In this document: piece by piece, positions 1 through 44,589 of the stretch
How positions within the stretch are numbered: position 1 is the first letter of the stretch
Layout of the letters: each line of letters begins with the position of its first letter
NCBI GenBank assembly: GCA_015065215.1
Contig: SVQT01000012.1
Span: forward strand, 1 to 44,589
Direction: 5' to 3'
DNA: 44,589 nt
From: Oscillospiraceae bacterium
GTDB taxonomy: Bacteria > Bacillota > Clostridia > Oscillospirales > CAG-272
Made by a program: the position numbers and the translations under genes
The notes under the pieces: model-generated
The model's database searches: none
What the model saw: the letters and a program-made list of their open reading frames with translations, nothing else
Told to the model about the DNA's origin: nothing

Positions 1-333
1 GTCGGGCTCGCACTCATAAAGATCATCCAGATCAAAGCCCATGCCGGACAATGCCTTGCGATAGGCGTCCTGCAAGCCCAGATTGCACAAATTGGTCTTG
101 AGTGAACGACCAAGCAAAAACTCCATGCACATATAGTAAATGCGCTTGGATTCGGTACGGTTGACCTTTTTCTTGAACTGGCCGCGTTTTTCGGTCAGGA
201 TTTCCTTGACAGTCATGGCTGCCGCTTTGTACATCTGGTCACGAGAAGCCTCGGCAGGGGTACAGCCAAAATGGCGGGAAAGCTTTTCTTCGATGCCTGC
301 GCGCACCTCTTGTGCGCTGGGATTGTAATTCAT
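1..333 (-). CDS. glgP: Glycogen/alpha-glucan phosphorylase, N-terminal fragment (contig edge)
   Basis: This is the first 111 codons of a GT35 phosphorylase, which releases glucose-1-phosphate from glycogen or maltodextrin ends in the cytoplasm. The start is ATG at 333 with a GGAGGA ribosome site just upstream. The identifying motif is YYMCMEFLLGRSLKTNL, the N-terminal signature of bacterial GlgP; the pyridoxal-phosphate lysine region lies beyond the contig. The gene follows glgA by about 50 bp on the same strand with no terminator between them, so it is read as the last visible gene of the glycogen operon. The truncation is an assembly edge, not a broken gene. Confidence 0.93.
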   Translation of the reverse strand, partial: MNYNPSAQEVRAGIEEKLSRHFGCTPAEASRDQMYKAAAMTVKEILTEKRGQFKKKVNRTESKRIYYMCMEFLLGRSLKTNLCNLGLQDAYRKALSGMGFDLDDLYECEPD

Positions 334-386
334 TGGTTTTCCTCCGATGTGGTATAGTAATTGCTAATCTTTATTTTTAAAGCAGA

Positions 387-1820
387 TCAAAGATCATAAT
401 ACATCTGCATATATCCTTGCGCCGACTGTCCCCAAGAGAAATCGGTACGCATGATTTTCGAAATCAGTTTGTCACGGCGCTCCGCGTCATTCCACAGATC
501 TACCGCAGCCGCAGAACGCTCAAATAGCTCCTCCGCGTTATAACCCGCAAAGGTAAAGCCGATGCCCATCATTTTGCCGTTCTTTTCCCAATAAGGCTTG
601 ATCGAGTCATAAAGACCGCCGGTTTCACGCACCACCGGGATGGCGCCATAGCGGGCAGCAATCATCTGAGAAAGACCGCAGGGCTCACTCTTGGAGGGCA
701 TCAGGAAAATGTCGGTAGCCGCATAAATGCGCTTGGCCAGATCGCGGTCATATTTGAGCAAGGCACGCACCTTTTCAGGATACTGCTTTTCCAGCGTGGC
801 AAAGAATTGCTCAAAGCGAGCATCTCCCTTGCCCAGGATCACCAGTTGCACATCACGCTCGCAAAGCAACCGCTCGATCATGCCGGTGATAATATCCAGC
901 CCCTTGTGCGCGACCAGACGGGAAATAATGGAAAGCATTGGCACGTCATCACGCTCGGGCAGAGCGACCTCGTGCTGCAATGCTAGCTTATTTTTCGCCT
1001 TCTTGTCTTTGCTGCGGTAGCTATAATTGGCGGCAAGCCCCACATCCTTGGCGGGATTGTAATAAACATAGTCGATACCGTTGAGAATACCGCAAAGCTT
1101 GTGACGGTTCTCACAAAGAACGGGGTCTAAGCCGTGGGCGTACTCGGCGGTGCAGATCTCCTCAGCGTAGCGAGGGCTGACCGTGCTGACCGCATTGGCG
1201 GTTACAATGGCGCCCTTCATCAAATTGATACAGCCACCAAAGTCCATACGGTTGCGCTCCCCCTCACCCAGCGAGAACACATCGCCCAGAATGGCAAAGG
1301 AATACTTACCCTGGTATTCAATATTGTGAATGGTAAAGACGGTCTTGATATTCTCATAACCCGGGCGATTGCGATAAACACAGTCCAAATATACCGGGCA
1401 CAGGGCCGCCTGCCAATCATGCGCGTGTAGCACATCGGGATAGAAGCCGAGCTGGCCGATGGCTTCCACAGCCGCCATGCAAAAATACGCATAGCGCTCA
1501 CCGTCATCATACTCACCGTATAAACTGCCACGCTTGAAGTAATATTCGTTATCAATAAAGTAGTAAGTCACGCCGTCCTTTTGCAACGACTTCACGCCAC
1601 AATAAAGCTTGCGCCATGCCAGATGCACGGTAAAGACCGCCTCGGTCTTCATCCGCGCGCGCCATTCGGGCGATACCTGACCGTAAAGGGGCAGGATCAC
1701 GCGCACGTCGGCCTCGCCGGTAGCGGCAAGCGCGGCGGGCAGCGAGCCCATCACGTCACCCAGTCCGCCGGTGGCGGCAAAGGGCATTGCCTCAGCACCT
1801 ACAAAGAGGATTTTTTTCAT
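387..1820 (-). CDS. glgA: Glycogen synthase (ADP-glucose type, GT5)
   Basis: Transfers glucose from ADP-glucose to the growing alpha-1,4-glucan. The 477-residue length is normal for bacterial GlgA. The N-terminal ADP-glucose loop reads EAMPFAATGGLGDV (the family's KTGGL motif is ATGGL here). The C-terminal catalytic segment has SKSEPCGLSQMIAARYG followed by RETGGL. An in-frame GTG lies 15 bases upstream, but AAAGGAGA sits directly before the ATG at 1820, so that ATG is preferred. It lies between glgD and glgP in the operon, with an unusually long gap of 295 bp to glgD that holds a palindrome and repeat-like sequence. Confidence 0.96.
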   Translation of the reverse strand: MKKILFVGAEAMPFAATGGLGDVMGSLPAALAATGEADVRVILPLYGQVSPEWRARMKTEAVFTVHLAWRKLYCGVKSLQKDGVTYYFIDNEYYFKRGSLYGEYDDGERYAYFCMAAVEAIGQLGFYPDVLHAHDWQAALCPVYLDCVYRNRPGYENIKTVFTIHNIEYQGKYSFAILGDVFSLGEGERNRMDFGGCINLMKGAIVTANAVSTVSPRYAEEICTAEYAHGLDPVLCENRHKLCGILNGIDYVYYNPAKDVGLAANYSYRSKDKKAKNKLALQHEVALPERDDVPMLSIISRLVAHKGLDIITGMIERLLCERDVQLVILGKGDARFEQFFATLEKQYPEKVRALLKYDRDLAKRIYAATDIFLMPSKSEPCGLSQMIAARYGAIPVVRETGGLYDSIKPYWEKNGKMMGIGFTFAGYNAEELFERSAAAVDLWNDAERRDKLISKIMRTDFSWGQSAQGYMQMYYDL

Positions 1821-2007
1821 ATAGTCTCCTTTCACATTCCCTTGCGGAAATGGATCTTTCTTTTCATTCCTTTGAGGATCACACGTTCACCGTTCAACGG
1901 TAAGCTCTGCGAAATATTTGCGCAAACGGTTTCTTCGCCGGCTTATCGCTGATCCTATGAAAAATCGTGTCAGGTTAATGGCGCCCACCAAGCGCAAGCG
2001 CTTCTCA

Positions 2008-2029
2008 TGAGATTTGCATGCAAATCTCA
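2008..2029. repeat. 22-bp perfect palindrome in the glgD-glgA interval
   Basis: The left arm is TGAGATTTGCA and the right arm is its exact reverse complement, centred on GCATGC. A second small inverted repeat, AAGCGC-AA-GCGCTT, lies just before it at 1990-2003. There is no T-tract, so it is not an ordinary terminator. It could be an operator, an mRNA-processing hairpin inside the glg operon, or the edge of a dispersed repeat. The sequence after it (about 2030-2105) shares short blocks with the tandem repeats upstream of rimP. Confidence 0.7.
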
Positions 2030-2115
2030 CCGCAAGAAAGCAAGGCGAAGGCATAGTAAACCTACGTCGAGCCGCTTTCGAGGAGCAACGACACATGACG
2101 CGATTTTTCGACGGA

Positions 2116-3249
2116 TCAAACAGTCATGCCTTTGCCGATGTAGAACGGCAGCGTCTCATGCCCGCACAGCTCACGGTCGTCCTTGATAACAACATTCTTG
2201 TCGGTGATCACGCAACCAAGCTTCACATTCTCACCGGTATAGGTATCCTGCATCAGGATCGAATTCCTGATCACAGTGCCCTTGCCCACATGTACGCCAC
2301 GGAAAAGGATAGAATTCTCTACCGTTCCCTCGATCACGCAACCGTCAGCAATCAAGGAGTTTTTGACCTTGGCATCGGGCAGATAGCGCGTGGGGGCCGA
2401 ATTGCGCACCTTGGTGAAAATGGGCTGATTGCGACGGTAGAAGAGGTTGACGCGGGATTTGCGATCAAGCAAACGCATCGAACAACGGAAGTAGCTCTCG
2501 ATCGAGTTGACACGAGCAAAAAATCCGTCATAACGGGCGACAAAGAAGCGATCGCGGCCCAAATTGCGATATATTACATCGCGATGGAAGCTGGTATAGC
2601 CGCGAGAAATGGCATCGGCAACCACACGCTGAAGATAGGTGCGGCGCACGATCATAATATCCGAGCAGATCTCAACCCTGCCCTGCTGACCTTCATAAGC
2701 GCCGATGTCGATCAGGCGATTGTTCTCATCAAAGGTCGGGACCTGCACCTTGCGATCCAGATCCTGCTCATCGGTATCGACAGTAGCGGTGATCAACGTC
2801 ACATCAGCATTGTTCTTTCTATGCTGCTCCATCGCCACTGCCAGATCCACGTTGCAAATCACATCGCAATCAGACAGCACCAATGCTTCCTCGGTGCAAC
2901 GGTCCACAAAATTCATCACACCCATCAGGGCCTCCAAACGGGTGGTATAGACCTTGTTCGCCACAGCATTGTCATAAGCGGTGATAAAGGGAGGCAGGAT
3001 TTTGATACCGCCGTTGCGACGGGCCAGATCCCAGTCTTTACCGTTGCCGACATGGTCCAGCAAGGATTGATAATTATCGTGGGTGATAAGCCCCACCTTG
3101 GTGATGCCCGAATTCACCATATTGGAAAGCGCAAAGTCAATCAAGCGGTAACGGCCGGCAAAAGGGATACTGCCCATGGTGCGGCGCGTGGTCAATTCAG
3201 GGATGGATGCATCGTGAATGTTAGAAAAAATAATTCCAGCTGCTCTCAT
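2116..3249 (-). CDS. glgD: Glucose-1-phosphate adenylyltransferase subunit GlgD
   Basis: Non-catalytic or regulatory partner of GlgC in Firmicutes ADP-glucose pyrophosphorylase; 377 residues. The N-terminus (GIIFSNIHDASIPELTTRR) keeps the nucleotidyltransferase fold (RYRLIDFALSNMVNSGI) but lacks the GGxGxRL nucleotide loop seen in its neighbour GlgC. The C-terminus has left-handed beta-helix hexapeptide-like repeats. A start at ATG 3249 is supported by AAGGAGG, and the glgC stop lies only 12 bp upstream, so the two are probably translated together. Assignment to GlgD rather than a second GlgC rests on the missing catalytic loop and the family-typical start. Confidence 0.95.
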   Translation of the reverse strand: MRAAGIIFSNIHDASIPELTTRRTMGSIPFAGRYRLIDFALSNMVNSGITKVGLITHDNYQSLLDHVGNGKDWDLARRNGGIKILPPFITAYDNAVANKVYTTRLEALMGVMNFVDRCTEEALVLSDCDVICNVDLAVAMEQHRKNNADVTLITATVDTDEQDLDRKVQVPTFDENNRLIDIGAYEGQQGRVEICSDIMIVRRTYLQRVVADAISRGYTSFHRDVIYRNLGRDRFFVARYDGFFARVNSIESYFRCSMRLLDRKSRVNLFYRRNQPIFTKVRNSAPTRYLPDAKVKNSLIADGCVIEGTVENSILFRGVHVGKGTVIRNSILMQDTYTGENVKLGCVITDKNVVIKDDRELCGHETLPFYIGKGMTV

Positions 3250-3261
3250 GTTCTTCCCTCC

Positions 3262-4443
3262 TTATTCCGGCAGTGTGGCGCCGTCGGCAACCACCGCTCC
3301 GTCTGCTATGCGGGTACCTTCGCCAATGACAGTGATACCCTTTGCCTCGCCCTTGCTCTTGCCCACGCGGGCATCGGCGCCGATCTCTACGTCACGGTCC
3401 AGAATGGCGTACTCCACCACAGCACCCTCGCCGATGACGCAATCGCCCATCAGCACAGAATCCACAACAGTAGCGCCCTCCAACACCTGCACATTCTCAC
3501 CGAGAACGCTGTTCTTAACCGTGCCATAGATGGCGCAGCCCTCGGTAATCGAGGCGTTTTCTACCACACCATGCTCGCCGATGATCTGAGGCGGCGCGTT
3601 CTCATGACGGGAAAGGATGCGCCAATCCCGATCACCCAGCTGGAGAACAGGATGCTCACCCAGCAGATCCATATTCGCCTCCCAGAGAGAGTCAATGGTG
3701 CCCACATCCTTCCAGTAACCCTTGAAGGTGTAGGCCATCATCTTCTCGCCCGCGGCAAGCATGGCGGGAATGATATTCTTACCGAAATCGTTGGCCGATT
3801 TGGGATCCTCCGCGTCAGCGATCAAGTATTTGGCCAACTCGTGCCGGCTGAAGATGTAGATGCCCATAGAGGCCTTGGTGCTTTCCGGCTTTTTGGGCTT
3901 TTCAGTAAAGCGAATGATCTGCCCTGCCTCGTTGGTGGTCAGAATACCGAAGCGGCTCGCCTCCTCGATCGGCACATCAATAACGGCAATGGTGCAAGCG
4001 GCACCGCTTGCCTTATGGGCACTAAGCATTTCCGCATAATTCATACGGTAGATATGATCGCCCGACAGGATCAGTACATAGTCAGGATCGTACCGATCAA
4101 TAAATTGTAGATTTTGATAGATGGCGTTGGCAGTACCCTTGTACCAGTCCGCGCCCTTCTTTCCCTGATAGGGGGGCAGAATCTTGACACCGCCGTAGTT
4201 GCGGTCCAGATCCCAGGGGAGCCCCGTACCGATGTACTCGTTGAGTACAAGGGGTTGGTACTGGGTCAGCACACCCACTGTATCAATGCCGGAGTTGGCA
4301 CAGTTGGAAAGCGGGAAATCTATAATGCGGTACTTCCCGCCAAAAGTAACAGCGGGCTTCGCGGTCTTGGCAGTCAACACAGTCAGTCGGCTTCCCTGGC
4401 CGCCCGCTAGTAGCATCGCCACGCACTCTTTCTTCTTAAACAT
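3262..4443 (-). CDS. glgC: Glucose-1-phosphate adenylyltransferase (ADP-glucose pyrophosphorylase), catalytic subunit
   Basis: Makes ADP-glucose from glucose-1-phosphate and ATP, the committed step of glycogen synthesis. The 393-residue protein starts [20 protein letters not shown], with the intact GGxGxRL loop, then [19 protein letters not shown] and [12 protein letters not shown]. The sugar-phosphate site is seen in the FTEKPKKP region, followed by hexapeptide repeats at the C-terminus. GGAGGA lies 8-9 bases before the ATG. It is the second gene of the operon, about 80 bp after glgB, and precedes glgD. Activity is probably allosteric, as in the family, but no effector can be read from the sequence. 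Confidence 0.97.
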
Positions 4444-4525
4444 AGTATATATCCTCCCATTCGGTCATGTTATTGTTGAAATCATTGGTCAAAAGGGGTT
4501 GCTATGGATATTGCGAGGGGTTACG

Positions 4526-6424
4526 CTATTTTTTGGTCTGATATTTTCGCCGGCATTTCAGGATCACGGCGCCAAGCGGGGGGATCCGCAATCGCGCTGA
4601 CGCAACCTGACCGTGAAGCGGTTGAGGCAGGGTCTTGATCGATCCTTTGTTGATCACGCCAGAGCCACCGTAAGCGGTATCGTCCGAGTTAAAAACCTCC
4701 TCCCAGACACCGTGATAGGGTAAGCCTTGGCAAAAATCCTCATAGGTGGCGGGAGTGAAATTGATCAGCACCACCAACTCTCTGCCCCGCCGGTCAATGC
4801 GGCGATAGGAGAGAATACTCTGCTCGCTATTGTCGGCATCGATCCACTGAAAACCCGCCCAACCGTCATCCAGATCATACAGCGGCGGGTGCTTGAGATA
4901 GAAATGGTTGAGGGCGGCGGTATAGTGCTGCATCTCCCCGTGGGCGGGATAGTCCAGCATAAACCATTCCAGCTCCTCCTCAAAGGCCCACTCCCGAAAG
5001 GGACCGTATTCACAGCCCATAAAGAGTAGCTTTTTGCCCGGATGGGTCATCATATACGCCATCATTGCCCTGGTATCGGCAAACTTGCGCCAATAATCGC
5101 CAGGGGAGCGATCCAGCAAAGATAGCTTACCGTGAACCACCTCGTCGTGAGAGATCGGCAACACATATTTCTCGTTAAAGGAATAGGTGAGCGAGAAAGT
5201 AGTTTGCGTATGATGAAAGCGGCGGAAATAATACTCTTCTTTTTTATAATCCAGAGTATCATTCATCCAACCCATATTCCACTTCATCGAAAAGCCGAGG
5301 CCGCCGTTTTCAAAGGTGGTCAGATTGCCATAGGCTGTGGACTCCTCGGCAATCATCAGCACATCCGGGTGAGCGCCCCGTATATGACTGTTCAGCTTTT
5401 GAAAGAAAGCGATCGCTTCCAGATTCCGATTATCGCCGTGCACATTAGGCACCCACTCGCCCGGCTCCCGATCGTAATCCAGATAGAGCATTGAGGCCAC
5501 CGCATCCACACGCAAGCCGTCGGCGTGGTATTTCTCTATCCAGTAAGTGGCATTGGAAACAAGAAAGGATTGTACCTCCTCCCGGCCCACATCAAAGCAA
5601 CGGGTTCCCCAGCCCCTGTGCTCGATACGGTCTCTGCCCTGATATTCGTACAGCGGCTGCCCGTCAAACTCATAAAGCCCATGGGCATCCTTGGGGAAAT
5701 GCGCCGGCACCCAGTCCAAAATCACACCGATGCCCGCCTCGTGAAAGGCATCTACCAACGCCATAAATTCCTTTGGCTTACCATAGCGCGAGGTGGGCGC
5801 ATAGTATCCGGTAACCTGATAGCCCCAGGAGCCGTCAAAGGGATGCTCCATGACAGGCATGAGCTCTACATGCGTATACCCCATGGCCTTTACATAAGAG
5901 GGCAGCTCTCTTGCCATCTCCTCATAGGTGTAATAGCTGCCATCCCGGTGCCGTTTAAAGGATCCGAGATGCAGCTCATACACGTTGATCGGTTGATGGT
6001 AAAAATCCTGCGGCCGCATCCTTTTGGCCCGGTTTGCCATCCAGCCCGCGTCCCGCCATTCATAGCCGTCAATATCAGCATAGACCGAGGCTGTTTCAGG
6101 CGGCAGCTGCGCATGAAAGGCATAAGGATCCGCTTTATAGCGCTCCCCATTGGGAGTGATGAGCTTATATTTGTAAACAGCGCCCTCTCCAAATCGATCG
6201 GTGGAGATATACCCCTCAAAGATGCCCGCGTCACTCACCCGTGTCAGCTGATCTCGGTCGGCCCATCCGTTAAACTCTCCCACAACAAAAACGGCATTGG
6301 CGTGCGGAGCCCAAACACGAAAAGCGTAAGCATCACCTTCGCGGTGCACCCCAAGATAGTCATAGCTGTGATAGTTGGTCCCTTGGTGAAACAGATACGG
6401 GGCAAGCGTTTCCCGACTTGACAT
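4526..6424 (-). CDS. glgB: 1,4-alpha-glucan branching enzyme (GH13)
   Basis: Introduces alpha-1,6 branches into glycogen. The 632-residue protein has an N-terminal CBM48-like domain (RVWAPHANAVFVVGEFNGW), a GH13 barrel with the nucleophile in GLRVDAVASMLYLDY (about D307) and the acid/base in MIAEEST (about E360), then PISHDEVVHGK and MGCEYGPFREW, all family hallmarks, and a C-terminal beta domain. The ATG at 6424 follows GGAG. It is the first gene of the glycogen operon and lies directly downstream of the promoter at 6484-6512. Confidence 0.97.
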   Translation of the reverse strand: MSSRETLAPYLFHQGTNYHSYDYLGVHREGDAYAFRVWAPHANAVFVVGEFNGWADRDQLTRVSDAGIFEGYISTDRFGEGAVYKYKLITPNGERYKADPYAFHAQLPPETASVYADIDGYEWRDAGWMANRAKRMRPQDFYHQPINVYELHLGSFKRHRDGSYYTYEEMARELPSYVKAMGYTHVELMPVMEHPFDGSWGYQVTGYYAPTSRYGKPKEFMALVDAFHEAGIGVILDWVPAHFPKDAHGLYEFDGQPLYEYQGRDRIEHRGWGTRCFDVGREEVQSFLVSNATYWIEKYHADGLRVDAVASMLYLDYDREPGEWVPNVHGDNRNLEAIAFFQKLNSHIRGAHPDVLMIAEESTAYGNLTTFENGGLGFSMKWNMGWMNDTLDYKKEEYYFRRFHHTQTTFSLTYSFNEKYVLPISHDEVVHGKLSLLDRSPGDYWRKFADTRAMMAYMMTHPGKKLLFMGCEYGPFREWAFEEELEWFMLDYPAHGEMQHYTAALNHFYLKHPPLYDLDDGWAGFQWIDADNSEQSILSYRRIDRRGRELVVLINFTPATYEDFCQGLPYHGVWEEVFNSDDTAYGGSGVINKGSIKTLPQPLHGQVASARLRIPPLGAVILKCRRKYQTKK

Positions 6425-6483
6425 AAGGCATCTCCTTTCTTTTTTACCGCTTACTTTTTAAATATAATACATCATTATATTTT

Positions 6484-6512
6484 ATTATAACTTATTCCAT
6501 TGATTTTTTCAA
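6484..6512 (-). promoter_or_regulatory. Sigma-A promoter of the glgBCDAP operon
   Basis: Read on the minus strand: -35 TTGAAA (6512-6507), a 17-bp spacer and -10 TATAAT (6489-6484). This places the transcript start near 6477, about 50 nt before the glgB ATG. Confidence 0.85.
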
Positions 6513-6697
6513 CTGGTTTTCTTATGTTTTTTCTGTTAAAAATAAACAATTTTCGATTTTTTTAGCATACAACCGCATTTTTCTACCTTTCTCCTCCCAT
6601 TTCTCAAAAGCATGCTTCCATTTGCAATATTTCAAGCGAAGATTTTGGCAAAAAGTTCACATCCTTTTGCAAATCCTACTTTTTCAATGATAAAAGC

Positions 6698-6726
6698 TTG
6701 CAAACTCACTTTCCTTTTGTTATAAT
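6698..6726 (+). promoter_or_regulatory. Sigma-A promoter of the sugar kinase gene
   Basis: -35 TTGCAA (6698-6703), 17-bp spacer, -10 TATAAT (6721-6726). The predicted start near 6733 leaves a short leader with AAGGAG before the ATG at 6769. Confidence 0.87.
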
Positions 6727-6768
6727 GAAATCAAAATACGCCTTCTCAGGCAAAAAGGAGAAACAGTT

Positions 6769-7788
6769 ATGAAATTTGTATGCTTTGGCGAGATCATGGG
6801 TCGCCTTTCCCCCATTGGCTATAAACGCTTTGTACAGGCCGATTGCTTTGAGGTCATTTATGGCGGTGGCGAGGCCAACGTCGCGGCTTCTCTTGCCAAT
6901 TTTGGCTTGAACGCCTCTTATGTCACCAAACTGCCGGATAACGACATCGGCAAAAGCGCCCTGCGCACCCTGCGCGCCCACGGCGTTGATACTGCCGACA
7001 TCGTCTGGGGCGGCGAGCGTCTCGGCCTATACTACTGCGAAAAGGGTGCCTCACAGCGCCCCAGCAAGGTGATCTATGACCGCAAGTATTCCTCCATTTC
7101 CGCCGCAACGGTAGCGGATTTTGACTGGAAAAAGATCTTTGAGGGCGCCACCTGGTTCCACTTTACCGGTATCACCCCCGCCCTGTCGGATGCCTGTGCC
7201 GAGATCTCGCTTGCCGCCGTGAAGGCCGCAAAGGAAATGGGCCTGACCGTATCCTGCGATCTGAACTTCCGCAAGAACCTCTGGACCACCGAAAAGGCCG
7301 GCAAGGTCATGGGCGAGCTGATGCCCTATGTGGACGTAGCCATCGCCAACGAGGAGGACTGCGAAAAGGTCTTTGGCATCAAGGCCGCCAATACCGATAT
7401 TACCGGCGGCAAGCTCTCGCACGAGGGCTATAAGGATGTGGCAAAGCAGCTCTCCGACCGTTTCCATATCCCCACCGTGGCCATCACCCTGCGCGGCTCC
7501 ATCTCGGCCAATGACAACAACTGGGCGGCTATGCTCTACAAGGATGGGGATTACTACTTCTCCAAGAATTATGCTGTACATATTGTAGATCGTGTCGGCG
7601 GCGGTGACAGCTTTGGCGCCGGTCTGATCTACGCTGTCGCAAATGGCTATGACAACCAAAACGCCATCGAATTTGCCGTAGCGGCCTCTGCCCTCAAGCA
7701 CTCAATCGAGGGTGATATGAACGAGGTCACCGTGGCTGAGGTCAAGGCCCTTGCCGGCGGCGACGGCTCCGGCCGCGTGCAGAGATAA
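6769..7788 (+). CDS. kdgK: PfkB-family sugar kinase, probably 2-keto-3-deoxygluconate kinase
   Basis: Cytoplasmic ribokinase-fold kinase of 339 residues. The start (MKFVCFGEIMGRLSP, then RFVQADCFEVIYGGGEANVAASLAN) is close to the KdgK subgroup, which phosphorylates 2-keto-3-deoxygluconate from uronate breakdown. The C-terminal signature DRVGGGDSFGAGLIYA contains the catalytic aspartate (about D280). It is monocistronic: its own promoter lies upstream and a strong hairpin follows 16 bp after the stop. No KDPG aldolase or uronate gene is visible, so the exact substrate is inferred from subgroup resemblance; another 2-keto or ketose substrate is possible. Confidence 0.86.
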   Translation: MKFVCFGEIMGRLSPIGYKRFVQADCFEVIYGGGEANVAASLANFGLNASYVTKLPDNDIGKSALRTLRAHGVDTADIVWGGERLGLYYCEKGASQRPSKVIYDRKYSSISAATVADFDWKKIFEGATWFHFTGITPALSDACAEISLAAVKAAKEMGLTVSCDLNFRKNLWTTEKAGKVMGELMPYVDVAIANEEDCEKVFGIKAANTDITGGKLSHEGYKDVAKQLSDRFHIPTVAITLRGSISANDNNWAAMLYKDGDYYFSKNYAVHIVDRVGGGDSFGAGLIYAVANGYDNQNAIEFAVAASALKHSIEGDMNEVTVAEVKALAGGDGSGRVQR

Positions 7789-7804
7789 TATCTGTTTTAG
7801 GCAA

Positions 7805-7846
7805 AGAGAAAGAGGACCCCTTTCGCGGAAGGGGTCCTCTTTCTCT
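7805..7846. terminator. Bidirectional terminator between the kinase and fucosidase genes
   Basis: An 18-bp perfect stem (7805-7822 with 7829-7846, arm AGAGAAAGAGGACCCCTT) around a short TCGCGG-type loop. A/T-rich ends on both sides fit termination of both convergent genes. Confidence 0.9.
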
Positions 7847-7886
7847 CTAAATCCTTCAAAAATGGGGAAACGGTATCAAAAAACGC

Positions 7887-9137
7887 TTACAATTCCTGCA
7901 CGCGGGGGGTATCCGCAAGCGTGACGGCAATCACCGTGTCCACGGGATCGGGTGCCGCGGCGGGCACCGTGATCGACAGGCGGTGCTCCTCCCGGGCTAG
8001 GTCGTACGCCTGCGTGAAATTCAAGGGGATGCCGTCTTTAAGCAATTTTGCTTCTGCCACACGGCTGGCCAACGCCAACAACGAGATACGAGGGTGCAGG
8101 CCTGGATATTTTAGAATATGCAAATAAAGGGTGTTGCTCTCCTTACGGTAGGTCACGTCCCCCCAGCGATTGATATAGGGTAAATCCGGAAAGGGATCTG
8201 TATCAAAAATGCTCTCTCCGTTCCTCTCCAGCCACGCGCCCACGGCATCCAGCACATTTGTCGAGGCCTTCGGCACGTTTCCACACCCGTCCGGACCGAT
8301 ATTGAGTAGCAGGTTGCCGCCGCGACCCCGGATTTGCACCAGATTCCGGATCACATCACCGGGGGTGGCCCACTCGGTATCGAGGGCACTGTATCCCCAA
8401 GAACGGTTAAGCGTCATTGGCACCTCAAAGGCACCGTGATAGACGTTGCGTGGGATGGAATTATTCGCCATTTGGCGGTAATCACCGAGACCGTAGCCGA
8501 TCCGCCCGTTGATCAGGCAATCGGGTTGGATCGCCTTCACCGTATCGGCAAGCTCGCGGCAAAGCGCTTTGGGCATATCATAAGGGGTATCAAACCACAA
8601 AAGACACAAATCGCCATAGTTGGTCAGCAATTCCTTGACTTGCGGCAGTGCCTTGCCGTAAAAGTAACGGCTGAAATCCTGGTTTGCGGGATCGTAGTCC
8701 CAGGTGTTGCCGTTGCCGTCTGGGTGCTCCCAATCCTGCATTTGCGAATAGTAGATGCCAAAGGGCATCCCTTCTTTGGCACAGGCGTCGGCAAAGGCTT
8801 TGATGACATCTCTGCCGTAGGGGGTGTTCATCACGTTGTAATCCGACACCTTACTGTCATACAGCGCAAATCCGTCGTGGTGCTTGGCAGTGACCACCAC
8901 GTACTGCATGCCCCACGCCTTGGCGCGGCGCACGATGGCATCGGGATCCAGCGCCGTGGGGTCAAACACCTCTGCCAGCTTTTTATACTCTGCCACAGGG
9001 ATCCGCAAATGCCGCATGATCCACTCAGCGTTACGCGGCGAGGGTGTTCCCTTATAAACGCCGCCAAGGATTGAATAAAGCCCAAAATGCACGAACAAAC
9101 CGTAGCCCACCCGTTTGAACCACGTCAGACGATCCAT
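7887..9137 (-). CDS. Alpha-L-fucosidase (GH29), cytoplasmic
   Basis: Hydrolyses alpha-fucosyl linkages. GH29 features in the 416 residues: GYGLFVHFGLYSILGG at the N-terminus, YVVVTAKHHDGFALYDSKVSDYN with the His-His pair, GIYYSQMQDWEHPD, and LLWFDTPYD with the predicted nucleophile D183. LLLNIGPDGCGNVP marks the end of the barrel, followed by a short C-terminal beta domain. There is no signal peptide, so it must act on imported fuco-oligosaccharides, although no transporter is in view. Start ATG 9137 is preceded by GAGGTG. The gene is monocistronic, with its own promoter and a shared terminator. The acid/base residue of GH29 varies and I did not assign it. Confidence 0.92.
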   Translation of the reverse strand: MDRLTWFKRVGYGLFVHFGLYSILGGVYKGTPSPRNAEWIMRHLRIPVAEYKKLAEVFDPTALDPDAIVRRAKAWGMQYVVVTAKHHDGFALYDSKVSDYNVMNTPYGRDVIKAFADACAKEGMPFGIYYSQMQDWEHPDGNGNTWDYDPANQDFSRYFYGKALPQVKELLTNYGDLCLLWFDTPYDMPKALCRELADTVKAIQPDCLINGRIGYGLGDYRQMANNSIPRNVYHGAFEVPMTLNRSWGYSALDTEWATPGDVIRNLVQIRGRGGNLLLNIGPDGCGNVPKASTNVLDAVGAWLERNGESIFDTDPFPDLPYINRWGDVTYRKESNTLYLHILKYPGLHPRISLLALASRVAEAKLLKDGIPLNFTQAYDLAREEHRLSITVPAAAPDPVDTVIAVTLADTPRVQEL

Positions 9138-9166
9138 CTCAAAGCACCTCGCTTTCTTTTGCTTGC

Positions 9167-9195
9167 ATTATAACACATTGCCGCGATTTGTGCAA
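9167..9195 (-). promoter_or_regulatory. Promoter of the GH29 fucosidase
   Basis: On the minus strand: -35 TTGCAC (9195-9190), 17-bp spacer, -10 TATAAT (9172-9167), about 30 bp before the ATG. Confidence 0.75.
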
Positions 9196-9234
9196 AAAAG
9201 AAAAACTTTCCCACTGCCGCAAATCGAAAATCCG

Positions 9235-9263
9235 TTGACTTTTTTCACGCCTTTTGATATAAT
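9235..9263 (+). promoter_or_regulatory. Sigma-A promoter of holB-ricT
   Basis: -35 TTGACT (9235-9240), 17-bp spacer, -10 TATAAT (9258-9263). It lies back to back with the fucosidase promoter. Confidence 0.87.
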
Positions 9264-9308
9264 AGTAAAGTGAAGTAGTATGTAATTCAGAATGGTGAGG
9301 TGAGAGCG

Positions 9309-10361
9309 ATGCGCGAATACCTTTCAGCGGTGGCAGGCAACGTCGCCCTGCGGCAGCGCCTTGGCGCCGACCTGGCGACCGGTCAGCTCTCTCACGCCTA
9401 CATCCTGGAGGGACCCGACGGCAGCGGCAAGAGCACGCTGGCACTGGAGCTTGCCATGGCGCTTGCCTGCGAGAATCGCGAAAACCCAAGTCATCCTCTC
9501 CCTTGCCGCACCTGTCACAACTGCCGCAAGATCCTTGCCGGCAATTCACCCGATGTCATCCACATTCGAAAAGACACGGACAAAACCGGTATGGGCGTAG
9601 ATGCAGTACGGGCATTGCGAACCGATGTGATCACCGTCCCCAACGATCTATCTTTTAAGGTCTATCTGATCCACGACGCGCATACCATGTCAGTGCAAGC
9701 GCAAAACGCCTTTCTACTGACCTTAGAAGAGCCGCCCCCCTTCGTTCTCTTTTTCCTGCTTGTGGAAGATGCCGCGGCTATGTTAGAGACCATTCGTTCC
9801 AGGGCCCCGGTTTTCCGGATGCAACCGGTACCGGATCCGGAGATCGAGCGCTATCTGCTCTCGCCCGAACGCGATACACAATTGCGCCGTGCCGCCGCGG
9901 AGCTACGACAAAGCGCGCCGGATGACTTTGCCGCCATTTTACGCATGGCAAACGGCGCCATCGGCAACGCCATCGACCTTTTGAACGAAGAAAAAAGGGC
10001 GCCGCTGATAGAAAATCGGGCAAGCGTGCTTGAAATTTGTCACATATTGGCAGACGGCACCCACCCTGACGCTTTACTCACCGCCTTACTCGGCCTGGGG
10101 AAAAAGCGGGATGAAGTCACCGAAAAACTACTGCTTTTAGAGGTCGCTTTGCGTGACCTTTTGGCGCTTTGCTACAGCGATACGGTAGCATTGCTCTTTT
10201 TTACAGACGCGGCAGCGGCAAGTGAGCTCTGCACACGCTTCAGCGCCCGCCGACTGCTTTCCGCCATCCAAGCCGTTGGGGGGACTGTGGCCTCACTGGC
10301 GGCAAACGGCAATGTGCGCCTACTGCTCTTTGAGCTGTTGGGGCGCTTATCCACAGAATAG
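9309..10361 (+). CDS. holB: DNA polymerase III delta-prime subunit
   Basis: Clamp-loader subunit of the replicase. From the ATG at 9309 it has 350 residues. The Walker A motif is GPDGSGKST (35-43), and a zinc-binding cluster C54, C66, C69, C72 (CRTCHNC) follows, as in bacterial DnaX/HolB proteins. LLTLEEPPPFVLFFLL and TIRSRAPVF cover the sensor and the SRC-equivalent region. A GTG at 9300 is also in frame, but the ribosome site GAGGTGA fits the ATG better. ricT starts 29 bp after the stop; holB next to ricT is the Firmicutes order. Confidence 0.93.
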   Translation: MREYLSAVAGNVALRQRLGADLATGQLSHAYILEGPDGSGKSTLALELAMALACENRENPSHPLPCRTCHNCRKILAGNSPDVIHIRKDTDKTGMGVDAVRALRTDVITVPNDLSFKVYLIHDAHTMSVQAQNAFLLTLEEPPPFVLFFLLVEDAAAMLETIRSRAPVFRMQPVPDPEIERYLLSPERDTQLRRAAAELRQSAPDDFAAILRMANGAIGNAIDLLNEEKRAPLIENRASVLEICHILADGTHPDALLTALLGLGKKRDEVTEKLLLLEVALRDLLALCYSDTVALLFFTDAAAASELCTRFSARRLLSAIQAVGGTVASLAANGNVRLLLFELLGRLSTE

Positions 10362-10390
10362 TCTGACAAAGCACAAGAAACGGAGTAATC

Positions 10391-11995
10391 ATGGAAGAAA
10401 ACAAAAATCAAGAGCCCCGTCACGGCGGGCATAAGCACAAACCCTTCCGCAACAACCAAAACCGCCAGAATGCTGAACGGCAAGCGGAGGGCGGGCAACG
10501 CATTTCGGTGCGTCCCGGCAACTTTAATCCCCCACCCCGTAAGGATGGGGAAGCGACCGCGCCGGTGGTGACCGAAGCCAAGACCCAACAACCGGGTAGC
10601 GACCACAACCAAAACCGCGGATCACAGAACAACCGCCACAACCACGGCCGGCACAACCGCAACCGTAACCGCCCCCCAAAAAACACACCGACACAGCAAC
10701 CCCAGGAAAACAAATCCGCCGCGACACAGCCGGCAGAGGGAAAGCCCGAGAACAGTATAAAAAATACCGCTTCTGACAGGCGGCCAAACCGCGCGGAGCG
10801 CCATCATAAAAACGATCGCCGTGACCGTCAAACCAGAAACGAGTTGACGAGTACCCCTCCTTCTGTTAAAGAACCGGAGATTAGCGCCGATCTGCAAAGC
10901 ACACTGGATGAGGAATTTGGCACCCCGCGCCTGTCTGACACCTTTTCACCTTTTTCCGCTACCAAAAAGCGGGAGGAGACGGCGGCTGACAGCGAGGAGT
11001 TTGCCGTAGACATCGCCACCGCCGACTACCTGCTTGACGATATTCCCTCCGGCTTCCCGATTCCTGACGGCAAGGCTGTTGAGGTCGTGGGCGTTCGTTT
11101 TCGCCACGCGGGAAAGATCTACTTTTTCGCCCCCGGCAACGACCCCTACCGCATCGGTGACGAAGTGCTGGTTGACACTGCCAGAGGCGCCGAGATCGGC
11201 GAGATCGTCATGCTCAAGCGCCGCATCGCCGAAAAAGATGTGATCCAGCCTCTGCGCTCAGTGCTGCGCCTCGCGACCAAAGAGGACAAAGCCCACGAGC
11301 GTGAGAACCGCGTCAAAGAAAAAGAAGCGTTGAAAATTTGCGCTGATAAGATTGCCTACCACAAGCTGGATATGAAGCTGGTAGACGCCCAATATACCTT
11401 TGACAATTCTAAGCTCCTCTTTTATTTCACCTCAGAGGGGCGTGTTGACTTCCGCGAGCTGGTCCGTGATCTGGCAAGCGTTTTTCACACCCGCATTGAG
11501 CTACGGCAAATCGGCATTCGAGACGAATCCCGTCTGATTGGCGGTCTGGGCATGTGTGGCAGGCCGTTTTGTTGCGCCACATTCCTCTCAGATTTTGGCC
11601 AGGTCTCGATCAAAATGGCCAAGGAGCAGGGCCTTTCGATTAACACCTCGAAGATCTCCGGCTGTTGTGGCAGACTTATGTGCTGTCTGCGCTATGAGCA
11701 CGAGACCTACGCCGAGGAAAGCAAACTGACCCCAAAGAAAGATACCCCCGTCATGACCCCCGACGGTGAGGGCGTTGTGATAGAATCCACCCCGCTTGCC
11801 GGCACTGTAAAGGTAAAATTGAATGCCGCCCCAGATGAGGCGGCCAAACTCTACCATCGAGATGCTGTGACTGTAATTCACCCCCAAAGCTCCTGCGGGA
11901 ACTGTAAAAAGTGCGCAAACGGTATAGGAAAAACAGCAGAAACCGCTTTAGCGCAAGAAGGAGCTGGCAAGACGAAAACACCGGCTGAGGAATAA
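10391..11995 (+). CDS. ricT: RicT/YaaT-family PSP1-domain protein with long disordered N-terminus
   Basis: In Bacillus, RicT (YaaT) forms an Fe-S complex with RicA and RicF that controls RNase Y specificity and phosphorelay output. Residues from about 228 onward form the PSP1 domain (VEVVGVRFRHAGKIYFF, DEVLVDTARGAEIGEIV), then GMCGRPFCCATFL and SGCCGRLMCCLRYEHE carry the conserved cysteines. A further C-terminal SCGNCKKC motif follows. The first ~225 residues are low-complexity and rich in Asn, Gln, Arg, His and Pro, with many short RNRNR-like basic runs. At 534 residues it is about twice the Bacillus protein. It lies directly after holB and is probably co-transcribed. Confidence 0.9.
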   Translation: MEENKNQEPRHGGHKHKPFRNNQNRQNAERQAEGGQRISVRPGNFNPPPRKDGEATAPVVTEAKTQQPGSDHNQNRGSQNNRHNHGRHNRNRNRPPKNTPTQQPQENKSAATQPAEGKPENSIKNTASDRRPNRAERHHKNDRRDRQTRNELTSTPPSVKEPEISADLQSTLDEEFGTPRLSDTFSPFSATKKREETAADSEEFAVDIATADYLLDDIPSGFPIPDGKAVEVVGVRFRHAGKIYFFAPGNDPYRIGDEVLVDTARGAEIGEIVMLKRRIAEKDVIQPLRSVLRLATKEDKAHERENRVKEKEALKICADKIAYHKLDMKLVDAQYTFDNSKLLFYFTSEGRVDFRELVRDLASVFHTRIELRQIGIRDESRLIGGLGMCGRPFCCATFLSDFGQVSIKMAKEQGLSINTSKISGCCGRLMCCLRYEHETYAEESKLTPKKDTPVMTPDGEGVVIESTPLAGTVKVKLNAAPDEAAKLYHRDAVTVIHPQSSCGNCKKCANGIGKTAETALAQEGAGKTKTPAEE

Positions 11996-12063
11996 TTTGT
12001 AGCGACACCCAAAATTAAATTTCGACTTTTTTTGCAAAAAGACTTTTCTTTTTGCTGAAAATG

Positions 12064-12072
12064 TGCTACAAT
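12064..12072 (+). promoter_or_regulatory. Extended -10 promoter of the ferredoxin gene
   Basis: TG-C-TACAAT (TG at 12064-12065, TACAAT at 12067-12072) forms an extended -10; no good -35 lies at 17 bp. A hairpin, GCAAAAAG/CTTTTTGC (12034-12055), just upstream may end ricT transcription weakly. Confidence 0.6.
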
Positions 12073-12144
12073 GGATGCGGGAGAAAGCGCATTTTCCCGC
12101 GCTCACACTCCGTTTAGCAAAAAATCATACTGGAGGTTTGAACC

Positions 12145-12315
12145 ATGGCTTACAAGATTACCGATGATTGCGTTGCTTGCGGCGCTTGCGTTGCTGCATG
12201 CCCCGTAGAGGCTATCACCGAGGGTGACGGCAAGTTCGTTATCAACGCCGACACCTGCATTGAGTGCGGCGCTTGCGCCGGCGAGTGCCCTGTTGGCGCT
12301 CCCCAGGCCGAGTAA
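12145..12315 (+). CDS. 2[4Fe-4S] ferredoxin, clostridial type
   Basis: A 56-residue electron carrier. Two classic cluster motifs are visible: CVACGACVAACP and CIECGACAGECP (CxxCxxCxxxCP), separated by about 18 residues, in the order MAYKITDDCVACGACV at the start. The ribosome site TGGAGG is 9-10 bases before the ATG. It has its own promoter and a strong terminator, so it is a single-gene unit placed inside the otherwise conserved holB-ricT-trmN6 neighbourhood. It may serve any of the cell's low-potential reactions, including the dehydratase activase encoded at 32039-36284, but no partner can be read from position. Confidence 0.97.
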   Translation: MAYKITDDCVACGACVAACPVEAITEGDGKFVINADTCIECGACAGECPVGAPQAE

Positions 12316-12353
12316 TCGAACGCACGGCAAACATAGCCAAACTCTGGCTACAC

Positions 12354-12396
12354 AAAAAAGAAACGCGGAATGGCAGGCCATTTCGCGTTTCTTTTT
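12354..12396 (+). terminator. Terminator after ferredoxin
   Basis: An 18-bp stem with one G-U pair (12356-12373 with 12378-12395, arm AAAAGAAACGCGGAATGG, loop CAGG), ending in a T-run. A smaller hairpin, TAGCCA-AACTC-TGGCTA (12334-12350), lies just upstream. Confidence 0.92.
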
Positions 12397-12404
12397 ACAA
12401 ACAA

Positions 12405-12433
12405 TTGTAATCTTGGCAAAAATATGATAAAAT
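12405..12433 (+). promoter_or_regulatory. Promoter of trmN6
   Basis: -35 TTGTAA (12405-12410), 17-bp spacer, -10 TAAAAT (12428-12433), directly after the ferredoxin terminator. Confidence 0.65.
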
Positions 12434-12467
12434 AGTAGGCAACCACGCAAAAGGAGGTAAACGGCCC

Positions 12468-13229
12468 ATGCAAGCCCCCCTGCTCTCACCCGAGGAGCGC
12501 TTAACCGAGGTCAATGAGCATATTCAGCTGATCCAACGAAAAAACGGACTGACCTTTGGCAGTGACGCCTTTTTACTTTCCGCTTTTTGCCGCCCTGCCA
12601 AACAAGGCAAAGCAGCGGATTTTGGTTGTGGTACCGGCATTCTCGCGCTTTTATTGGCGGCCAGGCACACCTTTACTCATATCACCGCGGTAGAGGCCCA
12701 GAGTGTCTTTGCCGATCTTGCCCTTCGCAATGTGACATTAAACGGTTTTTCGGATACCGTTTCGGTACTTAGAAAAGATGTCCGCCATCTCTCCTCTGCC
12801 GATTTTGGGGGCGAATTGGATGCGATCATTGCCAATCCCCCTTACATGCGGGCAGATTGCGGCTTTGCTTCTCCCTATGACGAAAAGCAGATTGCAAGGC
12901 ACGAGGTTTTGGGGAGCATAGCGGATTTTACCGCCGCCGCCGCAAGGTGCCTCAAATTCGGCGGCCGGTTTTATACCGTTTACCGCCCCGATCGATTAGA
13001 AAGCCTGCTTGCCGCCCTGCGCGCCTGCAAATTTGCCCCTAAGCGCATGGTTTTTGTGCAGGATCACGCGGACAAGTCCCCCTCGATGGTGCTGACTGAA
13101 GCGGTACTTGGTGCCGCCGAGGGGCTCACTCTGCTACCCACCCTGCTTTTGCACGATAAGTCCCCCAACGGGATTGAAAAAGCCCTGTCCAAGCGTGCGC
13201 AAGAGATCTATGACAACGGTGTCTTTTAA
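12468..13229 (+). CDS. trmN6: tRNA1(Val) (adenine-N6)-methyltransferase family protein
   Basis: SAM-dependent N6-adenine methyltransferase of 253 residues (the YabB/TrmN6 family). Visible motifs are DFGCGTGILALLLA (SAM-binding motif I, 51-64) and the N6-methylase catalytic motif NPPY (123-126). The N-terminal EHIQLIQRKNGLTFGSDAFLLSAF is characteristic of the family. AAAGGAGGT precedes the ATG at a good distance. It lies between ricT and rsmI as in Firmicutes. The exact tRNA target is family knowledge from Escherichia coli and not certain here. Confidence 0.9.
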   Translation: MQAPLLSPEERLTEVNEHIQLIQRKNGLTFGSDAFLLSAFCRPAKQGKAADFGCGTGILALLLAARHTFTHITAVEAQSVFADLALRNVTLNGFSDTVSVLRKDVRHLSSADFGGELDAIIANPPYMRADCGFASPYDEKQIARHEVLGSIADFTAAAARCLKFGGRFYTVYRPDRLESLLAALRACKFAPKRMVFVQDHADKSPSMVLTEAVLGAAEGLTLLPTLLLHDKSPNGIEKALSKRAQEIYDNGVF

Positions 13230-13238
13230 CGTCAAAGC

Positions 13239-13802
13239 TCACGCACCTGTGTAGCTCCGTATCCCCTCGTAAATTCCTCTGGCAAACAACCCCGGCTGTT
13301 CATTCATCAAGCGGGCATCTCTGGGATTGCTGATAAATCCCAATTCCAACAGGAGCGCTGGCATGGCAGTGCGGCGAAGCACATAAAGCGACGGTCTTGT
13401 AAACACGCCACGGTTAAAAAGCCCTGTTTCCTCCTGCAAAGCGGCCAAAATGTCGGCGGCAAGAGATGCCGCCGCGCTTGGTTGCCGAAATACAAAAGCT
13501 TCACTTCCGGTGGCGGAAGGCGAATCGTAGGCATTGGTATGCAAGCTGATGAAATAATCTGCCCCCCAGGCATTCGCGTCCTGCACCCGTGCCGCTAAGC
13601 TGGAGGCGTTTGAGCTACCCAGCTGGGTATTGGCCGTAGGTCTGGAAAGCCGTGCCTCAAAATCCGGATCACTGTTTAGCAACGCGGCGGTTTCCACCCC
13701 GATGCGAAAAACAATATCCTGCTCCCGCAGGCCATTGCCTTCTGCCCCCGCGTTCGGATTGACCGGATTATGTCCCTGATCCAAATAGATCTTAATTGCC
13801 AC
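13239..13802 (-). CDS. N-acetylmuramoyl-L-alanine amidase (Amidase_3), no signal peptide
   Basis: Zinc amidase that cleaves the bond between muramic acid and the stem peptide. The 187 residues are essentially the bare catalytic domain: zinc ligands H11 (DQGHNP), probably E27 and H88 (SLHTNA), with the catalytic glutamate E153 in LLLELGFISN. The start is GTG at 13802 with AAGGGGGA upstream. There is no signal peptide, cell-wall-binding repeat or membrane segment, so export is unexplained; a role in cell lysis, spore release or recycling is possible. It is on the opposite strand, 9 bp from the end of trmN6, and interrupts the trmN6-rsmI pair. Confidence 0.92.
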   Translation of the reverse strand: MAIKIYLDQGHNPVNPNAGAEGNGLREQDIVFRIGVETAALLNSDPDFEARLSRPTANTQLGSSNASSLAARVQDANAWGADYFISLHTNAYDSPSATGSEAFVFRQPSAAASLAADILAALQEETGLFNRGVFTRPSLYVLRRTAMPALLLELGFISNPRDARLMNEQPGLFARGIYEGIRSYTGA

Positions 13803-13875
13803 CGTAATGTCCCCCTTCTCTTTGCTATCACCATCTTATGCGCCACCCCTATCGGTGGTGCGGAAAGGATCTTTC

Positions 13876-14766
13876 ATGAGCCATACAACCACCTCTCCTG
13901 AGGAAAAGAACGCCATTGTTGGGGGCACCCTCTATCTGGTCTCCACCCCAATCGGCAACCTTGCCGATCTTTCCGAGCGTGCGATCAAAGTGCTCTCGGA
14001 GGTGGATTTTGTTGCCGCCGAGGATACCCGTAACACAGGCAAGCTTCTTGCCTGTCTTGGTATCTCCCGCCCTATGCTCTCCTATTACGAGCACAACAAA
14101 CGGGAGCGTGGCCCTCAGATTATACAGAGACTGCTTGCGGGCGACTCCTGCGCGCTTTGTAGCGATGCGGGCACCCCTGCCATCAGCGACCCCGGCGAGG
14201 ATCTAGTCTCCCTTTGCGCCCAAAGAGGGATCCCTGTCACATCGGTACCCGGCTGTTGCGCCGCCATCACCGCCCTGACTCTTTCAGGACTATCCACCGC
14301 CCGCTTTTGCTTCGAGGGTTTTTTACCGGTAGAGAAATCCAAACGGCGGGAGCGACTGGAGCAGCTGACCTACAACACCGCTACTATGATTTTATATGAA
14401 GCGCCTCACAAGCTCCGCGCCACATTGGATGATTTGGCAAGCACCCTTGGCGTGGACCGCCCCGCCGCCCTTTGTCGGGAGCTGACCAAACGCAATGAGG
14501 AAATTTTTCGCACAACGCTTGGCGGCGCCATCGAGCGTTACAAAACAGAAGCACCCCGGGGGGAGTATGTGCTGATTGTGGCGGGGGGAAGCCAAAGTGC
14601 CCCAACATCCGCGGAGCGCACCGAACGAATGACCCTGTCCCCAAAGGAACATGTCGCATATTATGAAAGCACCGGGCTTGGTCGCATGGATGCCATCAAG
14701 GCCGCCGCCAAGGAGCGGGGCATCCCCAAAAACGAGCTGTATCGGCAGCTTAACTTGCAGAAATAA
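13876..14766 (+). CDS. rsmI: 16S rRNA (cytidine(1402)-2'-O)-methyltransferase
   Basis: Methylates the ribose of C1402 in the decoding centre of 16S rRNA. A 296-residue tetrapyrrole-methylase-fold protein with GGTLYLVSTPIGNLADLSERA, then VDFVAAEDTRNTGKLL, CSDAGTPAISDPGEDLV and VPGCCAAITALTLSGL, all RsmI signatures. An upstream in-frame start at 13807 exists, but GAAAGGAT before the ATG at 13876 and the family's usual N-terminus favour the shorter form. A short C-terminal helical domain follows (LGRMDAIKAAAKERGIPKN). It is the end of the conserved holB-ricT-trmN6-rsmI group. Confidence 0.96.
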   Translation: MSHTTTSPEEKNAIVGGTLYLVSTPIGNLADLSERAIKVLSEVDFVAAEDTRNTGKLLACLGISRPMLSYYEHNKRERGPQIIQRLLAGDSCALCSDAGTPAISDPGEDLVSLCAQRGIPVTSVPGCCAAITALTLSGLSTARFCFEGFLPVEKSKRRERLEQLTYNTATMILYEAPHKLRATLDDLASTLGVDRPAALCRELTKRNEEIFRTTLGGAIERYKTEAPRGEYVLIVAGGSQSAPTSAERTERMTLSPKEHVAYYESTGLGRMDAIKAAAKERGIPKNELYRQLNLQK

Positions 14767-14850
14767 TCTTCCTCTCGCAAACGCCAAAAGTTTTTTGATA
14801 TTTTTACTCTTTTTTGTCAAATTTAACCTCCTATTCCCCCATCTGTCGGA

Positions 14851-14879
14851 TTGACAAAGCGTTCAAACTGTGATATAAT
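14851..14879 (+). promoter_or_regulatory. Consensus sigma-A promoter of asd
   Basis: -35 TTGACA (14851-14856), 17-bp spacer, -10 TATAAT (14874-14879): a perfect match at both hexamers, implying strong basal transcription. Confidence 0.93.
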
Positions 14880-14918
14880 ATCAAATCATATTATTTTAAT
14901 CCGTGAAGGAGAATTGCT

Positions 14919-15995
14919 ATGGAAAAGAGACCCGTAGGTGTCATCGGCGCGACCGGTATGGTCGGTCAGCGTTTTCTCACGCTGCTTGCTGAGCATCCTT
15001 ATTTTGAAGTAAAGGCATTGGCGGCCTCCGCCCGCTCTGCCGGTAAAACCTATAAAGAGGCTGTTGGCGACCGCTGGAAGCTGGATATTCCGATGCCCGA
15101 AAAATTCGCCGATATGAAAGTCATCGACGCTGCCAACATCGACGAGATGAAACAGCTTTGCAGCATGGTCTTCTGCGCCGTGGATATGAAAAAGGAAGAC
15201 ATCCGCGCCATGGAAGAGGCCTATGCCAAGGCCGAGATCCCTGTTGTTTCCAACAACTCGGCTCATCGTTGGACCCCCGACGTGCCGATGGTGATCCCGG
15301 AGATTAACGATGCCCATCTCGAGGTCATTGCCGCTCAGCGCAAGCGCCTTGGCACCAAGCGCGGCTTTATTGCCGTTAAGCCCAACTGCTCGATCCAGTC
15401 CTATGTGCCTATGCTCACAGCGCTCTTGGAGTTTGAGCCTTATGAAGTGGTCGCTACCACCTATCAGGCCATCTCCGGTGCCGGCAAGACCTTTAAGGAA
15501 TGGCCCGAAATGATTGACAACGTCATCCCCTACATCGGTGGCGAAGAGGAAAAGAGTGAGCAGGAGCCCCTGCGTGTTTGGGGCAAGGTGGTTGACGGCC
15601 AGATCGCCAAGGCCGATGGCCCTGTGATCACGACCCAATGCATTCGTGTACCCGTCACCAACGGCCACACCGCCGCTGTATTCGTCAAATTCCGCAAGAA
15701 CCCCACCAAGGAGCAGATTCTCAAGGCCTGGAAAGAGTTTTCCGGCAAGCCTCAGGCACTGAAGCTCCCCAACGCCCCTGAGCAGTTCATCACCTACTTC
15801 GAGGAGGATAACCGTCCCCAGGCTCGCCTTGACCGCGACATTTACGGCGGCATGGGCGTAACCGCAGGCCGTCTGCGCGAGGATAGCGTTTACGATTGGA
15901 AGTTTGTGGGCCTTTCCCACAACACCCTGCGCGGCGCCGCCGGCGGTGCCGTCCTCATCGCGGAGCTTTTGCACAGAGAAGGCTATTTTGATTAA
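14919..15995 (+). CDS. asd: Aspartate-semialdehyde dehydrogenase, archaeal/fungal-type
   Basis: Reduces aspartyl phosphate to aspartate semialdehyde for lysine, diaminopimelate, threonine and methionine. The 358-residue sequence begins VGVIGATGMVGQRFLTLL (NADP-binding glycine loop), with the catalytic cysteine C157 in KPNCSIQSYVP and the substrate loop ISGAGKTF. The longer sequence and motif spacing match the archaeal/fungal class (TIGR00978-like), not the Escherichia coli class. Start ATG 14919 follows GAAGGAG. It is monocistronic between a consensus promoter and a strong terminator; no dapA or dapB is nearby. Confidence 0.95.
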   Translation: MEKRPVGVIGATGMVGQRFLTLLAEHPYFEVKALAASARSAGKTYKEAVGDRWKLDIPMPEKFADMKVIDAANIDEMKQLCSMVFCAVDMKKEDIRAMEEAYAKAEIPVVSNNSAHRWTPDVPMVIPEINDAHLEVIAAQRKRLGTKRGFIAVKPNCSIQSYVPMLTALLEFEPYEVVATTYQAISGAGKTFKEWPEMIDNVIPYIGGEEEKSEQEPLRVWGKVVDGQIAKADGPVITTQCIRVPVTNGHTAAVFVKFRKNPTKEQILKAWKEFSGKPQALKLPNAPEQFITYFEEDNRPQARLDRDIYGGMGVTAGRLREDSVYDWKFVGLSHNTLRGAAGGAVLIAELLHREGYFD

Positions 15996-16009
15996 GAGAA
16001 ATTGAATAG

Positions 16010-16060
16010 AAAGAGGAAGAAGCCCCCTTTTGCGAAAGCGGGCTTCTTCCTCTTTGTTTT
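16010..16060 (+). terminator. Terminator of asd
   Basis: A 16-bp stem (16010-16025 with 16040-16055, arm AAAGAGGAAGAAGCCC) followed by TTTGTTTT. A second 11-bp hairpin, TTTGTTTTCGC (16053-16063) with 16068-16078, overlaps its tail. Confidence 0.9.
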
Positions 16061-16760
16061 CGCCTGCGCGAAAACAAATTCACCATCTACACCCAAAAGC
16101 TTTTGGATCTATCAAAACGTGCTCGTTGCCGCCAAGCGTGTCATCCTTGAGTTAGCTTGCGGTTGCGGATGCGGACGACCAATGGTCGCCCCTACAAGGT
16201 AGCCGTATGAGGATGACACACAGCCGGAATGTTGGTCGCCGATGCGGGAGGGGAACCCATCCCCTACAACGGGATCGTGCGCCTCGTTTTGATAACACAC
16301 AAACCGCCAAGCTTGGAGTTCACGTGTCATCCTGAGCGGAGAAACGTCACAGCGCGACGTTTCGCAGCCGAACGAGGAAAAACGTGCAACAAATTGCGCG
16401 TTTTGACGAGCAAAATCGCAGCGCGATTTTGGGATCTCGTATGGAGCTTATGTTGGCTTTTTAATGCAAGTGTTACTTTCTTTGCACAGCACAATAAATG
16501 TAACACCTGTTTCAAAAGCTATTGGCCATCCATAGTAGATCCCTTCGTCGTTTCACTCCTCGGTTTTTCTCCGCTCACTCCGCTTCGCAAAACTTCGGTT
16601 CCGCTTCGCTCCACTCAGGATGACACATAGACAGTAAGCTTGGCGGTTTTGCATAGCAATATAACATACACAAGGTGCGCAAAAACCGCACACGTATCAC
16701 GATTTTTATTGTTTAAAGGTTTTCGGTAGACGAAAGTGAATTTGTTTGCCAAAGCCAAAC
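16061..16760. repeat. Gene-free island of nested inverted and dispersed repeats
   Basis: No credible gene in about 700 bp. Inverted pairs seen by eye are 16072-16083 with 16736-16747 (12 bp, AAACAAATTCAC), 16301-16314 with 16636-16649 (14 bp, AAACCGCCAAGCTT), and GTGTCATCCT at 16138-16147 with AGGATGACAC at 16210-16219. A third copy, TGTCATCCTGAGCGGAG (about 16325-16341), is opposed by CTCAGGATGACA near 16615-16626. The left half of the inner element holds three hairpins (16341-16363, 16381-16402, 16412-16430). Short motifs such as CCAATGGTCGCCCCTACAAGG resemble dispersed intergenic repeats common in gut Clostridia. It has no transposase. Confidence 0.75.
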
Positions 16761-16807
16761 AAAGAGAAGGGAGCCCCCATTTTTAAAAGGGGGGCTCCCT
16801 TCTCTTT
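16761..16807 (-). terminator. Terminator of the rimP-infB-NUDIX operon
   Basis: An 18-bp stem (16761-16778 with 16790-16807, arm AAAGAGAAGGGAGCCCCC), 9 bp after the NUDIX stop codon, ending in T-rich sequence on the minus strand. Confidence 0.92.
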
Positions 16808-16816
16808 GGTTATCTG

Positions 16817-17242
16817 TCACTTAATAGATACCGTCATATTCTGCATCCGCTCCATAGCGGCACGGAACACCGTTTTGTCGTTTTCGTGGGCCAGGCATTG
16901 TTCCGCTTCTTCAAGCGGGATCCACTCCACCTCCGCGATCTCTCCCTCACGGGGCTTGATGTCGGGATTGGTGGTAAAGGCCAGAAAATAGACCACCTCT
17001 TTCATGACCCCCGGCGACGGGCTGTAATTGACCGTGGCACGGAAATCGGATACGATGGCGATACGTGAGGAGGTCTCCTCCATCACCTCTCGCAAAGCGG
17101 TAATATATTCACTCTCCCCCTCCTCCATGTGTCCTTTGGGGAAGGAGCGATTGCCCTTTGCCTTATGCCGGATCATTAAAACAAAATATTTTTCACCTTC
17201 GCGGCGCACCACCAGTGCGCCGCAGGATTTTTCATAAACCAT
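16817..17242 (-). CDS. NUDIX hydrolase, diadenosine-tetraphosphatase-like
   Basis: A 141-residue NUDIX pyrophosphohydrolase. The start SCGALVVRREGEKYFVLMIRHKAKGNRSFPKGHMEEGES resembles asymmetric Ap4A hydrolases. The NUDIX box reads GHMEEGESEYITALREVMEETSS: the REUxEE core is intact, but the glycine after it is replaced by serine. It starts 48 bp after infB on the same strand with no terminator between them, and a strong terminator follows, so it is likely the last gene of the translation operon. Substrate not determinable from sequence. Confidence 0.88.
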   Translation of the reverse strand: MVYEKSCGALVVRREGEKYFVLMIRHKAKGNRSFPKGHMEEGESEYITALREVMEETSSRIAIVSDFRATVNYSPSPGVMKEVVYFLAFTTNPDIKPREGEIAEVEWIPLEEAEQCLAHENDKTVFRAAMERMQNMTVSIK

Positions 17243-17290
17243 GGGGAAACCTCCTTTGCTTGGAACAGAAATCAGGCAAATCCAAACGGA

Positions 17291-20188
17291 TTATTGCTTG
17301 ATCTCCTCCATCACGAAGGCTTCCAGAATGTCGCCCACCTTAATGTCGTTAAAGCGATCCAAAGCGATACCGCACTCGTAGCCCTCGGCCACCTCCTTCA
17401 CGTCATCCTTGAAGCGACGCAGAGAACCGATCTTATCCTCAAAGATCACAACGCCATCACGAACCACACGGATCTGCGAGGCGCGCGTGATCTTACCGTC
17501 CTGCACATAGGAACCGGCGATAAAGCCAACATTGGGCACATGAATGGTCTGGCGCACCTCGGCGTGGCCCATGAGAACCTCGGTAAACTTGGGTGCCAGC
17601 ATACCCTTCATAGCGGCGGTGACTTCCTCGATGCATTCATAAATGACGCGGTAGGTGCGGATATCCACACCCTGACGGTCAGCGGAGTCAATAGCGGCCT
17701 TATCAGGGCGCACATTAAAGCCCACGATGATGGCATTGGAGGCGGCAGCCAGCATAACGTCACCCTCGATGATACCGCCGGCAGCGGCGTGAATGACGCG
17801 CACCTTAACCTCTTCATTCGAAATCTTTTCCAGTGACTGCTTCACGGCCTCGGCAGAGCCGACCACGTCAGCCTTGACGATGATGTTCAGCTCCTTGACG
17901 CCGTCAGAAATCTGCGCAAACAAATCGTTGAGGTTGGCACGGGCGTTGGCCTTGAAGCCCTCCTCCTTTGCCTTGTCACGGCGCTGATCGGCCAGAGTTC
18001 TGGCCATACGCTCATCCTCAACGGCGGCAAAGTCGTCACCTGCCTCGGGTACCTCGGCAAGACCGATGATCTCAACAGGAACAGAGGGACCTGCCACCTT
18101 AACGGTACGCCCGGTGTGATCCTTCATGCTACGGACGCGGCCAACAGCTGTGCCAGCAATGATGATGTCGCCGGTATGAAGTGTGCCATTTTGCACCAGC
18201 ACGGTAGCAACAGGGCCGCAGCCTTTATCCAAACGAGATTCGATGACGATACCCTTGGCACGGCGATCGGGGTTGGCTTTCAGCTCTTTCATATCTGCCA
18301 CGAGAATGACATTCTCCAACAGGTCATCAATACCCATACCGGTCAGTGCGGAAACCGGCACACAGATCACATCGCCGCCCCACTCCTCGGGTACCAAACT
18401 GTAGTTGGTCAACGCCTGCTTTACGGCATCGGGATTGGCAGTAGGCTTATCCATTTTGTTGATGGCAACGATAATGTCGATACCGGCAGCCTTGGCATGG
18501 TTGATCGCCTCCACCGTCTGGGGCATGATGCCATCATCCGCAGCAACCACCAGGATAGCAATATCGGTGGATTGCGCGCCGCGGGCGCGCATCGAGGTAA
18601 AGGCCTCGTGACCGGGGGTGTCCAGGAAGGTAATGTCTCTGCCACCGGCCTTGACACGGTAAGCGCCGATGTGCTGTGTGATACCGCCGGCCTCGCCCGC
18701 CGTCACATGGGTATGACGAATGGCATCCAGCAAAGAGGTCTTACCGTGGTCAACGTGACCCATGACACAAACCACAGGCGCGCGCTCGACCAAATTTTCT
18801 TCCGCATCCTCGGTCTCGTCAAAGAGTTTTTCCTCAATACTGACCACCACCTCTTTGGTGGCCTCTACGCCCAGCTCGGTCGCAATCAGGAACGCGGTAT
18901 CAAAATCAATGGTTTGGTTGAGGGTAACCATCATCCCCATCATCATCAATTGCTTCACCACCTGAGCGGGGGCAATTTTCATGCGAGAAGCAAATTCGCT
19001 AACCGTAATCTCCTCGGGCAGCACCACAGAATTCGCTTGCTTGGTGACCGGCGCGGAGGACTTTTTGCTTCCCTTTTTGCCCGCGGTCATGGCGTGGGTG
19101 CCAACCTGCTGCTTTTTAAAGCGTTGATTGCCACCACGGGCATCACGAACCGCGTCAGGCACAAAGGTATCCAAACGCTCATCATATTTGGAAAGGTCCA
19201 CGCTAGAGCCGCGCATATCCACCACACGGGTGCCGCGCGCCTTCTGGCTGTTGTCGGTACCCTTGGGGGTCTGCCCACGCACAATCGCTTGCACCTGAAA
19301 ATGCTCACGGGGCGCGCGTCCGCCCTCATCCTTGTCTTTAAAGCCGCCATTCGCACCGCGGTTACGGTCATTTTGAGTGGGACGGGGCTGCTGATCACGA
19401 CCGCCAAAGCCGGGCTTGCTTGCGCCAAAGCCGGGGTTGGCAAAACGGTCGTTATGAAAACGGTTATCAGCAGATTTCCCCCCCTGCGCAGGGGCATTGG
19501 TGCCGGGACGGGGTGCGAAACGGCTATCCCCGGCAGTTTTCTCTGCTGTGCGCTGGCTGTTGCCGGCAGGCGCCGCGGGACGCTGGTTCATGGTAGCACG
19601 CAGATTTTGCGGAATGTTATAGGTGCGGGGGTTGGGCTTGGCAGGCGGTACCGCTGCCGGAGCAACCTTTTCTACCACAGGGACGGAGGCGGTCTCTGTA
19701 GAAGCAGTCTTTTGAGCAGTTTCCGTCTTCGGTGCGGACTTCACCTCGGGTTCTGCTATCTTTTCTTCTTTGTGTTTGGCGGGCACAGCCTCAGCACTTG
19801 CCTTTTTATTCTCGGCTTTGGGCGCCTTCTTTTCAGGCTCTGCCTTGACCTCAGGCATTTTGGGTGCAGTCTCCTTGACAGGTGCCGTTTCAGCAACTGC
19901 CTTGCCCTCTTCTTTCTTTTCCGCCGCAACCGCTTCAACGGGGGCGACAGCTGCCTGCTCTTTCTTAGCGGGCGCCTTTGTGGGAATATAGGTGTCGCCA
20001 AAGAGATAGTCGTCAATATTCTTGACCTGCTTCCCCCTGGTCAAAACCTCAAAAATGACATTGAATTCTGTGGGAGTCAGAGTTTTTTGCGTGGTCTTGC
20101 ACTCCATGCCACGGGCTGTCATCAGCTCGGTAATATCCTTACTTTTGATGCCGAGATCCTTTGCCAGTTGTGTAATCTTAAACGCCAT
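17291..20188 (-). CDS. infB: Translation initiation factor IF-2
   Basis: GTPase that places initiator tRNA on the 30S subunit. At 965 residues it is longer than Bacillus IF-2, because residues about 65-350 form an Ala/Lys/Pro/Glu- then Gly/Asn/Arg-rich linker. The N-terminal domain starts [19 protein letters not shown]. The G1 motif GHVDHGKT is at 477-484, followed by [20 protein letters not shown] and NKMDKP. Domains III-IV end in [11 protein letters not shown] start 45 bp upstream is in frame, but GGAGGA supports the ATG at 20188. It follows ylxQ by 88 bp. rbfA, usual next gene, is replaced by a NUDIX gene. Confidence 0.97.
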
Positions 20189-20276
20189 GTTTCCTCCTGT
20201 TTTGCTTCGGTTGTCCGTACCGAAGGCTTTCAAAGTGTAAGTTTACTTTCTCATTTCGCAACGAATGTGATTTTCT

Positions 20277-20612
20277 TTACTTTAATAAGGTGATCATCGC
20301 CCGGGCTAAATCGGGCTCGCTGACCCCGACCGCCGCCACGGCGCCATCCCGCTTACCGACGGTCAACGCCAGTCTGGCACAATTTGCCGTAATGCGATAT
20401 AGGGGCACTTGATAATATGCGGTGCGGTCAGTGATCCGTTTTTTGGTATTTTCAGAAGCATCTGCCGCAAGCAACACCAAAAGCGGTGTTTTTCCGGCAA
20501 TACCCTTTTGCAGGGCGGCGCAAATGAGGGGAACGCCCACGGTTGCTCTGCCCGCCTTCGCGGCAAGACCCAGCATCCGCAATGCCTTTTCTTCCCGATC
20601 ATTCACCTGCAT
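20277..20612 (-). CDS. ylxQ: L7Ae/L30e-family RNA-binding protein YlxQ
   Basis: Ribosomal-protein-L7Ae-like K-turn binder of 111 residues, whose role in the nusA-infB operon is not well defined. The visible family core is LRMLGLAAKAGRATVGVPLI, then PLLVLLAADASENTKKRI and AVAAVGVSEPDLARAMITLL. The ATG at 20612 has GGAGGA about 8 bases upstream and lies 14 bp inside the end of ylxR, so the two are translationally coupled. Confidence 0.92.
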   Translation of the reverse strand: MQVNDREEKALRMLGLAAKAGRATVGVPLICAALQKGIAGKTPLLVLLAADASENTKKRITDRTAYYQVPLYRITANCARLALTVGKRDGAVAAVGVSEPDLARAMITLLK

Positions 20613-20874
20613 GGAACTGCTCCTCCAAAGCCGTATACACGTCATCCGGGATCTCACATGCCAAATTCCGTGAAAGACTGCGCTTGCGCCGTGCCAGCTT
20701 CAGGCACGCCAGCTTCTTACAAATATATGCGCCCCTACCGGATTTCTTTCCGGTAAAGTCCAGCGAGACCTGCCCTTCCGGGTCCCTCACCACACGCAAC
20801 AGCTCGATCTTGGGGCGGTGTTCGCCACAGCCGAGACATTGGCGTTCGGGGATCTTCTTTTTTTTCTGTTCCAT
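20599..20874 (-). CDS. ylxR: YlxR/RnpM family RNA-binding protein (DUF448)
   Basis: A 91-residue basic protein; in Bacillus the homologue RnpM binds the RNase P RNA. The N-terminal signature is RQCLGCGEHRPKIELLRVVRD, followed by GRGAYICKKLACLKLARRKRSL, both typical of the family. It lies between nusA and ylxQ as in other Firmicutes. The ribosome site is weak (AGGAAAAA), with nusA about 26 bp upstream, so expression is probably tied to nusA translation. Confidence 0.93.
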   Translation of the reverse strand: MEQKKKKIPERQCLGCGEHRPKIELLRVVRDPEGQVSLDFTGKKSGRGAYICKKLACLKLARRKRSLSRNLACEIPDDVYTALEEQFHAGE

Positions 20875-20900
20875 GTTATTTTTCCTACCCGTTTTCAGGG

Positions 20901-21941
20901 TTATTCCGCTTTGATGTCAATCTTGCAACCGGTCAAACGGGCAGCAAGACGGGCGTTCAGGCCCTCGCGGCCAATGGCAAGAGAGAGCTGATCGGGATCA
21001 ACCAGCACACGGCAGGAGCGGTCGCCTGTCATCTCTACCGAAATGACGCGCGCAGGGGAAAGAGCGGCCGCAATGAACTGTTCGGGTTCCTCGCTATAGT
21101 TGATAATATCAATTTTCTCTCCACGAAGCTCGTTCACAATGCCGGCAATACGCATGCCGCGATTACCGATACAAGCGCCAACCGGATCCACATCGGTATC
21201 GCGAGAAAAGACAGCGACCTTGCTACGCACACCCGCCTCACGGGAAACGCCCTTGATCATGACAATACCGTCAGCGATCTCAGGAACCTCCAATTCAAAC
21301 AGTCTGCGCACCAGACCCGCATGGGTACGGGACAAGGTAACCAGGGGGCCCCTTGCCTCCTTGTTCACTTCCATGACAAACACCTTGACACGGTCGCCAA
21401 CCACAAACGATTCGCCGGGAATCTGCTCGTCCTTGAGCAATACGGCACGGCCAGTCTCGGTTTCCAGCACAACGTTACCGTTCACAGGATCGATCTTGCT
21501 AACGGTAGCGGTAATGATCTCATCACGCTGGCTTTCATATTTATCTTGCATCACCTTACGCTCGCCCTCACGGATGCTTTGAATGATCACCGATTTGGCA
21601 GCGGCCGCGGACAAACGGCGGAAGTTTTCCGGCTTGACCTTGATCTCCACCAGCTGCCCCAATTTGAAGCGCTTGTTGTGGGATCTGGCCTCCTCTAAGG
21701 TGATTTCCTGCTCGGGGTCAACCACGGTTTCCACCACCGTCATTTGTTGATATACACGAATATCGTCTTTTTCCAGATTGAACTCGATGCGCACATTTGC
21801 CCCCGCGCCGTACTCTTTGTGGTACGCGGAGACCAGCGCGTTTTCGATCCGCTCGATCATGTACTCTTTCGGAATCCCCTTCTCTTTCTCAAGAAGCTCC
21901 AGAGCGTTTACAAACGATTCCTTACTGCTTTTGGTTGCCAT
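20901..21941 (-). CDS. nusA: Transcription termination/antitermination factor NusA
   Basis: RNA polymerase elongation factor that modulates pausing, termination and antitermination. The 346 residues contain an N-terminal RNAP-binding domain (SKESFVNALELLEKEKGIPKEYM), an S1 domain (EIITATVSKIDPVNGNVVLE), and two KH domains (VDPVGACIGNRGMRIAGIVNEL and LSLAIGREGLNARLAARL). It has no C-terminal acidic repeats, normal for Gram-positives. ATG 21941 is preceded by AAAGGAT, 44 bp after the rimP stop. Confidence 0.97.
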   Translation of the reverse strand: MATKSSKESFVNALELLEKEKGIPKEYMIERIENALVSAYHKEYGAGANVRIEFNLEKDDIRVYQQMTVVETVVDPEQEITLEEARSHNKRFKLGQLVEIKVKPENFRRLSAAAAKSVIIQSIREGERKVMQDKYESQRDEIITATVSKIDPVNGNVVLETETGRAVLLKDEQIPGESFVVGDRVKVFVMEVNKEARGPLVTLSRTHAGLVRRLFELEVPEIADGIVMIKGVSREAGVRSKVAVFSRDTDVDPVGACIGNRGMRIAGIVNELRGEKIDIINYSEEPEQFIAAALSPARVISVEMTGDRSCRVLVDPDQLSLAIGREGLNARLAARLTGCKIDIKAE

Positions 21942-21985
21942 GGCTAAATCCTTTCATACAAACCTTTATGTGTTCTTATTTTTAT

Positions 21986-22453
21986 TCAAAACGTGAAAAC
22001 GGTGCGCATTTTTGCGATTGCACAGCGGGGCAGAGCACGCACCTCGCCACCCAGCTCCAGCAAGAGCTCCTCGTTGCCATTTCTGCCGGCAAGAATACCC
22101 TCTAAGCTCTTTTTCCCCTCAAACGGGGCGAAAAAACGCACCTCTACCAATTCCCCAACGCAAGCGTCAATATGCGCATCGGTACGGAGTTCCCGTTCAA
22201 TACCGGGGGAACTGACCTCTAAATCGTAAGCGGTATCAATGGGGTCGATTTCATCCAGCACAGGATCGATCGCACGGTGCATCCGCTCACAATCCTCAAT
22301 GGTAATGCCGTCTTCGTGATCGATGGTCACGCGCAGGATCCTGCGGGCGCCCTCCTTAACAAATTCCACATCCCAGATGGAAAGTCCCAGCTCGTCAGCC
22401 ACGGGTTGGATCCCCTGCCACACGGTCTCGGCTATATTCTTCGCGCCTGCCAT
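21986..22453 (-). CDS. rimP: Ribosome maturation factor RimP
   Basis: Assists 30S subunit maturation. 155 residues from the ATG at 22453, which has AAAGGAG 7-8 bases upstream; a longer in-frame start at 22528 runs into the repeats and is rejected. Family features are the N-terminal domain (WQGIQPVADELGLSIWDVEFVKEG), EDCERMHRAIDPVLDEID and YDLEVSSPGIERELRT. It is the first gene of the nusA-infB operon and has a long upstream leader with three tandem repeats. Confidence 0.96.
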   Translation of the reverse strand: MAGAKNIAETVWQGIQPVADELGLSIWDVEFVKEGARRILRVTIDHEDGITIEDCERMHRAIDPVLDEIDPIDTAYDLEVSSPGIERELRTDAHIDACVGELVEVRFFAPFEGKKSLEGILAGRNGNEELLLELGGEVRALPRCAIAKMRTVFTF

Positions 22454-22497
22454 CTTTTTCTCCTTTCGGTGTAATGGAAAAGTGTACTTCGCTGCCC

Positions 22498-22869
22498 GGA
22501 ATTGCTGTGAGAGAAACAAGAAAAGCAAAGCGCGTCGAATGCTGACAGGCGATGGCGAACTTGTTGTTCGTCGAGGTTGTCAGTGTGGAGCAATACAGCT
22601 TTTCGCTATTTCTGGTTGCCGGGAATTGCCGCGAAAGAAACAAGAAAAGCAAGGCGCACCGGAAGCTGACAGGCGATGGCGAACTTGGTGTTCGTCGAGG
22701 TTGTCAGTGTGGAGCAATACAGCTTTTCGCTATTTCTGGTTGCCGGGAATTGCCGCGAAAGAAACAAGAAAAGCAAGGCGCACCGGAAGCTGACAGGCGA
22801 TGGCGAACTTGTTGTTCGTCGAGGTTGTCAGCGTGGAGCAACACAGCTTTTCGCCGTTTGTTTCGTGGC
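22498..22869. repeat. Three tandem 124-bp repeats, each with an imperfect hairpin
   Basis: Copies start at GGAATT 22498, 22622 and 22746. Copies 2 and 3 differ at only a few positions until near the end; copy 1 differs mostly in its first 50 bp. Each copy carries a 42-nt imperfect hairpin bounded by CTGACA and TGTCAG (22542-22583, 22666-22707, 22790-22831) with an inner CGAAC-loop-GTTCG stem. The one change seen in that inner hairpin (TTGTT versus TTGGT) is in the loop, which suggests the structure matters. There are no unique spacers, so this is not CRISPR. Confidence 0.93.
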
Positions 22870-22877
22870 AAGAAAGA

Positions 22878-22903
22878 GGAGCAGGCTTTGTTTCGCCTGC
22901 TCC
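22878..22903 (-). promoter_or_regulatory. Terminator-like hairpin near the start of the rimP leader
   Basis: A 9-bp GC-rich stem, GGAGCAGGC (22878-22886) with 22895-22903 and an 8-nt loop, followed on the minus strand by TCTTTCTT. It falls about 20 nt after the predicted transcript start, a position that fits an attenuator. The U-tract is interrupted, so termination would be partial at best. Confidence 0.5.
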
Positions 22904-22926
22904 ACACTTTTCACTATACTGGGCGT

Positions 22927-22955
22927 ATTATACCACAACTTTTGCCCTTTTGCAA
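22927..22955 (-). promoter_or_regulatory. Sigma-A promoter of the rimP-nusA-infB operon
   Basis: On the minus strand: -35 TTGCAA (22955-22950), 17-bp spacer, -10 TATAAT (22932-22927). No better promoter is seen between the repeats and rimP. Confidence 0.8.
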
Positions 22956-23046
22956 TAGGAAAATACATTTTTTTTGAAAAAACTGATTTTTTTTGAATTT
23001 TGCCATTATTTTGCGTGCAAATTTCACAAATCCTTCAATAAATGTG

Positions 23047-23075
23047 TTTACAATCATCAAATTGTATGTTATAAT
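23047..23075 (+). promoter_or_regulatory. Sigma-A promoter of yybS-gdpP-rplI-dnaB
   Basis: -35 TTTACA (23047-23052), 17-bp spacer, -10 TATAAT (23070-23075), about 60 nt before the ribosome site. Confidence 0.87.
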
Positions 23076-23143
23076 ATTAAATTAGTATAATAGACAAAAT
23101 ATCCGCGTATATGTGATAAGATCCCGTGCCAAAGGAGTTTTAC

Positions 23144-24361
23144 ATGGAACAAATAAAAAAACAATTGCCTGCACATAGCGAATGGAAGGCCATGCTACAT
23201 GCGCCTACCGTTGGTCAGGCAGTGCTGGTTGCCGCGCTGTTCTTTCTTTCCTGCCTCATACTGCCTATCACCGATCATGCCGTGGTCGCCCAGCTTTACA
23301 CGGTGCTATGTGCCGTCTTCTGCTATCTATTGCTACGGAGCTTTCGCGGCTTACTCCTCTATGCCCTCCCCGCGTTTGTACTTTATATGCTCAGCGGTAT
23401 CGTCCCCAGCATCCAGTCCCCCATTACGCTGACCGCCGCTTTTCTGACCATTTTGGTCGGTGGCAGTTGCGGCGGATTTTTCTTGACCCACTATCACAGC
23501 CCGCGCAAGTATCCCTTTATACTCCTGCTGCCACCGTCAGCCTACGGCATTGCCACCTGGGTCACCGGCGATCCGTTGCGAGGCCTTCTGACCCTGATCC
23601 CGTTGGCGGTTGCCATTGTGACGGCGATCTGTCTGCTTCGTCTGATCGAGCGCCCAACCGCCACCGCGCTGATCGCGGGAACGCTGGCCGCAACGCTGGC
23701 CATTGCCGGTCTGATCACCCTTGCCGCCATTGGCGCTTTGCATGGCAACCCCGTCGTTGCCATGGGTGATCATCTGCGCTCCGGTATCCTCGATCGGTTT
23801 TGGCAAATACAGGCCATGTATGAGGAGTTGCAGCCGCTTTACGCCGAAATGGGCGTTGATCTTGCCCTACCTGAGATCGACTATCAAGCTGTTGCCGATA
23901 TGCTGGTCAATATTTTTCCCGGCATCTTTCTTGCTCTGTGCGCTGTTACCGGCTTTTTCGTTTGGCGACTGCTTGTACAGCAGCTGGTCGCTTTCCAATC
24001 CACAAATCGCTTACCGTTTCAGCTGGTCGCCTTTACGGTCAGTCGTGTCGGCGCTCTCCTCTTTGTTTTTTGCGGTCTGGTGGCGATCTTCGCAAGCGAG
24101 CTGACCGCGTTTTCCGCCATCTGCTTGAATCTTGCCATCGTAACAGCCCCCGGTCTTGCGCTAATCGGCTTTACCTCTCTGTTTACCCGCGGGCGGTCCT
24201 GCCTCTCACTCTTGCTTGCCATCGGATTGTTATTCCTGGTCTTCCGCAACCCGATCAGCGGTCTGATGGTCGCCGCCTTTCTCGGCGCTTTTCAGATTCT
24301 TTTCATCCGTTTTGTCCCCTCCCCCGATGACCCTGACAATCACGACAAAGGAGAAAATTAA
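23144..24361 (+). CDS. YybS-like (DUF2232) polytopic membrane protein
   Basis: A 405-residue integral membrane protein with roughly eight hydrophobic segments (for example VLVAALFFLSCLILPI, LYTVLCAVFCYLLL, LTAAFLTILVGGSCGGFFL). The ORF can start at 23126, but AAAGGAG precedes the ATG at 23144. Its stop and the next gene's start overlap as TAATG, so it is translationally coupled to gdpP. The position (yybS-gdpP-rplI-dnaB) matches the Bacillus arrangement. The function of this family is not established; a link to cyclic-di-AMP or membrane homeostasis is inference from the neighbour. Confidence 0.85.
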   Translation: MEQIKKQLPAHSEWKAMLHAPTVGQAVLVAALFFLSCLILPITDHAVVAQLYTVLCAVFCYLLLRSFRGLLLYALPAFVLYMLSGIVPSIQSPITLTAAFLTILVGGSCGGFFLTHYHSPRKYPFILLLPPSAYGIATWVTGDPLRGLLTLIPLAVAIVTAICLLRLIERPTATALIAGTLAATLAIAGLITLAAIGALHGNPVVAMGDHLRSGILDRFWQIQAMYEELQPLYAEMGVDLALPEIDYQAVADMLVNIFPGIFLALCAVTGFFVWRLLVQQLVAFQSTNRLPFQLVAFTVSRVGALLFVFCGLVAIFASELTAFSAICLNLAIVTAPGLALIGFTSLFTRGRSCLSLLLAIGLLFLVFRNPISGLMVAAFLGAFQILFIRFVPSPDDPDNHDKGEN

Positions 24362-26547
24362 TGCAAAAACATTCAGACCATCAACACCGCTCAGATGTGG
24401 GTCTGCCTTTGCTTGCCCTGATCATCATCGGCTTGCTGTTTTTTGGCTCCTATCTGGCGGTAGAGCGACTGACCCCGACGGCGTTGCCCTCCCGCGGTAT
24501 TGCTTTGGGATTCTTGAGCGCTTATATTCTCACCGCCGCCCTTGTCTATCTCTTCTTTCGTTTAAAGGACCGCAAAGAACGCAACGAGCAAAGCACCTTT
24601 GACACCTTGAACACCAAAATGCACAATATGTTCAAGTATCACGTGAATTTCCCTTATGCCATCACCGACGAGCAAGGACGCGTACGCGCCACCAACACTG
24701 CCTTGCAGATCTTGATTGGTGCCAAGAACCCTTTTTACCGGGGCACCTTAACCGACCTTTGCAACGGTGTTTCGTTGCAGGATATGCTCAGTGCCGCCAC
24801 CAAGCGCGAAGAACAGCGCAAAACTGTCAGCAAGCTGACCGCGGAAGCGATCAGCAATGCCAAGGCAGACGAAAACGCCGAATTGCCCCCCGAAAACACT
24901 TTGGCGGAATTGCAGGAGGGGACATTGGTCTCGCTCAAAAGCGGCGGCCGCTATATTGCGCGTCTCTATCCTGTCACGCTCAATGAAAAGCTCAATTATC
25001 TGGTGACCTTTACCGACATCACCGAGCTTTCGGATCTGAAAGAAAAAACCGAACGGGATATGCCCGCCATTGCCTATATCGACGTAGACAACTTAGAGGA
25101 GCTGACCCAGTATACGCGCGTGAACTACCGCGACGCTTCCCGAAAAGTAGACGATGTTCTCATTCGCTTTGCGGCAAATATGAACGGTCTCTTGCGAGAA
25201 TATGAGCGCGACCGCTATCTGCTGCTCTTTTCTCAGGAAAAGCTGCGGGAATGTGAGGAGGATAAATTCAGCGAGCTGCTTGACGGCATCCGCGGTATCC
25301 GTCTTGGCGAATATAGCATTCCGGTTACTGTTTCTGTGGGGGTATCGCTCAAGGACAGCAGCATGTCAGAGCGCGCCGTGGATGCGGCCACCGCGCTGGA
25401 TATGGCCTTGCAGAGAGGCGGCGACCAGGTGGCAGTACGCCGCAAAGACGGCATCCGCTACTACGGTGGCCAAACCCGCCCTTTCCAGCGCCGCACCAAA
25501 GTGCAATCCCGTGTGGTTGCCAACTATTTGCTTTCTAAAATTTCAGAGTCGGACAACCTGCTGATCATGGGTCACAAAAACCCTGACTTTGACTCGATCG
25601 GCTCTTGTATCGGTATTGCTCAGATGGGTCTGTTCGCCGGCGTACCCACTAAAATCATTATAGATATGAATAACGCCAACTTTAAGATTGCCACCGAACG
25701 GCTGAGCCATTCCCGCATCTATAGCGATATGTTCATTTCGGGGCACAAGGGCCTGGATCTGATCCGCCCCGGTACCCTGCTGATTATATCGGATGCCAAC
25801 AACTTCGCCATCATCGAAGAGCCGGATGTTGCCGCCAATGTCAAGCAGGTGTCGGGCAAGATTGCCATTATCGATCACCACCGTCAGACCGGCGAATATG
25901 ATTTTGAGCCTGTTATGAATTATATTGACCCCTCCGCGTCTTCGGCCGCAGAGCTGGTAACCGAAATGTTGGAGCAAACCGACACAGGCGCCGATGCGGA
26001 AAACAGCAAGCTTGTCAGCGACGAAATCGCCAGCGTGATCCTTTCCGGCATTGTACTGGATACCGGCAATTTCACCCGCAACACCGGTAGCCGTACCCTT
26101 GACGCTGCCCGCTATCTTTTCGGCAAGGGTGCTAACGCCGAATACGTACACAGCTTTTTCAACGAGGATTACGCGGACTATGTATGCGAACGCAGCTTTT
26201 CGGGTTGCGCACTGCTACAAAACAACACCGTTGGTATGACCTGGAGCCACGGCACCGGCAGAGGCGCAGACGACCGTATTGCCGCCGCCAAAGAGGCGGA
26301 TAAGCTGCTGAACGTCAAAGGCGTTCGCGCTTCTTTTGCCCTGATCGTGGTCGGAGACGCCGTACACATCTCAGGCCGTTCCGACGGTTCGATCAATGTG
26401 CAGCTTATTCTGGAGCGCCTTGGGGGCGGCGGGCGCTTTGACTCGGCAGGTGCCGCACTCTCGGGCGCTTCGCTGGAGGCCGCCAGAAACAGCTTACACG
26501 AAGCTGTAACCGGCTATTTTAAGGAGCTGGAAGAAAAGAACGCATAG
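24361..26547 (+). CDS. gdpP: Cyclic-di-AMP phosphodiesterase GdpP (YybT)
   Basis: Membrane enzyme that hydrolyses c-di-AMP to pApA. Architecture in 728 residues: two N-terminal transmembrane helices (about 17-35 and 42-60), a PAS-like sensor (about 85-190), a degenerate GGDEF domain (about 230-345, without a GGDEF motif), then DHH/DHHA1. The DHH catalytic motifs are [13 protein letters not shown] (403-415), SDANN and IIDHHRQTG (DHH 505-507). The DHHA1 region has [10 protein letters not shown] near 688. Its ATG shares the last base of the upstream stop codon. rplI follows after about 50 bp. Confidence 0.95.
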
Positions 26548-26599
26548 GGCACTGTTTTTGCTAAAACAAAGTTTTCACATAGAAGAAAGGAACCAACGT

Positions 26600-27043
26600 A
26601 TGAAAGTCATTCTTACCGCCGACGTCAAAGGACAAGGCAAAAAAGATCAAATGGTAGAGGTCTCCGACGGTTACGCACGGAACTTCCTTTTTCCCAAAAA
26701 GCTGGCAAAACCGGCTGACAATCAAGCCGTGACCGAGCTCAAGAACAAGCAGGCATCGGCACAGCACAAAATCGACGTTGACCGCGCCAACGCCAAGGAA
26801 ACCGCCGCAAAGCTGGAAACACTGAAAGTGATTTTTCGGGTGGGCGCCAGCACCGACGGCAGACTTTACGGCTCGATCACGGCGAAGGACGTGGCGGAAA
26901 AGCTTGCGGCCGATCACAAAATCACGGTTGACAAACGCAAGATCACCATGGAGCCGATCAAATCCTTTGGCTCCTATGATCTGGATGTCAAGCTCTACAC
27001 TGACGTTTCCGGCAAAATCCACGTAACGGTTACCGAGAAGTAA
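26600..27043 (+). CDS. rplI: 50S ribosomal protein L9
   Basis: Two-domain ribosomal protein of 147 residues. The N-terminal rRNA-binding domain ([36 protein letters not shown]) is nearly canonical, linked by a long helix to a C-terminal domain ([16 protein letters not shown]). An upstream in-frame start at 26558 exists, but GAAAGGA before the ATG at 26600 and the canonical N-terminus decide the start. It lies between gdpP and dnaB, and dnaB starts 4 bp after its stop. Confidence 0.97.
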
Positions 27044-27047
27044 AGCT

Positions 27048-28427
27048 ATGGCCGAACGTATGAATGATTACGCGAGCGACCTGACCGACGTTGTTCGTCA
27101 AAAGCCCGCGGCTCTGACCTCCGAGCGCGCTCTGCTCGGCTCTATTCTCATCGACCCCGCCTGCATCACCGATGTATTGACGGTGATCACCGCCGAGGAT
27201 TTCTATCTAACCGAACACAAAGAGATTTTTCTTGCCATGCGGGAGCTCTTTGACGCCAGCAGCGAAATTGATCCGGTTACCCTGATTGATATGTTGGTGC
27301 ACAAGGGGGTATACGAAAAATCCGGCGGCGAGGAATATATCCGTTCGCTCCTGGAAGCAACCCCCAGCGCCATGAACGTCAAGGACTACGCAAGGATCGT
27401 CAAGGAAAAGAGCACCTTGCGCCGCATTATTGACACCTGCGCCGATGTTTCGAATATGACCTTTACCGAGCAAGAAGAGGTCGGGCACATTTTAGACTAC
27501 GCGCAAAGCCAGTTCACCGAGATCTCGGCAGGACGGGATTCCAGAAATTTCCGTCATATCCGGGATGTACTCCGTGACGTGCTGGGCAATCTCCATGAGC
27601 TGGCGGAAGACCCAGAGGCCGCCCACGGCACCCCCACCGGCTTTTCCGGTGTGGACCGCGTCCTTGTGGGCATGGGCGATTCTGACCTGATCATTCTGGG
27701 CGCCCGCCCCGGTATGGGCAAAACAAGCTTTGCCCTGAATATTGCCACCAATGTAGCCATTTCCTCAGGCAAAGCCGTCTGTGTCTTTTCTTTGGAAATG
27801 TCCGCCGAGCAGCTGGTTTCCCGCCTGCTCTCCAGTGAGGCAATGGTCGGCAGCTACGCCCTGCGTTCGGGTCAGCTTACCCCCGAGGATTGGAAAAAGC
27901 TGGCCGATGCCTCTGTGCGTCTTTCCGCCACTAACCTTTATATTGACGACACCTCCGGCGTCACCGTCACCGCCATGAAAGCGAAGCTGCGCCGTGTGGA
28001 AAATCTGGGTTTTGTGGTTATCGACTATCTGGGATTGATGGAAAGCGAGCGCCACTCAGATAACCGTGCGGTAGAGGTAGGCATGATCTCCCGTGGCCTG
28101 AAGCTCATGGCCAAGGAGTTACGTGTACCGATCCTTTGCTGTGCCCAGCTTTCCCGTGGCACCGAGGGACGCACCGATAAGCGCCCTCAACTTTCCGACC
28201 TGCGTGAATCCGGCTCTATCGAGCAGGATGCCGACGTCGTCATGTTCCTGTACCGTGACGAATACTATAAAACCGCCGACAACACCTCGCCGGATCAACA
28301 GGAAGGCAATGTGGCGGAAGTCATCATTCAAAAGAACCGCCACGGCTCACAGGGTACTGTCAAAATGGGGTGGATCGGCGCTTATACCAAGTTCCGTACC
28401 CTTGCCGACGAAAATTTGACCGAATGA
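27048..28427 (+). CDS. dnaB: Replicative DNA helicase DnaB (DnaC in Bacillus)
   Basis: Hexameric 5'-3' helicase at the replication fork. The 459-residue protein has the N-terminal DnaB domain (TSERALLGSILIDPACI), Walker A GARPGMGKTSFAL (218-230), Walker B FVVIDYLGLM, and the C-terminal QLSDLRESGSIEQDADVVMFLYRDEYY with the arginine finger region. No intein is present. The ribosome site before 27048 is weak (GAGAAG); an alternative ATG lies at 27060. Its last bases overlap the tilS start (ATGA). Confidence 0.97.
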   Translation: MAERMNDYASDLTDVVRQKPAALTSERALLGSILIDPACITDVLTVITAEDFYLTEHKEIFLAMRELFDASSEIDPVTLIDMLVHKGVYEKSGGEEYIRSLLEATPSAMNVKDYARIVKEKSTLRRIIDTCADVSNMTFTEQEEVGHILDYAQSQFTEISAGRDSRNFRHIRDVLRDVLGNLHELAEDPEAAHGTPTGFSGVDRVLVGMGDSDLIILGARPGMGKTSFALNIATNVAISSGKAVCVFSLEMSAEQLVSRLLSSEAMVGSYALRSGQLTPEDWKKLADASVRLSATNLYIDDTSGVTVTAMKAKLRRVENLGFVVIDYLGLMESERHSDNRAVEVGMISRGLKLMAKELRVPILCCAQLSRGTEGRTDKRPQLSDLRESGSIEQDADVVMFLYRDEYYKTADNTSPDQQEGNVAEVIIQKNRHGSQGTVKMGWIGAYTKFRTLADENLTE

Positions 28428-29755
28428 GTAAGCCTGCTGATTTTCGGGATCCCCGCACGCTTGCGGGAGTTGCCCCCGACACACCTCTTTGCGTCGCGCT
28501 TTCGGGAGGTGCCGATTCGGTAGCGTTGCTGGCAATGCTGGCGGGCGATCCCCATCTTTGTGCCGTACATGTGCACCACGGCATCCGCGGCGCCGAAGCG
28601 GATCGGGACGCGGACTTTTGCCGTGATCTTGCCAAAAAATACGGTGTCCCCCTTACGGTTTTGCCAATTGACGCCCCCGCCATTGCCAAGCGCCGGGGGA
28701 TCAGTCTGGAGACCGCCGCGAGAGAGGGCCGCTATGAGGCCATTTGTGCCCATCTGCAAAAAAATCACATCCCCTTGCTTGCCACCGCCCATCACGCAGA
28801 CGATCAGCTGGAAACCATTTTACAGCATCTTTTGCGGGGCAGCGGTCTAAAAGGGCTGGGGGGAATTCCTGCCTGCCGGCCGCTGGGAAAAGAAATTCTT
28901 GTGGTACGCCCCCTGTTGCTGTTGACCAAAAAAAATCTGCTTGCCTATCTGGCATCGCTTGGGCAAAACTATGTAACAGACAGCACCAACGCGCAGGGAT
29001 GCTGCACCCGTAACCGCTTGCGGCTGGAAGTGGCGCCGATCTTAGAAGAGCTCTATCCCGCCGCCGCCACCACTGCCGCGCGTTGCGCCGAAACCTTACG
29101 GGAGGATGAGCGGTATCTGGAAGCGCTTGCCTCGGATTTTCTCAAAAAGGAAGGCTCTGAGCCCTCTCTTTCGGCACTGTCCGCGCTCCCACGCCCGATC
29201 TTTTCACGGGTCTTGCGGCAATTTTTACCTGTTCCCCCCGAGCGGGTGCATATTGACGCGCTGGCCGACTTTTGTCAAAAGGCCGTCCCGCATGCGACCC
29301 TATCGTTGCCGCGCGCGACTGTGGTAGCGGAAAACGGGAAGCTTTGCTTTTTAAAAGACCCGCCCATAGCCACAACCTACGAGATCCTTTTAAAGCCGGG
29401 GGAAAATCTCTTGCCAGGCGGCGGATCTGTCTTACTGTACCCCAAAGAGCACACACCGCCTACCGACTCCCGCCACACATTCATCGTACCGATCGCACTT
29501 TGCTCTGATAAAATAAAAGGGCATTTGCGAGCCCGCAATCTACGCCCCGGCGACAAGCTCTACTCCGGTGGCGTGAACCGTGCGGTGCGCCGCCTGTGCG
29601 GCTCTTCGGTGTCGGCGCTCACACGAGCACAAATGCCGCTGTTAACAGACGATGCCGGCGTGGTTGCCACCCCGTTTGGCGCCAATCATAATATTCGGGA
29701 TGATGTCTATCAAAAAGAAGGACAGGATCTCATTGTTTATCTGCTTTTTGACTGA
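28424..29755 (+). CDS. tilS: tRNA(Ile)-lysidine synthase
   Basis: Converts C34 of tRNA-Ile(CAU) to lysidine so that it reads AUA; essential. The 443-residue protein has the PP-loop SGGADSVALLAML (27-39), HVHHGIRGAEADRD, the HHADDQLETILQHLLRGSGLKGLGG core and a C-terminal domain with LRPGDKLYSGGVNRAVRRL. It starts at the ATGA overlap with dnaB, so a longer in-frame start inside dnaB (28370) is rejected. The hpt gene that often follows tilS in Firmicutes is absent; ftsH comes next. Confidence 0.96.
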   Translation: MSKPADFRDPRTLAGVAPDTPLCVALSGGADSVALLAMLAGDPHLCAVHVHHGIRGAEADRDADFCRDLAKKYGVPLTVLPIDAPAIAKRRGISLETAAREGRYEAICAHLQKNHIPLLATAHHADDQLETILQHLLRGSGLKGLGGIPACRPLGKEILVVRPLLLLTKKNLLAYLASLGQNYVTDSTNAQGCCTRNRLRLEVAPILEELYPAAATTAARCAETLREDERYLEALASDFLKKEGSEPSLSALSALPRPIFSRVLRQFLPVPPERVHIDALADFCQKAVPHATLSLPRATVVAENGKLCFLKDPPIATTYEILLKPGENLLPGGGSVLLYPKEHTPPTDSRHTFIVPIALCSDKIKGHLRARNLRPGDKLYSGGVNRAVRRLCGSSVSALTRAQMPLLTDDAGVVATPFGANHNIRDDVYQKEGQDLIVYLLFD

Positions 29756-29810
29756 TACCGGGCCAACCCGGAAGTATATATCATAGTTTTACGGAGGAAC
29801 CAAGAAATTC

Positions 29811-31913
29811 ATGAAAAAACATTTGAAAACCATACTGCTCTACCTACTGCTGATCGCCGTCGTCATTTTGGTGGTGTCGTCGATCTTCCGCGGTACCCAA
29901 AGCGAAAAGCTGGTACTGGGCGACGTGGTGGACCTCTTTGAGGAAAACCGTGTCACGCAATTCGTTATTGACGAGGATTACAACTTGATCATGCAGGTGA
30001 TCAAAACCGGTGAGAACGGCGAGCTGCTGACCAAAGAAGACGGCAGCTGGAATACCGAGGAAAAATCCTACCGCCTCCAATCACTGGCGCTGTTTGAGCA
30101 GTATTGCGGCGATCTGGTGCGAAACAAGGAGATCACTTCTCGCCTGGATAAATACGATATTGAACCCGAGACCACTTATCCTTGGTGGCTCACACTGTTG
30201 CCCTATGCCTTTATCCTGATCGTTTTGGTCGTTCTCTTCTTCTTTGTGATGGGATCCGCCAAGGGCGGCGGAGGCAAGCTGAACAGCTTTGGCCGCGCGC
30301 GTGTCAAAACCGCGCAGGAAAGCAAGGATAAGGTGACCTTTGCCGATGTGGCAGGCGCCGATGAGGAAAAACAGGAGCTGGAAGAAATCGTAGAATTCCT
30401 CAAGGATCCCTCCAAATTCACCCGACTGGGTGCCAAGATCCCCCACGGCGTCCTGCTCGTGGGCCCTCCCGGTACCGGTAAAACCCTGCTGGCCAAAGCG
30501 GTGGCCGGTGAGGCGGGGGTCCCCTTCTACTCGATTTCAGGCTCGGATTTTGTGGAAATGTATGTGGGCGTAGGCGCCTCCCGTGTCCGTGACCTGTTTG
30601 AGACTGCCCGCAAATCCCCCGCCAGCATTGTTTTTATTGACGAGATTGATGCGGTGGGCCGTCACCGCGGTGCCGGCCTTGGCGGCGGTCACGATGAACG
30701 GGAGCAGACCTTGAACCAATTGCTGGTAGAAATGGACGGCTTTGGCTCGCACGACGGGATTATCGTTATGGCCGCCACCAACCGCCCTGATATTTTGGAC
30801 CCCGCGCTACTCCGTCCCGGCCGCTTTGACCGCGAGATTACAGTGGGCGCGCCGGACATCAAGGGCCGCGCCGCCATTCTGGCCGTGCACGCCCGCAACA
30901 AGCCGTTGGAAGAAGGCGTGGATTTGGAAACGGTAGCCAAAAAGACCGCCGGCTTTACCGGCGCGGATCTGGCCAACCTGCTCAACGAGGCCGCATTGCT
31001 TGCCGCGCGTCGCGGTAAATCGCTGATCGGCATGGAGGATATTGACGATGCCTTCATCCGCGTAGTGGCCGGTCCCAAAAAGACCTCCCGCGTCATGAGC
31101 GACCGTGAACGCCGCAACACCGCTTACCATGAGGCGGGTCACGCCATTGTAGCGCATGTGCTACCCCATCTTGACGGGGTGCATCAGATTTCGATCATCC
31201 CCTCCGGTCGGGCGCTGGGCTATACCATGAGCCTGCCCTCTGAGGACAAATACAGCGTTTACAAGCAAGAAATGAAGGAAAAGATCGCCGAGCTGCTCGC
31301 CGGCCGTGTGGCAGAGGCCATTGTGTTCGGCGACATTTCGGGCGGCGCCTCCAACGATATTGAGCGCGCTACCAAAACCGCTCGTCAGATGGTCACCCAA
31401 TTGGGCATGTCGGATGTGCTTGGTCCGGTTATGTACGGTTCCGGACAAGGCGAGGTATTCCTTGGACGTGACTTCTCGAACAACAAAGATTACTCTGAGG
31501 AGGTAGCCGCCAAGATCGATGCCGAGATCAAGGCATTGCTTGATGAAGGCTACGCCAAGGCCAAAGAGATTCTGGAAGGCAACCGCGAGCGTTTGGACTT
31601 TATCGCCGACTTCCTGCTCAAGCACGAGATTATGGATGGCGATCAGTTTGCCGCCGCTATGGATCAAAACGCCTCGATGGAGGAGCTGGAAACCATTGCC
31701 GCCGAGAAGAAGGCACGCTCCCGCCGTGAAAACGAAGAGCGCGAGCGCCGCCGCATTGAAGAAGAAAAGCATGCCGAAGCGGATCTGTTCGGCTCCGCTG
31801 ATTTTTCTGAGGATGGCAACAGCACAAACGAAGCCGTGAAGGATGACGATACCCCCGCGGCCGAAGAACAGGAAATCGCCGAGGAAGAAAAGAAGGATCC
31901 TGATCAGGAATAA
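29811..31913 (+). CDS. ftsH: ATP-dependent zinc metalloprotease FtsH
   Basis: Membrane-anchored AAA+ protease that degrades damaged membrane and regulatory proteins. 700 residues: TM1 about 7-27, a small periplasmic domain, TM2 about 124-147, Walker A GPPGTGKT (218-225), pore loop MYVG, the SRH region (RPGRFDRE), the zinc-binding HEAGH (440-444), and the third ligand region [15 protein letters not shown]. The C-terminal tail (about 645-700) is strongly acidic. GGAGG precedes the start. The 55-bp gap from tilS holds a small CCGGG-CCAA-CCCGG hairpin. Confidence 0.97.
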
Positions 31914-31921
31914 GATCCTTT

Positions 31922-31951
31922 GCTTTCCCCTGCCATATGGCAGGGGAAAGC
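31922..31951. repeat. 30-bp perfect palindrome after ftsH
   Basis: Left arm GCTTTCCCCTGCCAT, right arm its exact reverse complement, centred on CCATATGG. It starts 8 bp after the ftsH stop. The sequence after it is TCCCCTT, not a T-run, so it is a poor intrinsic terminator and reads more like an mRNA-stabilising or processing hairpin, or a protein-binding site. Confidence 0.85.
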
Positions 31952-32038
31952 TCCCCTTCTGCGCGCCGCATTGCTACCGAAACGGTCGGCGGCGATCCAG
32001 AGCGCAGAAATGGCCCCATCAATAAAAAGGAGCAAACA

Positions 32039-34996
32039 ATGGAAAAGACGACATTCGCTTTACTGGGCATCGATATTGGTTCTACCACCGCAAAGGTGGT
32101 ACTGGAGCAAAACGGTGTAATTACATATCAATGCTACGAGCGCCATTTTTCGCAGGTGCGTACCAAAACCTTAGAAATTCTCTCCCGGCTCAAGGAACAA
32201 ATCGGCGATACCCCTTTAAAGGTAGCCATCTCCGGCTCCGCGGGTCTGGGCCTGGCAAGAGCGGCAGAGCTGCCTTTTGTGCAAGAGGTTTTCGCCACCG
32301 GTGAAACCATTCGCCGACTGCAACCGGATACCAATGTGGTGATTGAGCTGGGCGGCGAGGATGCCAAAGTCATCTTTTTTGATGGGGGCACTGATGAGCG
32401 GATGAACGGCTCCTGCGCCGGTGGAACCGGCGCCTTTATTGACCAAATGGCAACCCTGCTTGACCTTTCTGTTGAGGAAATGGATCAGCTTTCGCTTTCT
32501 GCCGAGCGGATCTATCCCATCGCTTCCCGTTGCGGCGTCTTTGCCAAAACCGACGTGCAGCCGCTGCTCAACCAAGGCGCCGCCAAAGCGGATATTGCCG
32601 CCAGCATTTTTCGCGCAGTGGTGAATCAGACGATTGCGGGGTTGGCACAGGGCCGCAAGATCGCCGGGAAGGTCGTCTTTCTGGGCGGCCCCCTCTCCTT
32701 TAATATGGGACTGCGCAAGCAATTCCTTCATGTATTGAAGCTGGAACCGGAAAATGCTATTTTCCCTGATTACGCCCGCGTTTCGGTGGCGTTGGGCGCG
32801 GCATTTTACGCTTCCTCTTTGACCGAAGCCTATTCCTATGCCGAGCTGGTCGACCGTGTGGCATCGGCCACCGCCGCCGGCACCAATACCGTAACCATGG
32901 AGCCGCTTTTCTATCATGAAGCGGAATATGCCGCTTTTGTTGAGCGGCACGCCAAAGCCACCTTGGCCGAGCGTGATCCCAAAGACTATGTCGGCAACGC
33001 CTATCTTGGTATCGACTGCGGCTCTACCACCACCAAATTACTGCTGATGAGTGAGGAAAAGGAAATCCTTTATACTTATTACAGCTCCAATAAAGGCAAT
33101 CCCGTTCATATTGTCAAAGAGCAGCTGGAGGCGATTTACGCCCTTTGCGGCGATCGGATCCGCATTTGCGGTTCGGCGGTCACCGGCTACGGCGAAGAGC
33201 TGATCCGCCACGCTTTCCATCTGGATCATGGCCTTGTTGAGACAATGGCACACTTTACCGCCGCCAAGCATTTCAACCCTGAGGTAGACTTCATTTTGGA
33301 TATTGGCGGTCAGGACATCAAATGCTTCCAGATCCGGAACGGTGCCATCGACAGCATCATGCTCAATGAGGCCTGCTCTTCCGGTTGCGGCTCCTTTATC
33401 GAAACATTCGCGCGGGGCCTTGGCTACGAAGCCTCTGAATTTGCCAAGCTGGGGCTTTTTGCCAAAGCACCGGTGGATTTGGGATCCCGCTGCACTGTTT
33501 TTATGAACTCCTCGGTAAAGCAAGCGCAAAAAGACGGCGCTACCGTTGGCGATATTTCGGCAGGCCTTTCAGCCTCTGTTGTAAAAAACGCCATTTATAA
33601 GGTCATCCGTGCCGGTTCGGCAGACGAGCTGGGCAAAAACATCGTGGTACAGGGCGGCACCTTCCTCAATGACGCGGTGCTCCGCAGCTTTGAGCGGGAG
33701 CTTGGCAGGCCGGTCATCCGCCCCACCATCGCGGGTCTGATGGGCGCTCTTGGCGCCGCTATCTACGCACAGCAAAATCATGCCGCCTTCTCCTCAATCC
33801 TCACGCCCGAGGAATTGGATACATTTGTTCACACCTCTAAAGCAACCGTTTGCAAAGGCTGTACCAACCGTTGCAATGTCACCATCAATACCTTTGCCGA
33901 CGGTGGCAAATTCATTTCCGGCAATAAATGTGAAAAAGGCGCCGGGCAAAAGCCCTCCGACAATCCCCTTCCCAATCTCCATGCCTTTAAACGGGAGCGG
34001 TTTGCCGAGCTGACCCCCACGCAGGGCAAGCGCGGTATCACGGTGGGACTGCCCTTGGCGCTGGGCATGTATGAGCTTGGCATCTTCTGGTACACCCTGT
34101 TCAAGGAACTGGACTTTGGGGTGCGTTTTTCCGGTTTTTCCAGTCGCAAAATCTACGCCAAGGGGCAATACAGCATTCCGTCGGATACCGCCTGCTACCC
34201 CGCTAAAATCATGCACGGCCACATGGAAACCCTGATCGAAGAGGGTGTAGATGCCATCTTCTACCCGTGCCTGACACGTAATGTAGACGAAAAGGTAGCG
34301 GATAATCACTACAACTGCCCGGTGGTGGCCTATTACCCCGAGGTATTAGAGCACAATATGGATAGCCTGGAGGGCGTTCGCTTTCTTTATCCTTATGTCA
34401 CCGTCAACAATGAAAAGGAGCTGGCCAAAGAGCTGTTTGACTTTTTGCAACAAACCTTTGGTAATATGCAAAAAAGCCAGGTAGCGCACGCCGTAAAAAG
34501 CGCCGGCAAGGCCTATGCCCGCTATATGGCAGATATTCGCGCCGAGGGGCAGCGTGCCATCCGCTTTGCCAAGGAAAACGGCAAGCGGCTGATGGTGCTT
34601 TGCGGCAGGCCCTACCACATTGATCCGGAGATTGGCCACGGCATTGATAAGCTGGCAACCACGCTTGGCTTCGCGGTCGTCACCGAGGACGCGGTAGCGC
34701 ATTTGGCCTCCGCGCCGGTACGCCCCAAGGTGCTCAATCAATGGACCTACCACGCACGGCTTTATAACGCCGCCCGCTTTGTGACCGAAGCCGCGAACGC
34801 CGAGCTGGTGCAGCTGGTCTCTTTCGGCTGCGGCATTGACGCCATCACCACCGACGAGGTCAGAGAAATCCTGGAGGAGGGCGGCAAGCTCTACACCCAG
34901 ATCAAAATCGACGAGATCACCAATTTGGGTGCCGTCACCATCCGTCTGCGCAGCTTACTGGGCGCGTTGGAGCAACAGAAAAAGGAGGGGGTATAA
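32039..34996 (+). CDS. 2-hydroxyacyl-CoA dehydratase activase-like protein, two ASKHA domains plus DUF2229-type region
   Basis: ATP-driven reductase in the acyl-CoA dehydratase activator superfamily. Two BcrAD/BadFG ASKHA domains are joined: the first has GIDIGSTTAK (near residue 10), SCAGGTGAF and SRCGVFAKTD; the second GIDCGSTTTK (324-333), NEACSSGCGSF and SRCTVFMN. The cysteines fit an Fe-S cluster. After about 600, a cysteine-rich part (C605, C608, C612 in CKGCTNRC, then NKCEKGAG, DTACYP and FYPCLT) matches the DUF2229/D-component-like region. The ORF opens at 31937, but AAGGAG and the conserved start place it at 32039 (985 residues). It is followed 4 bp later by its partner gene. Confidence 0.9.
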   Translation: MEKTTFALLGIDIGSTTAKVVLEQNGVITYQCYERHFSQVRTKTLEILSRLKEQIGDTPLKVAISGSAGLGLARAAELPFVQEVFATGETIRRLQPDTNVVIELGGEDAKVIFFDGGTDERMNGSCAGGTGAFIDQMATLLDLSVEEMDQLSLSAERIYPIASRCGVFAKTDVQPLLNQGAAKADIAASIFRAVVNQTIAGLAQGRKIAGKVVFLGGPLSFNMGLRKQFLHVLKLEPENAIFPDYARVSVALGAAFYASSLTEAYSYAELVDRVASATAAGTNTVTMEPLFYHEAEYAAFVERHAKATLAERDPKDYVGNAYLGIDCGSTTTKLLLMSEEKEILYTYYSSNKGNPVHIVKEQLEAIYALCGDRIRICGSAVTGYGEELIRHAFHLDHGLVETMAHFTAAKHFNPEVDFILDIGGQDIKCFQIRNGAIDSIMLNEACSSGCGSFIETFARGLGYEASEFAKLGLFAKAPVDLGSRCTVFMNSSVKQAQKDGATVGDISAGLSASVVKNAIYKVIRAGSADELGKNIVVQGGTFLNDAVLRSFERELGRPVIRPTIAGLMGALGAAIYAQQNHAAFSSILTPEELDTFVHTSKATVCKGCTNRCNVTINTFADGGKFISGNKCEKGAGQKPSDNPLPNLHAFKRERFAELTPTQGKRGITVGLPLALGMYELGIFWYTLFKELDFGVRFSGFSSRKIYAKGQYSIPSDTACYPAKIMHGHMETLIEEGVDAIFYPCLTRNVDEKVADNHYNCPVVAYYPEVLEHNMDSLEGVRFLYPYVTVNNEKELAKELFDFLQQTFGNMQKSQVAHAVKSAGKAYARYMADIRAEGQRAIRFAKENGKRLMVLCGRPYHIDPEIGHGIDKLATTLGFAVVTEDAVAHLASAPVRPKVLNQWTYHARLYNAARFVTEAANAELVQLVSFGCGIDAITTDEVREILEEGGKLYTQIKIDEITNLGAVTIRLRSLLGALEQQKKEGV

Positions 34997-35000
34997 TAAT

Positions 35001-36284
35001 ATGGAAGATCGCATTCTCTTTACCAAAGAGATGAAAAAAGACTACACCATTCTACTCCCCAACATGCTCCCCATGCATTTCAAAATCATGTCAGCCGCTT
35101 TCCGCATTTATGGCTATAAGGCGGTGCTACTGGAAAACGACGGACATGACGTGATCGAATGCGGCCTAAAATACGTACATAACGATACCTGCTATCCGGC
35201 ATTGCTGGTCATCGGTCAATTTATTGACGCCCTGCAAAGCGGAAAGTATGATCTGAACAAAACCGCTGTTATGATGACCCAAACCGGTGGCGGATGCCGT
35301 GCGTCAAACTATATCGCTTTGATCCGAAAAGCGCTGAAAAAGGCAGGCTTCCCCCAAGTTCCGGTCATCTCGCTGAATGTGGCGGGATTGGAGAAAAACC
35401 CCGGCTTCAAGATCTCGCTTGGATTTGGCAAACGCATTCTTTACGGTGTTTACTATGGGGATCTGTTAATGAACTTGGTCAATCAATGCCGCCCTTATGA
35501 GGTCACCCCCGGCTCGACCCAGGCTCTTGCTGACAAATGGGTAGAAAAACTGGCAGCGCAGGTCGGTAGCAAAAAAGCTGTTACCTACAAGTCGGTGCGA
35601 GAGAATTACGCAGCCATCCTGCGGGATTTTGACCGCAACCTGCCCCGTACCGCTACACGAAAGGTCCGGGTTGGCATTGTGGGCGAGATCTTTGTCAAAT
35701 TTGCCCCCATCGGTAACAACCATCTGGAAGATTTTTTGGTCGGCGAAGGCGCTGAAACCGTCATGGCCGGCTTGCTGGATTTCCTGATGTATACCGTCAA
35801 CACCGCTGTGGTGGATTACCGCCTTTACGGGATGAAAAAAGCGAAAGCTGCCATCATGCGGTTCGCCTATCGCTTCCTACACAAAAAGCAGCTGGACTTC
35901 ATCCGCCTTTATCAAGAAAACAGTAGCTTCACGCCTCCCACCGATTTTGAAAAAACCCGCGCCGCCATTCAAGGCTATATCAGCGAGGGCGTACAGATGG
36001 GCGAGGGATGGCTATTAACCGCCGAAATGTTAGAGCTGATTGAAAGCGATGTGAAGAATGTGGTCTGTACCCAGCCCTTTGGCTGTCTGCCCAATCATAT
36101 CGTAGGCAAGGGTATGATGAAAATCATCCGAGAGCATCATCCGGGGGTCAATCTGGTTGCCATTGATTACGATTCCAGCGCTTCCCGCATCAATCAGGAA
36201 AACCGCTTGAAACTGATGCTGGCAGGTGCCAACCGCGCCTTGGCAGCCGAGGAAACCAAAAACGAGGCCTCTATCAACGCATAA
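35001..36284 (+). CDS. 2-hydroxyacyl-CoA dehydratase D-component-like Fe-S protein
   Basis: A 427-residue protein of the HgdB/YjiM-like dehydratase family, which can hold a [4Fe-4S] or double-cubane cluster. Candidate ligands are C64 (NDTCYP), C99 (GGGCRASNY), C356 and C362 (VCTQPFGCLPNH). It starts MEDRILFTKEMKKDYTILLPNMLPMHFKI, with AAAGGAGG 12 bases upstream. In many Firmicutes this module is fused to the activase; here it is separate. I infer that the pair forms a low-potential reductase and its acceptor. The substrate is unknown: no CoA-transferase or HgdA-like gene is nearby. Confidence 0.85.
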   Translation: MEDRILFTKEMKKDYTILLPNMLPMHFKIMSAAFRIYGYKAVLLENDGHDVIECGLKYVHNDTCYPALLVIGQFIDALQSGKYDLNKTAVMMTQTGGGCRASNYIALIRKALKKAGFPQVPVISLNVAGLEKNPGFKISLGFGKRILYGVYYGDLLMNLVNQCRPYEVTPGSTQALADKWVEKLAAQVGSKKAVTYKSVRENYAAILRDFDRNLPRTATRKVRVGIVGEIFVKFAPIGNNHLEDFLVGEGAETVMAGLLDFLMYTVNTAVVDYRLYGMKKAKAAIMRFAYRFLHKKQLDFIRLYQENSSFTPPTDFEKTRAAIQGYISEGVQMGEGWLLTAEMLELIESDVKNVVCTQPFGCLPNHIVGKGMMKIIREHHPGVNLVAIDYDSSASRINQENRLKLMLAGANRALAAEETKNEASINA

Positions 36285-36298
36285 GGAGACGACAGACT

Positions 36299-38353
36299 AT
36301 GAAAAAACGTTTACTTTGCTTTTGCCTGGCTCTGCTCCTTTGTCTGCCGTTGCTTTGTGCTTGTCATGGCAAAGCGGCAGATCTGGTGCTGATTAAAAAA
36401 GGAACCAGCGATTATTGCATTATTTACCCGGAGGGAGAAAAGGATACCCAGGCAATCGCAGATACTTTAAGCCAAATTCTGCACACGCTGACCGGTGTGC
36501 TTTTGGAAGTAAAATCAGACAGTGCCGAGGAAACCGAAACCGAAATCCTGGTAGGCTATACCAACCGCCAGGCTTCTCAGGATTTGTTGGCAACCATCAA
36601 AACACAGGCAAGCACCTTTGCCATTGCCGTGAGCGACAAACAAGTGGTACTGACCGCTACCGGCAAAATTCTTCTCCACGCCGCCGAATTCTTCCTCTCC
36701 TCCACCAAAGAGCAGCTGGGTGGCAGCTACCGGGAGGGCTATCTTTCTTTGCCTCGCACGCTGAGCTATATCGGCAGTGTCAAATTCCCCGAGAGCAATG
36801 TGAAGCTGATCTCCTCTACCGCCCAATTGGCGCTCAGACAGTCCAGTAAAGACCTGGTGTTAGAAGAGCTGTCGGAAAATGACCGCCTTTACAGTATCAC
36901 CACTGACGGCACTTACCTCTATGCCGTCGTGAAAGTCGCGGGCGAGGATCAGGCCAGAATCTGCCAGCTCACCGCGAGCGGCTCTTTGGAAAGCAGCAGC
37001 AACTCACTGGATCTGGGATTGGCTCCCTCTCTTTGCTACAACGCCTTAACCGGTCTTTTGGTGGTCGTGCACGGCGGCAGCAATGCCCAAAGGCTTTCGC
37101 TCGTGGACCCCCAAACAATGAAAGTGCAAAGCACGGTAGAACTGGATGTTGCTGTTTCTGCCATTGCCTATCTGGCCCAAAGCAATCGCTATCTTGTCAA
37201 ACTGCAAAACGAAAACACATGCTATCTTCTAAACGGTGCTTTTCAACGGGAAGGAGAGCCGATCACTCTGCCCCGTGCCCTTGCCTCGAATGCGGCAAAG
37301 GGCATGACAGCGGATGAGCGCTACATCTATTTTCTGCAAAACAACAATGAGCTCTTTTTGGTCGATCGCTATTCTACCCGTTACCAATCTTTTGCCCTGC
37401 CCTTTTATCTAACCAATGAGCAGATGCCGGTTTCGCTTTGCATTTATCAAAAAGCATTCCTCTTTGCTACCGTTGTTACCCCTAAGCAATCCGAGGGAAA
37501 GCCCTATAACATGATGCAAACCGCAACATGGGCGCAAACCGCCGCCGATGCGGCCCTTGGCGAACTGTTTACCGAGGATATGATTGCTGAGGTAGACAGC
37601 TACGGCCTTTCCAGCGCCAAATTGTTCGACGCATACACCATCGGGGGCAGTCCTGCCAAAAACACTGTGATGCAGGGTGGGTGCACCGATGGGAAATACG
37701 CCTATATCTGTATGGAAAATCAAGCCGGAAATTATTCCAACACCTATCTGCACGATACCCGTATCGTCAAGGTGAATTTATCGACCGGCAGATTGGTCAG
37801 AATCAGTGAGCCGCTCAAGCTCCATCACTCCAACGACATGTGCTATAACGCGTTGACAGGCCAACTGATTGTGTTGCACAACGGCATGGAATCCAACATT
37901 CTTTCCTTTATTGATCCAGAAACACTAACGGTGACCGGCACCCAATTTCTGCCCATGAATGTTTACAGTATCGCGCACGAGCCCACCACCGACCGCTATG
38001 TGGTCGGCAAATCGGGCGGGCGAAATTACGCCATTTTGGATGGTAACTTCCGCGTACTGGTCTCGCATGTGGATGTGGGCCCCTATACCTACTACACCGA
38101 TACCAATCCGGTCACACAAGGCATTGACTGTGATGAAAAATACATCTATGCGGTACTGGGTGTAAAAAACACCGACACCAATCAATGGACCAACTATATG
38201 GTGGTACATGATTGGAACGGCACCTACCTTTTTGCCAAAATTCTGCCAAACATAACGGCGGAAAGCGAAAATATTTTCCATATTGGCAACACCATCTTTG
38301 TGGGCTGTAACGGCGGCAACGATCCGGTCTATCGCCTGAACGTTACAGATTAA
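36299..38353 (+). CDS. Putative lipoprotein with glycoside-hydrolase-type N-domain and duplicated propeller-like repeats
   Basis: Signal MKKRLLCFCLALLLCLPLLCAC with a lipobox at L19-C20-A21-C22, so it is probably anchored by C22. Residues about 30-150 (DYCIIYPEGEKDTQAIAD, TEILVGYTN) resemble the GH20b/GH67-type N-terminal domain that flanks some glycosidases. The rest is a duplicated beta-propeller-like region: CYNALTG occurs at 246-252 and 515-521, each followed by a hydrophobic LxVLxNG-like strand and a D-P-x-T-x-x-V motif. There is no catalytic domain. The gene starts 14 bp after the dehydratase-like gene with AAGGAG, so it belongs to that operon. Function unknown. Confidence 0.8.
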   Translation: MKKRLLCFCLALLLCLPLLCACHGKAADLVLIKKGTSDYCIIYPEGEKDTQAIADTLSQILHTLTGVLLEVKSDSAEETETEILVGYTNRQASQDLLATIKTQASTFAIAVSDKQVVLTATGKILLHAAEFFLSSTKEQLGGSYREGYLSLPRTLSYIGSVKFPESNVKLISSTAQLALRQSSKDLVLEELSENDRLYSITTDGTYLYAVVKVAGEDQARICQLTASGSLESSSNSLDLGLAPSLCYNALTGLLVVVHGGSNAQRLSLVDPQTMKVQSTVELDVAVSAIAYLAQSNRYLVKLQNENTCYLLNGAFQREGEPITLPRALASNAAKGMTADERYIYFLQNNNELFLVDRYSTRYQSFALPFYLTNEQMPVSLCIYQKAFLFATVVTPKQSEGKPYNMMQTATWAQTAADAALGELFTEDMIAEVDSYGLSSAKLFDAYTIGGSPAKNTVMQGGCTDGKYAYICMENQAGNYSNTYLHDTRIVKVNLSTGRLVRISEPLKLHHSNDMCYNALTGQLIVLHNGMESNILSFIDPETLTVTGTQFLPMNVYSIAHEPTTDRYVVGKSGGRNYAILDGNFRVLVSHVDVGPYTYYTDTNPVTQGIDCDEKYIYAVLGVKNTDTNQWTNYMVVHDWNGTYLFAKILPNITAESENIFHIGNTIFVGCNGGNDPVYRLNVTD

Positions 38354-38427
38354 AAGCATCCTTTTTCGGCGCTATGCACCGCGCCATTCAAACAAAATTG
38401 ATCCGCGCTAAAACAAACATAAAAAGA

Positions 38428-38457
38428 GCCGGTTGGCGCCATATGGCGCCAACCGGC
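38428..38457. terminator. Bidirectional terminator, 30-bp perfect palindrome
   Basis: Left arm GCCGGTTGGCGCCAT, right arm its exact complement, with A-rich sequence on the left (AAACATAAAAAGA) and CGTCTTTGTTT on the right. It lies between the convergent lipoprotein and nagA genes. The core GCCATATGGC matches the palindrome at 31922-31951. Confidence 0.85.
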
Positions 38458-38466
38458 CGTCTTTGT

Positions 38467-39537
38467 TTATGATAGCTGATCGCAAAGAATGGTTTCCAGA
38501 ATATTGAGCTCCGCGTCCACCACAAGAAGGTCCGCGTCGTATCCGGGCGCTATCCTACCCTTTTTGATTTTAAGGTAGCGAGCGGGGGTCTCAGATGCCA
38601 TTTTCAGCACCTCTTCACGGGGGATGCCAAAAGAAATCGCGCGGCAAACGCAATCGTGAAGCGTCACGGTACTGCCAGAAAGCGCACCGGCCTCGTTGCG
38701 TGCCACACCGTCCTTAACGATAACCTTTTTGCCACCCAACATATAGTTGCCATCGGCAAGACCGGTGGCGCTGATGGCATCACTGATCAACATCATCCGT
38801 TCACTGCCGAACATCCGATAAAGAGCCAAAACGGTGGCAGGATGAAGATGGATACCGTCAGAAATCACCTGCACATATGCATTGGAAATCAAGGCGGCTC
38901 CTACTACAGCCGGCTCCCGGTGATGCATGGGCGGCATGGCATTAAAGACATGCGTCACACAGTTTGCGCCCGCATCAAATGCCGCCTTTGCCAACTCGTA
39001 ATCCGCGGCGGTATGCCCCACCGATACAGGAAAGGGCGCTTTTTTGATATAATCCATCGCGCCAGCCAATTCGGGGGCCAGTGTCATCAGGGCAATCTCA
39101 CGCTCAAGTCCCGCAAAATCGGCCGATTCGGGGGTTTTGGCATAATCGGTATTCAGTGCGCCGCAATATTGATGCGAGATATAAGGCCCCTCCAAGTGAA
39201 AGCCCAGCACATGCGCGCCTGCGCGCGGTTTATCCCCCCTCAAAACGGCTCGGAGCTCAGGCAAAGCGTTGGTGGTGGTCGTGGGGCACCAAGCGGTGGT
39301 GCCGCGCGTGGCAAGAAACGCCGACATTTCCGGCAGCTTATCCCCATCCATTACATCATGCCCGATAAAGCCGTGGGCATGAATATCCACAAAGCCCGCA
39401 ATCACCGTGGCACCTTGCAGATCCCGCCCCGGCTTCGGGCTTTTTTCAACCGATAAAATTTTGCCGCTCTCTTTGTCGATCACAATGTCAGTCAGTTCCC
39501 CTCGAACGGTAGCGTTTTTCAGGATCAGCTCAGCCAT
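38467..39537 (-). CDS. nagA: N-acetylglucosamine-6-phosphate deacetylase
   Basis: Removes acetate from GlcNAc-6-P, feeding glucosamine-6-P to NagB. The 356 residues show GFVDIHAHGFIGHDV, LGFHLEGPYIS (metal-binding Glu), SVGHTAADY and THVFNAMPPMHHREP (metal-binding His), and LMLISDAISATGLADG with the catalytic Asp. It starts at ATG 39537, which overlaps the end of nagB by 8 bp, so they are translationally coupled. Transcribed nagB-nagA, with a shared terminator downstream. Confidence 0.96.
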   Translation of the reverse strand: MAELILKNATVRGELTDIVIDKESGKILSVEKSPKPGRDLQGATVIAGFVDIHAHGFIGHDVMDGDKLPEMSAFLATRGTTAWCPTTTTNALPELRAVLRGDKPRAGAHVLGFHLEGPYISHQYCGALNTDYAKTPESADFAGLEREIALMTLAPELAGAMDYIKKAPFPVSVGHTAADYELAKAAFDAGANCVTHVFNAMPPMHHREPAVVGAALISNAYVQVISDGIHLHPATVLALYRMFGSERMMLISDAISATGLADGNYMLGGKKVIVKDGVARNEAGALSGSTVTLHDCVCRAISFGIPREEVLKMASETPARYLKIKKGRIAPGYDADLLVVDAELNILETILCDQLS

Positions 39538-40258
39538 TATAGGCCTCTTTGTCGCAAAGCAGGATCAGATTTTGATGGAGCTTGAGAAGCGAAGCGGGCA
39601 GCTCGGTGGTGATTTTGTCAGCAAGCAGGCCCTGGATGGCCTGATGCTTATTTTTACCGTTGGCTACCAACAACACCTTTTTGGCGGCAAAAATGGCACC
39701 CATTCCCATGGTCAGCGCATGACGGGGCATGTCGTCAGGATTTTCAAAAAGCGGGCCGTTGGCGGCGATCGTGCTTTCGGTCAGCTCTACCGCGTGGGTG
39801 CCGCAAAGCAGATGATCGCCCGGCTCGTTAAAGCCGATATGACCGTTTCTGCCAATACCCAGCAGCTGCAAATCAATGCCGCCTGCCGCCTCGATCCGCT
39901 TATCATAAGCGGCGCACTCGGCGGCGGCATTTTCCATCCCCACATTGCCCGCGGGGATATGGCAGTTCTCCGCCTTCAAATTAACCTTATCCCAAAGATG
40001 CATATGCATAAAGGCGCAGTAGCTGTTTTCATCGGCAGGATCAATCGGCAAATATTCGTCAAGATTATAGGTTTTTACATTCGAAAAATCCAGCTCGCCC
40101 CTCTGATAGCTCTCTACCAAATAGCGATAAATGCCAATGGGCGTGTTGCCGGTGGCAAGACCCAATACCGCGTTCGGGTTGGCCATCACCTCGGCACCAA
40201 TCAGTTCAGCGCCTTTTTTAGAAAGCTCCTCATAATTTTCACAAACAATAATTTGCAT
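39530..40258 (-). CDS. nagB: Glucosamine-6-phosphate deaminase
   Basis: Converts glucosamine-6-P to fructose-6-P and ammonia, linking amino-sugar use to glycolysis. 242 residues from the ATG at 40258 (AAAGGAG upstream); a longer in-frame extension to 40372 is rejected because it crosses the promoter. Family signatures are VLGLATGNTPIGIYRYL, YNLDEYLPIDP and LLGIGRNGHIGFNEPG. First gene of the nagB-nagA operon. Confidence 0.96.
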   Translation of the reverse strand: MQIIVCENYEELSKKGAELIGAEVMANPNAVLGLATGNTPIGIYRYLVESYQRGELDFSNVKTYNLDEYLPIDPADENSYCAFMHMHLWDKVNLKAENCHIPAGNVGMENAAAECAAYDKRIEAAGGIDLQLLGIGRNGHIGFNEPGDHLLCGTHAVELTESTIAANGPLFENPDDMPRHALTMGMGAIFAAKKVLLVANGKNKHQAIQGLLADKITTELPASLLKLHQNLILLCDKEAYNG

Positions 40259-40307
40259 AGCAAATTCTCCTTTACCCGTCTTTTTTGGTAAAAACGATTC
40301 CTTATTT

Positions 40308-40336
40308 ATTATATCACGCATATTTCGCATTGTAAA
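40308..40336 (-). promoter_or_regulatory. Sigma-A promoter of nagB-nagA
   Basis: On the minus strand: -35 TTTACA (40336-40331), 17-bp spacer, -10 TATAAT (40313-40308), about 50 bp upstream of the nagB ATG. Confidence 0.87.
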
Positions 40337-40364
40337 TAGACATTTACCGATAAAATATTTGATT

Positions 40365-40393
40365 TTGCACATTTTTACCTGTTGGCATATACT
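40365..40393 (+). promoter_or_regulatory. Promoter of the three-gene small-protein operon
   Basis: -35 TTGCAC (40365-40370), 17-bp spacer, -10 TATACT (40388-40393). It lies back to back with the nagB promoter; the -35 elements are about 30 bp apart. Confidence 0.7.
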
Positions 40394-40418
40394 GAAACTA
40401 CAAGAGAGGAGTGATCAA

Positions 40419-40628
40419 ATGCAGTTAGACCGCAAAGCCTTGAACCGCCTACTGTGTTTAAACGACAAGCAATTAGAAAGCCTTGTGCAAACACTGGTAA
40501 ACGGATACGGACTGGATCTTTCCCGTTTTCAGGTGCGCCCCGGAGATATGGATGCCCTTCGCCGTGCCATCGCGAACGCTACCGATGAGGATCTTTTAGA
40601 GCTGACCAAACAATTAAAGGGGCGATGA
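40419..40628 (+). CDS. Small hypothetical protein, gene 1 of a three-gene operon
   Basis: 69 residues, predicted mostly helical, starting MQLDRKALNRLLCLNDKQLESLVQ. The ORF opens upstream at 40359, but AGAGAGGAG before the ATG at 40419 decides the start. No catalytic motif, signal or membrane segment. I do not recognise the family with certainty; the pattern of a short helix, then a loop with VRPGDM and a second helix ending LTKQLKG, resembles uncharacterised proteins seen beside similar small genes in Clostridia. Stop and next start are separated by 3 bp. Confidence 0.75.
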   Translation: MQLDRKALNRLLCLNDKQLESLVQTLVNGYGLDLSRFQVRPGDMDALRRAIANATDEDLLELTKQLKGR

Positions 40629-40631
40629 AGT

Positions 40632-40913
40632 ATGGATGCCGATGAGAAAAAAACTCACACCGACGGCCTTTCTGAGGGAGAATTTGCCGAATTGCTACAA
40701 GCTGTTTCTACAATGGCACCTTTACTAAAAGGATTTTTACAGCCCAAAAGTGAGCCGCAGGAAAAAAACGACGCCCCCCAACACCCGGTCAATCGGCGCC
40801 GTGACGCGCTGTTGCTTGCCATGAAGCCCTATCTATCCCAGGGGCGCTCTGAAGCGGTAGATTATTTGGTTCGCCTTGCCCGTGTGGGAGATGCCATCCG
40901 AGCGCTGAAATAA
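40632..40913 (+). CDS. Small hypothetical protein, gene 2 of the three-gene operon
   Basis: 93 residues: an acidic N-terminus with a predicted helix (EFAELLQAVSTMAPLLKGFL), a charged, flexible middle (about 42-55), and a basic helical end (RRRDALLLAMKPYLSQGRSEAVDYLVRLARVGD). It starts 3 bp after gene 1 and ends 11 bp before gene 3. No known domain. Its arrangement of a short leader helix and an RRxALLxAxxPYL block suggests a protein-interaction role, but that is a guess. Confidence 0.75.
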   Translation: MDADEKKTHTDGLSEGEFAELLQAVSTMAPLLKGFLQPKSEPQEKNDAPQHPVNRRRDALLLAMKPYLSQGRSEAVDYLVRLARVGDAIRALK

Positions 40914-40924
40914 GGAGGTGCCCT

Positions 40925-41365
40925 ATGTATATTCAACCGTCACGGGAGGAAAGCGACGACCTTGCCATCCCGCGAGGCTATAGCGGAAACGCATTTCGCC
41001 GCCCTACCTCAGATCCGCCTCCACCGCCACCGGCGGTGGAGCAGCCGCCGGCTAAGGAATCGCCGCCAGACAAGATACCGGAGCCCCTGCCGCCGGATCC
41101 GTCCAATGCCGGCGAAATTAGGCCGGAGGCTGAGGAGGCCGTCCCCACAGCAACATCAACCGAAGAAAAGAAAGATCGACAAGAAAGCGGTTTTTTGTCC
41201 CGCTTTCCCTTCCTTTCTTCGCTTCTCCCCCCGAAACGAAGCAAAAAACGGGATAGCGCCCTGCCCGAATGGGTGCTGATCGCAGCGGTTTTCTTTCTCT
41301 TTTTTACCGAGGAAGAGGAAAATGACATATTGCCTTTTTTGCTGCTACTGTTGTTTTGGGATTAA
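40925..41365 (+). CDS. Small Pro-rich hypothetical membrane-tail protein, gene 3 of the three-gene operon
   Basis: 146 residues. Residues about 25-80 are disordered and proline-rich (PTSDPPPPPPAVEQPP). A basic stretch (about 95-110, PPKRSKKR) is followed by a hydrophobic C-terminus, EWVLIAAVFFLFF (about 114-126), an acidic EEEE turn and ILPFLLLLLFWD at the very end. This could be a tail-anchored or hairpin membrane protein. It has no signal peptide and no known domain. AAGGAGG precedes the start. A strong terminator follows about 50 bp after the stop, closing the operon. Confidence 0.75.
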   Translation: MYIQPSREESDDLAIPRGYSGNAFRRPTSDPPPPPPAVEQPPAKESPPDKIPEPLPPDPSNAGEIRPEAEEAVPTATSTEEKKDRQESGFLSRFPFLSSLLPPKRSKKRDSALPEWVLIAAVFFLFFTEEEENDILPFLLLLLFWD

Positions 41366-41418
41366 AGCGGAGGAGCCTGTCGCGTTAAGAAGCAGAACGC
41401 AACGAAAAAACATGCAAA

Positions 41419-41466
41419 AAGCCGCTCTCGCTATCTTTTTGATAGCAAAAGCGGCTTCTTTCTTTA
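41419..41466 (+). terminator. Terminator of the three-gene operon
   Basis: Stem AAGCCGCT (41419-41426) with AGCGGCTT (41450-41457) and inner stem GCTATC (41430-41435) with GATAGC (41441-41446), followed by CTTTCTTTATTTTT. Confidence 0.85.
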
Positions 41467-41502
41467 TTTTTGCGTTTTTCTGCGCTATATCAAAAAGACC
41501 CC

Positions 41503-43416
41503 TTATGCTTTTTTTAGTTCAAGCAAAACGGCGGCGCAGCAGTTCAGCTCCAGTGTGCCATCTTGTAATTCCCCGCCGTAAATTTTGGCAACGCGCCACC
41601 CGGCTTGCAGGGTTACAGTCGCGCTTTGCGGTTTTTCGGCGTAGTTGATCAGCACAGCATACCGTGTATGCTCATCCGCGACATGCTCAGTGGCTCTGAT
41701 CACCGCGCTGTCGGTATCCAACACCTTTTGCGAGGGCAACCTTTCCGCGAAAACACGGTACCAGGCCGCATATTCCGGCTCCTGCGCGCGGAAAGCGGTC
41801 TTGCGCTCGGCAAGCGCCTTTTCTACCGGAACAGTACTGAAATAAACATATCCCTTACCGTAAGCGTGGCGCAGATACACCGCTCTGCCATCCTCGCCGC
41901 GCGCCAGGACCTCAGCGCCGTCGGTATGCTCGGTGCCATATCTGAAATCAGCGGTCAAGGGCAACGCCGTATCGCCAAGCCTTACCGTTTCCGCGCCCCC
42001 CTGCTCGCGATAGGAAAAGGCGGCGCCCGTTAGCTCTTTGATCATGCGGAAATTCGCCTTTCCCACCGAAATATAAAGCGTAGCGCCTGCCTTGACCCGC
42101 TGCAGAATATCCATCAGGCAGTGGCGACTGATGCCGTGGTTATGATCCACCGAGGGGATGAGATACAGATGGCTTTGCGGCACGCTTTGATCGAAATGAA
42201 CAAAAGTCAGATCCAGATTTGCCTGCTTCGCAAGGCAAAACGTGGCATTGAGCATATTGCGGATCTCACCCTTTTTGCTACTGCGCGGGATGATACAAAC
42301 ACCGTCGTTGATATGGGGCGGGAGGCTTTCAAACGGCAAGCTGCTGATGAATTGACGGAAGGCAACATTCTCACGGGCAACCGGTTTTTCGCTGCCGTCC
42401 GCACGGAAAAAGCCGTAATCGCTGCCGATATTGTTCCAATCGTAAGGGGCGTAATCCTGCATACCCTGATCAAAGGCACACCACCACATAACACCGCCAC
42501 AGCCATGTGACCAAGCGGCGTACAGCAAAGCGCGGTAAAAATCCGCCTCGGTCCGCTCACTGCAAAGCAAATAACCGATCGAGCCAACCTCCTGAATAAA
42601 GGTAGGGATGCCGGACAGGCCGTTACTGACCTGACAGCGGCAGATACCATCCAATATCGGGCGCATTGTATGGATTGGCCCGTCTTTGGGCCGAAAAACG
42701 TGATATGGGTGAACGGTATTGAGATCCAGCGCCTCCCCGATTTCCTCGCAGGGGAACAGTCCCTCAATCTTATCGCCACCTCCAAAGCCGGAAATGATTG
42801 GATGAACAGGATCCGCCAGCCGCGCCGCGTTGGCAATGGCCGTCATCCACAGATAACCCGCATCGGGCGTGGCGCTCTCCGGGCGGCTCTCAAAGCCATC
42901 CAGCTCGTTGCCCAGATCCCAAGCGGCAATGGCGGGATGATCCTTGAAGCGGCCGACAAAATATTTCACAAACCGCAACTCCCATTTGATCAATGTAGGA
43001 TCGGTAACGGGATTGCGATGCTGAAAGGGCGCTGGCGCAAAATAGCGAAAGCTCATGTGTCCCGTGATCAGCCCGACCATGAGCTTCAGGCTATGCTTTT
43101 GTGCCAGATCGCAAAAAATTTGAAAGCGCTCACAGGCCTGCTCGCTCACACCGGCACGCCCCGCGGGGGTATCCGGCAACGGCTTTTCGTTCCATTGAAT
43201 TTCATGGATGCCGTTATTGCTGTATGCCGCGGTCAGCGGCTGAAATACAGGCCAAAGAGGAAAAACGCGAAGCATTGTCACTCCAACGCTCGCCAGCTTT
43301 CTGAAATCCTCATCAATGACCTCGGGATGAAAATCCTCCCACATGCGAACGGCATTGTCCGATGCCCAATAATTAATACCGGTAAGCAATGTGCCCTCTT
43401 TCCACAGCTTTTTCAT
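41503..43416 (-). CDS. GH5-like glycoside hydrolase, cytoplasmic
   Basis: A 637-residue (beta/alpha)8 glycosidase of clan GH-A type: GINYWASDNAVRMWEDF near the start, acid/base E171 in AWDLGNELDG, and predicted nucleophile E276 in FIQEVGSIG. The C-terminal part (about 370-637) has a beta-sandwich with GYVYFSTVPVEKALAE and a final beta-rich piece, recalling the trimerisation/tail domains of GH42-type enzymes. No signal peptide, so it acts on imported oligosaccharides. Family-level substrate (mannoside, glucoside or galactoside) cannot be fixed by eye. It is divergent from an AraC-type regulator that probably controls it. Start ATG 43416 with AAGGAG. Confidence 0.8.
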   Translation of the reverse strand: MKKLWKEGTLLTGINYWASDNAVRMWEDFHPEVIDEDFRKLASVGVTMLRVFPLWPVFQPLTAAYSNNGIHEIQWNEKPLPDTPAGRAGVSEQACERFQIFCDLAQKHSLKLMVGLITGHMSFRYFAPAPFQHRNPVTDPTLIKWELRFVKYFVGRFKDHPAIAAWDLGNELDGFESRPESATPDAGYLWMTAIANAARLADPVHPIISGFGGGDKIEGLFPCEEIGEALDLNTVHPYHVFRPKDGPIHTMRPILDGICRCQVSNGLSGIPTFIQEVGSIGYLLCSERTEADFYRALLYAAWSHGCGGVMWWCAFDQGMQDYAPYDWNNIGSDYGFFRADGSEKPVARENVAFRQFISSLPFESLPPHINDGVCIIPRSSKKGEIRNMLNATFCLAKQANLDLTFVHFDQSVPQSHLYLIPSVDHNHGISRHCLMDILQRVKAGATLYISVGKANFRMIKELTGAAFSYREQGGAETVRLGDTALPLTADFRYGTEHTDGAEVLARGEDGRAVYLRHAYGKGYVYFSTVPVEKALAERKTAFRAQEPEYAAWYRVFAERLPSQKVLDTDSAVIRATEHVADEHTRYAVLINYAEKPQSATVTLQAGWRVAKIYGGELQDGTLELNCCAAVLLELKKA

Positions 43417-43427
43417 TTGATCACTCC

Positions 43428-43456
43428 TTGACTTTATTTTTGCTCTATGCTACAAT
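43428..43456 (+). promoter_or_regulatory. Promoter of the AraC-type regulator
   Basis: -35 TTGACT (43428-43433), 17-bp spacer, extended -10 TGC-TACAAT (TACAAT at 43451-43456). Its -10 overlaps the divergent TATAAT of the glycosidase gene (43455-43460, minus strand), whose -35 is poor and suggests activator dependence. Confidence 0.75.
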
Positions 43457-43513
43457 TATAGCGAAAAACAGGGCAAAATAATTGCGTTTTTTTAGGAAAG
43501 AGGTGGCTTGGTT

Positions 43514-44287
43514 GTGGAACTTCGTATGGGCAGACAGCTCACAGGCGAAAACGGCATTTCGGTATCAACGGGCAAGGTCTACTCCTTCCCTTCCCACTCG
43601 CATTCCTATTTTGAGCTGGTTCTCTATCATCCCTTTCAGGGCAATATACTGGTCAACGATACGCCGCTTTCCGCCAACCGCCCCTTTGCCGTTTTGATGA
43701 CCCCTGCCGACATTCACGCCATTGCGCTTGAGGGGAAAGATGCCGACTTTATCAAGATTGCCTTTCTGCCAGAGCTGCTTGGCAATTATCTGACCAACCG
43801 GCTAAGCGGCCGCCCCTTCTACGCCGCCGCCGAGGATACGACGTTACAAGCGCTGTTTGAGAAAATGACCGAGCACCGCCCCTATGAGGAGCTGCATCTG
43901 CTTTTGCGCGGTTTGCTTCTTTGCCTGTTGGACGTGGCTGAACCTCTCTCCACTCCCCCTGCCACCCAAGGCAGTCGAATGATCTCCCGGGCCATCGGCA
44001 TCATCCACGAGGAAGCGCACACCAATCTGACGCTAACCGCGTTGGCAAAGCGACTGAGCGTTTCCTATCACCATCTTTCCGCCTCTTTTACCGAGCAGCT
44101 GGGAATCTCCTTTTCCGCCTATCTTGCTGATGTGCGCCTGAGAAATGCCAAAGCCCTGTTGCAAAACGGCGGTCTTTCTGTAACAGAGGTTTGCTATGAG
44201 TGCGGTTATCGCAATCTTTCGCATTTTTTGCGCAGCTTTAAACGAAAATACGGAAAAACCCCAAAAATGTATCAAAAAAGCCGATAA
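43514..44287 (+). CDS. AraC-family transcriptional regulator
   Basis: 257 residues: an N-terminal cupin-like effector domain (SFPSHSHSYFELVLYH is the His-rich sugar-binding style; about 25-90) and a C-terminal AraC HTH pair (about 155-257) with LTLTALAKRLSVSYHHLSASFTEQLG, then VTEVCYECGYRNLSHFLRSFKRKYGKTPKMYQ. TTG at 43508 is also in frame, but the AGAGGTGG ribosome site fits the GTG at 43514. It is divergent from the GH5-like gene; the short shared promoter region supports direct control of that gene by a sugar. Confidence 0.92.
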   Translation: MELRMGRQLTGENGISVSTGKVYSFPSHSHSYFELVLYHPFQGNILVNDTPLSANRPFAVLMTPADIHAIALEGKDADFIKIAFLPELLGNYLTNRLSGRPFYAAAEDTTLQALFEKMTEHRPYEELHLLLRGLLLCLLDVAEPLSTPPATQGSRMISRAIGIIHEEAHTNLTLTALAKRLSVSYHHLSASFTEQLGISFSAYLADVRLRNAKALLQNGGLSVTEVCYECGYRNLSHFLRSFKRKYGKTPKMYQKSR

Positions 44288-44288
44288 A

Positions 44289-44322
44289 AATCGGCCTCTC
44301 CCATAAAAGGGAAAGGCCGATT
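44289..44322. terminator. Terminator between araC-type gene and the contig-end gene
   Basis: Stem AATCGGCC..CCC (44289-44302) with 44309-44322, one mismatch, loop ATAAAA, flanked by A-run on the left and TTGTTT on the right; fits both convergent genes. Confidence 0.85.
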
Positions 44323-44324
44323 GT

Positions 44325-44573
44325 TTACACGGTAGCAACGGCAACGGGCGCCTTTGGAGAGGCCGTTTGCGCAAGGCGGACCTGATAGGAAGTCACATCC
44401 AGAATGGTCTCGCCATCAATTTGCAGGGCGGTGGGGCGGTCAAACTCCACCTTGATTTCTTTGCCCGCAAATACGGCGGTGCTCTTTTCTTTTTTCAGAT
44501 GCTGTCCTTTAAACAAGTTGGGAAAGCTCATCAGCGTTCCAAGCTTACCCGCGTGATACATCAGCGACACCGA
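44325..44573 (-). CDS. Diacylglycerol kinase-like (YegS/BmrU family) protein, C-terminal fragment
   Basis: The last 82 residues of a lipid kinase; the rest is beyond the contig. The C-terminal pattern FNLF-type helix, KGQHLKKEKSTAVFAGKEI, then RPTALQIDGETI matches the DAGK/LCB5 beta-sandwich end, where the DGE motif is characteristic. The ORF runs through the adapter bases at the right end, so the gene boundary there is an assembly edge. The real sequence is assumed to stop at 44573. Confidence 0.75.
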   Translation of the reverse strand, partial: SVSLMYHAGKLGTLMSFPNLFKGQHLKKEKSTAVFAGKEIKVEFDRPTALQIDGETILDVTSYQVRLAQTASPKAPVAVATV

Positions 44574-44589
44574 AGATCGGAAGAGCGTC
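44574..44589. other. Illumina TruSeq adapter read-through (not genomic)
   Basis: AGATCGGAAGAGCGTC matches the start of the Illumina universal adapter (read-2 side). It is at the extreme end of the contig, as expected for untrimmed reads with short inserts. Confidence 0.95.

Follow-up and report, generated by a model that had tools for sequence, protein, structure and literature searches.

The window (the whole stretch of 44,589 nt that was analysed, contig SVQT01000012.1 of an Oscillospiraceae bacterium) carries a rimP-nusA-infB operon on the minus strand. A promoter, a terminator-like hairpin and three tandem repeats lie ahead of rimP, and a further copy of the repeat element is found elsewhere in the window. 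The features, in the order of transcription, are as follows:

22927–22955, minus strand: promoter TTGCAA-17-TATAAT, sigma-70-type, of the rimP-nusA-infB operon (pattern scan, 10 of 12)
22878–22903, minus strand: putative rimP-leader-like attenuator hairpin GGAGCAGGC..GCCTGCTCC, with a T-rich tail on to about 22868
22741–22864, minus strand: element copy 1, first in the transcript (R1 covariance model match 22750–22866, 119.7 bits)
22617–22740, minus strand: element copy 2 (R1 match 22626–22742, 106.9 bits)
22493–22616, minus strand: element copy 3 (R1 match 22502–22618, 89.9 bits), with the GGTGCGCC box altered
21986–22453, minus strand: rimP, the operon's first gene (Pfam RimP_N)
20901–21941, minus strand: nusA, downstream of rimP (Pfam NusA_N)
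20277–20657, minus strand: L7Ae-type gene, downstream of nusA (Pfam Ribosomal_L7Ae)
17291–20233, minus strand: infB, downstream of the L7Ae-type gene (Pfam IF-2)
2002–2113, minus strand: further element copy (R1, 48.6 bits), 2 nt past the stop of ORF 2116–3249 (minus), refound in region L175

An earlier sequence-only reading had placed the promoter, the terminator-like hairpin and three 124-nt units ahead of rimP, and its coordinates were correct; the leader to the rimP start (22453) was about 467 nt, taking the transcript start about 7 nt past the −10 box. With the unit at 22493–22616 as the reference, the direct repeats at 22617–22740 and 22741–22864 showed 92% and 86% identity, and the three units were the sole tandem array reported within the window. 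In a simple scan, TTGCAA-17-TATAAT (22955–22927) was the only minus-strand promoter match in 22400–23150; a second match lay on the plus strand at 23047–23075, and none was located at 22454–22500. Upstream of rimP, the simple scan yielded two promoters and one terminator compared to shuffle means of 0.9 and 1.1, so the scan by itself is little proof. A promoter-like pair (9–11 of 12) was present 5′ of rimP in every one of the loci L033–L049.

A conserved hairpin in the rimP leader

The hairpin at 22903–22878 has nine pairs and the tail TCTTTCTTGC, and it lies with its T-stretch between the promoter and the rimP start, as does the rimP-leader attenuator. Naville and Gautheret (2010; PMC2965389) call rimP-leader more ubiquitous than any other transcription attenuator and suggest NusA as its factor. 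For Streptococcus agalactiae, a termination event 31 nt past the operon start has been reported, along with a proposal of NusA feedback (PMC4448216).

The rimP loci compared were the best 80 of 128 relatives. At 74 of the 80 loci, the 500 nt upstream of rimP held a hairpin of GAGYRG type and, behind it, five or more T in twelve bases, compared to a mean of 0.6 of 80 and a maximum of 2 in shuffled upstream sequence (20 rounds); the search demanded pairing, and the pairing itself is therefore no independent evidence. Among the 74 hairpin-bearing relatives, the commonest stems were GAGTGG..CCACTC (45) and GAGCAG..CTGCTC (13), and several of the former extended as GGGC..GCCC. The window stem GGAGCAGGC..GCCTGCTCC was set beside the published conserved GGGc..gCCC of rimP-leader. 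The published attenuator (PMC2965389) and the hairpin at 22903–22878 share a G-rich 5′ arm, a C-rich 3′ arm, a following T-stretch and the place in a rimP-nusA-infB leader, whereas the stem in the genus of the window is GGAGCAGG..CCTGCTCC and the motif, as published, comes without the repeats. The rimP family was absent from the Rfam matches in 22400–23050 at E up to 5.

The data suggest that the conserved part of the leader is this small hairpin, which resembles the known rimP-leader attenuator in place and form and would be a variant of it, a weak terminator hairpin. A leader that senses termination, as the sequence-only reading had proposed, is plausible for the hairpin at 22903–22878, given its frequency among the relatives and its match to the published attenuator; the same role for the repeats found no support.

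Structure and dispersal of the repeat element

Each repeat had been described as a 42-nt hairpin with a conserved stem and a variable loop. The hairpin is real and the tips do vary among copies, but it forms the tip of a fold covering most of the unit. The three units folded at −38.7, −34.1 and −30.3 kcal/mol (z −1.96, −2.55 and −2.17), and the complete leader at −153.4 kcal/mol (z −6.17). RNAalifold was run on an alignment of 37 copies (A1) and predicted 19 pairs, 13 of which had at least one double-sided change; the compensatory changes that the sequence-only reading had named as a check on the repeats do occur. Over the 37 copies, 96.0% of the cells in the 19 consensus pairs were paired, compared to 80.7% in shuffled alignments (0 of 500) and at most 49.6% with the partners slid.

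In transcript sense, an A-rich left arm is followed by a stem with the box GTTGCTCC at its end and by a second stem, of which whole types differ. A small apical stem comes next, with inner pairs that swap (UA/AU, CG/GC), and then the sequence GGTGCGCCTTG and the T-rich right arm. Box GTTGCTCC lies opposite box GGTGCGCC, with unpaired bases that are conserved. Nearly all aligned copies retain a U.G pair, a T.T mismatch and a bulged T. G.U cells outnumbered A.C cells (217 vs 40), mostly in one U.G column (120) of an alignment fitted to the model; outside that column, an alignment by sequence only gave 11 vs 8, and the excess was not relied upon. The right end was T-rich in 117 of 136 copies (70 of 597 random 20-mers from the same loci), and the left end was A-rich in 84 of 136 (57 of 597). 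As read by eye, many right-arm T-tracts were broken by C or G, and the three rimP copies were not called by the simple terminator scan. The element is a single long imperfect hairpin of about 110 nt with a tip varying between copies.

R1 detected 25 copies in the own genome of the window (G000) and 221 in the 21 genomes of the genus, counts that may be lower bounds since at most 150 candidates were scored per genome. At least one match at E 0.01 was present in 20 of the 21 genomes, including G011 with just one (E 0.0085). In the order, under stricter filters, weak matches of at most 34.3 bits were located in 6 of 116 other genomes (117 drawn, including the own genome). With the array as BLAST query, two more places were located in the own genome; 13 of the 20 other genomes of the genus had matches, and the 18 genomes outside it had none. 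Of the R1 matches in the own genome, 22 of 25 lay away from rimP. The fallback of the sequence-only reading, a dispersed element that landed here, is supported; calling it passive may understate copies that are structured, covarying and mostly at gene 3′ ends.

None of 4227 Rfam families matched in the window at gathering score, and a known Rfam family was rejected as the identity of the repeats; at E up to 5 (22400–23050), one lncRNA match only was returned, far below its gathering score. A literature search limited to open-access papers did not find a description of these elements. The C-terminus encoded by ORF 2116–3249, which precedes the further copy in the window, resembles those of the genes preceding the element in regions L201 and L223. 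Three contig ends of genome G009 (L009, L020 and L026) fall within 141-nt tandem element copies, and arrays may thus exceed the assembled length.

At rimP itself, the element was located upstream in 3 of the 80 relatives, with three model matches in L034 and one each in L036 and L037; the model did not find it in the other 77 loci, including the nearest relative, L033. On a tree of 22 rimP-nusA sequences, its presence needs at least three changes, and its clustering was not beyond that of shuffles (109/500). The rimP site of L033 has a short coreless hairpin with an A-tract, a T-tract and GCCC..GGGC arms (by eye), possibly a deletion remnant. These data bear on the proposal that the three repeats are a rimP-specific sensor, riboswitch-like or NusA-responsive, controlling the operon. 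The repeats do separate rimP from the one minus-strand promoter located, their fold is strong, and there are proposals of NusA feedback for the operon of other bacteria (PMC2965389, PMC4448216). Against this stand the own-genome copies elsewhere, the few rimP loci that carry the element, the repeated changes on the tree and an array that differs among carriers. The sequence-only reading had held that dispersal at unrelated sites, together with a lack of conservation upstream of rimP, would speak against a sensing leader made of repeats; this is largely what was found, and we rejected the rimP-specific sensor as very improbable. A small regulatory effect on rimP in the carrier species is conceivable.

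Gene ends and locus-specific outer arms

Sites were fetched from 99 regions in 19 genomes and held 136 copies at 101 sites; they comprised all 25 G000 matches and a selection from the other genomes, and lean to better-scoring copies. There were 72 single, 24 double, four triple and one quadruple sites. Counting open frames of at least 90 codons, 78 of the 101 sites had a co-directional stop codon no more than 12 nt from the element start, compared to four on the antisense side, and 14 more had one 13–80 nt upstream of the element. The stop and its two preceding bases read AATAA at 14 of the 78 sites. The gene ends bearing the element in several genomes belong to what we take, from C-terminal peptides, to be purC-, mutL-, yebC- and argF-like genes. 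Several of the 13–80-nt sites follow an ordinary terminator (by eye), as after what are presumably an rpsT-like gene and in the rpmH-rnpA interval (names from peptides). Tandem copies after an ordinary terminator and before a presumed rnpA-like gene were present in both G000 and G001 (L161 and L220), with differing copy numbers. The rimP leader, with the element coming after the attenuator, fits the 13–80-nt class.

At these sites, a T-rich tract comes after the stem, oriented with the upstream gene, as in an intrinsic terminator. Ordinary intrinsic terminators, such as those after purC in G013, G012, G009 and G015, likewise have an A-tract, a stem and a T-tract in the same place, whereas the element is about 110 nt long with an elaborate conserved core common to unrelated genes. 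As read by eye past purC, a second terminator-like hairpin seems to follow some gene-end copies, and the element therefore need not be the sole terminator.

The outermost arms vary by site and partly complement the last codons of the gene that the element follows. At 71 single-copy sites, own arms paired at a mean of −29.7 kcal/mol compared to −22.3 kcal/mol for foreign arms (0/10000 permutations). Strictly outside the model, complementarity was not significant over 25 nt (2579/10000) and marginal over 40 nt (103/10000); the signal sits in the outermost model positions and the first flanking bases. A perfect complementary run of at least 7 between the last 15 coding bases plus stop and the own right arm was present at 15 of 61 single-copy sites, compared to 2.8% of foreign pairs (0/10000 permutations reached the own mean), and the other 46 sites had no perfect run of 7.

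Orthologous sites with and without the element were compared at purC and mutL, and the complementary arm was absent at 17 of the 18 tested element-free orthologues. For both genes, the controls were base-shuffled sequences scanned in coarser steps than the real one; this somewhat favours the z-scores of the latter. At purC, 13 of 20 matches were tested: six element-bearing loci paired (z −2.7 to −5.5) and seven element-free loci did not (z −0.8 to 0.9). Excluded were L267, L268 and L272 (motif not found), L273 and L275 (wrong frame) and L278 and L279 (36% identity); L268 (G004) was left out although a model match adjoins it. At mutL, the arm was present at four of nine element-bearing sites (z −4.7 or lower), G019, G009, G013, G000 and G001 being the carriers without it, and at one of 11 element-free sites (G015, z −2.6); carriers G009 and G001 were marked by eye, the rest came from the listed element matches, and the mutL of G007 was excluded (wrong frame). 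The mutL site of G001 holds a seemingly internally deleted element copy. After mutL in G015 (L281) there is a differing stretch with an open frame, which we take to be of DUF559 type from its look; the near relative G020 has the element there.

The synonymous purC codons TTTTTCGCG and TTCTTCGCC each have a fitting right arm opposite them, perfect in G008 and G000 and mismatched in G005, G007 and G001. Tip types differed at this same purC site among genomes with similar outer arms (L260–L265), which suggests that tips are exchanged between dispersed copies. As a source of the arms, which are about 4–8 bp (by eye) and often include the stop codon, insertion into a pre-existing terminator loop was disfavoured; the lack of pairing at the element-free sites also disfavours it. 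Such an insertion, or an internal deletion, is kept in play by the coreless hairpin of L033. Template switching, selection or inverted copying at insertion could each have produced arms matching a gene end.

Function and origin of the element

The repeats are a variant of the dispersed palindromic elements and, like REP elements, are extragenic palindromes dispersed in many copies. ERIC, REP/PU-BIME, NEMIS, Rickettsia palindromic elements, BOX and RUP are likewise described in PMC2267715 as many copies of about 40–170 nt, mostly intergenic and many predicted to fold, with ERIC given as one long stem-loop. The present element differs from these families in its mostly fixed orientation and its start at the stop codon. 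It also differs in outermost arms that often complement the 3′ end of the host gene and in a tip that changes between orthologous copies. We know of no listed family with fixed orientation, a stop-codon start, gene-complementary arms and varying tips. Integron attC sites were set aside, as the end boxes that we presume for them were not visible in the element.

The reading that we hold to be probable is that the element is a gene-end, terminator-like palindromic repeat that entered the rimP leader behind the attenuator, and that it would act as an intrinsic terminator and 3′-end stabiliser. The data show the dispersal, orientation, position and covariation of the element, its site-specific outer arms, and where it is present or absent among relatives. 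From the T-rich right arm, the orientation and the place, we infer intrinsic termination and 3′-end protection; mRNA protection, mobility and any rimP effect likewise stay at the level of prediction. The element is a dispersed palindrome of mainly one genus of gut Clostridia and sits mostly at the very gene end in the direction of the gene, at or overlapping the stop codon or right behind an ordinary terminator. We propose that it came into the rimP leader through the attenuator's resemblance to a gene end. The leader would then consist of two unrelated layers, the attenuator next to the start site and three tandem element copies behind it. These copies would add three terminator-like hairpins, which might lower basal expression. 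The presence of the element at rimP has changed repeatedly, and the attenuator was retained throughout.

Another reading, possible but on the doubtful side, is a parasitic palindrome of the REP/MITE kind whose hairpin would be mobilised in single-stranded form by a transposase; the conserved bulge and mismatch would be marks of protein recognition and the gene ends safe sites. Its dispersed, tandem-prone copies, the conserved unpaired bases in an otherwise covarying stem and the presence or absence at orthologous purC and mutL sites are consistent with this. The Y1 transposase PF01797 was not found in G000, G004, G007 or G017, which have 22–26 copies each, an absence made uncertain by assemblies about 85–97% complete; among copy-rich genomes, only G001 (25 copies) has it. 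In the genus, PF01797 was present in 10 of 21 genomes (0–25 copies) and absent from 11 (1–26 copies), with no positive relation to copy number, and a RAYT/REP system was rejected on this distribution. No mobilising enzyme was found, PF01797 being the one transposase family searched. Phage and plasmid records gave zero element matches, and 15 stretches of viral contigs with a pattern match gave zero model matches, which also counts against a parasite; carriage by phages or plasmids was rejected.

Neutral palindrome growth, in which template switching during replication extends and repairs the arms, would make covariation and arms products of mutation and not of function. Right arms do resemble inverted copies of the local coding end, and template switching is able to build hairpin stems and to repair them (PMC8794818). 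Repair alone should erase the T.T mismatch, bulged T and boxes, which stay imperfect in nearly all aligned copies, and the fixed position at stop codons is left unexplained; we consider this reading rather unlikely. Quite unlikely, though compatible with the data, is a mobile gene-end cassette that settles at gene 3′ ends, may (to judge by the 14 AATAA sites) supply the stop codon itself and brings a terminator, gains, on arrival, a right arm as an inverted copy of the last codons of the host gene, and has its tip swapped as a module. The target would thus be duplicated in inverted form, whereas ordinary transposons make direct duplications.

If the favoured reading of a gene-end terminator holds, a gut genus known here from metagenome assemblies alone would end several genes, including purC- and mutL-like ones, with one folded element whose pairing can reach into the coding sequence. 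Three questions would become testable: how a repeat comes by complementary arms that fit its locus, whether these repeats act as transcription terminators, and how the leader of an essential operon is altered by repeats while the attenuator stays. The case would also show that an old attenuator and unrelated passengers can together make up a long structured leader.

The element family may be wider than the model reaches. Genome G039, from another family of the order, has three tandem units of about 121 nt after a yebC-like gene (L156, 1497–1859), a divergent relative of the element, and relatives of this type gave seven matches on two contigs (L316–L322). In L153 (G024), such an element contains the end of an open frame, GAA CAA TAG, and has the arms AAATTGG..CCAATTT. 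The outer stem of the element reads CTGCGTT..GCCTTG, and divergent relatives seem to be present in other families. L155 and L159 (G081) carry another kind of repeated hairpin element, which shares a longer flank and may be a MITE.
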